IMG/VR virus record: IMGVR_UViG_3300044712_000383 | Location: 1 to 49,155 of that record | Reading direction: 5' to 3' (one strand) | Length of the DNA stretch: 49,155 bases | Origin: a virus | Shown here: piece after piece, positions 1-49,155 of the stretch | How the letters are laid out: each line of letters starts with the position of its first letter | How positions within the stretch are numbered: the first letter of the stretch is position 1 | Notes under the pieces: model-generated | Database searches by the model: none | What the model was told of the DNA's origin: nothing | Seen by the model: only the letters and a program-made list of their open reading frames with translations | Translations under genes and position numbers: made by a program

Positions 1-176
1 GGAGACTGGAGGAGTTACCTCTTGTGCATGATTACTGCGCAAATGAGGGCTACTATTGTGCTGAGATGGTTGTTTGACATCAACACTTGCTTAATTGCTT
101 CGATCTTCTGGCTGTCGGTGGCCTCGGTGCGCGGGATGGTTTCAATGTCAGTTCCTAGAGCGTTTCCCGTCACCAT
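1..176. repeat. Near-identical direct repeat, copy 1
   Basis: The first 127 bases are identical to 41852-41978, and similarity continues to about position 190. The repeat covers the small leftward membrane-protein gene and its ribosome site. Between about positions 128 and 155 the two copies diverge sharply, then match again. The first base of the window is exactly the first base after a run of nine C residues in the other copy. Confidence 0.9.
15..176 (-). CDS. 53-residue single-pass membrane protein (prophage B)
   Basis: The protein has a hydrophilic N-terminus and one C-terminal hydrophobic stretch (about residues 39-50, LSTIVALICAVIM) followed by basic HKR, so it is probably tail-anchored in the inner membrane. 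Start choice is clear: AGGAGG lies seven bases before the ATG, and a good sigma70 promoter sits just upstream. The copy in prophage A is the same length and identical except for residues 8-17. It is divergent from a lipoprotein gene and lies next to the integrase operon, in a position often used for lysogenic-conversion genes. I do not recognise the family. A role in superinfection exclusion is only an inference. Confidence 0.75.
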   Translation of the reverse strand: MVTGNALGTDIETIPRTEATDSQKIEAIKQVLMSNNHLSTIVALICAVIMHKR

Positions 177-204
177 CTTGTTACCTCCTGTTAATTTTTT
201 CGGG

Positions 205-234
205 ATTATAGTCTCAGTAAAATGCGTTTTGCAA
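205..234 (-). promoter_or_regulatory. Sigma70 promoter for the small membrane protein
   Basis: Reading leftward, a TTGCAA -35 element (229-234) is followed after 18 bases by a perfect TATAAT -10 element (205-210). Transcription would begin near 198, giving a short leader with AGGAGG. The equivalent promoter is conserved at 42057-42085. Confidence 0.7.
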
Positions 235-268
235 GCATTCTAATGAAGTCGAAAACAAAGGAGAGAGT

Positions 269-712
269 ATGAAAAAATTACTGGTTGTTTTGGCGCTGCT
301 GGTTGCTGGTTGTGGAAGTGGTGGTGGTGGAGATAACGGCGGCGGGGGAGGGACCACCTCAGACTCTATCAAGGGTACGTGGGTAGAGAAGGCCCCCGGA
401 GATGTTGAGGGGACGATAACTTTTAACGGCGGGGTGGTGACTCGTGAAGACCGAAGCGGCACGTACAAGCTGGACGGCTCCGCGCTCACTTACACCCTTA
501 TTGATTGGAGTTCAGGCCCGGCACAGCCTATTTTTACGACAGTCCAAGAGCAGTACGACTGGTTGAAGGCGCACCCCCTCGGGACCGGCCTCCTTGGTTA
601 TACGAATGTTGTCAAAATCAAGTTCGATTCCACGGGCAATATCATGACATGGGAAGCCACGGAAGGAACGTGGACGCCGCAAAAGTTTCCAACCACATTC
701 AATAAAAAATGA
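269..712 (+). CDS. Small lipoprotein (prophage B)
   Basis: A 147-residue protein with a lipoprotein signal peptide: MKK, hydrophobic core, and lipobox LVAGC with the lipidated cysteine at about residue 15. A glycine-rich linker follows. The mature domain (about residues 35-147) looks like a small beta-rich fold but I do not recognise it. AAGGAG lies before the ATG. The stop overlaps the start of the next gene (ATGA), so the lipoprotein, the 185-residue gene and the integrase are probably translated together. The equivalent gene in prophage A (42126-42614) is also a lipoprotein, but its sequence is unrelated. Confidence 0.75.
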   Translation: MKKLLVVLALLVAGCGSGGGGDNGGGGGTTSDSIKGTWVEKAPGDVEGTITFNGGVVTREDRSGTYKLDGSALTYTLIDWSSGPAQPIFTTVQEQYDWLKAHPLGTGLLGYTNVVKIKFDSTGNIMTWEATEGTWTPQKFPTTFNKK

Positions 713-1266
713 CCCTCCCATCCCTCCGCACTCCCGCCCCCTGCAATCTCCCGGTGGAGTTGCTCCCGGATCTCCTGCTGGCGATCTCCTTCATGGACGG
801 TCGCGGGGCATACCACCGGCAAGCGGCTGACCTCGCCCGGCACGCCCCCTATCACGTTCTGCAGAACGGGATGCACGTCTGCGCCTTCGGGAAGGATATC
901 GAGGGCGCTACGCGGGCGCTGGCCATCCTGGACTACATCGGACAGACGCGGGGATGTCATTGCTACACCGGAAGCCCGATGCTGTGGGGCACGGGCAGGG
1001 TGGCCGGAGTGCTGCGCTGCTACGCTTCCGCGCTGAATTGCGATCAGCGGGATGCCTGGTGCTATGTGATCGAGGGTGGGGCGCTTGAGTTCCTGGCGGG
1101 GTGGCCCATCCGAGAGCTGCCGTGCCGCCGACTGGCCGGGTACTATTACGGGCATCAGGCGAAATGGAAAGATGTTCAGTCGGAACTACAGGCCGCGGCC
1201 ATTGATGCCGGGGTGGAATGGTGTCCGTTCTGGCGGGACAGGTTGCACGGGCTGGTGAAGGTATGA
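709..1266 (+). CDS. Conserved hypothetical protein linked to integrase
   Basis: A 185-residue cytosolic protein, rich in Cys, Trp and Tyr in its middle (for example GCHCYTG and CYASALNCDQRDAWCYV). I do not recognise a fold or catalytic motif. It is joined by 4-base stop/start overlaps to the lipoprotein before it and the integrase after it, an arrangement repeated in prophage A. The N-terminal 55 residues differ moderately between the two copies, while the segment encoded from about 880 onward is almost identical at the DNA level. Conserved coupling to the integrase suggests a job in integration or excision, but this is inference only. Confidence 0.7.
   Translation: MTLPSLRTPAPCNLPVELLPDLLLAISFMDGRGAYHRQAADLARHAPYHVLQNGMHVCAFGKDIEGATRALAILDYIGQTRGCHCYTGSPMLWGTGRVAGVLRCYASALNCDQRDAWCYVIEGGALEFLAGWPIRELPCRRLAGYYYGHQAKWKDVQSELQAAAIDAGVEWCPFWRDRLHGLVKV
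882..1260. repeat. Near-identical segment shared with prophage A, copy 1
   Basis: Bases from about 882 to 1075 match 42774-42967 essentially without change, and the rest to 1260 is roughly 94% identical by eye. Flanking sequence (first third of the gene and the whole integrase gene) is clearly more divergent. The pattern looks like recent recombination or gene conversion between tandem prophages. Confidence 0.75.
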
Positions 1267-2315
1267 GCATCAGGAGACACCCAACAAAAGGCGCTGGCTG
1301 GTGGCAGATTGACATAGGATACGGCAAGGACCGGAAGCGCCGATCCTTCCAGGGCACCAGAGAGGAGGCCCAGGAGATGCAGCAGGAGGCGAGGAAACAC
1401 CTGCGCCCTTCCTCCGCACTCTCCACGAATCCCCGGCTCCACGAGATTACCGCCGACTACCTCGCGGCATACAAAAATGATCACCTCCCCGCCGGCCACG
1501 ACCGCTGCTCGCGGAGCTTGGAGCACGTCCAGCGGATCCTCGGCAAGTACTGCCTGACCTCCATCACGCACCACCTGGTAGATACTTACAAGGAGAAGCG
1601 TCTGGAGGAGGGAGTCCGACCCGTCACCATCAACAAAGAGCTGTGCGCCCTGTCCACTCTGCTGAAGTGGGCAGTAGAGATGAACCTCATTGACGAGGCG
1701 CTGAAAATCAAGAAGTTCCCCAAGAAGATGACCACCGCCCCGTTGCCGGTCGTGCCGTCAGTAGGCGATGTAATCAAGATTCTGAACGAGGCGCACCCCC
1801 GGCGCAGATTGCCCCTTCAGCTGATGGCGTTCTGCGGGCTGAGAATGAGCGAGGCGCTGCGGCTCACGAAAGAGGACGTTTTGATATCCCGGCAAGCGGT
1901 AATCGTGAGAGGCAAGGGGAATAAGCAGCGGATTGTCCCGGTGCCGGTAGCGGAAGTATGGGAAGCGGTCATTGCTCGCACTGAGGCGGTCAAGGAGGGG
2001 TTTTTGTTTGTGAGTGCGGTAACGGGCAGGCCATACCACGATCTACGCGGCACGCTCAAAGAGGCGGCGAAGCGTGCAGGATTTGACGCGAGGATATACC
2101 ACCATCTGCTTCGGCACTGGTTCGGGACGGTCGGGCATGAACTGGGAATTTCGCTGCGGTCGCTGCAAGGGCTCATGGGGCACTCAACGAGCCAGGTGAC
2201 GGAGATTTACACGCATCTGAGCGGGCAACATCTGTCAAATGAGATGGATAGGTGGAAAAAATTGACAGGTGATGTCAATGAAAAGAACCGTAAAGCCAAG
2301 CCTAAAGCGGATTGA
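1263..2315 (+). CDS. int: Tyrosine recombinase integrase (prophage B)
   Basis: A 350-residue phage integrase. Visible catalytic set: Arg194 (GLRMSEAL), the beta-hairpin lysine in RGKGNKQR (about 218), His281 and Arg284 (HLLRH), His307 (MGHST) and the nucleophile Tyr316. Residues 1-55 form a small arm-binding-type N-terminal domain, and about 55-150 the SAM-like core-binding domain. The start at 1263 overlaps the preceding stop (ATGA); a longer open frame from 1218 would overlap the upstream gene by 48 bases and is less likely. The gene reads directly towards its att core. It is clearly related to, but distinct from, the integrase of prophage A. Confidence 0.92.
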   Translation: MSIRRHPTKGAGWWQIDIGYGKDRKRRSFQGTREEAQEMQQEARKHLRPSSALSTNPRLHEITADYLAAYKNDHLPAGHDRCSRSLEHVQRILGKYCLTSITHHLVDTYKEKRLEEGVRPVTINKELCALSTLLKWAVEMNLIDEALKIKKFPKKMTTAPLPVVPSVGDVIKILNEAHPRRRLPLQLMAFCGLRMSEALRLTKEDVLISRQAVIVRGKGNKQRIVPVPVAEVWEAVIARTEAVKEGFLFVSAVTGRPYHDLRGTLKEAAKRAGFDARIYHHLLRHWFGTVGHELGISLRSLQGLMGHSTSQVTEIYTHLSGQHLSNEMDRWKKLTGDVNEKNRKAKPKAD

Positions 2316-2328
2316 CAGCACAGATTCG

Positions 2329-2341
2329 GGACTCAAAATCC
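2329..2341 (+). other. Attachment core at the B/A junction
   Basis: The 13 bases ggactcaaaatcc recur exactly at 44221-44233, also just after an integrase gene. Here the match to a tRNA-Leu(CAA) anticodon arm extends to 15 bases (gggactcaaaatccc, 2328-2342). The flanks are not tRNA halves, so this is an attP-like junction and not a host-flanking attL or attR. The exact crossover point cannot be seen. Confidence 0.7.
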
Positions 2342-2391
2342 CAAGGAGTGAGCGGAAAGCTATAATGATAACGATATGTTAGGGCAGGGTG

Positions 2392-2421
2392 GTGACATGC
2401 CGTTGACATATCAATTGACAT
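2392..2421 (+). promoter_or_regulatory. Integrase arm-type sites, attP P-prime side
   Basis: Three direct repeats gtgacat, ttgacat and ttgacat start at 2392, 2403 and 2415, that is, 11 and 12 bases apart. The same three, with the same spacing, lie at 44284, 44295 and 44307. On the other side of the core, related TTGACA or inverted copies occur at 2232-2238, 2262-2268, 2272-2278 and 2312-2318. Helical spacing around a core is typical of integrase or excisionase arm sites. Confidence 0.6.
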
Positions 2422-2444
2422 ATGGAGGTGAAATCGTTTAATAT
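2415..2444 (+). promoter_or_regulatory. Possible promoter of phage tRNA-Leu
   Basis: The third arm-type repeat supplies TTGACA (2415-2420), and TAATAT (2439-2444) follows after 18 bases. Transcription would start about seven bases before the tRNA. If real, integrase binding could affect tRNA expression. The matching arrangement is not evident at the second tRNA. Confidence 0.4.
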
Positions 2445-2457
2445 TAGGTAAATCTCA

Positions 2458-2542
2458 GCCGGTGTGGTGAAATTGGTAGACGCACAGGATTCAAAATCCT
2501 GCGGGGCGACCCGTGTCCGTTCGACCCGGACCACCGGCACCA
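2458..2542 (+). tRNA. tRNA-Leu (CAA), phage-borne, prophage A
   Basis: This is a complete class II tRNA of 85 bases including the encoded CCA. The acceptor stem GCCGGTG/CACCGGC pairs perfectly; the anticodon arm CAGGA-TTCAAAA-TCCTG gives anticodon CAA (codon UUG). A long variable arm follows, and the T arm is GTCCG-TTCGACC-CGGAC. It lies inside the phage boundaries, beside the attP-like site. Its anticodon arm differs by one base from the att core. Confidence 0.93.
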
Positions 2543-2552
2543 TACAAGAGAA

Positions 2553-2577
2553 GGGCCTCGTTTCTGAGGCCCTTTTT
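2553..2577 (+). terminator. Intrinsic terminator after tRNA-Leu
   Basis: A 7-bp stem gggcctc/gaggccc (2553-2559 and 2566-2572) with a 6-base loop is followed by five T residues. It ends rightward transcription from the integrase and tRNA. The opposite strand has only a weak T run, so it may also slow leftward late transcription. Confidence 0.8.
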
Positions 2578-2976
2578 CTATACATGCGCCCATGACTGCC
2601 GGTCCCGGATACGCATCACGGTGACGTGAGACAACCCGTATTCTCGCCCGAGCTTCCTGACGCTCGCCCCCGACTCACACCTTGCCCTGATATCGATAAC
2701 GTTTTGTTCTGTGAGTTTGTGATTTGAGACATCCACGCCCCTTCTAGGGTTGTGGCGACGGCATCTATTTATTACCCTTACGCATCCATGCAAGATGTTG
2801 TGTTCTCTGAAAGTCATCAGTTTTAAATTTTCAATCCGGTTGTCGGATTTGTCGCCATTTATGTGATGCACTACTTCAAGCCGGGATAGCCGCCTTCCGA
2901 TGTGCTGCTCCATTATATATCTGTGAGCGTCAACCTTTCTACCTTTCACGCTTATTTTGTGGTATTTGTTCTGCAT
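2578..2976 (-). CDS. HNH endonuclease with C-terminal HTH
   Basis: A 132-residue protein. The HNH core is visible: VVHHINGDKSDNRIENL with His37-His38 and Asn50, then a second histidine cluster near 59-63. Residues about 88-128 resemble a resolvase-type helix-turn-helix (KLTEQNV...SVRKLGREYGLSHVTVMRI), as in free-standing phage homing nucleases. GGAGAA precedes the chosen ATG; an upstream TTG in the same frame is weaker. It is the last gene of the leftward late operon and lies next to the att end. It could be a mobile homing gene; a packaging role is less likely because the terminase genes are 25 kb away. Confidence 0.8.
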   Translation of the reverse strand: MQNKYHKISVKGRKVDAHRYIMEQHIGRRLSRLEVVHHINGDKSDNRIENLKLMTFREHNILHGCVRVINRCRRHNPRRGVDVSNHKLTEQNVIDIRARCESGASVRKLGREYGLSHVTVMRIRDRQSWAHV

Positions 2977-2993
2977 TTTTTCTCCGATAGAAA

Positions 2994-3089
2994 TCAATAA
3001 TCATGCGACAGCGCCCGATAAATCACCCACCCACAACCGCCCAGCAGCAAGGTGATCAATATCAGCACAGTGACAGCGAGCCGCTTCAC
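2994..3089 (-). CDS. 31-residue lipoprotein-like lysis-region peptide
   Basis: A very small frame starting GTG, overlapping the holin stop as GTGA. It encodes MKR, a hydrophobic stretch and a lipobox-like LLGGC around residue 19, followed by a short tail. Size, position behind the holin and possible lipidation are reminiscent of Rz1-type outer spanins, but no inner-spanin partner is visible. It could also be a membrane anchor only. Confidence 0.45.
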   Translation of the reverse strand: MKRLAVTVLILITLLLGGCGWVIYRALSHDY

Positions 3090-3364
3090 TTCTCATTCAG
3101 CTTCGCCACAGCCGCCTCAATCGCACTATTAATCATCAACGCCGTTGCCTCGATACCCTTCAATTTCAAATCGTTGACGATAATCTTGTACGCCGCATCC
3201 CGCTTTTCCGCGCCGGTAGCCCCTGCCATGTTCTGTGCCGTCGCCGCGACTGCCTGAGTTGATGCCGCGACGAGTGCGGGGCCGATACTCGTCAGGAAGA
3301 TCCGCACGAAGGGTAAAAGGAATGTTCCGATACTACTTGCTGCCAGTTTGATCCACGTCCACAT
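3086..3364 (-). CDS. Putative holin, LL-H (superfamily 6) type
   Basis: A 92-residue protein. Residues about 5-35 form a hydrophobic membrane segment (WIKLAASSIGTFLLPFVRIFLTSIG). The C-terminal half, with EKRDAAYKIIVNDLKLKGIEATALMINSAIEAAVAKLN, matches my memory of the Holin_LLH pattern, in which a short helix pair ends in AIEAAV.LN. It would form membrane lesions releasing the GH24 endolysin encoded just upstream. The ribosome site AAAAGGAG precedes ATG. Confidence 0.65.
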   Translation of the reverse strand: MWTWIKLAASSIGTFLLPFVRIFLTSIGPALVAASTQAVAATAQNMAGATGAEKRDAAYKIIVNDLKLKGIEATALMINSAIEAAVAKLNEK

Positions 3365-3449
3365 TTTTGACTCCTTTTCTGAATAGCCGCTTCCATAGCC
3401 GGATGATGATGAACTCCGGGTCGCATTTGAATGACTTAGTGAATATCAC
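3333..3449 (-). CDS. Possible 38-residue coupled peptide
   Basis: A short GTG-started frame that overlaps the stop of the preceding membrane protein as GTGA and runs 32 bases into the holin gene. It encodes a basic, aromatic peptide (for example FIIIRLWKRLFRKG). It fills an otherwise empty gap in an operon where genes usually touch, but the overlap with the holin and lack of a clear ribosome site keep this uncertain. Confidence 0.3.
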   Translation of the reverse strand: MIFTKSFKCDPEFIIIRLWKRLFRKGVKNVDVDQTGSK

Positions 3450-3733
3450 AGGAATTGCCCCGGTACCCGCGCCCTTGCCACTGCCCGTTCATCGTCAGTC
3501 CCGATATGCTCCGGGTATGGAGTAGTCGGGACAGGCTCCGGCATAGGCTCTTTCTTCTCCCCGAAGGTATCGGGCAGGAACGCCGCGAGGACACCGTACA
3601 GAGCAATGCAAGCCGCAACGATTGCATCCCCTTTGCTTGGTTCGATGCTCACGCCGAAAATTCCCAGCAGCACGATAATCCCTCGATAGGTCGACGCTTC
3701 CTTCAATCTGTTCTTGAAAAACTTGGCTATCAT
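3446..3733 (-). CDS. Small two-helix membrane protein, holin-like
   Basis: A 95-residue protein with two predicted membrane segments (about residues 17-30, GIIVLLGIFGVSI, and 36-53, AIVAACIALYGVLAAFLPD) and a proline-rich charged tail. This is a common layout for a second phage holin or antiholin. It lies between the lysozyme and the LL-H-type holin. AAAGGAG precedes the ATG. The exact family is not certain. Confidence 0.6.
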   Translation of the reverse strand: MIAKFFKNRLKEASTYRGIIVLLGIFGVSIEPSKGDAIVAACIALYGVLAAFLPDTFGEKKEPMPEPVPTTPYPEHIGTDDERAVARARVPGQFL

Positions 3734-3818
3734 GTCCGTAACTCCTTTGTTTACGCGGGTTCAGCTATCCGGCATCCATATTTCGTTTCTGAGCGCGTTT
3801 TCCGGGTCGGTCCTTATG

Positions 3819-3947
3819 TTACCCTTGCCTACCAAGTATCTGTAACGTCCACATTGCCCATGTCAGAGCAAGACACCGCTCGTCAGCGTTGAAACACACC
3901 TTTGGAATCCATCTGAAAGATACCCTGTGGTGGAGATATGCCGTCAT
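3819..3947 (-). CDS. Possible 42-residue protein downstream of lysozyme
   Basis: The ATG overlaps the lysozyme stop as ATGA, giving translational coupling. It encodes a Trp/Cys-containing peptide (for example RWIPKVCFNADERCLALTW) that I do not recognise. The 85 bases after its stop and before the next gene hold only that gene's ribosome site. Confidence 0.4.
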   Translation of the reverse strand: MTAYLHHRVSFRWIPKVCFNADERCLALTWAMWTLQILGRQG

Positions 3948-4393
3948 AATTTACCTCTCCACAGCAGGATCTCCTTCTCTCGCCGATTCGCTAACCCCTG
4001 GCACCGCTTCCCGTCAGCCTTTACCCATTTTCGCAACTCCCCCGGTACGTCGATGTAGTTCCCGGCGTTCAGTTTCTTCAGCAACGTTGACTCTTTGAAT
4101 GCCCCGACACCGACATTGAACACGAAACAGACGAGGGCATCAAATTCGTGTTCGAACAGGTTCAGTTTGACGTATCTGCTCACCGCATCCTCTGCCGGGA
4201 CAACATCAGCCGCAAGCAGGTCGAGGGCTTCCTGCTCCGTGATGCCGTCATCGAACTTCCCGCTGATCAGTTCTTCGGGTGTGAGGAGATGCCCAAAACC
4301 GATGGTCAGTTTTCCGCCAGCATCCCGGTACGTTTGGAGTCTGCACTCTTCTAACTTTTTCAGAAATTGCAAGCCACTATCTGATAGTTTCAT
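3944..4393 (-). CDS. Endolysin, GH24 T4-type lysozyme
   Basis: A 149-residue muramidase that cleaves the glycan strand of peptidoglycan. The catalytic triad has the T4 spacing: Glu15, Asp24 and Thr30 in KLEECRLQTYRDAGGKLTIGFGH. No signal peptide or anchor segment is present, so release depends on the nearby holins. Prophage C carries a different endolysin (GH19-like), so the lysis enzyme has been exchanged between these related phages. Confidence 0.92.
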   Translation of the reverse strand: MKLSDSGLQFLKKLEECRLQTYRDAGGKLTIGFGHLLTPEELISGKFDDGITEQEALDLLAADVVPAEDAVSRYVKLNLFEHEFDALVCFVFNVGVGAFKESTLLKKLNAGNYIDVPGELRKWVKADGKRCQGLANRREKEILLWRGKL

Positions 4394-4530
4394 AATCCAA
4401 ACGTCCCCGCTTCCAGCACTGTTGAATTTCCAAACATCTCCGGGCCGGGACCATCAACGGGAATCAGGCAATCGTTGCAGTCCTCAACTATCGGTTCCCC
4501 GTTCTTCTCGCACCTCAGTCGGTTGCACAT
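4390..4530 (-). CDS. 46-residue cysteine-containing small protein
   Basis: AAAGGAG lies eight bases before the ATG, and the stop overlaps the lysozyme start (ATGA). Four cysteines (CNRLRC and CNDC) suggest metal binding. The first 47 bases overlap the end of the coiled-coil gene before it in a different frame, which is more than usual here. Function unknown. Confidence 0.5.
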   Translation of the reverse strand: MCNRLRCEKNGEPIVEDCNDCLIPVDGPGPEMFGNSTVLEAGTFGL

Positions 4531-4726
4531 TCGTTTGACTCCTTTCGACTATACGCAGATCCGGCGGCGGAAGTTTTACGAAACCACCGTCCCTGATACG
4601 TTCGGTGTAATCGAGATACCAGAAGAAGATTTCATCCCGCTTGGCCTTCACCTCTTCCAGTTCCGCGAGGATTTCCCGCTTTTCCGCTTCCAGTTCCTTT
4701 ACTTTCCGGGCCAGATACAGGGGCAT
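4484..4726 (-). CDS. Small coiled-coil protein
   Basis: An 80-residue protein. Residues about 5-35 are strongly coiled-coil (LARKVKELEAEKREILAELEEVKAKRDEI), followed by an aromatic patch and a polar tail. It lies between tail-tip and lysis genes. Function is not recognisable; it could be a minor tail or lysis accessory protein. Confidence 0.6.
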   Translation of the reverse strand: MPLYLARKVKELEAEKREILAELEEVKAKRDEIFFWYLDYTERIRDGGFVKLPPPDLRIVERSQTNVQPTEVREERGTDS

Positions 4727-4750
4727 GGCTACCCTCCGGGCATCGGTGGC

Positions 4751-4939
4751 CTATGCAATTCGTTTTCGGCGTGCCGGGCCGGATGCCTTCGCCCCGGACG
4801 GCGCACTCTTGGTCTGTCGCTTTGCTGTTTGGGCATCTTCCCATTTTCGTTGCGTCTCCCTCGGGCACCGCGACTGAGCAAACAATCGCGGGCAGGTTCG
4901 CGGGTCAACGTGGCAAACCTCGCGCATTTCGCACTGCAT
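4751..4939 (-). CDS. Small basic protein of unknown function
   Basis: A 62-residue, Arg/Lys-rich protein whose ATG overlaps the preceding stop (TAATG). The N-terminal half has four cysteines (CEMREVCHVDPRTC...C), the rest is basic and probably disordered. Competing open frames on both strands in this stretch lack ribosome sites or operon fit. Confidence 0.5.
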   Translation of the reverse strand: MQCEMREVCHVDPRTCPRLFAQSRCPRETQRKWEDAQTAKRQTKSAPSGAKASGPARRKRIA

Positions 4940-5727
4940 TACAGCACCTCCTTGACCTCATACGCCACAGTGTGCCGGTCATACGCCGGATGTTCGATGG
5001 CCGATAATTGCCGCAGTGTCGCCAGCCAGGAGCGCCGCATCAGCGTTCGTCCGGTGTCGGTCGCCTCGTACACGAACAGGAATTCACCGTCAATGCCGAG
5101 ATCCATCTGCATGTCGAGGGTTGCCATAGCTTCAGCAAGCAACAGGCTGTCGAGAGTGAATCGGCTGGTTCTGCGCGGCTCACGGCGGTCGAAATAGTCT
5201 ACTCCTCCCAGGCTGCGTTCAACCGTCGTGTCGGTAGACGGCGCGATGTTGGAGCCGTAGGACATGCCTATCGTCGGCACCCATGCCGGGGCGATGACGC
5301 AGCGGGAAAGTTCCACATATCCGGAAGGGTTCGACGTGTCAGATATCTCAATTCGCCAGTACCGGGCTGTTGTGTCGGCTGTCAGGATAACGGTGTAGAC
5401 CTTCTGATATGCTGTCAATGCCGCCGGTACAGTTACCCACGACCCGGAATAAACAGGGGCGCTCATGTCGCTGTTATTGCTGCCCGTGACCCGCACTTGC
5501 GCGGAGTCGGACAGGTTGTGCTTGTAGAGGGAGATGGTGCGGATTGCGATTGCCGAGCCGAGATCCGCTTTGAATTTCGTACTGGCTTCAGCATCGTCGC
5601 TTGACCGTGCCACGGTCGCCAGTTGCCGATCTTTCAGATTATTCAGGGGCAATCCAGCCAGCCACGAACCTTCCGAAAGTGTGGCGGCGACGGTCTTGTC
5701 GGGATATGCCAGCATCATGTTTGCCAT
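4939..5727 (-). CDS. Tail-tip structural protein, discoidin-like
   Basis: A 262-residue protein. Residues about 35-130 look like a beta-sandwich of discoidin type (SLYKHNLSDSAQVRVTGS... TARYWRIEISD), suggesting carbohydrate or surface contact. The C-terminus ends in a pattern (EHPAYDRHTVAYEVKEVL) resembling the end of the prophage C protein at 48304-49155 (KHPAHGRFETDVTMEEI). The two share length and architecture but little sequence. Its start overlaps the stop of the preceding small gene (TGATG). Confidence 0.6.
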   Translation of the reverse strand: MANMMLAYPDKTVAATLSEGSWLAGLPLNNLKDRQLATVARSSDDAEASTKFKADLGSAIAIRTISLYKHNLSDSAQVRVTGSNNSDMSAPVYSGSWVTVPAALTAYQKVYTVILTADTTARYWRIEISDTSNPSGYVELSRCVIAPAWVPTIGMSYGSNIAPSTDTTVERSLGGVDYFDRREPRRTSRFTLDSLLLAEAMATLDMQMDLGIDGEFLFVYEATDTGRTLMRRSWLATLRQLSAIEHPAYDRHTVAYEVKEVL

Positions 5728-5936
5728 CAGAAGTCCCCCGCGCTGTATTTATCGAGAATCCGCTTCATCTCTGTGTATTGCGTGCGTAGATTGGCCGGGA
5801 TGTCGCTGACAACAATCAGCCCCTTTTGCAGCAGCAGTTTTGTGATTTCCACCGCGAGGGAGCCGACGAACCACAGCAGGTTTCTCCGCACCCATTCAAC
5901 TTCGCGTATTTTCACATCGGGATCGAGTTCTGCCAT
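5727..5936 (-). CDS. Small tail-region protein
   Basis: A 69-residue protein with an amphipathic or membrane-like segment (NLLWFVGSLAVEITKLLL). The chosen ATG has GGGGGTAAC just before it and follows the previous stop by one base. The longer open frame upstream would overlap the large tail gene and is rejected. Function unknown. Confidence 0.6.
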   Translation of the reverse strand: MAELDPDVKIREVEWVRRNLLWFVGSLAVEITKLLLQKGLIVVSDIPANLRTQYTEMKRILDKYSAGDF

Positions 5937-5937
5937 G

Positions 5938-8424
5938 TTACCCCCAGAGAGTGACGATATTCCTGCCGGTTGCGAAATCCCGGTCCAGGCCGATGACCCG
6001 GAACGATTTCCCGGCGTCATAGCCGAACCGCGCCACCGTGACCGATACCAGGTCAAAGAGATCCGCCTGCACGGTGCGCGGGAGCCGGACTTGCAGGAAG
6101 TCGCGGCGGGTGCCGAAAAGAGTTTGCAGCCGCGTGGCTTCCGTGGCCGCTTCCGTGCCGTCCAGTATCAGCGTGTCAACGGTGATTTCAGGAGACAGCA
6201 GATGTGTGGTTTTCACGCTCGCGGTTTCTGCCGCTTCGGACCTGTACTCTTTCGCCAGCCAGTTTTTGACCGTCTGTGAAACGTAGCCAGCAACTGCGCT
6301 TTCCACCTGGACTGTCCAGTTTTTGTCATAGTTTACGATAACCTTCCAGGCCGGGATGCCTTTGTCGGCGTCGTTACTGGCGATACGGACAAAGGACAGC
6401 ATCTCTGCGACGGTCAGTGACAGATCCGGAGTCCCGCTTGGTGCCTCAAGACGGGCAATGTGAAATTTCCCGAGCGAATCGAATCCCCACCATGCACCCA
6501 CCGACCCCGCCAGCGCATCGAGGGCCGCAATCACGGTTGTCTCGTCTGCAGCGTAATAGCCCACCTCGGCATCGTTGGCAGCGTCCAGGGCCGTGATATC
6601 CGCTGCCGTGATGTCGCCGGAAACAATCCCGCCGCGGGCCTCCGCGAGTCGGTGGACAATCTGCGCCACAGTTCTGTCGGACGCCGCAGCGCCTTCCTGA
6701 GCGTCGCAGGTGACGGTGCCGGAAGGCGTGGAACCCAACCTAAACATGCCGCCTCCAGGCCAGACGCGGAACATTCCCGGATCCGGCTCGTTGGTTTCCA
6801 TGTCGGTCTGGTCGGTGTAATCGGCAAGGGCAGTCCCGGACGTGTCGAATGCTGTCCAGTTATTTCCGTAGACAGAGTAAACGGAGGTGTTGCCGCTGGG
6901 GAGGATGCAGAATCGTTTCTGGCAGTTTGAATTCGCGTTCGTCGCCACGATGCGGCCAGTGCTGGGGTTCAATACTTGGATGAATGGCGTTGTGCCGCTG
7001 GTGCCGGACACCCACAACAGCCCATCTTTATCAATGGCGATTGCCTGACTTTTGACCACGGAAAAGAGCGACGGCGCAAAGTTTTTCTGGTCGCAGTCGA
7101 AAACGAGGATACTGTTTGACAGCACTGCGAGATAGAAAAGCCCGCTTGCAGAGTCGTAATGCCCGCCGTACGGCCAGTACGCCTGGTCGTGCATGATGAT
7201 GCTGTCCGTCACCGTGTTGTCGCTGATTTGGATGATTTTGAGCAGTTTGTCGGCGGTCGTTGAGGTCGTGCCGATGGCCGCGTAGAGGAGTTCACGATCC
7301 GGGTCGTAGCGCAAAACTGCATAGGCTGTGTCAGCCATGCCCAGGTCGATGCCGGTGCCGAGCGTTTCAGCGGTGACATCCCACGGGTAAACGTATCCGG
7401 TGGTGGTCAGGATGTAGAGGGTGTCATTGTCGGGGCAATACTCTATCGAGATCGGCGTGCCGAGCGTGCCGGTCAGCCCGACGTTCACGTCACCGATTTT
7501 CGCATCTGTCACGGAGTCGATTTTCGTGAGGGTGACATAGTTCCCGGTCTGCCAGCCGACGATATAAAAATAGTTGTTTCCGGAGCAGAAACAGACATCA
7601 CGCGCCACTTTGCTGGTCGGGATGGAGAATTTTGCCAGTTCAGTATTGTCCGATGTCCTGAGCAGGCTGATGATGTTCGACGCGCCGACGTTCGCCACGC
7701 CACAACATTTTCCGTTGCCGTACACCGAGTAGGTCATGCCCGTAGCGCCAGCGATGGTAGCGGAGACGGAATACAGCCCGGAAACAGCACGCATCAGCTC
7801 CACGCCGTTATCGCGCACGGCGGTGATATCGTCCACTGCGCCGTCATTCACTTGCCAGATCTGGCGGGAGGTGTTTACGCACACCGGGGAAATATTCTTC
7901 GCCCTGCCGTACAGTACCGGCTTCGGGCGGTCCTTGATATCCTCCACGCCTTCCACGCCCGCAGGGAGGGTATTGTTGCCCGCAAACTTGGTAGTTTGAA
8001 GCGGCTTGTCCAGTTCCATCTGCCGGTCACGGAGGCGGAGAGTGATCTTGTTTTCGCTCCATTCCGGCTGCTCGACCGTGCCGGTGAAAAGGACGGTGAA
8101 GGTGCTGTATAACGCGCCCTGCTCACCCTCACGGATAGTACAGGTCCTCCCGTCGAAGCCGTACCCTGCCAGCGCGTCAAGCCCTCCGTCGGTATTGCTC
8201 AGGATGATGGCGCCATACCCTACCTGCGACGCCCCGCCGGTCTTACCCGAGGAAAACAGACTCCGGGTAAAATTGCCGGGGTTGCTCACGCGGGGAAGGT
8301 AGGTGGCGTTCGCGGGGGTCTCAGCCGGTCCGGTAACGTGACCCGTCCCACTGCAATAGCGGAGAGTGACTACAGCGGATGTGCCAGGGTCGTATGCTGC
8401 TATTTCGATGAGCTGGATAATCAC
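5938..8424 (-). CDS. Large tail-tip protein with inserted beta-propeller
   Basis: An 828-residue protein directly after the tape measure. The N-terminal 200 residues resemble a tail hub/baseplate domain (FTGTVEQPEWSENKITLRLRDRQMELDKPLQTTKF, then a segment ending KPVLYGRAKNISPV). Residues about 215-545 hold repeated strands of beta-propeller type (SIEYCPDNDTLYILT, VLRYDPDRELLYAAIG, AIAIDKDGLLWVSG). The C-terminal 270 residues return to a hub-like domain ending in VTVARFGYDAGKSFRVIGLDRDF. It starts at a GTG overlapping the previous stop (GTGA). The propeller is the best candidate for cell-surface binding in phage A, which has no separate fibre gene. Confidence 0.7.
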   Translation of the reverse strand: MIIQLIEIAAYDPGTSAVVTLRYCSGTGHVTGPAETPANATYLPRVSNPGNFTRSLFSSGKTGGASQVGYGAIILSNTDGGLDALAGYGFDGRTCTIREGEQGALYSTFTVLFTGTVEQPEWSENKITLRLRDRQMELDKPLQTTKFAGNNTLPAGVEGVEDIKDRPKPVLYGRAKNISPVCVNTSRQIWQVNDGAVDDITAVRDNGVELMRAVSGLYSVSATIAGATGMTYSVYGNGKCCGVANVGASNIISLLRTSDNTELAKFSIPTSKVARDVCFCSGNNYFYIVGWQTGNYVTLTKIDSVTDAKIGDVNVGLTGTLGTPISIEYCPDNDTLYILTTTGYVYPWDVTAETLGTGIDLGMADTAYAVLRYDPDRELLYAAIGTTSTTADKLLKIIQISDNTVTDSIIMHDQAYWPYGGHYDSASGLFYLAVLSNSILVFDCDQKNFAPSLFSVVKSQAIAIDKDGLLWVSGTSGTTPFIQVLNPSTGRIVATNANSNCQKRFCILPSGNTSVYSVYGNNWTAFDTSGTALADYTDQTDMETNEPDPGMFRVWPGGGMFRLGSTPSGTVTCDAQEGAAASDRTVAQIVHRLAEARGGIVSGDITAADITALDAANDAEVGYYAADETTVIAALDALAGSVGAWWGFDSLGKFHIARLEAPSGTPDLSLTVAEMLSFVRIASNDADKGIPAWKVIVNYDKNWTVQVESAVAGYVSQTVKNWLAKEYRSEAAETASVKTTHLLSPEITVDTLILDGTEAATEATRLQTLFGTRRDFLQVRLPRTVQADLFDLVSVTVARFGYDAGKSFRVIGLDRDFATGRNIVTLWG

Positions 8425-11400
8425 GCCGCCGCCTTCTGGATCAGCACGCTTTCAATCGTTTCAAGACTCCCGCCGGACTGACTAAGAAGAGCGATCATCT
8501 GCTTGAAACCCTCCATCAGCGCCTGAGTCTGTGCCACATTCTCCTTGAGCTGTTCCGCTCGATCCTTCTTCTGCTCCTCGTCGGATTTCGTCATCTTGTC
8601 GATGATCTGCTGCTGAAGGTCTGCCTGGCGCTGGGCGTAGTTCACCTGGGAGGTGGCCTTGCCTTCAGCGGATTGCAGCATCCCCATGACGGTATCGTAT
8701 TCGACCGCATAGCCGGGGGAGGAGGCGTAATACTGCTGCGCAAGTTGCAGATAGGAGTTCACCGCAGTCGACAGCCCCTGTAGCGATTCCTGGTCGCCCC
8801 TCATCCCGTTGCCGTACATGCCCCACAACTGCGTTTTCGATTCACGGAGCCGGTCTTCCAGGGAGCCGGAAGAAAGGTTTCCGGTCATAAGCGCCAGCCG
8901 GGATTTCTTCAGGCTGTCGGCAATGGTTTCGTATGTCTGAGCCGACTTCTGCCATTCGGCAAGGGTTGTTCTCGCCCCTTCCACCAGCACATTGTTCAGG
9001 CTGTTCAGGGCGGCGCTGTAGCTGTCCGTTGCGGTCAGGTACTTGTCGTTGATGCTCTTCACCAGTTCGTCGTAGGTGATCTTTTCAAGGAGCGTCACAT
9101 CGAGGCCCTGCTCCCGCGCCGCCTTGATGTCGTTCTCTGCCGAGATGACCGCATCGAGCAGATCGGCCATTGAGTTGTTGCCGCCGAGGCGTAGCGCCCG
9201 GACCGCCAGGCTGTCATTCAGTTGTTCCTGAGCGATTGCCAGTTCTGCCGCCTTTGCCGCCAGGTCTTCCATCTGCGTCTGTACGGTGTCGAAGGCCGGG
9301 GCGATATCCATCAGTGCCGCGAACAGCGCCCTCCCGTTTTCGGTGGTGAGGTCCAGGCCATTGACCAGGCCGACGAACTCCTGCCGGGTAGTGGGGATTG
9401 ACCAACCTAAGCTGTTGATGGAGGCGTTCATCTCGTTGAAGGCTACGGACACTTGACGTTGCGCCTGCTCCGCCTTCATTGCCGCCTGTTCATCCTCGGT
9501 GAACATGGTTTCAAAATAGCCGGTGATTTTATCGGTGAAGTCCTCGCTGCCGCCCATCAACTCTTGGAGTTGGTACGCTGCATTTGCGCCGGCCAGAGTG
9601 GATGTAATGAGATCCGCGCCGATGAGTTCCAGGCTTTCGTTGACACTCTGGAGCGCAGTTGATAGACGCACAATGGCATCAAATGCGCTCTCGCCGTAGT
9701 AGGTGAATTCCTTCAGGCCGTCGGTGGTCTGTGCGAGCTGGTCGGCAACTTTCGTCAGCCATTCTTCAAATTGCTTCTGGATCTTCGTTGCCTGATTGGT
9801 GTCCGTCCTGATTTTGCCGGTCGGGATAGATACTGAATCCATATCCGCAGTCGTGCCCGTGACCACGGCGGCGCGGATGATTGTGCTTTGAATCTGCTGA
9901 ATGTACCCCTCGATGGTGCTTTGCAGTCCTTGCCCTACGCCCCCTCCGCCCCCCTGCGTCGTTTGCCGCGTTATGTCGAGGCCGGACGTACCGCCAGTGA
10001 TACGCAAGCCCGTAGACCCGGAACGTGACGACATGAGAGAGCTGCCGAGTAGTTTAGACTGATCGGATTCAAAGAGCCCTGCAATCGAGGTCATGCCGTC
10101 GGCTACCTTGCCGAGTGCCAGGGACGCGGAATTTGCAGAATTTGCAAGTTGCTGCATGGCTTCAGCGGTCGCTTGATCTTGTATCGACAGCGTAGGCCCA
10201 CCGATGGAACCGCCCACAGAGCCGCCCATCCCTGCCGAGCCGCCGGAGAATCCGGGGACAACTGTTTCCACCGAGCCGCCGCCGCCGAATGACGTAGACG
10301 CGATCTTGGCGATCTGGATGACGCCGGTAGCTGCTGCCGATGCCGCCGCGACAATGGCGAGCGGGTAGGGCTGCACCGTTGCCAGGGCATTCATTACTGC
10401 CGCCGCCGTGCTCATCACCGCCGCCGCGATGTTGAAGGCTTTGGCGGATTCAAAACCCTTGCGGCTGCTCTGATCCTGAGTGTCTGCCAGGGCCACGAAC
10501 AGCCCCGCCGCTATGCCTGTGTAGTTGGACACCAGGGACAACTTTGAATTGGTTTCGTCTTCAGATATCTGTTTTGTTTTCTGAGCCCGTGCCGCGTCGA
10601 GTTTGTCTTGTTTCGCAATCAACTCTTTGTAAATGTCTGTCCGTTCTTTTCCGGCGTCCTTCAGGATCTTCAGGTTCTCTTCAATCTTCTTCTGCTCGTC
10701 ATCGTAAAACTTGATCATCGTTGCGCGTTGCTGTTCATACGGATCTTCTATCAGGCTGATGTCAAGTTCCTGATTCGCGGCTTGGACCTCCGCGAGTTTG
10801 AAGAAGGCGTTCGTGTAGGCATCAATAGCCGCCGCCCCATCTTCCCCGAAGGCGCGGTTGATGTCATAGATGCCGTCCGCGAATTCCCTTTCTTTCTTCA
10901 CCGCCGGATCCAGCGCCGTCACCATTTCACGCACAGATCGATTCCAGTCCTCGATCTCCTGCTGCGCTTGCACGAGGTTCGCGGCTTCCTGTTCCGCGTC
11001 TGCGATGCCCTTGAATTCCTTGCTGGTGGCGTCAACCTGACGCTGCACCTCGATAGCCTTCAAGTGCTCCTCGCGAAGTCTCTGCAAGATCACGATATCC
11101 GCGCCTTTCTTGTGCATCAGGTCGGTGTACTTGTTGTCGATGTCGGAGATCTTCTTGGCGTATTCGTCGAGGCCGGGGACGAGGGCATCAACCTCTTTGC
11201 GTAGGTCGGCGTAGGTCTTGCGCCATTGTTCGGCGCTGTCCACCCCTCCACCGCCCTTCCCTGCTGGCGTGACGCCCTTGTTCTGAGACTGCCGGAGGAT
11301 TTCAGCCGGGGTGTAGCCGGTGGACGCTGGCCTGTTGTACCTGTTTTCGATTTCCAGGAACTGCTGATAGCCTGCGGTTTCAGCGTTCGACGCCGCTTGC

Positions 11401-12368
11401 TTGTACTGCGCCCGCCCCGATTTCGTCATCAGCCCGAACCATCCGACTTCTTCTGCTGCTGAAATCTTGTCCATGGTCACGGCATAAGACACGGCGAGTT
11501 GCTGAAACGCCTTGATTGCGTCCCGCACCATCTCAATTACCGGCATGAGGGACGAGAGAATATCGGACATGGCGGGCATGAGGGCCGATCCGACCGCCGC
11601 TTTCGACTCAAACAAGGCATTGTTGAACCGGTTGATTTCGGCCTGTGCGGATCTTGCGCCTTCGACCGCCGCCTTGCCGTAAGTCTTGTCCAGTTCAGCG
11701 GCGAGTTTCGGGAGGAGTTCATCGGCCATGACCTTTCCTGCCGCAAGATTCTTGTCCAGTTCTGCCGTGCTGACGCCCATAGCGTCGGCGGCCATTTTGA
11801 AAGCGCCGGGCAGACGCTCCCCGAGTTGCCCCCGGAGTTCTTCCATCTGCACCTTGCCTTTCGATATCATCTGCTCAAGGGCCTTGAAAATGCCCGCCGT
11901 TTCGTCAGCACGCAGTCCGAGCGCGGTAGATGCGCCGGCCACAGACTCAAACACTCTGCGGCCTTTTTCGCCCTCCATGGTAGTACCACGGATCGCGGCC
12001 ATGAATTTGCCGTAGCTCTCCGTGGTGGATGCGAGATCCAGCCCGAATTTCTTCGTCATCTCTCGGGCATATTCCATTTCGCGCCCGCCCAGGTTCGCAT
12101 TGCCCGCCGCCGCGTTGAGGAGCCGCCCGAGGCGTTCAACTTGGAGCTGTGCGTCGATGCAGGATTTGATGAATGCTGCAAGGCCCATAGCCGCGAGGGA
12201 AGCCGCCGCCGCTATCATGTAGCGAGTTGCACCCGCGAAGGACGAACCGAGCTTATCGGTTGCCCGTTCAGCCTTCTCGCTATTGCTGGCTAGGCTACTC
12301 ATCTGCGCGTTGGCCTGCTGCACACCTTCGGTTTTCACCTGGATCGCGAGCGTAGCAATATCAACCAT
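8421..12368 (-). CDS. Tail tape measure protein
   Basis: A 1315-residue protein that sets tail length and threads through the tube. The N-terminal 250 residues fit the tape-measure domain (GLRADETAGIFKALEQMISKGKVQMEELRGQLGERLPGA). Two hydrophobic stretches occur near residues 50-70 and 670-710, and long alpha-helical regions lie between. AAGGA precedes the ATG by seven bases. It lies directly after the frameshifted chaperone frame, as in lambda-like phages. The length predicts a tail of roughly 190-200 nm at about 1.5 angstroms per residue. Confidence 0.93.
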   Translation of the reverse strand: MVDIATLAIQVKTEGVQQANAQMSSLASNSEKAERATDKLGSSFAGATRYMIAAAASLAAMGLAAFIKSCIDAQLQVERLGRLLNAAAGNANLGGREMEYAREMTKKFGLDLASTTESYGKFMAAIRGTTMEGEKGRRVFESVAGASTALGLRADETAGIFKALEQMISKGKVQMEELRGQLGERLPGAFKMAADAMGVSTAELDKNLAAGKVMADELLPKLAAELDKTYGKAAVEGARSAQAEINRFNNALFESKAAVGSALMPAMSDILSSLMPVIEMVRDAIKAFQQLAVSYAVTMDKISAAEEVGWFGLMTKSGRAQYKQAASNAETAGYQQFLEIENRYNRPASTGYTPAEILRQSQNKGVTPAGKGGGGVDSAEQWRKTYADLRKEVDALVPGLDEYAKKISDIDNKYTDLMHKKGADIVILQRLREEHLKAIEVQRQVDATSKEFKGIADAEQEAANLVQAQQEIEDWNRSVREMVTALDPAVKKEREFADGIYDINRAFGEDGAAAIDAYTNAFFKLAEVQAANQELDISLIEDPYEQQRATMIKFYDDEQKKIEENLKILKDAGKERTDIYKELIAKQDKLDAARAQKTKQISEDETNSKLSLVSNYTGIAAGLFVALADTQDQSSRKGFESAKAFNIAAAVMSTAAAVMNALATVQPYPLAIVAAASAAATGVIQIAKIASTSFGGGGSVETVVPGFSGGSAGMGGSVGGSIGGPTLSIQDQATAEAMQQLANSANSASLALGKVADGMTSIAGLFESDQSKLLGSSLMSSRSGSTGLRITGGTSGLDITRQTTQGGGGGVGQGLQSTIEGYIQQIQSTIIRAAVVTGTTADMDSVSIPTGKIRTDTNQATKIQKQFEEWLTKVADQLAQTTDGLKEFTYYGESAFDAIVRLSTALQSVNESLELIGADLITSTLAGANAAYQLQELMGGSEDFTDKITGYFETMFTEDEQAAMKAEQAQRQVSVAFNEMNASINSLGWSIPTTRQEFVGLVNGLDLTTENGRALFAALMDIAPAFDTVQTQMEDLAAKAAELAIAQEQLNDSLAVRALRLGGNNSMADLLDAVISAENDIKAAREQGLDVTLLEKITYDELVKSINDKYLTATDSYSAALNSLNNVLVEGARTTLAEWQKSAQTYETIADSLKKSRLALMTGNLSSGSLEDRLRESKTQLWGMYGNGMRGDQESLQGLSTAVNSYLQLAQQYYASSPGYAVEYDTVMGMLQSAEGKATSQVNYAQRQADLQQQIIDKMTKSDEEQKKDRAEQLKENVAQTQALMEGFKQMIALLSQSGGSLETIESVLIQKAAA

Positions 12369-12370
12369 TT

Positions 12371-12745
12371 TCAATCCTTCGCCGTCGGTGGCGTCATCTC
12401 AATTCGGAATACATCGTCAATGCCCGTCAGGGCGTCCATTTCCCACTGCTTCAGCGTGATGCCCTTCAGACGCGCCCAGGCGTCAATGTCCGGCCAGGTG
12501 ATAGGATTCATAGCCATGCCGCATGTGCGCCGGCCACTGAGTTCAAAAAACCACCCCCAGACGTGCCGAGCACATTCCGGGAGTTCCGGGAGGCCCTGCA
12601 ATTCCGGCGGGGTGAAGCCGGATATCCGCTCTACTTCCTCAAGTTGTGCCCGAAGGGATTTACTTGCTCCCTTCGGGATCTTGTCTATTTTAAAATGGCT
12701 CTCCGCGTAGGTGATTATTTCTGCGACGAGCCCTTGATAAAATTT
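12371..12745 (-). CDS. Tail assembly chaperone, -1 frameshift extension
   Basis: This frame has no start codon before position 12601 and stays open from the slippery site to its stop, so it is best read as the T part of a G-T fusion. About 124 residues would be added after the shift, including ERISGFTPPELQGLPELPECARHVWGWFFEL and ITWPDIDAWARL. A stand-alone gene beginning at the TTG (12601) lacks a ribosome site. The fusion protein would recruit the tape measure and tail tube proteins during tail assembly. Confidence 0.75.
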   Translation of the reverse strand, partial: KFYQGLVAEIITYAESHFKIDKIPKGASKSLRAQLEEVERISGFTPPELQGLPELPECARHVWGWFFELSGRRTCGMAMNPITWPDIDAWARLKGITLKQWEMDALTGIDDVFRIEMTPPTAKD

Positions 12746-13116
12746 GCCCTGTCCATCAGTCCCGTCACGACCTGCTCATAAATCCACGGGAAGCGGTTGA
12801 AAATGTCCTCTGGATCGGTAAGGGGCGCACCCTTGTACGCCAGCCCGTCGATGGACTTGACACAGGCGATGACTTTTCGCTTGTCGAGTTCTTCCCGCTG
12901 CTCCGGGGGCATGAACTTGCCACGGTTGCGCCTGGAATATTCCGTATACCTCGCCTCCGCTTTGCGGCTCTCTGACCTGTATATTTCGGAGTCCTGACCG
13001 TATACCGTGGCGGTGGCTCCTATTTCGTCACCCGTGGAGGGGTGGACTATCTGGATTACTGCGGTGTCTTCCTGGTCGAGTGCTGCGAGGTCGAATCCTT
13101 TTACTTCCTTGCTCAT
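12715..13116 (-). CDS. Tail assembly chaperone, G-like protein
   Basis: A 133-residue protein at the usual place between tail tube and tape measure. It begins MSKEVKGFDLAALDQ and has an acidic/basic mid-region typical of such chaperones. It ends shortly after a slippery heptamer that would give a longer fusion product. Ribosome site AAAGGAT precedes ATG. Confidence 0.75.
   Translation of the reverse strand: MSKEVKGFDLAALDQEDTAVIQIVHPSTGDEIGATATVYGQDSEIYRSESRKAEARYTEYSRRNRGKFMPPEQREELDKRKVIACVKSIDGLAYKGAPLTDPEDIFNRFPWIYEQVVTGLMDRANFIKGSSQK
12739..12745 (-). promoter_or_regulatory. Programmed -1 frameshift site A AAT TTT
   Basis: On the minus strand the heptamer AAATTTT falls as A AAT TTT in the chaperone frame, matching X XXY YYZ. 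The -1 frame after it is open to the stop at 12371 and has no usable start nearby. This is the arrangement known from lambda G/GT and many other long-tailed phages. Confidence 0.75.
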
Positions 13117-13221
13117 TGCGTAAATCCTTTCTGTTGAGGGTTGAAAGAAGGGGGGCGGCAGGGCCGGAGTTAACCGACCCTTGCGGGGGAGGAGAGAACC
13201 GTTTAACCGCCCAACTGCATG

Positions 13222-14376
13222 TTAGGGTGTCCTGGTGATTTTCAGAGTGCCGTCAGTGACGGTGTAGGTCGCTGCGAATGCCATTGACTCAGTGCGTGCC
13301 AGTTCCGCGTCATCACGGGTGTTGCTGGTGAATTTGACCGTTCCCATATCGAGAGTGTAGGCTTTCGTTGCTGCCACACTGCCGAGGACCAGGGAAAGGC
13401 TGGTGCCGGTGCCGTTCGTGAACTTCTTTCGGAGTGCCTGGTCGATGTAGTACACGGTCAGGTTGCCGGAGACCTTCAGCGTGCCGACAGATACGGACTG
13501 CGCCGAGTCGGACCCGCACGCGAAATTCGGCTCTGCTGCCTGTTCGACTTTGAGATCCCATCCCGTGACGTGGGCTATCGTCGTGCCGCCTTCGGAAATA
13601 GTGCCGGTGAACGAGTCAAAGGGCGCCTGTGTGGATGCCGCCGTCAGAGTGCCCGCCCTGGTTCCCTGATTGAGCACGATCCCGGCGGTGGCGACCTTGG
13701 TGACGATGCCGGTTGCCGTGGTGAACGTCATCACGGTTTCGGTCAGGGTGGTGATGATCCATGGAGTCGTGTTGTTGTTCCCCGCGTCGGTGTTGCCGGA
13801 ACCGCACACCGCATCGCCGACCGCCCACCCGTCAGTCGTGATGAATCCGGAACTTGAGCGGGTGATGGTCTTTCCGCTGGAATCGTAAGCGAGGTTGACG
13901 CCCTTCGTCTGCGGCCCGTGGATGTTGCGGAAAAGGAAGTCAAGCGAGCCTTCGGCAATGGCGTTGACCTTCTGCGAGATACTGAGGCCGGTGAACTGCA
14001 CGCCCAGTATCTGCTCAACGATTCCGATGTCAGACGCGGTTTCCTCGAAAGTGAACGTCCGTTTGACGTTCCCGATCTTCAGCACGTTGGTTCCCCATGT
14101 GCCGCCCATTACGGCCTCAAGCAGGTCATCGAAAGAGCCGTAGGACCATTCAACCGGGATGGAGCCGGAACCGCTCTTGTTGCCGTAGCTCATGGCCGAT
14201 TCCATGCGGTCAGATCTGCGCTCCTTGCTCATGAACGTGTCGCGTTTGAGGTCGAATTTTACGCCGACCTTGGAGCGGAGGGTCTGGTAGGTTCCTGCCG
14301 CCGGTGCCGACCCTGCCGTGGTTTCGGCCTGGTATGCGTGCAGGGTTTTGCTGCCGTCTGTCGTTATGAGTGCCAT
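13222..14376 (-). CDS. Major tail tube protein
   Basis: A 384-residue beta-rich protein, placed after the terminator gene and before the chaperone. N-terminal SKVGVKFDLKRDTFMSKERRSD and repeated beta strands fit a phage tail tube with an internal Ig-like insertion (about residues 165-260). GGAGC precedes ATG. About 100 bases after it (13117-13221) hold no gene; I see only the next gene's ribosome site there. Confidence 0.75.
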   Translation of the reverse strand: MALITTDGSKTLHAYQAETTAGSAPAAGTYQTLRSKVGVKFDLKRDTFMSKERRSDRMESAMSYGNKSGSGSIPVEWSYGSFDDLLEAVMGGTWGTNVLKIGNVKRTFTFEETASDIGIVEQILGVQFTGLSISQKVNAIAEGSLDFLFRNIHGPQTKGVNLAYDSSGKTITRSSSGFITTDGWAVGDAVCGSGNTDAGNNNTTPWIITTLTETVMTFTTATGIVTKVATAGIVLNQGTRAGTLTAASTQAPFDSFTGTISEGGTTIAHVTGWDLKVEQAAEPNFACGSDSAQSVSVGTLKVSGNLTVYYIDQALRKKFTNGTGTSLSLVLGSVAATKAYTLDMGTVKFTSNTRDDAELARTESMAFAATYTVTDGTLKITRTP

Positions 14377-14394
14377 ATTTGCTCCTGTTCTGCG

Positions 14395-14805
14395 TTAATT
14401 GGCTGCGAGTAGCCGGTATCGAATCGTAATCGGTATGTGGATCCAGTCCGTATCCTGTAGTATCGGGCCGGAGTATGCTTTCTGAATCTGAACCGTGATG
14501 TCTGAGTAGGTCATCAGCGTGCCGCGTTTGAAGAAATCCACCAGGTTATCGCGGAGGGTGTTGATTGCCGACACGCCGTTCCCTGCTGGCGCGTAAATGC
14601 TGATCTGGTAAATTCCGCTGTGTCGGTTCTGCCCGGCCTCGCCCAATTCAGCCTGGAACGGTTCGCCAGGAAGCAGGGATGGCTTTAAGTAGGTCACGAC
14701 TCCCGGCGTAAAGCTGATATTTTCCCAGGCCACCGAGGGCAGGGAAGGGAACGTTTGCAGCCGGGTTACGAAGGCTGCGCGGATTTTGGTTTCTGGTGCT
14801 GCCAT
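14395..14805 (-). CDS. Tail terminator / completion protein (DUF4128-like)
   Basis: A 136-residue protein with AFVTRLQTFPSLPSVAWEN, PFQAELGEAGQNRHSGIYQISIYAPAGNG and TDWIHIPITIRYR, a pattern I associate with the DUF4128 tail-terminator family. It lies between the HK97 gp10-like protein and the tail tube, as expected. The protein caps the tube at the head-proximal end. Confidence 0.75.
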   Translation of the reverse strand: MAAPETKIRAAFVTRLQTFPSLPSVAWENISFTPGVVTYLKPSLLPGEPFQAELGEAGQNRHSGIYQISIYAPAGNGVSAINTLRDNLVDFFKRGTLMTYSDITVQIQKAYSGPILQDTDWIHIPITIRYRLLAAN

Positions 14806-15185
14806 TACCGGCCCCCGTAATGTGCTGAAATATCGGATACCGTAAGTCGGACCATACCGCCCGGTGCCTGCTGGCTATGCCCATACTCAAGCGCCCCGAT
14901 GTAGGGCAGGTTATTACAAAGGAAGATCGACCCGGTACAGTTCCAATCGAAAACACTTTTCTGCGCTGTCGCAATGGCCCCGCTGCCGCTCTTGTCCGTA
15001 TTATCTGAGGTCGCGGTACTCGCTGAACCGATAGACGGAGACCAGTTAGCCCTTGCCCTGCCGGTATCCACCGGAGTTCTCAGCACCACGCCCCGGAAAG
15101 CCTCCATGGTAATTTTCCGGATGACCGTCTTTAACTGTTTTTCGGTCTTGATCTGGAAGCGTGAGAGGTCTGCGGCGAAGGACAT
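14805..15185 (-). CDS. HK97 gp10-like head-tail / tail completion protein
   Basis: A 126-residue protein. TPVDTGRARANW near residues 36-48 and NNLPYIGALEYGHSQQAPGGMVR near the C-terminus are the signature segments of the HK97 gp10 family. Its ends touch both neighbouring genes by one base. Confidence 0.85.
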   Translation of the reverse strand: MSFAADLSRFQIKTEKQLKTVIRKITMEAFRGVVLRTPVDTGRARANWSPSIGSASTATSDNTDKSGSGAIATAQKSVFDWNCTGSIFLCNNLPYIGALEYGHSQQAPGGMVRLTVSDISAHYGGR

Positions 15186-15487
15186 TATTCGTACTCCATG
15201 GTGGTCAAGGCTTGATGGAGAAGTGAAGCCAACATATCAACCTTGTCTTCATTGCCCCGGTCATCCGCATAGCCGCCCTTGTCGAATAGGTGGTGAAGTA
15301 GTTCGTGGCAAAAGGTTTGTTCAATCTGTTCTACCGGGCAGGAGCAACCCTCAGTAGTAGATTGCAGGGTGATCCGGTTGTTGCGGTAATCTGCCAAACC
15401 GACATAATTTTGATCGTGCCAGAGGTTGGGGTCTTCTTTGACCTCAATCGTTTGGCCGAACAGCTTGAAACGCTTTGGAATCTGCAT
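15185..15487 (-). CDS. Small zincin-like phage protein (HELLH)
   Basis: A 100-residue protein with a zinc-peptidase motif FCHELLHHLF (HEXXH near residues 60-64) and a later acidic helix (NEDKVDMLASLLHQ) that could give the third ligand. Similar tiny metallopeptidase-like proteins occur in other phages, but I know of no proven role. The start used has GAGGG seven bases before; the longer frame upstream overlaps the previous small gene. It lies between head-tail connector genes. Confidence 0.65.
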   Translation of the reverse strand: MQIPKRFKLFGQTIEVKEDPNLWHDQNYVGLADYRNNRITLQSTTEGCSCPVEQIEQTFCHELLHHLFDKGGYADDRGNEDKVDMLASLLHQALTTMEYE

Positions 15488-15494
15488 TATTCCC

Positions 15495-15668
15495 TCACCC
15501 AACCGACACGTGAAGCCGCCAGAAGGAAAACCATGTGCAACCGTTGCCATATTTTTTAATGGTCGGGATCATCGACCGCAAGCCCCAACAACAGCCAGTA
15601 GTGAAAACCCCCGCAAACCACTTGTGACCTGATACGGTATAGCCTTGACCGTCTTTTTTGAACTTCAT
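15495..15668 (-). CDS. 57-residue protein, unknown
   Basis: A small Cys/Trp/Gly-rich frame (GVFTTGCCWGLRSMI) with GAGGGAG before its ATG, which overlaps nothing but starts nine bases after the previous stop. It ends just before the zincin-like gene. I do not recognise it. Confidence 0.55.
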   Translation of the reverse strand: MKFKKDGQGYTVSGHKWFAGVFTTGCCWGLRSMIPTIKKYGNGCTWFSFWRLHVSVG

Positions 15669-15676
15669 GCTCTCCC

Positions 15677-16024
15677 TCACTTTCGAATATGAACTTTGAA
15701 AATATAAGCCGCCCCTGCCGGATTAACCGCGTTGACCGCTATCACATGCCAAACGACCCCGCCGATGGTAAGTGAGTCACCGGGAATCGGAGCCGTCTGA
15801 TCTGCTGCGATAATTGCCAATCTGTCTCCGGACTGAATCAATGCGCCAGCCGCCATGCTGAGGTTGTCACGAAAAGCGGACTCAATACCGTAAACAGTCC
15901 AAGTCTGCGTGACTGCGCCCGTTGTGGCTCCCGTTACCGGGTCAAATACGCCACCGGAAACGCGGGTCAGGGTCATTGCCTGCCCTTTGGCCTGTAGTGT
16001 CTTGGCGATGGTCGCGGCGTTCAC
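15677..16024 (-). CDS. Head-tail adaptor / head closure protein
   Basis: A 115-residue beta-rich protein (TLTRVSGGVFDPVTGATTGAVTQTWTVYG, GDSLTIGGVVWHVIAVNAVNPAG). The pattern and position fit head-closure adaptors of siphoviruses. The start overlaps the previous stop by four bases. Confidence 0.7.
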   Translation of the reverse strand: MNAATIAKTLQAKGQAMTLTRVSGGVFDPVTGATTGAVTQTWTVYGIESAFRDNLSMAAGALIQSGDRLAIIAADQTAPIPGDSLTIGGVVWHVIAVNAVNPAGAAYIFKVHIRK

Positions 16025-16242
16025 TTGTGTCTTTCCTCACATCGCGCCTCAATCCTTGCGATGTCCTGCGCGTTCTTTTCTGCCATAGCCTGATGGTTGT
16101 CCAACTTATCCCAAAGGGTCTGTAACTGCTGTTTGAGGTTGTCAAATCCGGTGCTTATGAGATAGCCGATGATGCCAAGCATCACGATTATCAGCCCGGA
16201 AATTGCTGTCCAGATAATCATGTCTGTTGAAGGCATAAGCAT
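16021..16242 (-). CDS. Small membrane protein with coiled coil
   Basis: A 73-residue protein with one membrane segment (about residues 9-30, IIWTAISGLIIVMLGIIGYLI) followed by a helical, charged region (FDNLKQQLQTLWDKLDNHQAMAEKNAQDIARIEARCEE). It is an odd insertion between two connector genes. It may be a lysogenic or late membrane-active peptide rather than a virion part. Confidence 0.65.
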   Translation of the reverse strand: MLMPSTDMIIWTAISGLIIVMLGIIGYLISTGFDNLKQQLQTLWDKLDNHQAMAEKNAQDIARIEARCEERHK

Positions 16243-16251
16243 CCTGTATGT

Positions 16252-16764
16252 TCATCCGCGCAATAGATCAGCACTGCCGGAAGGCTTGAGATAGTCGGAA
16301 AGGAGCTGGTCAACAATCTGGTAGGTGGTGCCCGGTGCAGCTCCTTGGAAATATTCCGTTTCGATAACGTCCACCCGCTCTCGCTTGACGCCTGCTGTGA
16401 TGTCATCAGCCAGGGGCGCGGAGAGGGCGCGGAGGGCGAGCTCACAACAGGCGTCTTTCAGGCGTTGCGGGATCTCGTCGTAGGGGAAAATGTAGTCCGA
16501 AATCACCACGTCATAGCGAGGCCACTCAAGCGCCTGCGTGGTCACACCATCTTGAGGCACAGGGCGCACCTTGTAGCCCTTCCAGCGGTTGCGGTACTTG
16601 CCGTCAAGGTAAGTGGTCGCCTTTCTGAGGGCGGCTTCCTTGACGGCATCCGTACCGGTCCAGAGAGTATTCCCCCTGGCGGTGTGGTATGTGGTCGCGT
16701 CGGCTGCGGACACGTAGGACTCAGCCCCGGCCACAATCGCCCCTGTTTCGATTACGAGCGCCAT
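16252..16764 (-). CDS. Head-tail connector, DnaT-like domain family
   Basis: A 170-residue protein with YVSAADATTYHTARGN at the N-terminus, LRKATTYLDGKYRNRWKG, and LKDACCELALRAL, the hallmarks of the family often named putative DnaT-like, which is the gp6-type ring under the portal. The name is historical; a structural role is more likely. Its ATG overlaps the previous stop (TAATG). Confidence 0.75.
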   Translation of the reverse strand: MALVIETGAIVAGAESYVSAADATTYHTARGNTLWTGTDAVKEAALRKATTYLDGKYRNRWKGYKVRPVPQDGVTTQALEWPRYDVVISDYIFPYDEIPQRLKDACCELALRALSAPLADDITAGVKRERVDVIETEYFQGAAPGTTYQIVDQLLSDYLKPSGSADLLRG

Positions 16765-16892
16765 TATTTCTTACCCTTCTTCGGCGTGGCTCCCGGCTCG
16801 TATATTTCCATCGTCTCGGGGTCGAAATCCGACTTGTTGATGATGTGATAGCCCTTCTTGCCGTCACGCTTGACCTTGATGGTTTCTATCAT
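16764..16892 (-). CDS. 42-residue conserved-type phage protein
   Basis: The ATG overlaps the preceding stop (ATGA) and the stop overlaps the next ATG (TAATG), so it sits tightly in the operon. The sequence has a short beta-hairpin (KVKRDGKKGYHIINKSDFD) and a basic tail. Such small proteins are common between coat and connector genes; function is unknown. Confidence 0.75.
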   Translation of the reverse strand: MIETIKVKRDGKKGYHIINKSDFDPETMEIYEPGATPKKGKK

Positions 16893-17812
16893 GCCGCGTC
16901 ACCGAGTTTCGTCCATACCGGCTGTGCCTGCGTCCCTGAGTTGCGGTACACAAAGCCGCCTGTCGTGTCAGAGTACAGCGCACCCTTCGGGGCTGTTCCT
17001 TCGCCGGTTGCTTCCGGGTCGCCGTCCGTGTAGTCAACCGGAGCGCCTGCGCCGTACAGGAAAACAGACGCCAGCCCGTTCAGGATGCCGGTTGCCGTGC
17101 CGTAGGCTGCCGTGGTGACTGATGCCGTCCAGACGGGTACTGCTTGCGTTCCGGTGTTGGTGTAGGTCAGTCCGTTGGTGGTGTCGATGTAGAAAGCGCC
17201 AGGGAGGGACAGCCCGATATTCGTGCCTACGCCGCCGGTCAGAGATGCCTTTGCCATTGCGGTAACGACGCCCGATCCATCATCAGATCCGCCAGAATCA
17301 GCGGCATAGATGGAAGCTGTGACCAGCTTTGATGCTGCGGCGTTGACTGCCGCCATCACTTCAGCGGCGGTGGACTCAATCGCCCCGCCCGCGCCGGTCT
17401 TGAGTGATACGGTGATTGCAGAACCGACAACCGAGACGGAGAGCGCTTTGTTGTTTCCGGAAGGGTCAACGTAGGTGACGGAGATGAGATTGCCGTCTGC
17501 GCCGTATTCCTTAGCGGTGAAGGTGAGGCCGTTTTCGTCGCCCGCAGGGTTGACGTTCAGGGTAGCCCTGACAGCCGATACCGGCGCACCATCCCCACCA
17601 TCGAACATGGATAACGGGCTGGCAGACACGGCGGTGATGGTAACGGTGGCGTTGTCGCTGATGATGAAATTGCGCTCAACGAAGTATGGGCCGTAGGTTT
17701 TTGAGGAGGCAAAGGTAGCGCCGATACTGGCGTCCTCCACCTGCTTGATGCTGCCGAAACCGTCAACAACGGTCGCGGTAATGATGTGTCCTGCCGGTAG
17801 TCTGTAAATCAT
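16889..17812 (-). CDS. Virion structural protein, probable decoration or fibre-like
   Basis: A 307-residue, Gly/Thr/Ala-rich beta protein after the coat gene. Two repeats end in related segments, LTYTNTGTQAVPVWTASVT and FVYRNSGTQAQPVWTKLGD, about 80 residues apart. The N-terminal 100 residues look like a head-decoration domain (YRLPAGHIITATVVDGFGS). No sheath or enzyme motif. Role in capsid decoration is inferred from position. Confidence 0.6.
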   Translation of the reverse strand: MIYRLPAGHIITATVVDGFGSIKQVEDASIGATFASSKTYGPYFVERNFIISDNATVTITAVSASPLSMFDGGDGAPVSAVRATLNVNPAGDENGLTFTAKEYGADGNLISVTYVDPSGNNKALSVSVVGSAITVSLKTGAGGAIESTAAEVMAAVNAAASKLVTASIYAADSGGSDDGSGVVTAMAKASLTGGVGTNIGLSLPGAFYIDTTNGLTYTNTGTQAVPVWTASVTTAAYGTATGILNGLASVFLYGAGAPVDYTDGDPEATGEGTAPKGALYSDTTGGFVYRNSGTQAQPVWTKLGDAA

Positions 17813-17822
17813 GATTGCCCCC

Positions 17823-17850
17823 TAAAAGGAGGGGCGAGTTTCCCCGCCCC
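17823..17850 (-). terminator. Probable intrinsic terminator or attenuator after coat gene
   Basis: Reading leftward, stem GGGGCG/CGCCCC (17845-17850 and 17831-17836) with an 8-base loop is followed by TCCTTTT. It lies directly after the major coat gene. Partial termination here would make coat mRNA more abundant than downstream connector mRNA. Confidence 0.55.
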
Positions 17851-17857
17851 GTGTTTA

Positions 17858-19027
17858 TCAGCCCAAGAGGGTGGCTACATGGTTACTCTTCCAGACCTTC
17901 GCGTCGTAGTAACAGCGGATCTCGATCATCGTCTTCCGGTAGCCCTTGTACACTGCGATGTCGTACACAAGGCCGGACCACGGATCCTGGACCGTCATCA
18001 TGTCAACCGCTGCGTCGCCACCCTTGGGCAGTGCGGGCGGACGGACAACCAACTCAATGGCCGACTTGTGGAATGCCAGGTTGCCGGTGTAGCTGTTGCC
18101 GATGGTAGCCTCGACGGTATCGGCCAGGGTCGCGGTGAACAGACCAGGGGCGTTCAGGATGATGTCTGCTTCAACTTCCGTGGTGCCGGTGTTGACGATG
18201 TATTTGTTCGCATCGCCCGCGAAGGTGAGCACGTCGCCCGCCTTGATGCCGGTTGCGTTTACGGTACCGCCGTCAAGATGAATGGTGGTGTTGCCGAGGA
18301 CGTAGCCTGCGCCGAGGTCCACGTCGTAGCCAGTACCAGCGCCTTTGGTATGGATGCCAATACCTGCCGATTCCTTGAGCATCAGCCCTTGCAGGTCGAG
18401 CAATGTGCCCTGACGGAGCAGGTTGGAGCCGCCGGACTCGTTGACCTTCTGGAGTTGCGCCAGGTTGCGGAGTTTGGTGCCTGCTGCGCTGTTGATGACC
18501 AGAGAGAGCAGGCCGTCATTCGCGGGACAGCCGTTGTCAACGAGGATCTGCCGGACGTTGGCGATCTCGGAGAAGTCGGAGGCAAACGGAGTTGTCCCTG
18601 CGGTGCCGAATGCGCGGGAAGATCCTTTGTAGGCGATGCCCCACAGATACGCCTCGATGGTGTTGGTGATCGCCCTCATTGCTTGCTGGATCTGGTCGCC
18701 GTAGATGGTTTCAAATCCGCTGCCGTTGTCAACGTGCTTCACGTCCTCGCCGGTCCACGGAATCTGCACGGAGGCGTATTGGTTGATGGTCAGCGTCTTG
18801 TTGTCCACCGTCTGATCGGTTCCCTCAGGGATGGTCATGGACGGGGTATCGGTGCTGTTGACAGCCGGGGTACGGGTGAAGTGGGATCGGATGGTGTCGC
18901 CCTTGGCGGCGCGGGTGGATGCGTCGCCGTTGATGGTTACGGACGGGATGAGGCCGACGAGTTCGCGGCCTATCTTGTCGGCTGCTTTGTAGATGTCAGC
19001 CGCCAGGCTGGTGAGTGTATTTGCCAT
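17858..19027 (-). CDS. Major capsid protein, P22 coat-like
   Basis: A 389-residue coat protein. WTGEDVKHVDNGSGFETIYGDQIQQAMRAITNTIEAYLW near residues 92-130 and LVVRPPALPKGG near the C-terminus fit the P22 gene 5 coat family, which has an HK97 fold with an inserted domain. It follows the scaffold gene with AAGGAGC before ATG. The P22-type coat together with a long tail is common in non-enteric siphoviruses. Confidence 0.88.
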   Translation of the reverse strand: MANTLTSLAADIYKAADKIGRELVGLIPSVTINGDASTRAAKGDTIRSHFTRTPAVNSTDTPSMTIPEGTDQTVDNKTLTINQYASVQIPWTGEDVKHVDNGSGFETIYGDQIQQAMRAITNTIEAYLWGIAYKGSSRAFGTAGTTPFASDFSEIANVRQILVDNGCPANDGLLSLVINSAAGTKLRNLAQLQKVNESGGSNLLRQGTLLDLQGLMLKESAGIGIHTKGAGTGYDVDLGAGYVLGNTTIHLDGGTVNATGIKAGDVLTFAGDANKYIVNTGTTEVEADIILNAPGLFTATLADTVEATIGNSYTGNLAFHKSAIELVVRPPALPKGGDAAVDMMTVQDPWSGLVYDIAVYKGYRKTMIEIRCYYDAKVWKSNHVATLLG

Positions 19028-19045
19028 GGTGTTTGCTCCTTAGTG

Positions 19046-19798
19046 TCAGTCAACGACCTTGCCGCCTTCTTTGGCGAATGCAGCGCGGTCTGATTGAGAA
19101 GCAGCGTCGAACGCTGCACGGGTCATTGTTTTACCGGAATGGGTTCCATTGCTCTGCTGGCTTCCGCTTCCACTTCCGCCGCTTGCCTTGTAAAGCGAAT
19201 CCTTCATCGGATGGCTGTCGAACAGTACCTGCATTGCCTCGTCAAACTGTGCCGGTTCGCCCGGCTTAACTTTTGAAAATATCTGGTTTCCGTTTGCGTC
19301 GTATGCGATGGTTTTGCCGCCTTCTATCTTGAAATTCTTCCCGAACGTTGCCTCCAGCATGTCCGGGGGAATGATGCTTTTCTCTTTGATGAACGATGAC
19401 GACTGAAAACGGTTACTCACTTCCAGCTTGTAGATGTGGCCGTCCTTTTCTGCCAGGGCGGTTTCAAGGGCCGCCGCCTTCTCCTGGACAGGCTTGACTG
19501 CGTTGGCGATGAGTTTCTGGATCGCCTCATCATCCATGGCCTTCTTACCCTCCATGGCCTGCGCGAATTGCAGGGCCTTGATTGCCGCTGCCGGATCCTC
19601 GATGCCCTCAAATGCCGCCAGTTTCTCCTTCGCCTCTTTTGCCGCCAGGCGGTGCGTCTTCGCCTCGCTGTTCAGTTCCGTTATCTTCACCATCATGGCC
19701 GGAACGTCGTAGGGGATCTCTGTCCCTGCGTCGTCGATGTAAACCGGCTTGCCGTCCTGGACTACTGCAAATCCTTGCTCCGTTAATTTGAGTTTCAT
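19046..19798 (-). CDS. Capsid scaffolding protein
   Basis: A 250-residue, mainly alpha-helical protein. Residues about 35-115 are charged coiled coil (LNSEAKTHRLAAKEAKEKLAAFEG... VKPVQEKAAALETALAEKDGHIYKLE); the C-terminal part is Gly/Ser-rich and ends in a basic-hydrophobic helix, usual for coat-binding. It lies directly before the coat gene. The ATG used is the second in frame; earlier starts would run through the dyad operator. Confidence 0.8.
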   Translation of the reverse strand: MKLKLTEQGFAVVQDGKPVYIDDAGTEIPYDVPAMMVKITELNSEAKTHRLAAKEAKEKLAAFEGIEDPAAAIKALQFAQAMEGKKAMDDEAIQKLIANAVKPVQEKAAALETALAEKDGHIYKLEVSNRFQSSSFIKEKSIIPPDMLEATFGKNFKIEGGKTIAYDANGNQIFSKVKPGEPAQFDEAMQVLFDSHPMKDSLYKASGGSGSGSQQSNGTHSGKTMTRAAFDAASQSDRAAFAKEGGKVVD

Positions 19799-19861
19799 AG
19801 CGTCTCGCTTTCCTTTTGGCCTGCTGGCCGGATCTGATATTGTGCTCACGATACAGTAGGC

Positions 19862-19894
19862 TTTGTGCAACATTCCACCCGTCTATTGCACAAA
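19862..19894 (-). promoter_or_regulatory. 31-bp dyad operator, copy 1 (scaffold unit)
   Basis: Arms tttgtgcaa (19862-19870) and ttgcacaaa (19886-19894) enclose 15 bases. The 31-bp core, arms plus spacer, matches 28655-28685 at about 27 positions, including CCAC in the spacer. It lies directly behind a terminator and 64 bases before the scaffold start, so it probably controls a late promoter. A TACTGTAT sequence downstream could be a -10 element, with no clear -35. Confidence 0.65.
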
Positions 19895-19922
19895 ATAAAA
19901 AAGCCCGGACGCGATGCCGGGC
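19895..19922 (-). terminator. Intrinsic terminator of the first late unit
   Basis: Reading leftward, stem ccgggc (17-22 end) pairs with gcccgg around an 8-base loop, followed by TTTTTTATTTT. It ends the terminase-portal-MuF transcription unit. The T run merges into the dyad operator that begins the scaffold-coat-tail unit. Confidence 0.85.
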
Positions 19923-19965
19923 AAAGGGGAGAGGTGGGATAGTGGGGAAGGAGAGGGGAGGGTTG

Positions 19966-20085
19966 CTATTCCTTTTTTCCTTTCTGTGGAGTCTCGTCAA
20001 AATATCCGGGTGGTAATCCTAATTCAGATGCCATCTGGTCGCGTTCTTCTTCTGTCTGCATTTCGGGCATAATGTAAACGGTCAT
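19966..20085 (-). CDS. 39-residue acidic small protein
   Basis: The ATG overlaps the MuF stop (ATGA). It encodes MTVYIMPEMQTEEERD and a short GLPPGYFDET segment with a basic tail. It is the last gene before the terminator. Function unknown; such peptides sometimes follow MuF genes. Confidence 0.6.
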   Translation of the reverse strand: MTVYIMPEMQTEEERDQMASELGLPPGYFDETPQKGKKE

Positions 20086-21635
20086 AATTTCTTCCCAAGA
20101 ATGAATTCGTAATATTTGAGCACGTCATCGCTTAATGTGATGCCCGCCCTTTGTGCCGCGTACACTTCGGCGACAAATTCAAGGCCATTTGTGGCGGCAT
20201 ACTTGCTGACTTTGGTAGCAATCTCTTTGAATTTAGGATTGGTGCTGTTGAGGTTGCGCAAAAAAGATTCTTTATCGACATTGATTTCACGCTTACTTAA
20301 AACATGGCCCAACTCGTGATATACTACATGGTTTGGGTCAGGGGAAGACTGCCATCCAGAATCATAAGCCTTCTTTTGATAAGCGGCCATGTTACCCCAT
20401 GCGGCAGATGCGGATCTTGACGAGTTCAGTGCAATTCCGTTGGAATCACCCATTGCAAGCACTTTTCTGCCCTTAAAATTATGGAGGTTTATCGGGACTC
20501 CATCTATGTCCTTGGGCATAGTTTTGAGGTTGCTATAATCGGCTGATGCGCTGCCTTGGCCCCCGCCGAACACTTTTTGAAATGCCGACTTGTTACGTGC
20601 TTCCAGTTCCTTCAGGTCGTATACCACGCCTGCTCTATCGGTGAAGCGGTCAATCTTCAACCCTTCCTTGAACAGTTTGGCGCGGGTAGCCCCGAGGATG
20701 TCTTTCTGCACGTCCGCGTCCTGCCCCCTGAGCCACTTGCCGAACGTGATGTCTGCTGCGACAGGGCCGTCTTTTGATGCCCTGGTGGATGCGGGCATTT
20801 CGTCCATGTCGATGCCGAGTTCCTTCCAGGATTTAAGCACGGGGATTTGAAAGGATCGGCACCGAACATGCCTCGGGGGGAGTGGCCCTTGTCCTATCGG
20901 CCACTCCGTGCCACTGAGGGATGCGCATTGGATCGTCGTGCGGCTGTCGAGAGTGGCGAGGAATTTCCACTTACTCACGACGGCGCTGTTCTTTTCGAAC
21001 GTGAGCTGCACCGCCTGGTTGCTCGTATGATTGACAACAGTGCGGACGATTGCCTCTGCATTTCGGCGGTCCTTCTCAAAGATGCCGTCCGTGTAGCGTG
21101 AGGCGCGGGAGCCCTGCAGTCGGCGCACCATCTGCATTGCGGTCTCCCCTTCCACCATCCCCAACCGTATCGCGCCCCGAATCGCTTCCTCTTTGCCCGC
21201 CGCCAGAGAAGAAAATATCTCTTCAAGAAGCAGCTTCTTGTCAGCCCCGACAGTGACCGGCGCTTTACTCACAATCGCCGCCAACTGCTCCACGGTCGGC
21301 TGCACGATGTTGAACGTAACCGGCGCCTGAGCGGTCAGCACCGCCGCCGTTGCTGCAGCCTCTGCTGTCCCGAAGTCCAGCATCGCCGTTTTAAGTTCGT
21401 TGTGCGCTTGCGTGTATGCCTCTCCGGTCATCTCCCGGATCTCTGCCAGCAGTTTCTTGAGCCGTGCAGCGGTGAACGTTCCATCTTCGCCGCGAGCGAG
21501 GATCTTCGCCAGGATCTCCTTGTCGGCATCGTTCAGCAGCGCGAGGATGTCCCGCACTACCCGGGAGGCGTACCGCCCCAGGTTGACCTGGTGGCGGATG
21601 GAGTAGTCAAGGAGTTGTTTGTCGAGGTTGGTCAA
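20082..21635 (-). CDS. MuF-type minor head protein with C-terminal zincin domain
   Basis: A 517-residue protein. Residues about 150-280 match the Mu gpF / SPP1 gp7 head domain (RTVVNHTSNQAVQLTFEKNS... WKFLATLDSRTTIQCASLSG... PLPPRHVRCRS). The C-terminal part (about 360-517) contains HELGH at 440-444 and a following helix EFVAEVYAAQ with Glu486 or Glu490 as third ligand, a zincin signature. Fused toxin-like domains on MuF proteins are known in other phages. Here it may be injected with DNA or may cleave head proteins during maturation. TTG start with GGAGGC five bases before. Confidence 0.8.
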   Translation of the reverse strand: MTNLDKQLLDYSIRHQVNLGRYASRVVRDILALLNDADKEILAKILARGEDGTFTAARLKKLLAEIREMTGEAYTQAHNELKTAMLDFGTAEAAATAAVLTAQAPVTFNIVQPTVEQLAAIVSKAPVTVGADKKLLLEEIFSSLAAGKEEAIRGAIRLGMVEGETAMQMVRRLQGSRASRYTDGIFEKDRRNAEAIVRTVVNHTSNQAVQLTFEKNSAVVSKWKFLATLDSRTTIQCASLSGTEWPIGQGPLPPRHVRCRSFQIPVLKSWKELGIDMDEMPASTRASKDGPVAADITFGKWLRGQDADVQKDILGATRAKLFKEGLKIDRFTDRAGVVYDLKELEARNKSAFQKVFGGGQGSASADYSNLKTMPKDIDGVPINLHNFKGRKVLAMGDSNGIALNSSRSASAAWGNMAAYQKKAYDSGWQSSPDPNHVVYHELGHVLSKREINVDKESFLRNLNSTNPKFKEIATKVSKYAATNGLEFVAEVYAAQRAGITLSDDVLKYYEFILGKKL

Positions 21636-23756
21636 CTACTGCCTCCACCGCCGAGGCCATGCGTAAACAGCCGATTTCACCGCCTCTTGATTTACTCCAT
21701 CGTCACAGTAATATTTCAGCGTCCGCCCAGGTTTGACCGTCAACGCCCCTGAATAGGTGAGCGTAGGAGCCGAACCGTCGAGGGAGTATCGGATTGTCCC
21801 ACTCTCGTTGCAGGAGAGGGCGACGGTCTGTTTTGTGGCGTAACGTCCGGCGGCTACGGAGGGGGTGGTTGATAGTGATGCAGCCGGTGGGCTCTCTGCC
21901 CCGGTCACAGAATAAACATGAATCAATGGATACGATGTGTTCAGAAATCCGGTACTGTCCGCGTTTGCAGCAGAGATAAATACTCTCTGATTCGCTGAAT
22001 CGTATGCAGCGCCGAGCAACCGCGCACCGCCGATGACGTGCCTCAACACAGGTTCTGATGACGAGTGCGAAAATTGCAAAGGGTATGCGAGAGTGACAGT
22101 ATTATCGCTGATTGCCCTGATTACGTTGTACTCGTAGTTAGACTGGCCCGAATTTATCTGTATTCCGTCGCTCACAATCAGGGCCGATGCATCATCGACA
22201 GTCATTGTCAATGCGCCCGCGTTTGGAGAATTGGTAAGCGACACAGTGACATCAGCGGGCTTGTCCGGTACCGGATACGGCATCCGTGAATAATCATCGG
22301 TCAGGTCCCATACTGCATAGGGCTCGATCTGCCACGGCTCCTTGGTGTCATTGTAGACTGCCACCAAATCCATCGCATCATAGGCCCACACCATATAACG
22401 ATACGGATACCCATGAACCCCTTTGCTGCTACTTCCCATCGCCGGATCGTAGCAACACTCATCGTTGCCCGTGCCGCAATACGGATCGCTGCCGCACGTC
22501 GAGGGGTTGCCAATATGCGTCGATCCGCAGGACCACCCTGTTGTGTCGCTCGGATTGCTGTTGTATTGAGCCGTGAGCCAGTCAACTATTGTCGATGCGT
22601 TGGCTATGTGGTCTTTGATCCACGTCCCGGTTCCGTAACATGCCCGCCCGATAGGTTGCCTTCCGAAAAACAGGACCGATCTCGTGCCAGACGGAAAAAC
22701 CACACCTGTGATTTCCGTCGCCTGAGAGTACGTTTTGCTGTAGTAAGAGTCTGCGCTGGACGTGTAGGCTCCCAATGTTGACCGCACATCGGACGGCACC
22801 ACCCCGTTCCACGTTCCCAGGTTATCCCATGCCCCGCCCGTGCCGAGTTGATACAGGACGTTTGCGGATTGATCCAGATAGTATGTGTCGTCCTGATCTG
22901 TTGCGATGTTGCCCGGAGCACCATGCCCACGGATAAAACCCGGACCGCCCAGGTAGTAAACAAGTGGGGATGCCGGGACCGGATCGGCTTCCGTGCCGTG
23001 GTCGCCAATATCGGCAGGGCTGAACGCATGAGCAGAGGGGCCGAGGGAAGTGCGTTGAATGATTGCCAGTGATGCCTGTCCGGTAAGTGCCGTGTGCCCG
23101 CCGAAATATGATCGCCACTCGGTAGGGATACTAGCCATATAACCGCCGACAAATCCCGCCGAGTTGACGCCTGAATCAGAGATCGTGCCTCCGACGGTAT
23201 ACATCCCGGATGCACCAGCGGATGAGCTGTAATCGGCAGATGCCTTGAAATGCGATCTGTTTGCCGTGGGTGTGCCGGAGTCGTAAACCACATAGGTTGA
23301 TCCATATAGCGTGCTACCAGACACAAGCGTCCCGCCGATCAACACGCCATGTCCTATCAGCGTAGAGCCGCTGGTGCATTTGTTCGCGCCACTTACCCCG
23401 ACATAACACCCATAGCCACCCGTTATTTCTATTGGGTTCAGCAGCACGCTGGCTGTCAATAAATCGGCGAGGGTCGCGGACTTGCTGAACGTTGCCGGAA
23501 CTTGAACTTTTGCCAGGTATTGCGCGGCGGCACTGCTGTCTGTCGTGAGGTTGAGTCCGTTGTCAGTGGGGTCGTAAGACATCGCCCGTCCGGAGGCGTT
23601 TGCAAATGACCCCCCCGCGCCGGAAAGGGTGCCATGCGGTAGCTTGAACGCACCCTGATAGACAAGCTGAGATCGCGTCAACAAAGGGTAGTCTGGCGGG
23701 GCCGCGTATGCCGCACCGGTAAATACAAGCAGAATTATGGTTAATAAATATCTCAT
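21636..23756 (-). CDS. Exported protein with C-terminal chitobiase-like domain
   Basis: A 706-residue protein beginning MRYLLTIILLVFTGAAYA, a classical Sec signal peptide with cleavage after AYA. The last 70 residues fit a CHB_HEX_C-type Ig domain (VALSCNESGTIRYSLDGSAPTLTYSGALTVKPG). The middle is Gly/Ser/Tyr-rich and cysteine-containing (CGSTHIGNPSTCGSDPYC), with a propeller-like section (ARLLGAAYDSANQRVFISA). The ATG overlaps the preceding stop (ATGA), and the next gene is MuF. It is in a phage head operon, where exported proteins are unexpected. Possible head spike fibre or conversion factor. Confidence 0.7.
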   Translation of the reverse strand: MRYLLTIILLVFTGAAYAAPPDYPLLTRSQLVYQGAFKLPHGTLSGAGGSFANASGRAMSYDPTDNGLNLTTDSSAAAQYLAKVQVPATFSKSATLADLLTASVLLNPIEITGGYGCYVGVSGANKCTSGSTLIGHGVLIGGTLVSGSTLYGSTYVVYDSGTPTANRSHFKASADYSSSAGASGMYTVGGTISDSGVNSAGFVGGYMASIPTEWRSYFGGHTALTGQASLAIIQRTSLGPSAHAFSPADIGDHGTEADPVPASPLVYYLGGPGFIRGHGAPGNIATDQDDTYYLDQSANVLYQLGTGGAWDNLGTWNGVVPSDVRSTLGAYTSSADSYYSKTYSQATEITGVVFPSGTRSVLFFGRQPIGRACYGTGTWIKDHIANASTIVDWLTAQYNSNPSDTTGWSCGSTHIGNPSTCGSDPYCGTGNDECCYDPAMGSSSKGVHGYPYRYMVWAYDAMDLVAVYNDTKEPWQIEPYAVWDLTDDYSRMPYPVPDKPADVTVSLTNSPNAGALTMTVDDASALIVSDGIQINSGQSNYEYNVIRAISDNTVTLAYPLQFSHSSSEPVLRHVIGGARLLGAAYDSANQRVFISAANADSTGFLNTSYPLIHVYSVTGAESPPAASLSTTPSVAAGRYATKQTVALSCNESGTIRYSLDGSAPTLTYSGALTVKPGRTLKYYCDDGVNQEAVKSAVYAWPRRWRQ

Positions 23757-25039
23757 TGTTTTTGCATCCTGAAATGACTGATTGCCGTGTATCCAGACCC
23801 ACCACTCGCCATGCCCAGTTTGACGTATGCGGTTGTGGTTGAAAACGTCACGGTCGCACTGGCGTTGTTGTTTACCCATGCGGTCGTACTCGTTCGCAAC
23901 GTCCCGCTTGCGTCGTACCATTGCCCAGTGCTGGTGCCATTTGAGCCGCTGGTGTAATCGAGCGTAAGCACTGCGGTTGATGTGTCCAGTACCTGTAAAT
24001 ATTGATAGACGCGGCTCGCGGCTGGATCTCCGAGGGCTAGCCAGATTTTGTAAGTACCAGCAGATGGTAGGTCGATTTGGAATGTCTTCTGAGTACCGTT
24101 GAGCGTCCTGCCACTCCCTGCTATCCTCCTGTCATAGGCTGAGTTTGTATCCGCGCCCGAAGCGTTGGCTGACACAAATCCAAAAGTCGCGCTTTTTGCT
24201 GTGGTCGGATAGGTGGTGCCGGGAAGTACATACGTTTCATACGTCCCGTCCGTGACATAGCCTGACGAGTTGCGGAAGTTAAACCCGATGTCCGTCCATC
24301 CCGCCGCAACCGTCGTACTCGTAAACGTATCGCTCACGCCGCCAATGGTTACAGTGGTGTTGACCGCAGTGGAGTTACTTCCGGACGACGTATGCCGCGC
24401 CCTGACCGTATCGCCATTACTGACCGTTCCGGCATCAGATGTGAACGACCCGCTTGCGTTTTTGTCGTATGTGCCGCCCGAAACTGAGATATTTGCCGTG
24501 GTGCCAATTCCCGCGACCGTAATTGCAGCAGAGGTGATGGTTGAGGACAAAGCTACATCTGTCTGATCGGTAAACGTGAACGCATCAGGGGTGCTATCAC
24601 CCGCCGCTATCCCCGTCCCGGTCACGCTCGCATACAGGTTGTCCAGTTGGTTCGACAGGATAACCAGTGTGCCGGTGTAGGAGGATGCCGCCGTCGGGCC
24701 GAACTCCACCCGCTTGTTGCAGGATGCCTTCGCCGCCAGGGTTGAGCCACAAGGAGAGGTTGCGGAAGTCGCGTTGCGGAAAGCAGCACTTGAGAATGTG
24801 CCGAATGACAGGTCGGTAAGAGTCGCGTTTCCGCTGTTGGTCAACGTGAAATCAGCCGTGCGCTTGGAACTGGTGCTGACGTTGCCGAAGGCGTGACTCG
24901 CAGGGGAGATGCCGAGGATGGGCTTTAGGTCAACCCAGCGGCCCCCACCCACCCCAACCCCTACACCGAACCCGACAAACGTCGCCCAGGCCTGCACAGC
25001 CACCAGGAGCAACGCAAATGTGATAAGTAGTCGCTTCAT
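23753..25039 (-). CDS. Exported protein with choice-of-anchor D-like domain
   Basis: A 428-residue protein starting MKRLLITFALLLVAVQAWA, a clear Sec signal peptide. Residues about 45-150 fit an ASPM-SPD2-Hydin / choice-of-anchor D Ig domain (SPASHAFGNVSTSSKRTADFTLTNSGNATLTDLSF). The C-terminal 190 residues form a carbohydrate-binding-like beta sandwich (IDLPSAGTYKIWLALGDPAASRVYQYLQV). GAGG lies five bases before the ATG, with overlaps to both neighbours. It is exported by prediction and probably surface-binding. Confidence 0.7.
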   Translation of the reverse strand: MKRLLITFALLLVAVQAWATFVGFGVGVGVGGGRWVDLKPILGISPASHAFGNVSTSSKRTADFTLTNSGNATLTDLSFGTFSSAAFRNATSATSPCGSTLAAKASCNKRVEFGPTAASSYTGTLVILSNQLDNLYASVTGTGIAAGDSTPDAFTFTDQTDVALSSTITSAAITVAGIGTTANISVSGGTYDKNASGSFTSDAGTVSNGDTVRARHTSSGSNSTAVNTTVTIGGVSDTFTSTTVAAGWTDIGFNFRNSSGYVTDGTYETYVLPGTTYPTTAKSATFGFVSANASGADTNSAYDRRIAGSGRTLNGTQKTFQIDLPSAGTYKIWLALGDPAASRVYQYLQVLDTSTAVLTLDYTSGSNGTSTGQWYDASGTLRTSTTAWVNNNASATVTFSTTTAYVKLGMASGGSGYTAISHFRMQKQ

Positions 25040-25046
25040 CGTCACC

Positions 25047-25364
25047 TCAATATATCGCCACGATTGATGTTGCTGTCGTTCCCGTTGCCAGGACTCGCTT
25101 CACCATGATAGGCAGCAGCCCTGATGCGTTTTTAATCAGCACCGAGGATGTGTCGTCTGCCATAATCACCGTGATGTCACCGTCCACGCCGATGTATAGG
25201 GCGCGGGGCACCGCGGCCAGATCAGCCGTGTCCGAGGGGGTCACAGCCACCGCTTTGCGTGCCGGCGCGTTGATGGTCAGGACGCGATCCTTGTAGTAGT
25301 CATCACCGGCAAACGCCACACCCGCAAGTAACAGTATCATCAGCACTAGAAACAGCTTTTTCAT
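25047..25364 (-). CDS. Exported spike-base-like protein (Rcc01079-type)
   Basis: A 105-residue protein. Residues 20-105 match, from memory, the head spike base family of gene transfer agents and related phages (VTPSDTADLAAVPRALYIGVDGD... LLPIMVKRVLATGTTATSIVAIY). Unlike that family as I know it, it begins with MKKLFLVLMILLLAGVAFA, a textbook Sec signal peptide. ATG overlaps the portal stop (ATGA). It could be the base for the two exported proteins that follow. Confidence 0.7.
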   Translation of the reverse strand: MKKLFLVLMILLLAGVAFAGDDYYKDRVLTINAPARKAVAVTPSDTADLAAVPRALYIGVDGDITVIMADDTSSVLIKNASGLLPIMVKRVLATGTTATSIVAIY

Positions 25365-26806
25365 TGTTGTGCTCCTTGTTCGTCTTTGTTTGGATCTGCC
25401 TTTCCTGCACCCGGATCCTGCTGCTGAGTAAACGATGCCAACGGCGGGCCCTCGTCGGCAATCCGCGCCGCGTCTTCTTCTGCATCAAATTCCGGCGCAA
25501 GTTCTCCACGCCATTTCAGGTTCTCCACCCATGCCTCGCGTGAGATGTCGCCCAGTGCGCGGCCTTTCGTTACCTCTGCCATCCCTGCGTCGGTGCCTCT
25601 ACGTGATGCGAAATCATCATTGACGTGCGCCTCTCCAGCATTCTTTGTCGGCTGCCCCATCATCTCGGCGAAATACTGGAACAGCAGTTCGATGGAGTCG
25701 CTGAATCCTTTCGCCACGGCCTTGAGCCCGGCGTTCGTATCCTCTGAATCGAGGGCGGCTGCAGTCGCTGTGACCTTCCCTGCGTTTTCGACGCGGAGGT
25801 TGACGCCTGCGGTCTCGATGCGGGATTCGATGGCGGCAAGAGCATTCGCAGCCAGTGTGATGCCCGCTCCTGTCGGTTCCGTGTAGGCGAATTTCGCATC
25901 TGGGGCGCTTGCCTTCAGTACCTTGCCCGGGCCGACTTCTATCTGGTCCTCAAGCTGCACGCCGGTCGCCGTCAGCATCCCGAAGCACTGCATGGACAGG
26001 GCGTGGGCAAACTCGCTCTTTGTCTGCCAGTGTTCAAGATTGCTCTCTGCCACATTCTGAAACGGGGGCTCCCCTTCCATGAAGCCCGTGCGGTTAGTGT
26101 AGAAGGGCACGAGGGAGATCTCCCGGAACGTGGTCACGCCCTCATCGTGCAGATACCACGTCTTGCGGTCCTGCTCCTGCCGGTACAACTCCCACCGCAC
26201 CACGCCGTTTTCCCGATACCACACCCGCACCTGCTCAATGGTAACGTAATCCCATCCGTCAGGCACGGATAGCACCTCGCGGATCCGCACCCGGGTCAGC
26301 GTGTCCACGCCGCCTATCATCTCGGAGACGATTTCAAGGACTGATGACGGCTCGATGTGGATAGCGTACGGCCTCACGCCCAGCGCCTTCTCATCTGCCA
26401 GCGTCTGCACGTTCTCAACTCTCGGCATATCGGCCATGACGTATGAGATGCCATCCTGAAACGCCGTCTTTGCCACGTCGAGGATGAACGGGTCGAGGGC
26501 GCGGCCTTGGCGGTCGATGTTCTCAATGAGGGCTTCGATGTCAGAGGGGAGGGCGTCAACCTGGATCTCTTTGCTGAACAGCTTCCCGGCGGCTTTGTCA
26601 ATTGCGAGACCTACGAAATTGTCCAGGAAGGTCTTCTGCAGGCGGGTCTTGTAAACGCCGTCAGATTCGGCGGGGTGCTTCGGGAGGTATGTTTGCCCGG
26701 CGTTGCGCATGGCGAAGGTGCCGCCCATGAGGGAACGGACAAGGGCGCGCTTTTCTTCCAGTGCTGCGACGCGGGGGGAGGGGTCTGCTACGGTTTTTTG
26801 CTGCAT
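25361..26806 (-). CDS. Portal protein (DUF4055-like)
   Basis: A 481-residue portal protein. RTRLQKTFLDNFVGLAIDKAAGKLF-type N-terminus, PYAIHIEPSSVLEI, EPPFQNVAESNLEHWQTKSEFAHAL, and IETAGVNLRVENAGKVTATAAALDSEDTNAGLKAVAKGF (tunnel-loop region) fit the DUF4055 portal family. The C-terminus is acidic and Gln-rich. AGGAGC precedes the ATG. It forms the dodecameric DNA channel at the capsid vertex. Confidence 0.85.
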   Translation of the reverse strand: MQQKTVADPSPRVAALEEKRALVRSLMGGTFAMRNAGQTYLPKHPAESDGVYKTRLQKTFLDNFVGLAIDKAAGKLFSKEIQVDALPSDIEALIENIDRQGRALDPFILDVAKTAFQDGISYVMADMPRVENVQTLADEKALGVRPYAIHIEPSSVLEIVSEMIGGVDTLTRVRIREVLSVPDGWDYVTIEQVRVWYRENGVVRWELYRQEQDRKTWYLHDEGVTTFREISLVPFYTNRTGFMEGEPPFQNVAESNLEHWQTKSEFAHALSMQCFGMLTATGVQLEDQIEVGPGKVLKASAPDAKFAYTEPTGAGITLAANALAAIESRIETAGVNLRVENAGKVTATAAALDSEDTNAGLKAVAKGFSDSIELLFQYFAEMMGQPTKNAGEAHVNDDFASRRGTDAGMAEVTKGRALGDISREAWVENLKWRGELAPEFDAEEDAARIADEGPPLASFTQQQDPGAGKADPNKDEQGAQQ

Positions 26807-26819
26807 GGTTGCTCCTGTG

Positions 26820-28127
26820 TTACCAGGCGTTTGAGGTGGTCGTCCTTCTGGTCACTATCGGGTAGTCATGGGCGATGAAGTAGCCTCCGGCGTCATTGGT
26901 GTGGTCGTGACCGGTCGTCTTATCCGGCTCTCCATTCTCAGCCCATGCCTGTTGTTCCAGGCTCGCCGCATAGGTCGGGCATTTGTCAGGGTTGACAAGA
27001 TACCGCCTTTCCCCGATTGCGTTGCAGAACATGCCGTTCATGCTGTTGATGCGGTCCTTCACAGGAGGGTTGGCATGGTTGGCAATGACCGTGAAACCCG
27101 CTTGCCGGAGTAATGCGAGATCCGATTCTGACGCGTTGACACTCTTTCTGCTTTGACCGCTTGCATCGGGATAGACACGGATTTGGCGTGTCGCAATGTA
27201 CTTGCCTTCCTCATACCTCCAATACCGCTCTTTGAGGGTTTGTATAACAGACGGGGTATCGTATCCGTTGATAATCTCATCGACTGCACAAGGTAAATTA
27301 TTTCGCTTGACATGGACGATTCCGGCCATCTTCCCGACGTTGAAGTCGAGTCCGACATACAAAACCCTGTCGTCGTCCCCGATGATCTCCCTGGTCCCAT
27401 TCAATCTCCTATCGTATGCGTTGTAGACGCTCCCCGTCTTGAGGTTGACAAACTGCCCGTCGATGTAGGCATCAATCAGTTGGGCAGGGTAGGAGGCCAA
27501 CAGCGACGGGATGTAATCATCCGGGAGGTTCGCCTCGTTGTCATAAGTGCTGGCCTGTACCAGCCCATACATGCTGGCAAGGTCCGGTTTCTCCCTTACC
27601 TGCTCGACAAACTGCTGGTAGACGAACTTGAACCCTTCAGGGGTCGTGGTGATGTCGATTCCGTTCTGCAGCCCATCCCGCAGGAAGCGAAGGCGGGCGA
27701 TGATTTTTCGCCATGCTGTCTGCGCCTTCTCGGGCTTGAGCACGTCGATTTCGTCGACCATTGCCTTGCCGATTTTGAAACCGATGATGGTCTCAGGCTT
27801 CTCCATACTGCGACAGATGATTGTGCCGTAGTAGCGGCGACCCTGGTAGAGATCGACCTCCTTGTTGCTTTCCCGGATCTTGACCGAGAATCCCCAGGGC
27901 AACAGTGCCTCGTCAACGGTGGGATAAAAGATGTCTCTAATCTGGGCATAGGTTGGGGCGAAGTAACCGGCGTTGACCCGCGGGAACTCAAGGAAGTGCT
28001 TGCCAAGAGACGAGCATCCGACCCAGGTCTTGCCACTACCAAAACCCGCGACAAACGCCTTGAACTTGTGAGGCATGGCGAGGAACTGAGCTTGCGGTAG
28101 ATTGAGGGGGATTTGTAGGTCACTCAC
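26820..28127 (-). CDS. terL: Terminase large subunit
   Basis: A 435-residue packaging ATPase and nuclease. Walker A GFGSGKT at 28-34, Walker B MVDEID with Asp125-Glu126, motif III-like ITTTPEGF near 160, and a nuclease aspartate in VGLDFNVGK (Asp261). The GTG start overlaps the small-subunit stop by eight bases. Together with terS it cuts and packs phage DNA into proheads through the portal. Confidence 0.93.
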   Translation of the reverse strand: MSDLQIPLNLPQAQFLAMPHKFKAFVAGFGSGKTWVGCSSLGKHFLEFPRVNAGYFAPTYAQIRDIFYPTVDEALLPWGFSVKIRESNKEVDLYQGRRYYGTIICRSMEKPETIIGFKIGKAMVDEIDVLKPEKAQTAWRKIIARLRFLRDGLQNGIDITTTPEGFKFVYQQFVEQVREKPDLASMYGLVQASTYDNEANLPDDYIPSLLASYPAQLIDAYIDGQFVNLKTGSVYNAYDRRLNGTREIIGDDDRVLYVGLDFNVGKMAGIVHVKRNNLPCAVDEIINGYDTPSVIQTLKERYWRYEEGKYIATRQIRVYPDASGQSRKSVNASESDLALLRQAGFTVIANHANPPVKDRINSMNGMFCNAIGERRYLVNPDKCPTYAASLEQQAWAENGEPDKTTGHDHTNDAGGYFIAHDYPIVTRRTTTSNAW

Positions 28128-28632
28128 TTACCTTCCGTGCGTCTTTCACGATGATTTCGACTCTGGCCGGCGGCGGGGCGTCTTCTTCGTCCTTGGCCCC
28201 GTCACGGAACATGCCGAGATGTTTGCCGATCATCTCCAAGGCCCTGAGCTTGTCATGAAGCTTTATTTCCTGGAGCGCACAGGCTTCTGTCAGGTTGATC
28301 TTGATGGACGATAAAGCAGCGGCAACTTCCCGGGGCAATTGCTTCACCTCGATCAAGCTGCCGCCTTCGTCATAAACGTCCTGCAGGTTGACAAACGCTA
28401 TCTTTCCAATTTCATTAAGAACGCGGTCCTGTGTTATCTCGGTGCGCTTCTCGCGTTTTGCCATTTCCGCTTGAACGGCTTCCGAAACGTGACTTTTCCC
28501 GAGCAATTGAGGGCCTATCCATTCAGCCGTCTTCGCCGAATACCCCGCCCGAATCGCCGCCTGAGTAGCGTTCAGGTCAATCAGGTACTCCTTCACAAAC
28601 ATCTGCTGTTTGGCGGTCAACGGTCTTTTCAT
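28120..28632 (-). CDS. terS: Terminase small subunit
   Basis: A 170-residue DNA-recognition subunit. LTAKQQMFVKEYLIDLNATQAAIRAGYSAKTAEWIGPQLL near the start is the typical Terminase_2 HTH, followed by an oligomerisation helix. The ATG used has GTGGGAG just before; the longer frame upstream would read through the dyad operator. The dyad begins 23 bases before this start, so it could also be a packaging-recognition site. Confidence 0.9.
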   Translation of the reverse strand: MKRPLTAKQQMFVKEYLIDLNATQAAIRAGYSAKTAEWIGPQLLGKSHVSEAVQAEMAKREKRTEITQDRVLNEIGKIAFVNLQDVYDEGGSLIEVKQLPREVAAALSSIKINLTEACALQEIKLHDKLRALEMIGKHLGMFRDGAKDEEDAPPPARVEIIVKDARKVSE

Positions 28633-28654
28633 GCTCCCACGCTTACCACGCCAG

Positions 28655-28685
28655 TTGTGCAATAATCCACCTCTCCATTGCACAA
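28655..28685 (-). promoter_or_regulatory. 31-bp dyad operator, copy 2 (terminase unit)
   Basis: Arms ttgtgcaa (28655-28662) and ttgcacaa (28678-28685) enclose a 15-base spacer closely similar to that at 19871-19885. It lies one base after the Mor-like regulator gene and just before terS. Two copies, each at the head of a late transcription unit, suggest a binding site for the phage late activator. A pac site is the alternative. Confidence 0.65.
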
Positions 28686-28686
28686 T

Positions 28687-28977
28687 TTACGGCTCACGTT
28701 TCGCAGCACGGCGCAACCTCATCAGCTCCCGATGCATGATGTAATAAAAAGTCCGTCTTGATATCCGATACTTTCGGCACAGCCTGGTCATATTCCTCCC
28801 GTCGTATTCAGACATCATCTGAATGTTCCTCATCTCGATTTTCACTCCTTCGGTCTCGTAAACCGTGGTCACTGCCAACATGATAGCCGCTGCGACTTCT
28901 GCTGGCAGGGGAGGGAGGAGGGGGAGGAGCGTTTCAAGCCGTTCGCTCTGCGGGACGTTCGCCGGGTAGTCTGTCAA
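28687..28977 (-). CDS. Mor-like transcription activator
   Basis: A 96-residue protein. The C-terminal HTH (EYDGRNMTRLCRKYRISRRTFYYIMHREL, about residues 57-86) follows the pattern of the Mor/C family of Mu-type middle and late activators. The N-terminal half could be the dimerisation domain. It starts at TTG, five bases after GGAGGTG. It lies between early genes and the terminase unit, and directly abuts a dyad operator, so it is the best candidate for the late-gene activator. Confidence 0.7.
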   Translation of the reverse strand: MTDYPANVPQSERLETLLPLLPPLPAEVAAAIMLAVTTVYETEGVKIEMRNIQMMSEYDGRNMTRLCRKYRISRRTFYYIMHRELMRLRRAAKREP

Positions 28978-29092
28978 TTTTCACCTCCTTCAAATTTCCG
29001 TTTTAAGACGTTTTCCTTATCAAACCCTTATCCACCTATCACTTTGCTTCCGAAAACGTAAGACGGGCGACGTGGAGCGTCCCTGATACCAT
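28978..29092 (-). promoter_or_regulatory. Leader of the Mor-like gene with inverted repeat
   Basis: An intergenic stretch of 115 bases, unusually long for this phage. It holds the strong ribosome site of the Mor-like gene and an inverted repeat acgttttc (29008-29015) / gaaaacgt (29052-29059). A promoter is likely here but no strong -35/-10 pair is evident. Confidence 0.35.
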
Positions 29093-29236
29093 TTACTGCG
29101 CCCACAACTCCCCCTGTTCCTGATTCAACCGAGCAACCGCTTCTTCCTCACTCATCCCGCTCTCACACATAATCGCCAGGCGCTCCTCCCGGAGTTGCTC
29201 ATCAACGGTGAGGGTGAGGAATTCGTGATGGGTCAT
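29093..29236 (-). CDS. 47-residue acidic small protein
   Basis: The ATG overlaps the stop of the radical-SAM gene (ATGA). It encodes an acidic helical peptide (LTVDEQLREERLAIMCESGMSEEEAVARLNQEQ), a layout seen in small phage regulators or inhibitors. I do not recognise the family. Confidence 0.6.
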   Translation of the reverse strand: MTHHEFLTLTVDEQLREERLAIMCESGMSEEEAVARLNQEQGELWAQ

Positions 29237-30045
29237 GCGGCTCTTCTCGCTATCAGTGCAGGTCTTGCCCATTGCCGTTGCCATCTAATCCAGTCCTGAT
29301 TTCTGCACCCTGAGTCATCCCGGTACAGCATCGCCATAGGCATGAATCCAGCCGCTATTGTTTCCTTCATCCGGCGATCCGCCGCGCCAAATGTGTCACC
29401 CTTCCAACCGCACAGGACATATGCGCGGAGTGCGTGACTTGCTGTGGTAAATCCTGCCGCCAACAGCCTTGACCCTGCAATCCATAGCGGTTCCAGATCG
29501 TCAGGCGTATCATTGGCAAAAAAGAGCTGTTTTGGCTTCAATTCGCGGAGTGCTTCAACGTGCCACAGTTCCAGCCGCTTCGCTTCCAAACCACCAGTAA
29601 ACTGTACCGGACCTTTCTTCTTGTTACGTTTCAGCATTGAAAAAACTGCTTTCTGATGTGGCGCCGAACATGCCAGCAAATTGTCATCCAGCACGTTCCA
29701 GCCCTCTGTAATAGGCAGTTCGCGGATGGAGCCTTCACGCTTTGGTACAGAACAGAACCAGCAATTATTCGGGCATCCGCGAGAAGTGAGGACGTAGCCG
29801 TTTTTCAAATACCGGCCCGGGGTAAACTCTCCACCAGACTCCCCGGTTGCAGGACCTCCAATCTTAACTGGAGCCACCGGAGACCATGCTTTTGCCAGTT
29901 TCTCAGCCAGTGGCAAATCCCATGTGAACGTTACCGAGACATGCACCTCGTCAGCCTCGTCAAACAGGTCAGGGGGGCCGAACCGAACAAGATCGTCGTC
30001 TGGCGTTGCTTTGGTCTTTCGTGGAAATACCCTGATTATTTTCAT
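29233..30045 (-). CDS. Phage-encoded radical SAM protein
   Basis: A 270-residue protein with the iron-sulphur motif CPNNCWFC (Cys91, Cys95, Cys98), which binds the [4Fe-4S] cluster used to cleave S-adenosylmethionine. The N-terminal 75 residues (EADEVHVSVTFTWDLPLAEKLAKAWSPVAPVKIGGPATG) are shaped like a degenerate cobalamin-binding domain, as in B12-type radical SAM enzymes. Residues 120-220 form the partial TIM barrel (PVQFTGGLEAKRLELWHVEALRELKPKQLFFAND). The substrate is unknown. It lies between replication genes and the late activator, with 4-base overlaps on both sides. Confidence 0.82.
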   Translation of the reverse strand: MKIIRVFPRKTKATPDDDLVRFGPPDLFDEADEVHVSVTFTWDLPLAEKLAKAWSPVAPVKIGGPATGESGGEFTPGRYLKNGYVLTSRGCPNNCWFCSVPKREGSIRELPITEGWNVLDDNLLACSAPHQKAVFSMLKRNKKKGPVQFTGGLEAKRLELWHVEALRELKPKQLFFANDTPDDLEPLWIAGSRLLAAGFTTASHALRAYVLCGWKGDTFGAADRRMKETIAAGFMPMAMLYRDDSGCRNQDWIRWQRQWARPALIARRAA

Positions 30046-30551
30046 GCTGCCAGCGCCTTCACAGCACCACCCCTTCTATGCCGCTTCTCCCATCCCTCCT
30101 CAGTCAATACGCCATCCAGCCACGCATCAAAGCCCATCTTGTGAAATCTCGCTTCCTGCTTTTCAGCCATGGCCTTTAACTGCTCGCGGCTATACTGCCC
30201 GGAAAAGGCGGCTTTCAGGAACGATGCACATGCCTTCCCGTAGGAGGTTGACGGTTCCGCCCACGGCTGCGCCTCTTCCTTCTTCATCTGCGCTGATTCC
30301 TGTTCACGGCGCACCGTATCCGCTTCCCGGATTTTCTTCCCTTCCTGGAGGATGATGTCTCGGATTTTCGCAATCGGTACCAACTGATCGGGGTGGAATT
30401 CAACCTCTACCCGGTAAAATGCTCTGGTCATCGCTGAATCTGGCTCGCTTTTAACTGCGTCCCATATCGCGGCGACGGTTTCGGTTTTGTACCCCTTACG
30501 AAACAGCCGAGAGATTTCTCCCATGCCTTCGTCAAACATTCGCCTGTTCAC
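30042..30551 (-). CDS. Probable helicase loader or replisome protein
   Basis: A 169-residue protein. The N-terminal 70 residues (ISRLFRKGYKTETVAAIWDAVKSEPDSAMTRAFYRVEVEF... PIAKIRDII) have the shape of G39P-like helicase loader N-domains, and the rest is charged and helical. The GTG start has AGGAGG five bases before it, inside the end of the replication initiator gene. No phage helicase is visible, so it may load the host DnaB. The assignment is by pattern and position only. Confidence 0.5.
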   Translation of the reverse strand: MNRRMFDEGMGEISRLFRKGYKTETVAAIWDAVKSEPDSAMTRAFYRVEVEFHPDQLVPIAKIRDIILQEGKKIREADTVRREQESAQMKKEEAQPWAEPSTSYGKACASFLKAAFSGQYSREQLKAMAEKQEARFHKMGFDAWLDGVLTEEGWEKRHRRGGAVKALAA

Positions 30552-31287
30552 GGTTCCTCCTGTCCTCTTCCAGCGCCGCCCGAAACATTGACGTGTCGAT
30601 TTTCGGTTGTGGTGGTTCCCGGCTTTTCATCACGCTGCGGAAATACGGCAACGGATAATCAGGGTTCGCTGCCGCTGTCGTGAGTAGCCCTTCTTCCAGG
30701 GCGTCGGTGGTGAACTCCTTCGCGAGGTCTTGTAGCACGGTGATTTCAGATCCGGAATTGATTCGCTTTTTAGTCACCACCTCAAAACGCTGCCTCAATT
30801 CGCCTGGGGTCATCCTAGTACTTACTGACTCTGTTATGGTGGTGATAGTAAGATCTTCTTCTTCTCTTCTACTTAACTTCTCCTTAACTTCTAGCGGGAG
30901 TAGTCCGGGAGTAGTCCGGGAGTAGTCCGGGAGTTCATCAGGACAATCGGGCAAATAATCCTTCCCGAGACGGTCGGCCCTCAACTGTTGATGCTCGATC
31001 CAGTTGAGGCTTTGCAGATATTCTCCGCTATCATCTGTCCAGTATTTCACGTTCGTCTTGTCGCTTATTTCCATCAGCAGCGCTTCTATCTCATCAACCG
31101 GGAGCCATTCGATGTATGGACATATCAACCCTTTTATCAGATGGACATTTGCCAGCATTTTGCCGTGCGCATTGAAGTGAGGTATGAGCAGACAAAAAAG
31201 AGACATAGCCTTCGGTGACAGGCTGGCGATCTTTCTTGATCGTGAAATATCTGCATTTATCATTCGGCCTGGTGCTGTTATTCCCAT
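30532..31287 (-). CDS. Phage replication initiator protein
   Basis: A 251-residue protein. The N-terminal winged-helix region (ISRSRKIASLSPKAMSLFCLLIPHFNAHGKMLANVHLIKGLICP) is typical for phage replication initiators; a YLQSLNWIEHQQLRADRLGKDYLPDCP linker follows, then a helical C-terminal part. It contains a perfect three-copy 11-bp tandem repeat at 30899-30931. The ATG has AGGGATG upstream. It probably binds the phage origin, which is not obvious in this window. Confidence 0.7.
   Translation of the reverse strand: MGITAPGRMINADISRSRKIASLSPKAMSLFCLLIPHFNAHGKMLANVHLIKGLICPYIEWLPVDEIEALLMEISDKTNVKYWTDDSGEYLQSLNWIEHQQLRADRLGKDYLPDCPDELPDYSRTTPGLLPLEVKEKLSRREEEDLTITTITESVSTRMTPGELRQRFEVVTKKRINSGSEITVLQDLAKEFTTDALEEGLLTTAAANPDYPLPYFRSVMKSREPPQPKIDTSMFRAALEEDRRNREQANV
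30899..30931 (-). repeat. Three-copy 11-bp tandem repeat inside initiator gene
   Basis: The unit agtagtccggg occurs three times without change. Because 11 is not a multiple of three, the repeat is read in all three frames (LPDYSRTTPGLLP), and gain or loss of one unit would break the gene. It lies at the junction between the N-terminal domain and the C-terminal part. Confidence 0.9.
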
Positions 31288-31330
31288 GTTTACATCCCTG
31301 TGATAAACAAGAAAGCCCATCCATGCGGGG

Positions 31331-31447
31331 CTAGCACATGAACGGGCTTTCGGGCCGGACCACATATGCAGTCTCAACCATATCGTAACGCTCGCATTCT
31401 AGCCCAATGCGGTTTGCTGTATTCTTTTTTAAAATTACACTTGCCAT
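31331..31447 (-). CDS. Possible 38-residue protein
   Basis: A short frame (MASVILKKNTANRIGLECERYDMVE...) between methyltransferase and initiator. It has no strong ribosome site. Its end overlaps one arm of a long hairpin (about 31313-31351). A longer version of the frame starting at 31567 lies antisense to nothing but overlaps the methyltransferase and is rejected. Confidence 0.35.
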   Translation of the reverse strand: MASVILKKNTANRIGLECERYDMVETAYVVRPESPFMC

Positions 31448-31477
31448 AATAAACCCGGTTTTTCTTATTTGCACGGG

Positions 31478-31494
31478 AGATATTCGATATCTCT
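31478..31494 (-). promoter_or_regulatory. 17-bp palindrome after methyltransferase gene
   Basis: The sequence gagatat-tcg-atatctc is a perfect dyad with a 3-base centre, six bases after the methyltransferase stop. No T run follows, so it looks more like an operator than a terminator. Confidence 0.4.
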
Positions 31495-31500
31495 GTGGAT

Positions 31501-32334
31501 TTATGCGCACAACGACTTGAATAATGTCGGATGCGTCTTTTCCATTACTGTAGGGCTGAATCCGCACTTGTTCACTTCATCAATCTCTGTCTTGCGAGCC
31601 TCCAACAACTCTAGCGCTGCCCGATAGAAGTCCTTTTTTATCTCAAATCCATAGGATCTCCTGCCACAATTCATGGCCGCCAGGAGAGTTGACCCGCTGC
31701 CGGCGCACGGATCAATCACCACGTCACCCTCATCCGTGAAGATACTGATCAGCCGCTCAAGGAGCTTCACCGGCTTCTGTGTCGGGTGGATCTTCGGCGT
31801 ATCACTATCCTTCTCCCAATCCAAGCAGTTGAACACCATCTTTCCGTCGTTGTTGAACTTCGGGAGCTTGTCCCGGTACAGCAGTAGTGCATATTCACAG
31901 TTGCCGACTACTCGCATGTTGGCCTTGAGTACCTGCGCGGAGAAGTTCTTCCTGAACACCAGATTGATATACTTGTTCAGTCCATATTTCTTCGCCTTCT
32001 CTATCAACTCAAATTGCTGCTCAAAGGCACAGAACACGATCATGCAGGGGGCTTTCCCTGTTTCCTTCGGCTCCTTCACCATCAGGGTCGAGCAGAAGTG
32101 TAGAAACTCCGTGATTCGGAAATCCTTGTCGGTATCGAAAAACTCTGTGTTGGCAAGTTTGCTCTCTCCGTTGGCATTATCACCACCTATGTACCATGAA
32201 GGATTGCTTCCATAAGCGTCCTTGCCTATGTTGTACGGAATGTCAGCGATAACAAGCTGTGCCTTCGGGATGCCGTATCCCTTGTAGTTCTGGAAATGGT
32301 CATTTATCAGTTGGAACTTTGCCGGTTTGTGCAC
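31501..32334 (-). CDS. DNA N6-adenine or N4-cytosine methyltransferase
   Basis: A 277-residue beta-class methyltransferase. Catalytic motif IV appears as DIPY (VIADIPYNIG, about residue 30), followed by the conserved IHPTQKP segment and SAM-binding motif I DPCAGSGSTLLAAMNC near the C-terminus. The GTG start has AGGAGG five bases before; the upstream in-frame extension lies over another gene. No restriction enzyme is visible, so it is likely an anti-restriction or regulatory methylase. Confidence 0.85.
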   Translation of the reverse strand: MHKPAKFQLINDHFQNYKGYGIPKAQLVIADIPYNIGKDAYGSNPSWYIGGDNANGESKLANTEFFDTDKDFRITEFLHFCSTLMVKEPKETGKAPCMIVFCAFEQQFELIEKAKKYGLNKYINLVFRKNFSAQVLKANMRVVGNCEYALLLYRDKLPKFNNDGKMVFNCLDWEKDSDTPKIHPTQKPVKLLERLISIFTDEGDVVIDPCAGSGSTLLAAMNCGRRSYGFEIKKDFYRAALELLEARKTEIDEVNKCGFSPTVMEKTHPTLFKSLCA

Positions 32335-32626
32335 TGGCCCTCCTCGCATGATAAACTCGCAGCAAATGATTCCACGCCGCTTCCGCACCCTCAAGACAGC
32401 CCGTTTCCGGGTCCACTGCCAGCGGGTCGAGCTGCGATTTTGCACTATGCCGCATTGCCGCCGAAAAGAATCTCCGATCCCCATCCTCAAACGGTTGCAG
32501 ACAGTTAAAACGCTCATATTTCCGGCACCCTGCCGCGAATACTTCAACCAATGGTTCAAGTATTTCAAGGGGCATGGAGTGCCAATCGAGTTTTCCGTTG
32601 TCGAATTTTTTGCCTTCGGTGTTCAA
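32300..32626 (-). CDS. DUF5664-type protein (dATP/dGTP diphosphohydrolase N-terminal-like)
   Basis: A 108-residue protein with KKFDNGKLDWHSMPLEILEPLVEVFAAGCRKYERFN and MRHSAKSQLDPLAVDPETGCLEGAEAAWNHLLRV, the pattern of the phage DUF5664 family. The enzyme domain proper is absent and the name is by similarity only. TTG start with GGAGGAA. Overlaps both neighbours. Confidence 0.7.
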   Translation of the reverse strand: MNTEGKKFDNGKLDWHSMPLEILEPLVEVFAAGCRKYERFNCLQPFEDGDRRFFSAAMRHSAKSQLDPLAVDPETGCLEGAEAAWNHLLRVYHARRASAQTGKVPTDK

Positions 32627-32754
32627 AATTCCTCCTCATCGTCGGCATCCATTGTGAAAAAAATATGTCGGCAAGCCGCGCACCTCTCCCGTTCGTAGCC
32701 GTCAGAGTAGGAGTGGAAATAAGTCACTTTGCAGCCGCATTTCGGACATGACAC
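32623..32754 (-). CDS. 43-residue zinc-ribbon protein
   Basis: GTG start overlaps the preceding stop (TAGTG) and has GGAGGTGAT six bases before. Two metal knuckles are visible (CPKCGC near the start and CAAC about 24 residues later), and the tail is acidic (DADDEEEF). The stop overlaps the next start. Likely a small DNA- or protein-binding zinc ribbon. Confidence 0.7.
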   Translation of the reverse strand: MSCPKCGCKVTYFHSYSDGYERERCAACRHIFFTMDADDEEEF

Positions 32755-32960
32755 TATTTATCACCTCCAAACAATCCCGGCTGCTCCGCTTCCTCTTTCA
32801 GCCGCTTCTGTAACGCCTCTTGCTTCTTCGTCATCCCCGACGCGCCATGTTCGAGGCATGGCCCTAGTCGCCTATCGTCTACCCTGTGCATAGTACGGCG
32901 GTTGCAGGTCGGGCAGTATGCTAGGACTTGAGTTGTGCTGCGGGTGTAGTGTTGGGTCAT
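32754..32960 (-). CDS. 68-residue zinc-finger-like protein
   Basis: N-terminal half has CPTCNRRTMHRVDDRRLGPCLEH, a CxxC...CxxH metal site; the C-terminal half is a charged helix (KKQEALQKRLKEEAEQ) ending PGLFGGDK. It starts inside the first 71-bp repeat. The PGLFGGD end resembles a clamp-binding or SSB-type tail, but that is weak. Confidence 0.6.
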   Translation of the reverse strand: MTQHYTRSTTQVLAYCPTCNRRTMHRVDDRRLGPCLEHGASGMTKKQEALQKRLKEEAEQPGLFGGDK

Positions 32961-33027
32961 CCCATCTCCTTTATCGCACTCATACCACGGGTTAGAGCGG
33001 GCGGGCCGATCAACCTGAAGGCGTTAT
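32957..33027 (-). repeat. 71-bp intergenic element, copy 1
   Basis: Matches 33746-33816 at 68 of 71 positions. It contains a bulged palindrome (gggttagagcgg ... ccgatcaacc) and, on the minus strand, ends with ribosome site AAGGAGATGGG and the start codon of the next gene. In an operon of touching genes these elements make the only longer spacers. Confidence 0.85.
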
Positions 33028-33749
33028 AAACTCATCACTTCGCAGAGAATTCCGCAATCGCCCACGATAGGCGGTTCGTGACGGCCTCTTTCCGGTTCTA
33101 GTTCGTCCAGGAAAACCCCGTTAATACAGGTTGCCCCCGCGATTCGCTCCATTGCTGCCCGTTGCGCGAATACTTCGGGGAAGTCCTGCCGTATTTTGTT
33201 CCAATATCCCATACCGCCTTTTACACAGCCGACACAGTTGTTGTTGTGGTATCCAAGTTCGTACATGCCGGGGCGACGTATGCCGGACGCTTTCAAAATT
33301 TCGTGCGCCTGTTCTTTCGATAGCCGCCGCTCGATCAACGGAAATACGTGTTCATGGTTCGACTGGTTTTCCACAATCCTCTCCGCCCTGTGTCGCTCGT
33401 TGTAATCCAGCCCCCACACGTACCGAAACGGCCCCGCATTCTCGTATTCCCACTGTTGCCGCACCTGGCGCTTTAGGTAACGAGTGCAACTTGCCCCGCG
33501 CGGCCCGTTGACGTACACGCCAGAGGGATATGCTGCCGTTGCCATGATTGCACCCTCAACGCTCTTGTATGGACTCTGTAATATCGTCACCGGCTTCCCA
33601 AACCATACCTCACAGTCACGAACAAACCGCATTGTGTCCGGGTGCTGGTCGTCAATGTGTGTGTAAATTATCTCGTCTATCTGGTCTATCATCAGTTTTG
33701 TTGCCACTGCCGACGATACTCCAGCGGAGAACCATGATACTGTTTTCAT
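33024..33749 (-). CDS. PAPS-reductase-like / adenine nucleotide alpha-hydrolase protein
   Basis: A 241-residue phage protein of the PAPS reductase/ATP pyrophosphatase type. The PP-loop is WFSAGVSSAVA (about residues 6-16), and a C-terminal cysteine motif NNCVGCVKGGMGYWNKI is typical for phage versions. These enzymes adenylate or reduce sulphur compounds or activate nucleic acid carbonyls; here the substrate is unknown. DNA sulphuration (DndC-like) or nucleotide modification is possible. It is flanked on both sides by copies of the 71-bp element. Confidence 0.78.
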   Translation of the reverse strand: MKTVSWFSAGVSSAVATKLMIDQIDEIIYTHIDDQHPDTMRFVRDCEVWFGKPVTILQSPYKSVEGAIMATAAYPSGVYVNGPRGASCTRYLKRQVRQQWEYENAGPFRYVWGLDYNERHRAERIVENQSNHEHVFPLIERRLSKEQAHEILKASGIRRPGMYELGYHNNNCVGCVKGGMGYWNKIRQDFPEVFAQRAAMERIAGATCINGVFLDELEPERGRHEPPIVGDCGILCEVMSL

Positions 33750-33816
33750 CCCATCTCCTTTATCGCACTCATACCACGGGTTAGAGCGGGCGGGCCGCTC
33801 AACCTGGGGGCGTTAT
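33746..33816 (-). repeat. 71-bp intergenic element, copy 2
   Basis: This copy has the perfect version of the stem: ggtt-a-gagcgg, loop gcggg, ccgctcaacc, that is, 10 pairs with one bulged A. The minus strand carries the ribosome site and start of the PAPS-reductase-like gene. A degenerate third copy is at 34021-34070. Confidence 0.85.
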
Positions 33817-34001
33817 CTGCTAAAATGCTGTTCCAGCCGTTTAAGAGCATGGCTTATCCCTGCCCTCGAAATTGTCATGTCTGGGACGTACAATGTGCAA
33901 ATGAGTCGTTGCACATCAGCAAAATTGTCAAAATTTCCGGTCGTGATCTGCGTGAATATCATGTCTGAATCTTTCATCTGTTGATCATAAGTTTCTGACA
34001 T
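33813..34001 (-). CDS. 62-residue protein, unknown
   Basis: AAAGGGG precedes the chosen ATG. The sequence (SDMIFTQITTGNFDNFADVQRLICTLYVPDMTISRAGISHALKRL) ends with a helix-turn-helix-like pattern. The coding DNA includes an inverted repeat atgtgcaa-8-ttgcacat near 33891-33914. It lies between copies 2 and 3 of the intergenic element. Confidence 0.6.
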   Translation of the reverse strand: MSETYDQQMKDSDMIFTQITTGNFDNFADVQRLICTLYVPDMTISRAGISHALKRLEQHFSR

Positions 34002-34020
34002 CTTAGCCCCTTTCAACTGC

Positions 34021-34070
34021 TGGCAGATAACCAGCGATTCGAGCGGCCTGGCCGCTCACCCTTGTCGTTA
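34021..34070 (-). repeat. Degenerate third copy of the intergenic element
   Basis: Shares the central stem gagcgg-cctgg-ccgctc and the TAACG end with the two 71-bp copies. A second small hairpin, gctgg...ccagc (34019-34035), replaces the rest. Like the others it lies directly after one gene and before the ribosome site of the next. Confidence 0.55.
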
Positions 34071-34244
34071 TTTTTCCCCTGCGCACTCATAGCAAACCCA
34101 CCGCCAGATTCCATCCCGATACACCGCCAACCTCCCACTCCGACACTCTCCCGCCAGCCGGACAGAACACTTCTTGCACTCGCCATGACATGGTACGGCT
34201 CCGCAGATTGAGCAGGTGGAACGGGCGGGGGCGGTTGCGCTCAT
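34068..34244 (-). CDS. 58-residue cysteine-rich zinc-binding protein
   Basis: ATG overlaps the previous stop (ATGA). Seven cysteines plus a histidine are arranged as CSIC...CHGECKKCSVRLAGEC...CYEC, like a double zinc knuckle. The rest is basic and Trp-containing. Likely a small nucleic-acid-binding protein. Confidence 0.7.
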   Translation of the reverse strand: MSATAPARSTCSICGAVPCHGECKKCSVRLAGECRSGRLAVYRDGIWRWVCYECAGEK

Positions 34245-34507
34245 AATACATCCCTGCCGAACAACATAGAGCGTTCAGGCATAAGTTTGTGCTTGAATTC
34301 TTCCGCTATAGCGGGGTGCATTACGAGATCTCCGTTTGCCAGTTTTATCACTGATCTCATGGGTACTTGAGGGACTACCGTTCTAGTAGCTTTCAGGGGC
34401 CGCCACGGTAGGCTAAAAAGTCTCTCTCGCCATGTTCGCGCTACCTCGTAAGGCTCTCCTGCCTCTGTCATGATGTGGCTCTCTATAATCCTTACTCCAA
34501 ACATCAT
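34241..34507 (-). CDS. 88-residue hypothetical protein
   Basis: GGAGAG precedes a double ATG. No recognised motif; the C-terminal part (VIKLANGDLVMHPAIAEEFKHKLMPE) looks like a small beta/alpha domain. It is in the tight small-gene cluster of the early operon. Confidence 0.6.
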   Translation of the reverse strand: MMFGVRIIESHIMTEAGEPYEVARTWRERLFSLPWRPLKATRTVVPQVPMRSVIKLANGDLVMHPAIAEEFKHKLMPERSMLFGRDVL

Positions 34508-34526
34508 CTCTCCTTTCCGGTTGCGC

Positions 34527-34763
34527 TCATAACTCCCCCTGCGCCCATTTCTTCTTTTCAGCCTTCGCTACCTTCGCCAGTTTCTTCTTCTCCTTCAGCT
34601 CCCTTTTCCACACATCCTCGCGCACTAGATAATCAGTATCAGGGCAGAGGATGTAGCGGGTATTGTTGAGGATACATGCGCCGAAATGACGGGCTATCGA
34701 GAGTTGAGAGTTGCGCCAGTAGTCCGGGCCGATACGTTCAATTTTTGTGGTGTCTAGGCTCAT
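34527..34763 (-). CDS. 78-residue basic hypothetical protein
   Basis: N-terminal globular part (IGPDYWRNSQLSIARHFGACILNNTRYILCPDTDYLV) and a lysine-rich C-terminal helix (KRELKEKKKLAKVAKAEKKKW), suggesting nucleic-acid contact. Start overlaps the VRR-NUC stop by four bases. Family not recognised. Confidence 0.65.
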   Translation of the reverse strand: MSLDTTKIERIGPDYWRNSQLSIARHFGACILNNTRYILCPDTDYLVREDVWKRELKEKKKLAKVAKAEKKKWAQGEL

Positions 34764-35305
34764 TTCCCGTAAACCTCCCGAATAAACTTAATTGCCTCAT
34801 CAGCCCCTTTGCAGCACCTCGTAAGCCACCCGCGCTCCGAAAGGGCATCAAGCCACTCCCGCTGCTCGTCGGAGAGTCTTCTACCCTTCAGCCGCTTCAG
34901 TTCGATAGCCACGCCCTTGTAATCACTTCCGGGAGGGATGTCGAATATCAGGATGTCCGGGATGCCAGCCTTCACGCCCATGCCCTTGAACTTCTTCGCC
35001 TCGATGACGTTGCGGCTGCCACCGTTGGGAGGATGCGCCCATCTGAAGCCTAACAGGTCTAGGAATTGCGCGACGGTCCTTTGCTCTTGGTCCTCAGTGG
35101 GTGGATCAGGTGCCGGGTGCTCAAATCGGTTCGGCACCTCCCGCGGCTTAACCATCGCCACCGGGTAACTGGACAGCGGGATCGTGTCCTCTGCCAGCTT
35201 TTCAGCATTGCGGGGAGCAGGGATATTGAGTTGGTGCGCGATGTCCCGTATCTGACCGGCACGGCGCTTTATCAAGTCCTCGTATTCCTGTTCTGTGAGT
35301 CTCAA
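34760..35305 (-). CDS. VRR-NUC domain nuclease
   Basis: A 181-residue protein. The C-terminal 100 residues have the PD-(D/E)XK VRR-NUC pattern: WAHPPNGG, GMGVKAGIPDILIF with the catalytic aspartate, and GVAIELKRLKG with the E-x-K pair. Such phage nucleases resolve branched DNA. The N-terminal 80 residues are of unknown fold. Confidence 0.85.
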   Translation of the reverse strand: MRLTEQEYEDLIKRRAGQIRDIAHQLNIPAPRNAEKLAEDTIPLSSYPVAMVKPREVPNRFEHPAPDPPTEDQEQRTVAQFLDLLGFRWAHPPNGGSRNVIEAKKFKGMGVKAGIPDILIFDIPPGSDYKGVAIELKRLKGRRLSDEQREWLDALSERGWLTRCCKGADEAIKFIREVYGK

Positions 35306-35586
35306 TCTTCCACCCCTATATGCTTATTATTCTCACCGTCATCTATCCACACGAACCGCTTCAGCATCACCAGGGCAGATTTGCCACCCATAGCTCCCAT
35401 GCGCTTTAAATTGTGGATCTCGGTTAAGCAATCCTCTAGTTCTGCCAGACACAGGTGGAGTTTATCGGAGGGAATGTGCAGGAGATCTCCGGGCTGCTCA
35501 ATGACATAATGAGGAGGTATTTTCTCACGCTGTGTCCGTAAATACCTCTGGCGTAATGCTTCCTTGATTGCCGATATTATTTTCAT
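35302..35586 (-). CDS. 94-residue hypothetical protein
   Basis: The ATG overlaps the previous stop (ATGA) with AAGGG before it. A basic N-terminal helix (ISAIKEALRQRYLRTQREK) is followed by a mixed region; KLHLCLAELEDCLTEIHNLKRM may be a coiled coil. Function unknown. Confidence 0.6.
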   Translation of the reverse strand: MKIISAIKEALRQRYLRTQREKIPPHYVIEQPGDLLHIPSDKLHLCLAELEDCLTEIHNLKRMGAMGGKSALVMLKRFVWIDDGENNKHIGVED

Positions 35587-36161
35587 CCCTTCACCCCGTA
35601 CTTTTCGCGGATTCTCGTGGCAATCCAATCACACCCGGTAAATCCTTCGGCAAAATCAGCGCAATCTTTCGCCACCCGCTTCCTCTCTTGCGCCACCAAC
35701 ATATCTTGATCGGCAAGGTGCTGCTCGGAGCGGGCTTCGGCGGCTTGGAGTTTGACCTCAAGGTCTTTTATTATCGCCAGCGCTCTCTCTCCTTCGGCTT
35801 TAATCTGTTGCTGGCAAGCCCCTCGCTCGTCCTCAACGCCTCTGCGATAATTTGCATAATCAGGCTGTCGCGTAGTCCACTTATTCAGTTCGGCGGTGAG
35901 GCGGTCTACTTCGTTGAGCAATTTCTCACGGTCAGCCACTATTCGCTCAACGTTTAGCCGAATCATGCCAAGAACTGTGCCAGCGCAAGAAACAGCCGTT
36001 GCGTCATCTGGTACTCCGTCCTCACAGCCTGCGACTTTAGCGAGTACGCGCAACCTTTTGGCGTCAAAATCATGGCTTTGTTTCAGCCTTTCGTGCTCTT
36101 CGTGCAGTTTGTCGTAGGCATCATCTATATTTGCCCTTGATATCAACTGTGATGGTTTCAT
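35583..36161 (-). CDS. Coiled-coil early protein
   Basis: A 192-residue protein dominated by heptads (DAYDKLHEEHERLKQSHDFDAKRLRVL; ADREKLLNEVDRLTAELNKW; ALAIIKDLEVKLQAAEARSEQHL). GGAGGGAGA directly precedes ATG. No enzyme motif. Possibly a scaffold or inhibitor; uncertain. Confidence 0.65.
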   Translation of the reverse strand: MKPSQLISRANIDDAYDKLHEEHERLKQSHDFDAKRLRVLAKVAGCEDGVPDDATAVSCAGTVLGMIRLNVERIVADREKLLNEVDRLTAELNKWTTRQPDYANYRRGVEDERGACQQQIKAEGERALAIIKDLEVKLQAAEARSEQHLADQDMLVAQERKRVAKDCADFAEGFTGCDWIATRIREKYGVKG

Positions 36162-36171
36162 TCTCCCTCCT

Positions 36172-36291
36172 TCACAGGGTATCTCCGTCATAGCCCCAAA
36201 CTCTTTCATCGTCACCAAAGTCTATCGGTAAGGATGATTCTCTTTCACATTCACAGTCTTCAAGTAGGTTGCCACAGGTTTTACAAATCAT
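36172..36291 (-). CDS. 39-residue zinc-ribbon-like protein
   Basis: GAAGGAGGGAGA precedes the ATG, which overlaps the previous stop (ATGA). CKTCG near the start and CEC at 15-17 form a compact metal site; the C-terminal half is acidic. One of a family of tiny cysteine proteins in this operon. Confidence 0.65.
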   Translation of the reverse strand: MICKTCGNLLEDCECERESSLPIDFGDDERVWGYDGDTL

Positions 36292-36683
36292 TCTCCCTCC
36301 TTCAGCCGGACCTCTACGGTCTTGCCTATCCAACTATACGGCACATTAAATACAGCACTTCCTACAGGAGAGTAATCCACCACCTGCCCTTCCCACACCT
36401 CCGGCTCCGATACGGGGCGTTGGTATGAACCGGTGAGTTCGATAACCCTATGCCCCTGTGTCTTATCGTGAGAGTGAAGGTAGATAGGCGTCTTAGAAAC
36501 GAACAAGATATTTTCGTCCTTATCGTGATGCTCCCACCTCTTTACCTCTACCGGCTCCATGCGAGGGGCGGTGAGTAAAATATAAGCCTGTTTAGCGTAG
36601 TCTTTCGTGTACTCAATAGTAGGGTCAGAGTAGATATTCTTCAGCGCCTCCAACGCCTTCTTCAACTTCTCATCTTTTGTCAT
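36288..36683 (-). CDS. 131-residue hypothetical protein
   Basis: N-terminal helix (DEKLKKALEALKNIYSDP), then a beta-rich region containing RVIELTGSYQRPVSEPEVWEGQVVDYSPVGSAVFNVPYSWIGKTVEVRL, reminiscent of a small OB or SH3-like barrel. I do not recognise the family. Confidence 0.6.
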   Translation of the reverse strand: MTKDEKLKKALEALKNIYSDPTIEYTKDYAKQAYILLTAPRMEPVEVKRWEHHDKDENILFVSKTPIYLHSHDKTQGHRVIELTGSYQRPVSEPEVWEGQVVDYSPVGSAVFNVPYSWIGKTVEVRLKEGE

Positions 36684-36721
36684 ACCGGTTCCTTCTGCGG
36701 GGATTACTCCCCGCGTTGAGG

Positions 36722-37024
36722 TTAAATAAATCGCCCATCCTGCCCGCGAGTCCTGCCCGTTGCCGTCCGTTTCACGCGGGGCGGCTTGAAATGCTTGTCT
36801 ACGGCCTTCTTCGTGACGTTGAAAATCTCCTCGGCTTTTGCCATGTCTGGACCCTGGAAAGCCTCCGAGAGATAGTCATCTGTCGCCTTGGCAATATTCG
36901 TCATCGCCGCGGCGAGCTTGTTGTGTGGGAATGATTGCGGCTTCTCCTCCCGGTAGACAGCCTCGATGCAACACAGGCCGATGGAGAGGATGACGGCTTT
37001 CTGTTTGTCGGGTACTGTGGTCAT
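36722..37024 (-). CDS. 100-residue hypothetical protein
   Basis: Alpha-helical with a basic C-terminus (FKPPRVKRTATGRTRGQDGRFI). Starts one base before the next upstream gene ends. Lies just downstream of the recombination pair, so a recombination or single-strand-binding accessory is conceivable, without motif support. Confidence 0.6.
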   Translation of the reverse strand: MTTVPDKQKAVILSIGLCCIEAVYREEKPQSFPHNKLAAAMTNIAKATDDYLSEAFQGPDMAKAEEIFNVTKKAVDKHFKPPRVKRTATGRTRGQDGRFI

Positions 37025-38065
37025 TTATTCCCCCTCGGGTGGTTCAGCGCAGGGGCAGGACATCGCATGGCCGCCCACTTCTCCGCATTCCGGGCAGGGT
37101 TCAACTGCGCCGGGAGGGTCAGGCCAGCCGTCATCGTCACTGTCCACGTTCGGGAGGGGAGAGGGTGCGACCTCTGTTTTTTCCTCGGTGGTGATGGGGA
37201 TTTCGCCGGTAGATGCGGCTTCCTCTTTCGCTTTTCTACCCCTCAATTTATCCTTCAGCGTATCCGCGACCTTCGTTTCCGGCTGCTTCTCCTCGTCCAC
37301 CTCAAACCAATCGGCGGGGCTGCTCATGCCGTCCTTCATGGAGTTGTAAATCTTGCGGAGGGATACGATCTGCGCGGGTGTGATTGCATCCAGGTGCCGC
37401 TGTATCCGCTTCTCAATTTGCCCTTTCGATACGCCATAATCGGAAAACTTCTCGACTAGCTTCTTCTGAGCGTCAATGGATGTGTCGGCTTTAGCGGTAA
37501 GAGTCTGCTCGGATTGCTTCACCGCAGCCTCAACCACATCGCCTGGAATGATGCCCAGGATGCAGGCGCGGAGTCTGCGCGATCCCTGATTTGCCACCGC
37601 CTCGTAAATGTCGCGGGGATCTTCCAGTTGCTTCCTGCCCTGCCTGGTGTGTCGGACGTGAGGCACCTGGAAAACCTTGACCTGACGCGTGTTTGTTTCC
37701 ACGTCCCAGGCATAGCATTCGACCGTGCTTTCTCCGTTCGACTGCGACAGTTCCCTGACACCAAACTGAAGGTTTCCCCAGTTCTGCGCGATTGCTTCAG
37801 CCAGCCGGATTGACGGCCCTGTAATGTCAGTCCCGCCGCGTGCGTAGGAATACAGGGCTTGCTCGGCAAGGGTAGGACGTTGGCAAGCGGTAAGGATACG
37901 GTCCATTGCTTCGATGGGGTTACGCGGAAACTGCTTTGCCAGCATGATCGCGGCCTGGACCTCGGCTATTGCCCGACGCTGTTCAACCTCAACGAGCGCG
38001 TTCTGTTGTTGGGGTTTGACAGTTAAGGCGTTGTTTCCATTTGCTCCAAAAGGATTTACTTCCAT
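37025..38065 (-). CDS. Conserved phage protein, candidate recombination mediator
   Basis: A 346-residue protein. The core (AEVQAAIMLAKQFPRN, YSYARGGTDITGPSIRLAEAIAQNWGNLQFGVREL, YAWDVETN, FQVPHVRHTRQG, DPRDIYEAVANQGSRRLRACILGIIPGDVVEAAV) is a pattern I remember from many phages without an assigned activity. Residues about 260-310 are acidic linker, and the C-terminus has a CPECG...CPC zinc knuckle. It lies directly downstream of a YqaJ exonuclease, the usual place for a RecT-like annealing protein. Confidence 0.65.
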   Translation of the reverse strand: MEVNPFGANGNNALTVKPQQQNALVEVEQRRAIAEVQAAIMLAKQFPRNPIEAMDRILTACQRPTLAEQALYSYARGGTDITGPSIRLAEAIAQNWGNLQFGVRELSQSNGESTVECYAWDVETNTRQVKVFQVPHVRHTRQGRKQLEDPRDIYEAVANQGSRRLRACILGIIPGDVVEAAVKQSEQTLTAKADTSIDAQKKLVEKFSDYGVSKGQIEKRIQRHLDAITPAQIVSLRKIYNSMKDGMSSPADWFEVDEEKQPETKVADTLKDKLRGRKAKEEAASTGEIPITTEEKTEVAPSPLPNVDSDDDGWPDPPGAVEPCPECGEVGGHAMSCPCAEPPEGE

Positions 38066-38080
38066 GATTTTTCTCTCCCC

Positions 38081-39016
38081 TTACTTGATAAGGAAGCGAC
38101 GGCTTCCGTTGATGGTTTTTTTGAATTGCTGATAGAGATCCGCGTGAGCAACCTTGAATGAGTCGGTATCGAACCGCTCGGAGGGTTTTGAAACGCGGTA
38201 TGTCACTAACGGCTTGCCGTGGTTCATGAGGGTGTCGGCCCGGTCCCCAAGCGCAAGTATCACCTTGCCCTTTAAATTCTCTTCCTCGGCTTCCAGCGCC
38301 TTCAGGGACTCCTTGACAACCTTCAGCCTGTTCACGGTCTGGATGATTTCCCTTGACGCTTCCACGGTCCCGGTGACGGCGAGACTGCCGTATTTCTGGA
38401 TTGCTTCGGCGTAGGTTGTAGGCTCCGGCGGGATACCTTTCTGCACCAGATCCCAAAACGCTGCCGCTTCATCGAGCATGAGCCCCTGCAATTCCTTGTC
38501 GGCCTCCACGGTGTAGATGACCGGCTCCTTATTGCTTATTGAAGCCACCACATCCGCGACCTCATACCCGGTAACGATCATGTAATGTTGCACCTGGCAA
38601 AGATACTCTTGCGGTATCTCCGCGCTTCCCGGTTCTCCCCATTCACGGCCACTCCAGGCGGTCTTGATTTCGACCACGCGGGGCTCATCGGTGTAGCCGT
38701 CAAGGTTCGCCAGCATGAAGGGATATTTTTCGCAGGTAATGATTGACTCTGGGACTCGTACCGTGTGACCGGTTGCGTCGGCGTAGAATTGCCGGATCGC
38801 GGGTTCCAATGTGCGGCCAACCAACATGCGCCAGTTGTCAGGGATTGAACCGACTTCCCCGCGCTTCTCCTGGTAGACTTGAAGCGGAGTTTTGTAGCGC
38901 GACAGCCCCATGATTGCTGCGATATCAGATCCGCCGATGCCGCGTTGACGGGCCTTGTACCAATCCGATTCGATGCCGTGTTGTGGTGATATTTTTTCAG
39001 CAAGATTTCCGTTCAT
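38081..39016 (-). CDS. YqaJ / lambda-type recombination exonuclease
   Basis: A 311-residue nuclease. RGIGGSDIAAIMGLSRYKTPLQVYQEK, GRTLEPAIRQFYADATG, then MLANLDGYTDEPRVVEIKTAW and IPQEYLCQVQHYMIVTG give the full PD-(D/E)XK YqaJ signature, with Asp and Glu-x-Lys catalytic residues near 105-119. It digests one strand from DNA ends to feed annealing. C-terminal helical tail about residues 225-260. Confidence 0.9.
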   Translation of the reverse strand: MNGNLAEKISPQHGIESDWYKARQRGIGGSDIAAIMGLSRYKTPLQVYQEKRGEVGSIPDNWRMLVGRTLEPAIRQFYADATGHTVRVPESIITCEKYPFMLANLDGYTDEPRVVEIKTAWSGREWGEPGSAEIPQEYLCQVQHYMIVTGYEVADVVASISNKEPVIYTVEADKELQGLMLDEAAAFWDLVQKGIPPEPTTYAEAIQKYGSLAVTGTVEASREIIQTVNRLKVVKESLKALEAEEENLKGKVILALGDRADTLMNHGKPLVTYRVSKPSERFDTDSFKVAHADLYQQFKKTINGSRRFLIK

Positions 39017-39031
39017 TTCCTCTCCTCTCCG

Positions 39032-39400
39032 TTATGCCGCCGCACTCATATTATGCGACGGACCTCGTGGGTTCTTTTTCCCCAGCCATTCCGGGTTTCG
39101 CATCCACTTTCCATTAACCTGAATGATCGGTGCCGGTCCTGTCTGCGGGCCATTTCTCCACCGCCTCAATTTCGTCTCACACAGGGAGCAGTACGGGCGG
39201 TTTGTGCTGACTCTCATCCGGGTGTTACACACCTCGCAATCCTGGTACTGGTCTGCTCCGTTCAGTTCCTGAATGGTGCGCGTCGGCTTCCGTTCAGCCG
39301 GCCACGCCTCATAGACCCGTTTACCGCACGTTAAGCACGCCATTTCTCCGGGTGTCCCCGGTAGCATATTTCTTCCGCATTTCGGGCATCGTTCGCTCAT
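39032..39400 (-). CDS. Double zinc-ribbon protein
   Basis: A 122-residue protein with CPKCG...CLTCG at residues 5-28 and CEVCN...CSLCE at 55-75, two separate four-cysteine ribbons. A basic tail follows. Probably binds nucleic acid or an RNA polymerase partner. Confidence 0.7.
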   Translation of the reverse strand: MSERCPKCGRNMLPGTPGEMACLTCGKRVYEAWPAERKPTRTIQELNGADQYQDCEVCNTRMRVSTNRPYCSLCETKLRRWRNGPQTGPAPIIQVNGKWMRNPEWLGKKNPRGPSHNMSAAA

Positions 39401-39585
39401 GCCGCTATTTTCCCCCTTCGTAAAATGTTCTGTTCAATCCAGCCGTTCTCCTTGGCCAGTTGGACGGCACGGGCTACGCAAGTCGGGCAGAGGTCAACGG
39501 ATACCTCTATGTCACCGTTTGAGCGCACCCGGGTTGATGTTGATAGTTCCTCTCCGCACTCGTTGCAGGTGTTGATTACTTTCAT
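39397..39585 (-). CDS. 62-residue zinc-binding protein
   Basis: The chosen ATG overlaps the previous stop (ATGA). CNECGEELSTST...CPTC gives one four-cysteine site, followed by a helix (VARAVQLAKENGW). Similar in layout to a treble-clef regulator, but no family is recognised. Confidence 0.65.
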   Translation of the reverse strand: MKVINTCNECGEELSTSTRVRSNGDIEVSVDLCPTCVARAVQLAKENGWIEQNILRRGKIAA

Positions 39586-39848
39586 ACCGCCGTCCTCCAA
39601 TACCTATCCTGCTTCCACTCTGCGGCATCTTCTTTCATCTGCGTGATGACCGCCTCCTCAATCTCCGCTATCTCTTTCATCCCGAGCAGAGCGATAATCT
39701 CAGCTCCACCAACCTTCACCGACTTAATCTCTACGTCTTCGGGGTCGTCAGGCTCCATTGGGACTCCGAAGCTGTCCCTGGCTCCGCGTCGGGCGCGGTG
39801 GTATTCAAATTCCACCTCAATCTTGACTCCATGCACTGTGATGTTCAT
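39582..39848 (-). CDS. 88-residue hypothetical protein
   Basis: Start overlaps the previous stop (ATGA). N-terminal beta strands (ITVHGVKIEVEFEYHRARRG) and an acidic helical C-terminus (MKEIAEIEEAVITQMKEDAAEW). Function unknown. Confidence 0.6.
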   Translation of the reverse strand: MNITVHGVKIEVEFEYHRARRGARDSFGVPMEPDDPEDVEIKSVKVGGAEIIALLGMKEIAEIEEAVITQMKEDAAEWKQDRYWRTAV

Positions 39849-40078
39849 TGTTTCTCTCTCCACGCCCTTTCAGTCCTCGCAGCCAAGATCCGGTCAGCCA
39901 TATCAACATGCTGTTCCCGGTCAAACTCAGACTGGCGGCTCATGATTTCCGATCTCTGCTCACGGGTGAGCCTCGGTAGTTCCTGCTCCTCTTTGTACTG
40001 GCACTGACCGACTAGGCCCATAATCAGGATGATCCCCAGGAATGCCACGACCGCGAAATATGGCGATGTCACGTTCAT
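39845..40078 (-). CDS. 77-residue single-pass membrane protein
   Basis: One membrane segment at residues 7-24 (YFAVVAFLGIILIMGLVGQ) followed by a long charged helix (LPRLTREQRSEIMSRQSEFDREQHVDMADRI). It directly follows another tiny membrane protein, so the two may act together. Confidence 0.65.
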   Translation of the reverse strand: MNVTSPYFAVVAFLGIILIMGLVGQCQYKEEQELPRLTREQRSEIMSRQSEFDREQHVDMADRILAARTERAWREKQ

Positions 40079-40224
40079 GTCGGCTCCCCTTCAAGAATGT
40101 CCCGAAGCGAATCATTCAATTTCTGCTGATAGCGCATCTCCCGCTTCAGCTTCGTTGCTCCCATCACGGTGCAAATTGCGACCAGGCCGAGGAACAGTAT
40201 CAGTACGGCCAGAAGGATCCACAT
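40075..40224 (-). CDS. 49-residue single-pass membrane protein
   Basis: The ATG chosen has GGAGGTGATC directly before it. MWILLAVLILFLGLVAICTVMG is a single membrane span, followed by a basic and then acidic helix. Its stop overlaps the next start. Confidence 0.7.
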   Translation of the reverse strand: MWILLAVLILFLGLVAICTVMGATKLKREMRYQQKLNDSLRDILEGEPT

Positions 40225-40226
40225 GA

Positions 40227-40379
40227 TCACCTCCACAGCAGCGAGTTGTTGTGATACGGGATGGACGCGACCATCAGGTGAGGCCGTTTCAGCACGGTCT
40301 GGCACGGCTTGCAGTAACAGACTTCATCGGTGTACTCTCTACATCTCGGGCAACGGTGTGCTACGACAGGCTTTTTCAT
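40227..40379 (-). CDS. 50-residue zinc-ribbon protein
   Basis: GGAGGC lies six bases before the ATG, which overlaps the previous stop (ATGA). CPRCREYTDEVCYCKPC provides the metal ligands. The basic tail ends next to the ribosome site of the following membrane protein. Confidence 0.7.
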   Translation of the reverse strand: MKKPVVAHRCPRCREYTDEVCYCKPCQTVLKRPHLMVASIPYHNNSLLWR

Positions 40380-40525
40380 TTTTGCCTCCGTGGTTTATCT
40401 GCGAACAGTTCCCGTGCTGCCGCCCGAAGCTGTACTTTCGTTTTTACCGGAGGCGGCGGGGCGGTCTGCTCGACCAGGGTTTTCAGCATGGCCTTGATTT
40501 CGATGATTTCCTTCTCGATGTTCAT
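40376..40525 (-). CDS. 49-residue helical small protein
   Basis: ATG overlaps the previous stop (ATGA). An amphipathic helix (IEKEIIEIKAMLKTLVEQ), a proline stretch and a basic helix follow. No recognised family. Confidence 0.6.
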   Translation of the reverse strand: MNIEKEIIEIKAMLKTLVEQTAPPPPVKTKVQLRAAARELFADKPRRQK

Positions 40526-40959
40526 TTCGTGATGTCCTCTAAAAGGCTCATAACGTGCCGCATGATTTCAAATTTCAGCGCTTCCAGTTCCCTCCGCTCG
40601 TCCATGGTCAGGATGTTGTCCGACATGTATTCGCGGTACTTGCGCGAGAGTTCGCCCAGGTGCTCGATGGTCTTGATGACTGACTCGTTGAACGACTCCG
40701 CGCCTCCCTTGCCCAGCTCCGGGATCCTGAACGCCACCCGTCCGCACGCATGTTCCAGGAAGTCCAGCAGTGCAAAATTGCCGGTCGCGTTGGTGAGCGT
40801 GATGATGTCGCGCCCTCGCAGGTGGCTGTCCTCCTGGCTCTCGTTGGCGGCGTTGGCGAGGTAGGTATATCCCTTACCTACGTTGTCGCATAATTGCTTG
40901 GCGGGTACGTCCGAACCGAAAATGACAGTGTGCAATGCGCCTTTGAACGTTTGGATCAC
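40522..40959 (-). CDS. CII-like phage regulatory protein
   Basis: About 145 residues from the likely GTG start, which has GGGGGA eight bases before. The N-terminal half (TFKGALHTVIFGSDVPAKQLCDNVGKGYTYLANAANE... IITLTNATGNFALLDFLEHACGRVAF) follows the pattern of the phage regulatory CII family (PF06892 type). The rest is a coiled-coil region. It probably controls the lysis/lysogeny choice. A longer TTG start at 41037 overlaps the next gene by 20 bases. Confidence 0.65.
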   Translation of the reverse strand: MIQTFKGALHTVIFGSDVPAKQLCDNVGKGYTYLANAANESQEDSHLRGRDIITLTNATGNFALLDFLEHACGRVAFRIPELGKGGAESFNESVIKTIEHLGELSRKYREYMSDNILTMDERRELEALKFEIMRHVMSLLEDITK

Positions 40960-41017
40960 TGTAAAATCCCCCGTGACTACACTTGTTTTTTTGTTGACTG
41001 GCGTTACAGTGGTACAA

Positions 41018-41170
41018 TCAGGCAGTGCAGAGTCCAATAGGGAGGTTAGGGATTGCCTTACCGTCGGCGGTGACCAGAATGCCGCGCTTCCAGTAGGCGC
41101 ACAGGGTGGGTTCGCAGAATTTGCCGCTTAATTTGCAAATCATTGATTTCTGGGTGGTTTCGTCTGACAT
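41018..41170 (-). CDS. 50-residue cysteine-containing protein
   Basis: GGGAGG lies before ATG. CKLSGKFCEPTLCAYW and a C-terminal cysteine give a possible metal site; GILVTADGKAIPNLPIG is conserved-looking. Second gene of the leftward operon. Function unknown. Confidence 0.65.
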   Translation of the reverse strand: MSDETTQKSMICKLSGKFCEPTLCAYWKRGILVTADGKAIPNLPIGLCTA

Positions 41171-41195
41171 GGGGTGCCTCCCGTGTAGTGATTTT

Positions 41196-41339
41196 TTATG
41201 CTGCCTTGTTCAATTTTTCGTAAAACAGCATTTTCCCGTAAGCGGTGGGGGAGAGCCCTTTTTGTGCCGCCAGTGCCTTGAGTTCGGCCTCCATTTCCTT
41301 TGGAAATTTGATAGCCAGGATGTAAACTGGTTTTGCCAA
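41196..41339 (-). CDS. Ribbon-helix-helix regulator, first early gene
   Basis: A 47-residue protein from a TTG start with a perfect AAAGGAGGTGATC ribosome site. A beta strand (KPVYILAIKF) is followed by two helices (KEMEAELKALAAQKG and SPTAYGKMLFYEKLN), the ribbon-helix-helix layout of Arc-type repressors. It is the first leftward gene opposite the CI-like repressor, the position of Cro. Excisionase is the other possibility. Confidence 0.65.
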   Translation of the reverse strand: MAKPVYILAIKFPKEMEAELKALAAQKGLSPTAYGKMLFYEKLNKAA

Positions 41340-41451
41340 AACGATCACCTCCTTTACTTTTCATCTTAAATTGTGTTATCAATCGGTTATCAATAACTTT
41401 ATGATTAAGTTATAATCGGATTCCGATAGAAAGTCAATAGGTAAATCGTAT
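41340..41451. promoter_or_regulatory. Divergent lysis/lysogeny control region
   Basis: It separates the RHH gene (leftward) and repressor (rightward). Rightward: TATAAT at 41411-41416. Leftward: TTGATA near 41388-41393 with a weak TTTAAG. Two direct repeats gttatcaat (41375-41383 and 41386-41394) are 11 bases apart, and a dyad atcgga-t-tccgat (41415-41427) overlaps the repressor start of transcription. These are candidate operators for the CI-like and RHH proteins. Confidence 0.6.
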
Positions 41452-41832
41452 ATGGATAAAAATATTTGTAATCGATTAAAAATGGTGAGGGATAACGCGA
41501 GGTTGTCACAGTCGGATTTTGCGGCGGCTATCGGAATAGGGCAATCATCCTATAACGAAATAGAAACGGGCAAGCGTGAGCCGTCAGATCCTATCGTTAT
41601 AGCGATATCGAGCAGGTTCAGGGTGAGCGAGGCGTGGTTGCGGGGTGGTGTGGGGGAAATGACCGACGTGAAGCCGAGCCAAACAATCGAAGAAACGATT
41701 GCCGGTATGGATCTCCCTGTCGATCAAAAGCTCGTCATGCTGGAAATAATTAAAATGGGGCCAGGAAAAGCAGGGGAGTATTTTATTGACTGGAAAAACA
41801 GAATGAGGGAAGCGGAGAAGGGAAGGGGGTAG
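41452..41832 (+). CDS. CI-like XRE-family repressor
   Basis: A 126-residue protein. Residues 6-60 form an XRE helix-turn-helix (RLKMVRDNARLSQSDFAAAIGIGQSSYNEIETGKREPSDPIVIAISSRFRVSEAWL). The rest is a short dimerisation tail; no LexA-like peptidase domain, so induction would not be by RecA-driven self-cleavage. It is transcribed away from the early operon. Confidence 0.85.
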   Translation: MDKNICNRLKMVRDNARLSQSDFAAAIGIGQSSYNEIETGKREPSDPIVIAISSRFRVSEAWLRGGVGEMTDVKPSQTIEETIAGMDLPVDQKLVMLEIIKMGPGKAGEYFIDWKNRMREAEKGRG

Positions 41833-41851
41833 CATTCTGCCGCCCCCCCCC

Positions 41852-42030
41852 GGAGACTGGAGGAGTTACCTCTTGTGCATGATTACTGCGCAAATGAGGG
41901 CTACTATTGTGCTGAGATGGTTGTTTGACATCAACACTTGCTTAATTGCTTCGATCTTCTGGCTGTCGGTGGCCTCGGGCTCGGGGATGGTTTCACAGTT
42001 ATTCTCCAGAGCGTTTCCCGTCACCATCTT
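41852..42030. repeat. Near-identical direct repeat, copy 2
   Basis: Partner of the repeat at the window start. It begins directly after a run of nine C residues (41843-41851). It covers the small membrane-protein gene. Confidence 0.9.
41866..42027 (-). CDS. 53-residue single-pass membrane protein (prophage A)
   Basis: Same length and C-terminal membrane span as the prophage B protein. Residues 8-17 read ENNCETIPEP-type here and GTDIETIPRT there, while all other residues are identical. AGGAGG lies seven bases before the ATG. The gene is convergent with the repressor and divergent from the lipoprotein. It has its own strong promoter, so it is probably expressed in the lysogen. Function is unknown; exclusion or immunity is inferred only from context. 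Confidence 0.75.
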   Translation of the reverse strand: MVTGNALENNCETIPEPEATDSQKIEAIKQVLMSNNHLSTIVALICAVIMHKR

Positions 42031-42056
42031 GTTACCTCCTAGATTTGATTTGCGCT

Positions 42057-42085
42057 AATATAGTATCGCTAAAATCAGATTGCAA
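42057..42085 (-). promoter_or_regulatory. Sigma70 promoter for the small membrane protein
   Basis: Reading leftward, TTGCAA (42080-42085), 17 bases, then TATATT (42057-42062). Same position and -35 as the promoter at 205-234. Confidence 0.7.
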
Positions 42086-42125
42086 GAATTCTAATGAGCG
42101 AAATGAGCAACAGTAAGGAGGGTGC

Positions 42126-42614
42126 ATGAAAATATTTTTACTGGTTTTTGCGTTGATGATTTCTGCAGGGTGTGCGCCTCACGTAACACGTACCGGTACA
42201 CTCTGCGTTCCCCCGATATCCATTGAAGAGTTTAGCACCTCAGACCCTGTTGAAATAAGAAAAGACGTGGTGGCTCAGATTGAGCCAGGCCTTCGCAAGG
42301 GCATTATCGACTGGATCTGCCAGGACACCGACCTGAAGGTTGATAAAAAATGTGGAGTAACCGACTACATCTTGAATCTAAAACTTGAACGTGTAGACAC
42401 CATGACGAGCGGCAGGGTAGCCCGAACCATACTCGGGACATATACCGCGTCAAACCGGCTCTACAAGCTCACCGTGTCTGGCACTCTGGACAAACCCGGT
42501 GGCGAACATGTGGCCCCTATTCGCGGGGAATCAGACATGAAGCCTCTGGACGAAACCATCAAAGATATCGCGGAAGAAGTCACCGACGGCGTTCAACATG
42601 TCGAATCCCCTTAG
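42126..42614 (+). CDS. Small lipoprotein (prophage A)
   Basis: A 162-residue protein with a lipoprotein signal (MKIFLLVFALMISAGC; lipidated Cys16). The mature part (IEPGLRKGIIDWICQDTDLKV... YILNLKLERVDTMTSGRVARTILG... DETIKDIAEEVTDGV) resembles small outer-membrane lipoproteins of DUF4410 type, as in GNA1162-like families. It lies in the same operon place as the unrelated lipoprotein at 269-712, but overlaps the next gene by 17 bases. TAAGGAG precedes ATG. Confidence 0.75.
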   Translation: MKIFLLVFALMISAGCAPHVTRTGTLCVPPISIEEFSTSDPVEIRKDVVAQIEPGLRKGIIDWICQDTDLKVDKKCGVTDYILNLKLERVDTMTSGRVARTILGTYTASNRLYKLTVSGTLDKPGGEHVAPIRGESDMKPLDETIKDIAEEVTDGVQHVESP

Positions 42615-43158
42615 TCTCAACACCCCCGCCCCGACCAACATCCCGGTGGAGCTGCACCCCGACATGCTGCTGGCGATCAGCTTCATGGACGGGCGCGGAG
42701 CATATGCCAAGCAGGCGGCGGAACTCGCCCGGCACGCCCCCAGGTACGCCTTCAGGGATAACATGCATGTCTGTGCCTTCGGGAAGGATATCGAGGGCGC
42801 TACGCGGGCGCTGGCCATCCTGGACTACATCGGACAGACGCGGGGATGTCATTGCTACACCGGAAGCCCGATGCTGTGGGGCACGGGCAGGGTGGCCGGA
42901 GTGCTGCGCTGCTACGCTTCCGCGCTGAATTGCGATCAGCGGGATGCCTGGTGCTATGTGATCGAGGGCGGGGCGCTTGAGTTCCTGGCGGGGTGGCCCA
43001 TCCGAGAGCTGCCGTGCCGGCGGCTGGTCGGGTACTATTACGGGCATCAGGCGAAATGGAAAGATGTACAGTCGGAACTACAGGCGGCGGCCGTTGATGC
43101 CGGAGTGGAATGGTGCCCGTTCTGGCGGGACAGGATTCGCGGGCTGGTGAAGGCATGA
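42598..43158 (+). CDS. Conserved hypothetical protein linked to integrase (prophage A)
   Basis: A 186-residue homologue of 709-1266. Identical through most of the segment after residue 58; the N-terminal third differs (for example YAKQAAELARHAPRYAFRDN here). The conserved part contains GSPMLWGTGRVAGVLRCYASALNC. The stop overlaps the integrase start (ATGA). Unknown function; conserved linkage to the integrase suggests an accessory role. Confidence 0.7.
   Translation: MSNPLSLNTPAPTNIPVELHPDMLLAISFMDGRGAYAKQAAELARHAPRYAFRDNMHVCAFGKDIEGATRALAILDYIGQTRGCHCYTGSPMLWGTGRVAGVLRCYASALNCDQRDAWCYVIEGGALEFLAGWPIRELPCRRLVGYYYGHQAKWKDVQSELQAAAVDAGVEWCPFWRDRIRGLVKA
42774..43152. repeat. Near-identical segment shared with prophage B, copy 2
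   Basis: Partner of 882-1260. The first 190 bases show no change by eye. The match ends close to the integrase start. Confidence 0.75.
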
Positions 43159-44216
43159 GTATCAGGAAACACCCCACAAAAGGGGACGGCTGGTGGCAGC
43201 TTGATGTTGGGCACGGCGAAAACCGCCAGCGACCGGCATTCGAGGGCACGAGAGAAGAGGCGCAAGAAGTCCACGATGAGCTGAAAAAACTGATTCGGCC
43301 GCCTTCCGCGCATTCGACAAACCCGCGGCTGCACGAAATCGTACCCGACTTTCTTGCCGCCTACAAACATGATCACCTGCAGAAAGGATATGAGCGCACA
43401 ATTTACAGTATCGAGCACATTCAGCGGCATCTGGGTAAGTACTGTCTCATGTCGATTTCTCACGCTCTGGTTGATCGGTATAAAGAGGCCAGGATAGAGG
43501 AGGGAGTGACTCCATCCACAATTAACAAAGAGCTATGCGCCCTGTCCATGCTCCTGAAATGGGCGGTAGAACAAGGGAGGATCGACGAAGCGTTGCGAGT
43601 GAAGAAGTTCCCCTCGAAAATGACAAAAGCTCCCGTGCCGGTCGTGCCGTCCGTGGCGGATGTGGTCAAGATACTCGCGCAAGCCCACCCGCGCCGAAGG
43701 CTGCCCTTACAGCTTATGGCTTTCTGCGGCCTGAGAATGTCCGAGGCGTTGAGGCTCACGAAAGAAGATGTACTGAAGTCCCGGCAGGCTATCATCGTGC
43801 GGGGGAAGGGCAACAAACAGCGGGTCGTCCCGGTGCCGGCGCAAGAAATATGGGAAGAAGTGCTCAAGCGCACAGAATCCGTTTCTGACGGCTTTTTGTT
43901 TCTGAACAAGGCAACGGGAAGGCCGTACCATGATCTACGCGGCACGCTCAAGGAGGCGGCGCGAAGGGCGGGATTTGACGCTCGGATATATCATCATTTA
44001 CTGCGGCACTGGTTCGGGGCGGTCAGCACCGAGCTCGGCATCCCTACGAGGGCAACTCAAATCATCATGGGACACGAGAGCATCAAAACCACGGAAATCT
44101 ATTCCCACGTGACAGCCTCTCACCTGGCAGCGGAAATGGGGAAATGGAAATCCGTGACAAATGATGTCAACAAAAATACCCGCAAAACAAAGCGGGGCAA
44201 AGGTCCGCGACACTAG
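43155..44216 (+). CDS. int: Tyrosine recombinase integrase (prophage A)
   Basis: A 353-residue integrase with Arg194, the RGKGNKQR lysine, His281, Arg284, His307 (MGHES) and Tyr316 in the same positions as the prophage B enzyme. The start overlaps the previous stop. C-terminal 30 residues are basic (NKNTRKTKRGKG). It reads towards the att core five bases after its stop. The last part of the gene holds arm-like sites (gtgacag 44109-44115, gtgacaa 44154-44160, atgtcaa 44164-44170). Confidence 0.92.
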   Translation: MSIRKHPTKGDGWWQLDVGHGENRQRPAFEGTREEAQEVHDELKKLIRPPSAHSTNPRLHEIVPDFLAAYKHDHLQKGYERTIYSIEHIQRHLGKYCLMSISHALVDRYKEARIEEGVTPSTINKELCALSMLLKWAVEQGRIDEALRVKKFPSKMTKAPVPVVPSVADVVKILAQAHPRRRLPLQLMAFCGLRMSEALRLTKEDVLKSRQAIIVRGKGNKQRVVPVPAQEIWEEVLKRTESVSDGFLFLNKATGRPYHDLRGTLKEAARRAGFDARIYHHLLRHWFGAVSTELGIPTRATQIIMGHESIKTTEIYSHVTASHLAAEMGKWKSVTNDVNKNTRKTKRGKGPRH

Positions 44217-44220
44217 CCAC

Positions 44221-44233
44221 GGACTCAAAATCC
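44221..44233 (+). other. Attachment core at the A/C junction
   Basis: Exact copy of the 13 bases at 2329-2341. The two copies delimit prophage A. Flanks here differ from those of the first copy, and neither side is a tRNA half. Confidence 0.7.
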
Positions 44234-44283
44234 AGCCCTGTCACATCAAACCTATTATGAATTCATCTATTTACAACCTGCCG

Positions 44284-44313
44284 GTGACATGCTGTTGACA
44301 TACCCATTGACAT
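44284..44313 (+). promoter_or_regulatory. Integrase arm-type sites, attP P-prime side
   Basis: gtgacat, ttgacat and ttgacat at 44284, 44295 and 44307 repeat the 11- and 12-base spacing of 2392-2421. An inverted ctgtcac lies at 44238-44244. Distance from the core is also conserved (51 bases in both). Confidence 0.6.
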
Positions 44314-44317
44314 ATTC

Positions 44318-44405
44318 GCCGGGATGGTGAAATCAGGTAGACACAGGAGACTCAAAATCTCCCGCCTGTAAGGGCGTGCCGGTTCGATTCCGGCTCCCGG
44401 TACCA
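44318..44405 (+). tRNA. tRNA-Leu (CAA), phage-borne, prophage C
   Basis: An 88-base class II tRNA with encoded CCA. Acceptor GCCGGGA/TCCCGGT with one terminal G-U pair; anticodon arm GGAGA-CTCAAAA-TCTCC (anticodon CAA); long variable arm; T arm GCCGG-TTCGATT-CCGGC. It starts four bases after the last arm-type site. Its sequence differs widely from the tRNA of prophage A although the anticodon is the same. Confidence 0.92.
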
Positions 44406-44410
44406 TAACA

Positions 44411-44437
44411 AAAAGGCCCTTCACATCGAAGGGCCTT
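44411..44437 (-). terminator. Intrinsic terminator, mainly leftward
   Basis: Stem aaggcccttc/gaagggcctt (44413-44422 and 44428-44437) with a 5-base loop. Reading leftward it is followed by TTTTTGTT, so it ends the prophage C late operon; rightward the T run is poor. Confidence 0.75.
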
Positions 44438-44443
44438 ATCTGC

Positions 44444-44611
44444 CTACTGCTGCACAGTCCCGCCGGTTACGTCGCGGTCCTTTGCCGCCCACCCCTGGAG
44501 GATCGCTGCAATCCCTGCCAAAATCAATTCGTTGTTTCCTGTTTTGATCCCAGCATAGATGAGTGCCCCACCAGTTACCGCGCCTGCCAGTGTTGTTTTG
44601 AGATTTTTCAT
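44444..44611 (-). CDS. Small membrane protein, holin-like (prophage C)
   Basis: A 55-residue protein with two hydrophobic stretches (TLAGAVTGGALIYAGI and LILAGIAAILQGW) and the ending AAKDRDVTGG, a tail I know from small phage membrane proteins beside endolysins. GGAGAAAGT precedes the ATG, which overlaps the endolysin stop (ATGA). The open frame 44436-44651 in another phase is a shadow. Confidence 0.7.
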   Translation of the reverse strand: MKNLKTTLAGAVTGGALIYAGIKTGNNELILAGIAAILQGWAAKDRDVTGGTVQQ

Positions 44612-45177
44612 ACTTTCTCCATTTCTTGTGCATTCCTGAGTATTTTTTCAAACTTCACGGCGTATTTTGCTATTTTCTCTGCGCAATCTACCCTGTTGAT
44701 GATCCTCCGGGCGTTTTGGTAATCGCGAGAATCACCCTTCAAGTAGTCGCCCAACTTCTTGCCGGTAAACATCCCCTTCCGCATCCCGATTGACATGATG
44801 CAGTACGCCACGACTCTATCAAGGGCGCGCTCCGGATGACTGGCTAGGTCCTCTCCAACATACGGACCCATAATAAGATAATTCCGCTCCCAAGTAAGTT
44901 GCACATATCCTCGGCCGTAAAATACCTTACCATTTCGGGCAGGCTGCCCGTATGGCTTGCCCTTCCCTTTTCCAACCTCTTCGACAGGAAGGAATGTATC
45001 TCCCGTTTCATGCTTCACCGTAGCCAGTATGTACGCCGCCCAAGATATTTCAATCACATGATTATCATTTTCAAGAGCTCCAAGCAAGAATTCCAGGCCG
45101 TCTACTTGCTCCTGTTGTAGCGCCCCGAACTCGTCACGATAGCCATTAAAATAAAGAAGCCGATTGATTCTGTTCAT
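44608..45177 (-). CDS. Endolysin, GH19 chitinase-like (prophage C)
   Basis: A 189-residue enzyme. KHETGDTFLPVEE (catalytic Glu57, second acid about Glu66-67) and FYGRGYVQLTWERNYLIMG fit the phage GH19-type lysozymes that hydrolyse peptidoglycan glycans. No signal peptide, so holin-dependent. It stands where prophage A has a GH24 lysozyme and several small genes. Confidence 0.85.
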   Translation of the reverse strand: MNRINRLLYFNGYRDEFGALQQEQVDGLEFLLGALENDNHVIEISWAAYILATVKHETGDTFLPVEEVGKGKGKPYGQPARNGKVFYGRGYVQLTWERNYLIMGPYVGEDLASHPERALDRVVAYCIMSIGMRKGMFTGKKLGDYLKGDSRDYQNARRIINRVDCAEKIAKYAVKFEKILRNAQEMEKV

Positions 45178-45195
45178 TTTCTGAATCCTCTGTCA

Positions 45196-47220
45196 TCAGT
45201 TGTAGTGATCGAATGGCGCCCTGAACGTACCGTCAACATAAGTGCCGCTGGCGGTCACGCAGCGAATACTGATAATGCAATCCAGGGTCATTGATACGGC
45301 TACATGCACGGTTCCGTCTCCAGCCAGCATAATCGGTTGCTGCGTGACCTGTGCGGTTGAGTACGCAACAAATTGCCTGCTGAGGGCCGCAGTAAGAGCC
45401 TTGCTCAAGACCTGCGCAGACCCTACGGAAATATTCGCCCCGGATTTTGTGATAAAGTGAAGGGAGAAAAGTAAATCCGAGCCATTCCGGCGGACAAAAC
45501 TAAGGTACGGCATTGCTGTAAACCGATTCTTGAAATTCGATGCAGCATCAAATTGTATAGGCCATGCCCAATCGTAATGCGCGAGCGCCTGTTCTTTTGA
45601 CGTGCATGACAGGCCCATTGCTTTTGCGATTGTTTCCGCTATCCATTTTTGCCCGTACACATTCGGATGCGCCCCGTCAACCCACATCTGAAGATTTGTC
45701 ACCAACAAATCGGTCCCATCGGTCGGGTATGAAGGGTTATAAAATTCAGTTTTCAGCAACTGGTCGCGAGTCACATAATCAGGCAACGGCACATATATTC
45801 CCCGGGCCTCCATAGCAGCCCGCCTCAGCCCTTTTCTGGCAAGGTTGTCAGGTGTCGCCCACCAGCAGAAATCTGCCACAACCAAAGTCGTATTGTATTG
45901 CAGGCAGTACTCTATGATCCAATCGATCCGTTGTTGAAACGCCGCGTTATAGTCGGCGTCCGAATCGCAGTCCAGGTGATCATTGAAGCCGAGCGCAAGT
46001 ATCAGCATCGAGCCCTTACATGCGCTTTCGATCATCCCCTCCGTTGCCATATACAACCGTCTCCCTGACTGGCTAAAATTCTGGACTACGTTCCCAGCCG
46101 TGGCCGGAGATGTCGTCACAGGCTTTTCGTAGCCGAAACCGCAGATGATTGTCGGCCCGCTGTCGATGGTCACCCTGATAGTGCATTTTCCCGATCCGTC
46201 GTCCAGCATCTGGTAGAGATTGCTCCAGCCAGCCCGATAACTTAGATCAGTTGTCTGTTGAGGCTGCGCTACCCCATTGATCGTGACAGTAAAATTGCCG
46301 CCCCCTGGCTGATACATGAACCAGACCCTGACGTACTGCTGGAATGTTGGTACGACAGCCTCAATGTATGTCCCGGCAGACGTGCCTTCGTAAGCATATC
46401 CCTGGATAATGTCGGTTCCGCCTTCCACTGTAGAGTGGTAGAAATTCCACCCCCCGCCGGATACAGTTATATCGTGCACTTCCTTGGACAATGTCGCTCC
46501 GCTCCCCAGCGTCCCCAGTGGGGCGAAGCCATACCCGCGGTTCCGAGTCTCCACGTTCATCATCCTCTTTAGGATGTTGACCCATCCGTTTTGGTACAAA
46601 TCTCCGGCATATGCGCCGTGGCTGATGCTGTCGCCGAGCACGATGATCGCCCTGTCAATTCCGGGCTCAGTACCGAACCGTGCCGCGCGGTTTTTTACCG
46701 TGATTTCAGCGCCCCTGTTATCATGTGACGGGTTCCGCCCTGCCTTGAATATGTGAGCATCGGCGGTTCGCTTGAAGTATCCGTTGATATACGTGTTGCC
46801 GGTCACCTGCGCGTCAACAAGGAAAGTTCTTCCGCCGAGATCAACCGTTTGCCCTGTGACGCTGGCCTCAAGCGCTGTAAATGCGGCCGTATCGTTCGTA
46901 GCGCCATCTCCTGCCGCTCCCCACCATTCTGGGAAGGGAATGGTGCCTGAAGGGAAGACCACCGACCCGGAACCCGAAAACGCCTGATACCTGCCGAGCC
47001 GAGGCTCAGACTCGAATGTGATGGTATACCCGGCAAGATTTATGAGTCCCCCGGGGCGCAGGTCCAATAACCGGTCGTCAGGCCAAGTCAAATCACCCGA
47101 GAGCGATACTGCCGAATCTATCGCCACGCTCAAATCCCCCGGCCAAGAGAGTGCGGCTGCCGCGGCCAAACTGGCTATTTCAACATGGAAGCCGTTCGGA
47201 TTGAATACTCGTATCGCCAT
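45196..47220 (-). CDS. Tailspike or tail fibre with SGNH esterase domain (prophage C)
   Basis: A 674-residue protein. Residues 95-115 (FPEWWGAAGDGATNDTAAF) are the usual start of pectate-lyase-like phage spikes. From 190 an SGNH hydrolase domain follows: block I VLGDSISHG (Ser198), block III LALGFNDH (about 410) and block V DGAHPN with catalytic Asp/His (about 516-520). The last 120 residues are a beta-rich tip. The enzyme probably removes acetyl groups from host surface polysaccharide during adsorption. Confidence 0.82.
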   Translation of the reverse strand: MAIRVFNPNGFHVEIASLAAAAALSWPGDLSVAIDSAVSLSGDLTWPDDRLLDLRPGGLINLAGYTITFESEPRLGRYQAFSGSGSVVFPSGTIPFPEWWGAAGDGATNDTAAFTALEASVTGQTVDLGGRTFLVDAQVTGNTYINGYFKRTADAHIFKAGRNPSHDNRGAEITVKNRAARFGTEPGIDRAIIVLGDSISHGAYAGDLYQNGWVNILKRMMNVETRNRGYGFAPLGTLGSGATLSKEVHDITVSGGGWNFYHSTVEGGTDIIQGYAYEGTSAGTYIEAVVPTFQQYVRVWFMYQPGGGNFTVTINGVAQPQQTTDLSYRAGWSNLYQMLDDGSGKCTIRVTIDSGPTIICGFGYEKPVTTSPATAGNVVQNFSQSGRRLYMATEGMIESACKGSMLILALGFNDHLDCDSDADYNAAFQQRIDWIIEYCLQYNTTLVVADFCWWATPDNLARKGLRRAAMEARGIYVPLPDYVTRDQLLKTEFYNPSYPTDGTDLLVTNLQMWVDGAHPNVYGQKWIAETIAKAMGLSCTSKEQALAHYDWAWPIQFDAASNFKNRFTAMPYLSFVRRNGSDLLFSLHFITKSGANISVGSAQVLSKALTAALSRQFVAYSTAQVTQQPIMLAGDGTVHVAVSMTLDCIISIRCVTASGTYVDGTFRAPFDHYN

Positions 47221-47232
47221 ATTTTTGCCCCT

Positions 47233-47919
47233 TTACACTGTAATTCCGTTTGCAATGAGCGCAGCCCTGATCTGATTGAGAAGGGTCAACGCTGTCGCAA
47301 GATCAGTAGCATCCGCCCGGACCGCGTACGCTCCCTGTGGAGACGCTCCGTTGCAGCCGAAATTCCCCACGGTAAACGACTGAGAAGAACCCGGCCCAGC
47401 CACTGGTGATTTTGTTGTGTCGTTACTGATTTCTTGCTGGACAAAAGCAGTGGTAGCCAGTTTCGTGGTATTGTCATCTGCCGCCTGGGTTGCCGCTGTT
47501 GTCCCGTCAGGCAAATCTGGGGTGCCTGACAGATTTGCTGCCGTCCCGGTCGTGTCCTGGTTGAGCGTAGGGAATTCTTCAGGCTCGACCTCACTCAGCA
47601 GCGTAGCGTTCGGCAACATCGGGTCTGATTCGAGGACTATAAAGTTTCCCCCGGACGCCGCCGCTACACTCCCGGACAGCTCCAGAGCTGCCTCTTGCAA
47701 ATCGGTTGCGAGCAGCCCCCATGTTGATTCAAGCGGTACGGTCGCGGCCGTCTGGTCGCCAGTATTTTCCCCTTCGACTGTCGTTGTGAGAGCGATTGTC
47801 ATCACCTGGGACGTTGACTCATCCGTAATGGTCAGGTGGTCGGGGAATGTCCTGATAGCCAGATATCGCCCGATTCCGTCTGAGTTGGTAACCAGTATGC
47901 GCGTGTCAATTCCGGCCAT
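47233..47919 (-). CDS. Tail fibre protein (prophage C)
   Basis: A 228-residue protein with PDGTTAATQAADDNTTKLATTAFVQQEI, the repeat type found in phage tail fibres, in the second half. The N-terminal 100 residues are a beta domain (ILVTNSDGIGRYLAIRTFPDHLTITDES). The C-terminus ends in a helix (ATALTLLNQIRAALIANGI) often found at fibre tips. Confidence 0.65.
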   Translation of the reverse strand: MAGIDTRILVTNSDGIGRYLAIRTFPDHLTITDESTSQVMTIALTTTVEGENTGDQTAATVPLESTWGLLATDLQEAALELSGSVAAASGGNFIVLESDPMLPNATLLSEVEPEEFPTLNQDTTGTAANLSGTPDLPDGTTAATQAADDNTTKLATTAFVQQEISNDTTKSPVAGPGSSQSFTVGNFGCNGASPQGAYAVRADATDLATALTLLNQIRAALIANGITV

Positions 47920-48303
47920 TTATCGCCCCACCACGACCCATGCCGTTCCATTGGACTGTAGAGTTACCGTTTCGCCCTGGCTGTACAGTGTGTAGATTGC
48001 CCCGATGATGCCGAGGTATGCCGTTGCGTCCACCCGCCGGAACAAAAGAAGCTGCCCGGCACAAGTTGTCGCATCGTGCAGGGTGATAGTCACATCCGCT
48101 ATCGTTGCGTCAATCTCAATCGTGTAATCATCGGTGGTCGTGGTATAGTCTGCCGTTTTCTCCGCAATCGGACGCTCAACGAAAGCCGAGGTGTCAAGTT
48201 TCAGATTCATGTCGGCCTCGACAGCCTCGATGAAACTGTTGATTTTCGTGGCGTACTGAGTGTCCGCCACCACTGGCTTATATGCGCTGTAGTCAACGGC
48301 CAT
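47920..48303 (-). CDS. Tail fibre base-like protein (prophage C)
   Basis: A 127-residue protein. N-terminal helix (DTQYATKINSFIEAVEADMNLKLD) then a beta domain with YTIEIDATIADVTITLHDATTCAGQLLLFRRVD, reminiscent of small tail-fibre attachment proteins. It lies next to the other fibre genes and abuts both neighbours. Confidence 0.6.
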   Translation of the reverse strand: MAVDYSAYKPVVADTQYATKINSFIEAVEADMNLKLDTSAFVERPIAEKTADYTTTTDDYTIEIDATIADVTITLHDATTCAGQLLLFRRVDATAYLGIIGAIYTLYSQGETVTLQSNGTAWVVVGR

Positions 48304-49155
48304 CTATATTTCCTCCATCGTTACGTCAGTTTCGAACCGCCCGTGTGCCGGATGCTTCACTGCCGGAACGGTGACGAACTTGCACGCGGCCATGTAATCC
48401 CGCTCAATGTCTCCCCCGGCGCCAGGGTTGAACGAAATGAAGAAATCCAGCCGGAGGCCGAGCTTGCGGACGATCTCCATGAAGTTACCGCGGTCAGTCT
48501 CGTCCATGGCGTCAAAGGAGCAGGAAAACGCCCGGTAAGGGTAATATCCTTCTGTGCGGAGGCTCCCGCCGTCCGTGCGAACTTGTTTGGACGCCTCTTT
48601 CCACCACATGCTCAAGCCGTAGGCGTCATTTACTGCCGGGCTCCAATATTCGCCCAGGTAGACCCTGCCGATTTGCAGGTATCCATCCGTGTTGTTGGTG
48701 TCTACGATGTCGATGTCGAACGCCACTCCGGTCGCAACCGAGGTGAACCACACCGGGAAATATTCAGGGGTGCCAGGCAGCATGCCGGTAGCCAGCCAGG
48801 GGAGGACGCCCCATTCAAGCCCCCCATTGGGGGAGGCTTCCGGGTCTCCCCATACCTGCGGGGTCCATACCGGCAGGGCGGTGGAATCATATACCGTGGT
48901 CGTTTTGGCATAGTCTGAGTACAGCCGGAGGCGTACCGTTGCCGTCCCGGTCAGGTTGTGGCCGACGAGGCAGAAGGCCGACACCGTGCCGGAGTACTCC
49001 CCTGATATTGTCCAGGATGTCGATGTCGTTTCGCGCGCGAATGAACCGCGTCGGGCAAGCTGAATATTCGTTACCGGCATCCCGGTTGCGCACGCCGGAG
49101 AGGATGCGAGGTTTGCCGCGCCGTCGATGACATTGGTGTGGATGATGCGGAGGTT
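48304..49155 (-). CDS. Tail-tip structural protein (prophage C), 5-prime end cut by window
   Basis: The frame stays open through the window edge; the in-frame ATG at 49080 is not the true start, because coding-like sequence continues upstream (NVIDGAANLASSPACATG). At least 283 residues are visible. The architecture matches the prophage A protein at 4939-5727: N-terminal segment, beta-sandwich region (GHNLTGTATVRLRLYSD), then a C-terminal domain ending KHPAHGRFETDVTMEEI. Probably part of the tail tip. Confidence 0.65.
   Translation of the reverse strand, partial: NLRIIHTNVIDGAANLASSPACATGMPVTNIQLARRGSFARETTSTSWTISGEYSGTVSAFCLVGHNLTGTATVRLRLYSDYAKTTTVYDSTALPVWTPQVWGDPEASPNGGLEWGVLPWLATGMLPGTPEYFPVWFTSVATGVAFDIDIVDTNNTDGYLQIGRVYLGEYWSPAVNDAYGLSMWWKEASKQVRTDGGSLRTEGYYPYRAFSCSFDAMDETDRGNFMEIVRKLGLRLDFFISFNPGAGGDIERDYMAACKFVTVPAVKHPAHGRFETDVTMEEI

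Follow-up and report, generated by a model that had tools for sequence, protein, structure and literature searches.

The published mechanism of tRNA-dependent lysogeny combines a short attachment core, integration that does not reconstruct the host tRNA gene, and a cognate tRNA carried by the phage (PMC10865867). It is proven in actinobacteriophages, and its discoverers raised the question of its occurrence elsewhere (PMC10865867). Genetic proof that lysogeny needs the phage tRNA comes from the tRNA-Lys-TTT phages, and a Fionnbharth phage deleted for its tRNA is impaired in lysogeny but still grows lytically as before (PMC10865867). The Cluster X mycobacteriophages Gaia and Nebkiss use attB-11, which is tRNA-Leu-CAA, with an 8-bp core, and Gaia carries a tRNA-Leu-CAA of its own (PMC10865867). 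The Gaia genome (KJ567043) was read and contains the integrase gene, a TTCAAAA core candidate and then a same-strand tRNA-Leu(CAA) about 120 bp on. The Gaia tRNA has CTCAAAA where attP has TTCAAAA.

The window analyzed here, the whole 49,155-base stretch of a virus record in which no host DNA was recognized, takes in the right end of prophage A, prophage B in full and the left end of prophage C. Because a complete prophage lies between two copies of the att core, the window is a tandem array A-B-C. The prophage and the two intact integrase genes are located as follows.

2329 to 44221 (about), no strand assigned: prophage B, complete and siphovirus-like, between two cores
1218 to 2315, plus strand: tyrosine integrase at the right end of prophage A (Pfam PF00589, E = 6e-24; PHROG integrase, E = 5e-49)
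43110 to 44216, plus strand: tyrosine integrase at the right end of prophage B (Pfam PF00589, E = 5e-25)

The genes of prophage B encode an endolysin, tape measure, minor tail, major head, head morphogenesis and portal proteins, a terminase, a RecE-like exonuclease, a CII-like regulator, an HTH regulator and the integrase. Prophage B also has a PAPS-reductase-like gene (33024-33749), as does contig L002 (508-1803), the third phage described below. The copy in B is flanked by a 71-bp direct repeat (96%; 32957-33027 and 33746-33816), which suggests a cassette or a duplication. A small protein gene (phrog_16260) overlaps the integrase start at 709-1266 and 42598-43158. It is 98% identical between A and B over 300 bp, compared to only about 72% for the integrase genes, a pattern that suggests a predicted partner that is conserved or recently exchanged.

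A single terminally redundant phage genome was ruled out as the source of the window, since the two integrases are 71% identical to each other and the tRNAs of phages B and C are 75% identical. With this much divergence, the tRNA pair did not arise by duplication during assembly. It is possible that the array A-B-C is a chimeric assembly joined at the 98%-identical 300-bp stretch preceding the integrases, but the integrase, core and tRNA of each module lie past this stretch, and the module is repeated on the independent contig L002. The L002 phage has a 78%-identical integrase followed by a core (11067-11079) and a complete tRNA-Leu(CAA) (11167-11252). L002 was the sole match in integrase scans of viral contigs, and DNA-pattern scans of viral contigs for more modules again returned it alone.

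At both junctions of the window, the core follows the stop codon of the tyrosine integrase gene and precedes a complete tRNA-Leu(CAA). The cores are flanked by arm-type sites with the motif TTGACAT.

2329 to 2341, plus strand: att core GGACTCAAAATCC (13 bp) at junction A/B, identical to the tRNA-Leu(CAA) anticodon arm of Desulfobacterota chromosomes
44221 to 44233, plus strand: att core GGACTCAAAATCC at junction B/C
2272 to 2278, minus strand: left arm-type site (TTGACAT) at junction A/B, -57 from the core
2403 to 2421, plus strand: two right arm-type sites (TTGACAT) at junction A/B, +74 and +86 from the core start
44164 to 44170, minus strand: left arm-type site at junction B/C, -57 from the core
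44295 to 44313, plus strand: two right arm-type sites at junction B/C, +74 and +86 from the core start

The 12-mer GACTCAAAATCC occurs four times in the window with at most one mismatch (the two cores and the two tRNA anticodon arms), compared to 0.37 expected, and this count was reached in 0 of 100 shuffles. The heptamer TTGACAT occurs 13 times compared to 5.6 expected. In all three cases (the two junctions and L002), inverted copies of the heptamer flank the core at the same offsets relative to its start, exactly -57, +74 and +86, the inverted layout of a lambda-type attP, so that a tyrosine integrase gene is accompanied by arm-type sites flanking attP. The tRNA start is at a variable distance from the core start (+129 at A/B, +97 at B/C and +100 in L002). 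The fixed offsets of the arms and the variable start of the tRNA place the predicted crossover at the 13-bp core and not at the anticodon loop of the phage tRNA, which lies outside this site. The reverse arrangement, with crossover in the phage tRNA anticodon loop, the core at 2329 as an accessory copy and the junction tRNAs as chimeras restored by recombination, could draw on the tRNA anticodon arms, which carry the core with one or two mismatches. We regard it as extremely unlikely: the arms flank the 2329 and 44221 cores, the tRNAs lie beyond the arms at varying distance, and the cores are identical in the three phages whereas the tRNA arms are not.

ARAGORN analysis of the whole window returned exactly two tRNAs, both tRNA-Leu(caa). 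Both are canonical. In the lysogen, each tRNA would stand at the left end of its prophage (B or C), and each integrase at the right end of its own (A or B).

2458 to 2542, plus strand: complete tRNA-Leu(CAA) of phage B (ARAGORN; Rfam, 48.9 bits; cloverleaf-type fold with a long variable arm; CCA encoded)
44318 to 44405, plus strand: complete tRNA-Leu(CAA) of phage C (ARAGORN; Rfam, 52.1 bits; fold with a long variable arm; CCA encoded)
2415 to 2444, plus strand: promoter-like site TTGACA-18-TAATAT before the tRNA of B, overlapping an arm site (consensus scan only)
2551 to 2574, no strand assigned: terminator-like hairpin with a T-run directly after the tRNA of B
44413 to 44437, no strand assigned: terminator-like hairpin directly after the tRNA of C

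ARAGORN, Rfam and the predicted fold thus bear out the initial annotation, which had described a complete and divergent phage tRNA of the same anticodon near the core. Its spacing of 117 bases fits the first junction, with 116 bases between core end and tRNA, but not the second, with 84. A hairpin directly 3' of the tRNA is present in B, C and L002 (3 of 3), and the consensus scan returned no promoter of their own before the tRNAs of C and L002. The anticodon arms of the phage tRNAs match the core with one or two mismatches, reading GGATTCAAAATCC in B and AGACTCAAAATCT in C and L002. The absence of a 3' restoring fragment, also claimed initially, was confirmed in all three phages (the two junctions and L002): nothing resembling a tRNA 3' half, with T-arm or acceptor-like sequence, occurs between core and tRNA. 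With the host side deduced from relatives, neither junction would rebuild a functional tRNA. In its place each phage has a complete tRNA of its own, cognate to the target isotype as read from the core.

A role for the phage tRNA outside integration was also considered. UUG is used at 10.5 per 1000 codons in B compared to 11.9 in the chromosomal sample. Codon supply is an unlikely role, because UUG use is not raised and B has no other tRNA. More broadly, the tRNA could be a translation aid or a decoy against tRNA-cutting host nucleases during infection, with an incidental match to the att core. A title cited in PMC11476347 reports that altered anticodon loops allow phage tRNAs to escape tRNA-cutting defenses, and the tRNA of B has T32 where the inspected chromosomal genes have C32. 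This explanation is nevertheless improbable given that the tRNA is the sole one in B, always lies just outside the attP arms and has the anticodon of the att target in 3 of 3 phages.

The core was then sought in chromosomes. Among the 148 Desulfobacterota genomes sampled, 124 contain the 13-mer, mostly as a single copy, and a control search with the reversed pattern was nearly empty. Twenty-six of the 30 loci inspected are intact chromosomal tRNA-Leu(CAA) genes with the core as the anticodon arm on the sense strand, which upholds the initial identification of the core within the likely host phylum; one further locus is a tRNA 3' half at a contig end. In G084 (L125) and G012 (L127), a second core copy begins a tRNA-Leu 3' half apart from the intact gene. 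The L125 and L127 elements, judged by their sequence, use the same tRNA-Leu(CAA) anticodon-loop attB with a classical 3' restoring fragment. The core copies in L125 are at 2388 and 10313 (about 7.9 kb apart in G084), and that in L127 is at 1501.

A scan of genome contigs with the integrase yielded two distant relatives. In one, a Desulfobulbales MAG (L003, 8080-8210), a 43%-identical integrase is followed by a tRNA-Leu(UAA) 3' half that starts in the anticodon loop. The core in Desulfobacterota tRNA-Leu(CAA), the L125 and L127 elements and this relative together identify tRNA-Leu anticodon loops as the predicted target of the integrase family. Two other hits of the Desulfobacterota integrase search (L010 and L011) have no tRNA at their ends, and a terminase search identified no host. 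Desulfobacterota is the probable host phylum, and we infer this from the core because a search of about 400 Desulfobacterota genomes yielded no integrase closely related to these. The contig holds no host DNA, so attL, attR and attB were not seen, and the attB of this lysogen is assigned to tRNA-Leu(CAA) from relatives. An attB at a non-tRNA site, or in a different tRNA containing the core, would be compatible with a viral record of this kind. We consider it very improbable, since the 13-mer in the sampled phylum is almost always the anticodon arm of tRNA-Leu(CAA), it serves other elements as attB and the anticodon loop of a tRNA-Leu is also the target of a related integrase.

These related phages almost certainly break the host tRNA-Leu(CAA) gene by inserting into it and bring a complete spare copy next to the attachment site, and we are highly confident that tRNA-dependent lysogeny is the best explanation. 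Integration would split the host gene in its anticodon loop, and neither junction would rebuild it. The phage tRNA-Leu(CAA), then about 100 bp inside the left end and in the orientation of the broken host gene, would be expressed, would be needed and would keep the lysogen supplied with tRNA-Leu(CAA). The att sites left after integration would then receive further phages of the group, all bringing a tRNA of their own, to give the array A-B-C. The initial proposal that the phage breaks and replaces the host tRNA-Leu(CAA) is therefore consistent with the core identity, the lack of a fragment and the complete tRNA, with the site of the break in this lysogen taken from relatives.

Gaia shares with these phages a tyrosine integrase, a core in the tRNA-Leu(CAA) anticodon loop, the lack of reconstruction and a complete same-strand tRNA-Leu(CAA) of its own. 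The core is 8 bp in Gaia and 13 bp here, and the tRNA follows the core at about 120 bp in Gaia and 97-129 bp here. Gaia differs in that its integrase is unrelated (22% identity) and it belongs to another phage group, whereas the phages described here have a probable Desulfobacterota host and form a tandem array. Fionnbharth and the Cluster L phages (tRNA-Lys-TTT; PMC10865867) follow the same logic with another isotype, but the Fionnbharth tRNA lies away from attP and has its own promoter. A phage-related element of Sinorhizobium meliloti is similar in that integration inactivates a host tRNA-Leu, for which the element substitutes a phage-borne gene of matching isotype but divergent sequence (PMC11476347). 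That element involves tRNA-Leu(UAG) in another host class and is described from genomes only. Classical tRNA-targeting prophages and islands, such as those of L125 and L127, use the same attB but restore the tRNA with a 3' half, which these phages lack.

Since the phage tRNA and the broken host gene share one strand, expression of the former could come from the host tRNA promoter. A transcript begun at the interrupted gene would cover the 5' half of that gene, continue through roughly 100 bp of phage sequence and stop at the hairpin after the tRNA. The altered anticodon arm of the replacement tRNA may in turn prevent attack by the integrase, an effect that is uncertain because the changes in C and L002 fall outside the 7-base loop. 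That integration places the tRNA behind the host tRNA promoter and that the arm is altered from the core as a shield against the integrase is, taken jointly, a tentative proposal that we would not expect to hold in full. Both the placement and the altered arm recur in the unrelated phage Gaia, which suggests convergence.

The initial annotation had read the arrangement as an addiction device. We do not retain that claim, because precise excision is expected to regenerate attB and an intact host tRNA. If excision follows the lambda mechanism and rebuilds the host tRNA, curing by excision should be harmless. A penalty would be expected only for losing the phage tRNA while the phage is integrated. 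The lysogen may depend on the phage for UUG decoding, although wobble often lets tRNA-Leu(UAA) read this codon as well.

tRNA-dependent lysogeny has precedents in mycobacterial viruses, and what is new here is its occurrence in an unrelated lineage with a probable Desulfobacterota host. With this locus, the layout of integrase, core and tRNA-Leu(CAA) is represented twice, apparently by convergence. The locus indicates that several such prophages can line up in tandem, every one bringing a replacement tRNA of its own, and it provides a search rule for more cases, namely a short anticodon-loop core accompanied, immediately beyond the attP arms, by a complete tRNA cognate to it.

Follow-up and report, generated by a model that had tools for sequence, protein, structure and literature searches.

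According to the standard teaching, tailed-phage virions are assembled entirely within the cytoplasm. Known head spikes of the type found in gene transfer agents (GTAs) are likewise made there without a signal peptide, a feature that these spikes have in common rather than a formal criterion of the class. In the best-described example, the RcGTA spike (Rcc01079/Rcc01080; PDB 6tb9), the base attaches to the capsid through its N-terminus and the fibre attaches to the base through fibre residues 2–10, the peptide IALGLGLGL forming a “five-point star” that plugs the fibre into the base pentamer (PMC7296036). The RcGTA spike fibre binds capsular polysaccharide (PMC10218006). Phages also encode exported proteins: lambda Lom, which has a signal peptide and is encoded between the lambda tail genes, is an example of a moron product (PMC12309495), and the small lipoprotein Llp of T5 blocks adsorption to infected cells and debris (PMC9586334). 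The phage described here appears to send both parts of a sugar-binding capsid spike, together with a third protein, through the host export route.

The window (the whole stretch of DNA that was analysed, 49,155 nt) holds one whole prophage of ~42 kb between two copies of tRNA-Leu(caa), with an integrase gene before each copy; it is flanked by portions of two neighbouring prophages, so that the virus contig consists of tandem prophages. Host DNA was not recognised at its flanks, and the host is assumed to be a diderm. The late genes lie on the minus strand and encode the small and large terminase, the portal, three signal-peptide proteins (g1, g2, and g3), and MuF, followed by a scaffold, a P22-coat-like capsid protein, connector proteins, a tail terminator, a tape measure, and a large tail protein. 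The phage is temperate and, as its own tape measure and tail genes indicate, tailed; g1–g3 are extra genes.

The cassette is bordered upstream by the gene for the portal protein (DUF4055, phrog_145; 25361..26806, minus strand), which has 86% identity to the portal of the related contig L062, and downstream by that for the MuF head morphogenesis protein (20082..21635, minus strand). Between these, all on the minus strand, lie g1 (25047..25364; 105 aa), a Sec signal peptide with a GTA-type head spike base; g2 (23753..25039; 428 aa), a Sec signal peptide with a star peptide and Ig domains, which is the predicted spike fibre; and g3 (21636..23756), a Sec signal peptide with a 688-aa mature protein that has 10 cysteines. 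A sequence-only reading of this DNA had placed three Sec-signal genes between portal and MuF, and the order portal, g1, g2, g3, MuF agrees with this. That reading had also described ATGA overlaps at all junctions; these are present at portal/g1 and g2/g3, but g1 and g2 are separated by a 7-nt gap, and the TAG stop of g3 abuts the TTG start of MuF. The coding start of g3 is corrected here to position 23756, the longest ORF (from 23921) adding 55 residues ahead of the signal peptide. The assignment of the cassette to the operon fits with the coupling of its start codons to the late genes and with the finding of no promoter-like or same-strand terminator-like site within it, the promoter scan covering the sigma-70 consensus only.

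The N-termini that had been quoted as Sec signals are present as quoted, each with a positive n-region, a hydrophobic core of 10 or more residues, and an AxA site. They are MKKLFLVLMILLLAGVAFA in g1 (25308..25364, minus strand), MKRLLITFALLLVAVQAWA in g2 (24983..25039, minus strand), and MRYLLTIILLVFTGAAYA in g3 (23703..23756, minus strand), with AFA, AWA, and AYA, respectively, before the predicted cleavage site. These calls rest on a simple n/h/c-region score of our own (a tripartite criterion with AxA site), by which g1, g2, and g3 rank 1–3 among all window ORFs. Over every locus retrieved, with the window and the bacterial loci counted in, ~2% of 1069 ORFs pass the strict cut of this score. 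All three N-termini have the tripartite organisation of a Sec signal peptide, and export and cleavage are predicted for each. Ranks 4 and 5 are taken by real-looking lipoproteins beside the integrases.

Behind its signal peptide, g1 is homologous to the RcGTA base along almost the entire base, including the N-terminal capsid arm, and the resemblance to a GTA head spike base suggested in the sequence-only reading is borne out by phmmer (E = 1.4e-10 to Rcc01079, PDB 6tb9, over residues 23–101) and by a profile search against PDB 6tb9 (E = 5.3e-16). It is also a member of phrog_12296 (“tail fiber protein”, the VTPSDTAD family of phages; E = 1.5e-22), differing in its signal peptide from the other members examined, which have none. 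The 21-residue arm GDDYYKDRVLTINAPARKAVA (25245..25307, minus strand) is homologous to the arm by which the RcGTA base binds the capsid. GTA-type bases that lack an export signal start 21–22 residues ahead of the VTPSD motif, and mature g1, cut after AFA, starts 21 residues ahead of it; the predicted cleavage site coincides exactly with the start residue of these homologues. When the g1 N-terminus was slid along 14 homologous arms, one positive register was obtained, with residue 20, the first after the predicted AFA cut, at the start (mean BLOSUM +19.4; all other registers ≤ -7.7). None of 20000 shuffles reached this value (shuffle mean -17.8), and the first 13 residues alone gave p = 0.00075. 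The alignment of the arm has no gaps and extends from residue 20 only. Cleavage of g1 would restore a 21-residue arm that is the counterpart of the RcGTA capsid-binding arm, and the retention of this arm argues that the base still meets the capsid, although its conservation would say nothing if the signal peptide had been gained recently.

Mature g2, cut after AWA, begins with TFVGFGVGVGVGGG, in which five hydrophobic residues alternate with glycine spacing as in the RcGTA fibre. The peptide VGFGVGVGV (24950..24976, minus strand) at this predicted mature N-terminus has an alternating star score of 9/9, as has the published RcGTA peptide; the same score was reached by one of 1321 other ORF N-termini, and in a motif search the star was rare anywhere. 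The match is obtained only with the signal peptide removed, and cleavage of g2 would thus expose a star matching the RcGTA fibre plug. Genes directly after bases without an export signal often have a similar, weaker start (e.g., MSGIGLGLGLG in L054 and L127), from which we infer that star-like starts may be general in genes that follow spike bases; several N-termini after other bases have a star score no better than 5–17% of the background. The remainder of g2 comprises a choice-of-anchor D/HYDIN-type Ig domain (24647..24919, minus strand) with two cysteines (C97 and C107) and an Ig-like domain (24260..24613, minus strand) that is common to non-exported phage fibre-like proteins (L039–L050). 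The Ig-type domains attributed to g2 were recovered, with choice_anch_D above the NCBIfam cut-off and the HYDIN Ig domain above the Pfam cut-off; kinship to the body of Rcc01080 is not implied.

Together, g1 and g2 look like a complete two-part head spike with an export signal on each part. The pair, known here from its genes, has the putative base, arm, and adjacent star fibre of a GTA-type spike and would work like one, yet the signal peptides on both proteins set it apart from ordinary members. It also differs from RcGTA in that the base lies in the portal–MuF interval, a third exported gene follows, and the capsid protein is P22-coat-like. The cleavage/arm register of g1 and the star match of g2 are new relative to the sequence-only reading. 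Both predicted working ends lie directly behind cleavage sites, which would be difficult to account for with idle signal peptides. We regard it as very doubtful that there is no export, i.e., that the hydrophobic N-termini are retained, or g1 starts downstream, and an ordinary spike is built in the cytoplasm. The other spike bases examined are all cytoplasmic, and an in-frame GTG at g1 codon 16 would give a start four residues ahead of the arm, but no obvious ribosome-binding site precedes this GTG and no comparable start lies near the g2 star. Furthermore, an uncleaved signal peptide would bury both arm and star, and three canonical signal peptides occur in a row, while L062 has a further two in this position.

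The third gene, g3, encodes no star and no recognised spike part. A C-terminal CHB_HEX_C_1 domain (21675..21854, minus strand; 2.9e-12), which accords with the Ig-type domain previously assigned to it, is the one feature by which g3 is not an orphan: no relatives were found in phages, plasmids, viral contigs, PDB, or 299 Pseudomonadota genomes. Single-sequence structure prediction gave a pLDDT of 31.7, too low for the model to be used. The mature parts of g2 and g3 have even numbers of cysteines (two and ten), which would suit folding outside the cytoplasm; the large tail protein of the same phage has twelve, so this argument is only suggestive. There are no cysteines in g1, which therefore needs no oxidising compartment.

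Taking base homology, arm register, star peptide, signal peptides, operon position, and cassette nature together, all of which are read from the sequence, the explanation that we favour, though at somewhat less than an even chance, is that g1 and g2 are GTA-type spike parts that are exported, cleaved, and loaded onto capsids at lysis, with g3 as a third exported, cysteine-rich partner or adhesin. By this mechanism, g1 and g2 would each have acquired a cleavable Sec signal peptide, and g1–g3 would be made late, together with the head genes, exported, and relieved of their signal peptides. Cleavage would have two effects at once, freeing the arm with which the base binds the capsid and the star of the fibre. 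The cleaved proteins would fold in an oxidising compartment, as the even cysteine numbers of g2 and g3 might reflect, and a spike of five jelly-roll base copies and one fibre would form outside the cytoplasm. Lysis would then mix the compartments and allow the spike to bind the capsid vertices. The recurrence of signal peptides in the first two post-portal genes of L062, despite differing mature parts, is a point in favour. Points against are the cytoplasmic assembly of tailed-phage heads, the lack of a signal peptide on every other base examined, the lack of cysteines in g1, the lack of a recognisable base or star in the L062 pair, and the position of g3 outside a two-part spike. The sequence-only reading had offered a capsid spike built from the envelope side; the matched base–fibre pair, with predicted cleavage restoring arm and star, gives this specific support for g1 and g2, but the further notion that all three genes form one structure is supported for these two only. 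The other two options of that reading, a surface structure on the dying cell and a decoy, keep some probability.

The other spike bases retrieved among viral contigs (37 loci) have no signal peptide, nor do the readable ones among 29 sites in 24 of 398 Pseudomonadota genomes, and none of the matches listed to named phages begins before g1 query residue 21. A base pattern (a start MK plus a correctly spaced TP[ST]D[ST][AT]D, by which bases starting otherwise, e.g., with MR, are missed) was matched 32 times in the whole viral collection, in no case by a second signal-peptide-bearing base; such collection scans may leave out close records of the window itself. Because the other spike bases examined have no signal peptide, spikes in general do not require export. 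To our knowledge, the window base is the only exported spike base, and no phage known to us has been described as fitting its head spikes from outside the cytoplasm. That no system of this kind has been described, as asserted earlier, fits with the open-access literature, in which no exported head spike was found, although this is weak evidence.

The cassette can be compared across four portal relatives (54–86% identity). In L065 (59% identity) the portal stop and the start of MuF directly overlap; in L064 (54% identity) the next gene on the strand of the portal is MuF; thus, g1–g3 sit between genes that adjoin in both relatives. In L062 (86% identity) the end of the portal gene shares the AAGGAG stretch and the ATGA overlap of the window, and two signal-peptide genes come after it, the first with MKKVFLIMAIMMLATMAYA and the second with MNMKRILFTLFLALFAVPSWG. 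L062 ends within the second exported gene, with any third gene and MuF beyond its end, and L063 ends within the portal. By inspection and family search, the mature parts of the L062 pair are unrelated to g1 and g2. The pair was considered as a base and star fibre and rejected (no family match; star score 3), and single-sequence structure prediction for its first protein gave a pLDDT of 38, again too low for use. Position and signal peptides recur between the window and L062 while the predicted cargo changes, which, with the portal–MuF adjacency in L064 and L065, argues that the cassette is a plug-in.

A plug-in cassette could also be a vehicle for moron-type lysogenic conversion, with g1–g3 as cargo that encodes surface adhesins or glycan-binding proteins of the lysogen and has no role in the particle. 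We place this third and consider it improbable. The adjacency of portal and MuF in relatives would mark the genes as an insertion, the window and L062 differ in the mature proteins encoded, and choice_anch_D and CHB_HEX_C are domains that belong to exported proteins of bacteria. Lambda lom and other morons resemble the cassette in that exported proteins are encoded by extra genes between late genes that adjoin in relatives, Lom itself lying among tail genes (PMC12309495). However, no promoter of its own (by the sigma-70 consensus scan) or same-strand terminator-like site was found in the window cassette, its start codons are coupled to the late genes, and two of its three genes look like virion parts, g1 and g2 forming a matched base–fibre pair that is more than generic cargo.

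The second exported protein of L062 has segments in common with phage fibres. Contigs found via this protein contain runs of signal-peptide genes that include fibre-like proteins (L090, L091, and L092), situated behind tape-measure-sized and tail genes in L091, behind tail genes in L092, and in an unassigned setting in L090. These contigs were rejected as instances of the same system, as they encode other exported fibre-like proteins and no spike base. Homologous fibre segments in L079, L082, L084, and L085 belong to proteins with ordinary phage-type N-termini. Exported fibre-like proteins may thus form a broader, little-noticed group, in which the window is the clearest case because anchor and fibre are both recognisable.

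The same proteins bear on the main rival to the exported spike, namely that the spike parts and g3 serve as a decoy or receptor blocker, coating the glycans on the surface of infected cells, lysogens, or the debris left by lysis; progeny would not be lost on coated surfaces, related phages could not adsorb, and the spike parts would no longer enter the virion. We judge this unlikely, while giving it serious weight. Bodies in common with ordinary phage fibres stand behind signal peptides in L062 and L091, with homologues that have phage-type N-termini, as if an export signal had replaced the virion anchor. Receptors such as the capsular polysaccharide bound by the RcGTA spike fibre (PMC10218006) would be occupied by an exported fibre, and T5 Llp provides a precedent for a phage-encoded exported protein that could, like those of the window, act on the phage’s own receptor (PMC9586334). 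Llp is a small lipoprotein, whereas two of the three window proteins are large and soluble-looking and all three are encoded in the late operon. A pure decoy would have no need of the g1 arm, which is in full register, unless the signal peptide is a recent gain, and expression from the late head operon would come late for blocking superinfection.

A head spike whose N-termini work only after signal-peptide cleavage would break the rule of cytoplasmic assembly for one appendage. In its general form, that a tailed dsDNA phage builds a capsid appendage outside the cytoplasm, with signal peptidase creating both arm and plug and the spike being fitted at lysis, this proposal is tentative, and we hold it with more reserve than the account of g1–g3 given above. 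Alternatively, the phage would have made a secreted blocker out of its own receptor-binding spike. A search rule that the locus suggests, to look for signal peptides on genes for spikes and fibres, may reveal a wider group of exported fibres (L062 and L090–L092). If the exported spike is real, L062 and, more loosely, L090–L092 would be additional cases of phages whose fibre-like proteins cross the envelope.

Within the first of the three signal-peptide genes between portal and MuF, which encodes a head spike base of the gene transfer agent type, an in-frame GTG at codon 16 (25317-25319, minus strand) could in principle act as an alternative start codon and yield a base that stays in the cytoplasm, although this GTG is not preceded by any obvious ribosome-binding site. 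The MuF head morphogenesis protein (20082-21635) carries approximately 150 extra C-terminal residues with a zincin-like motif (YHELGH), for which a weak match to Peptidase_M90 is the sole family match, whereas the MuF of L065 (359 aa), a viral contig with a related portal, lacks this extension. Consecutive signal-peptide genes, several of them fibre-like, also occur in the late regions of three other viral contigs (L090, L091, and L092), including one encoding a 737-aa protein that by eye resembles pectate-lyase-type tailspikes.

The window consists of tandem prophages, and both record ends fall within neighboring prophages. There are two copies of an arrangement in which tRNA-Leu(caa) lies after an integrase gene (1218-2542 and 43110-44405), spaced 41.9 kb apart, with blocks of up to 98% identity. 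In the right-hand neighboring prophage (45196-47220), a GDSL-lipase-like tail protein gene adjoins a GH19-like endolysin gene. The early region contains two copies of a 71-base direct repeat (96%; 32957-33027 and 33746-33816), which enclose a 241-aa ORF.

Each integrase region also has one small lipoprotein gene upstream (269-712 and 42126-42614). The N-terminal sequences of the products are MKKLLVVLALLVAGC and MKIFLLVFALMISAGC, and their mature parts, compared by eye, show no relatedness to each other. These genes are possible candidates for superinfection exclusion.
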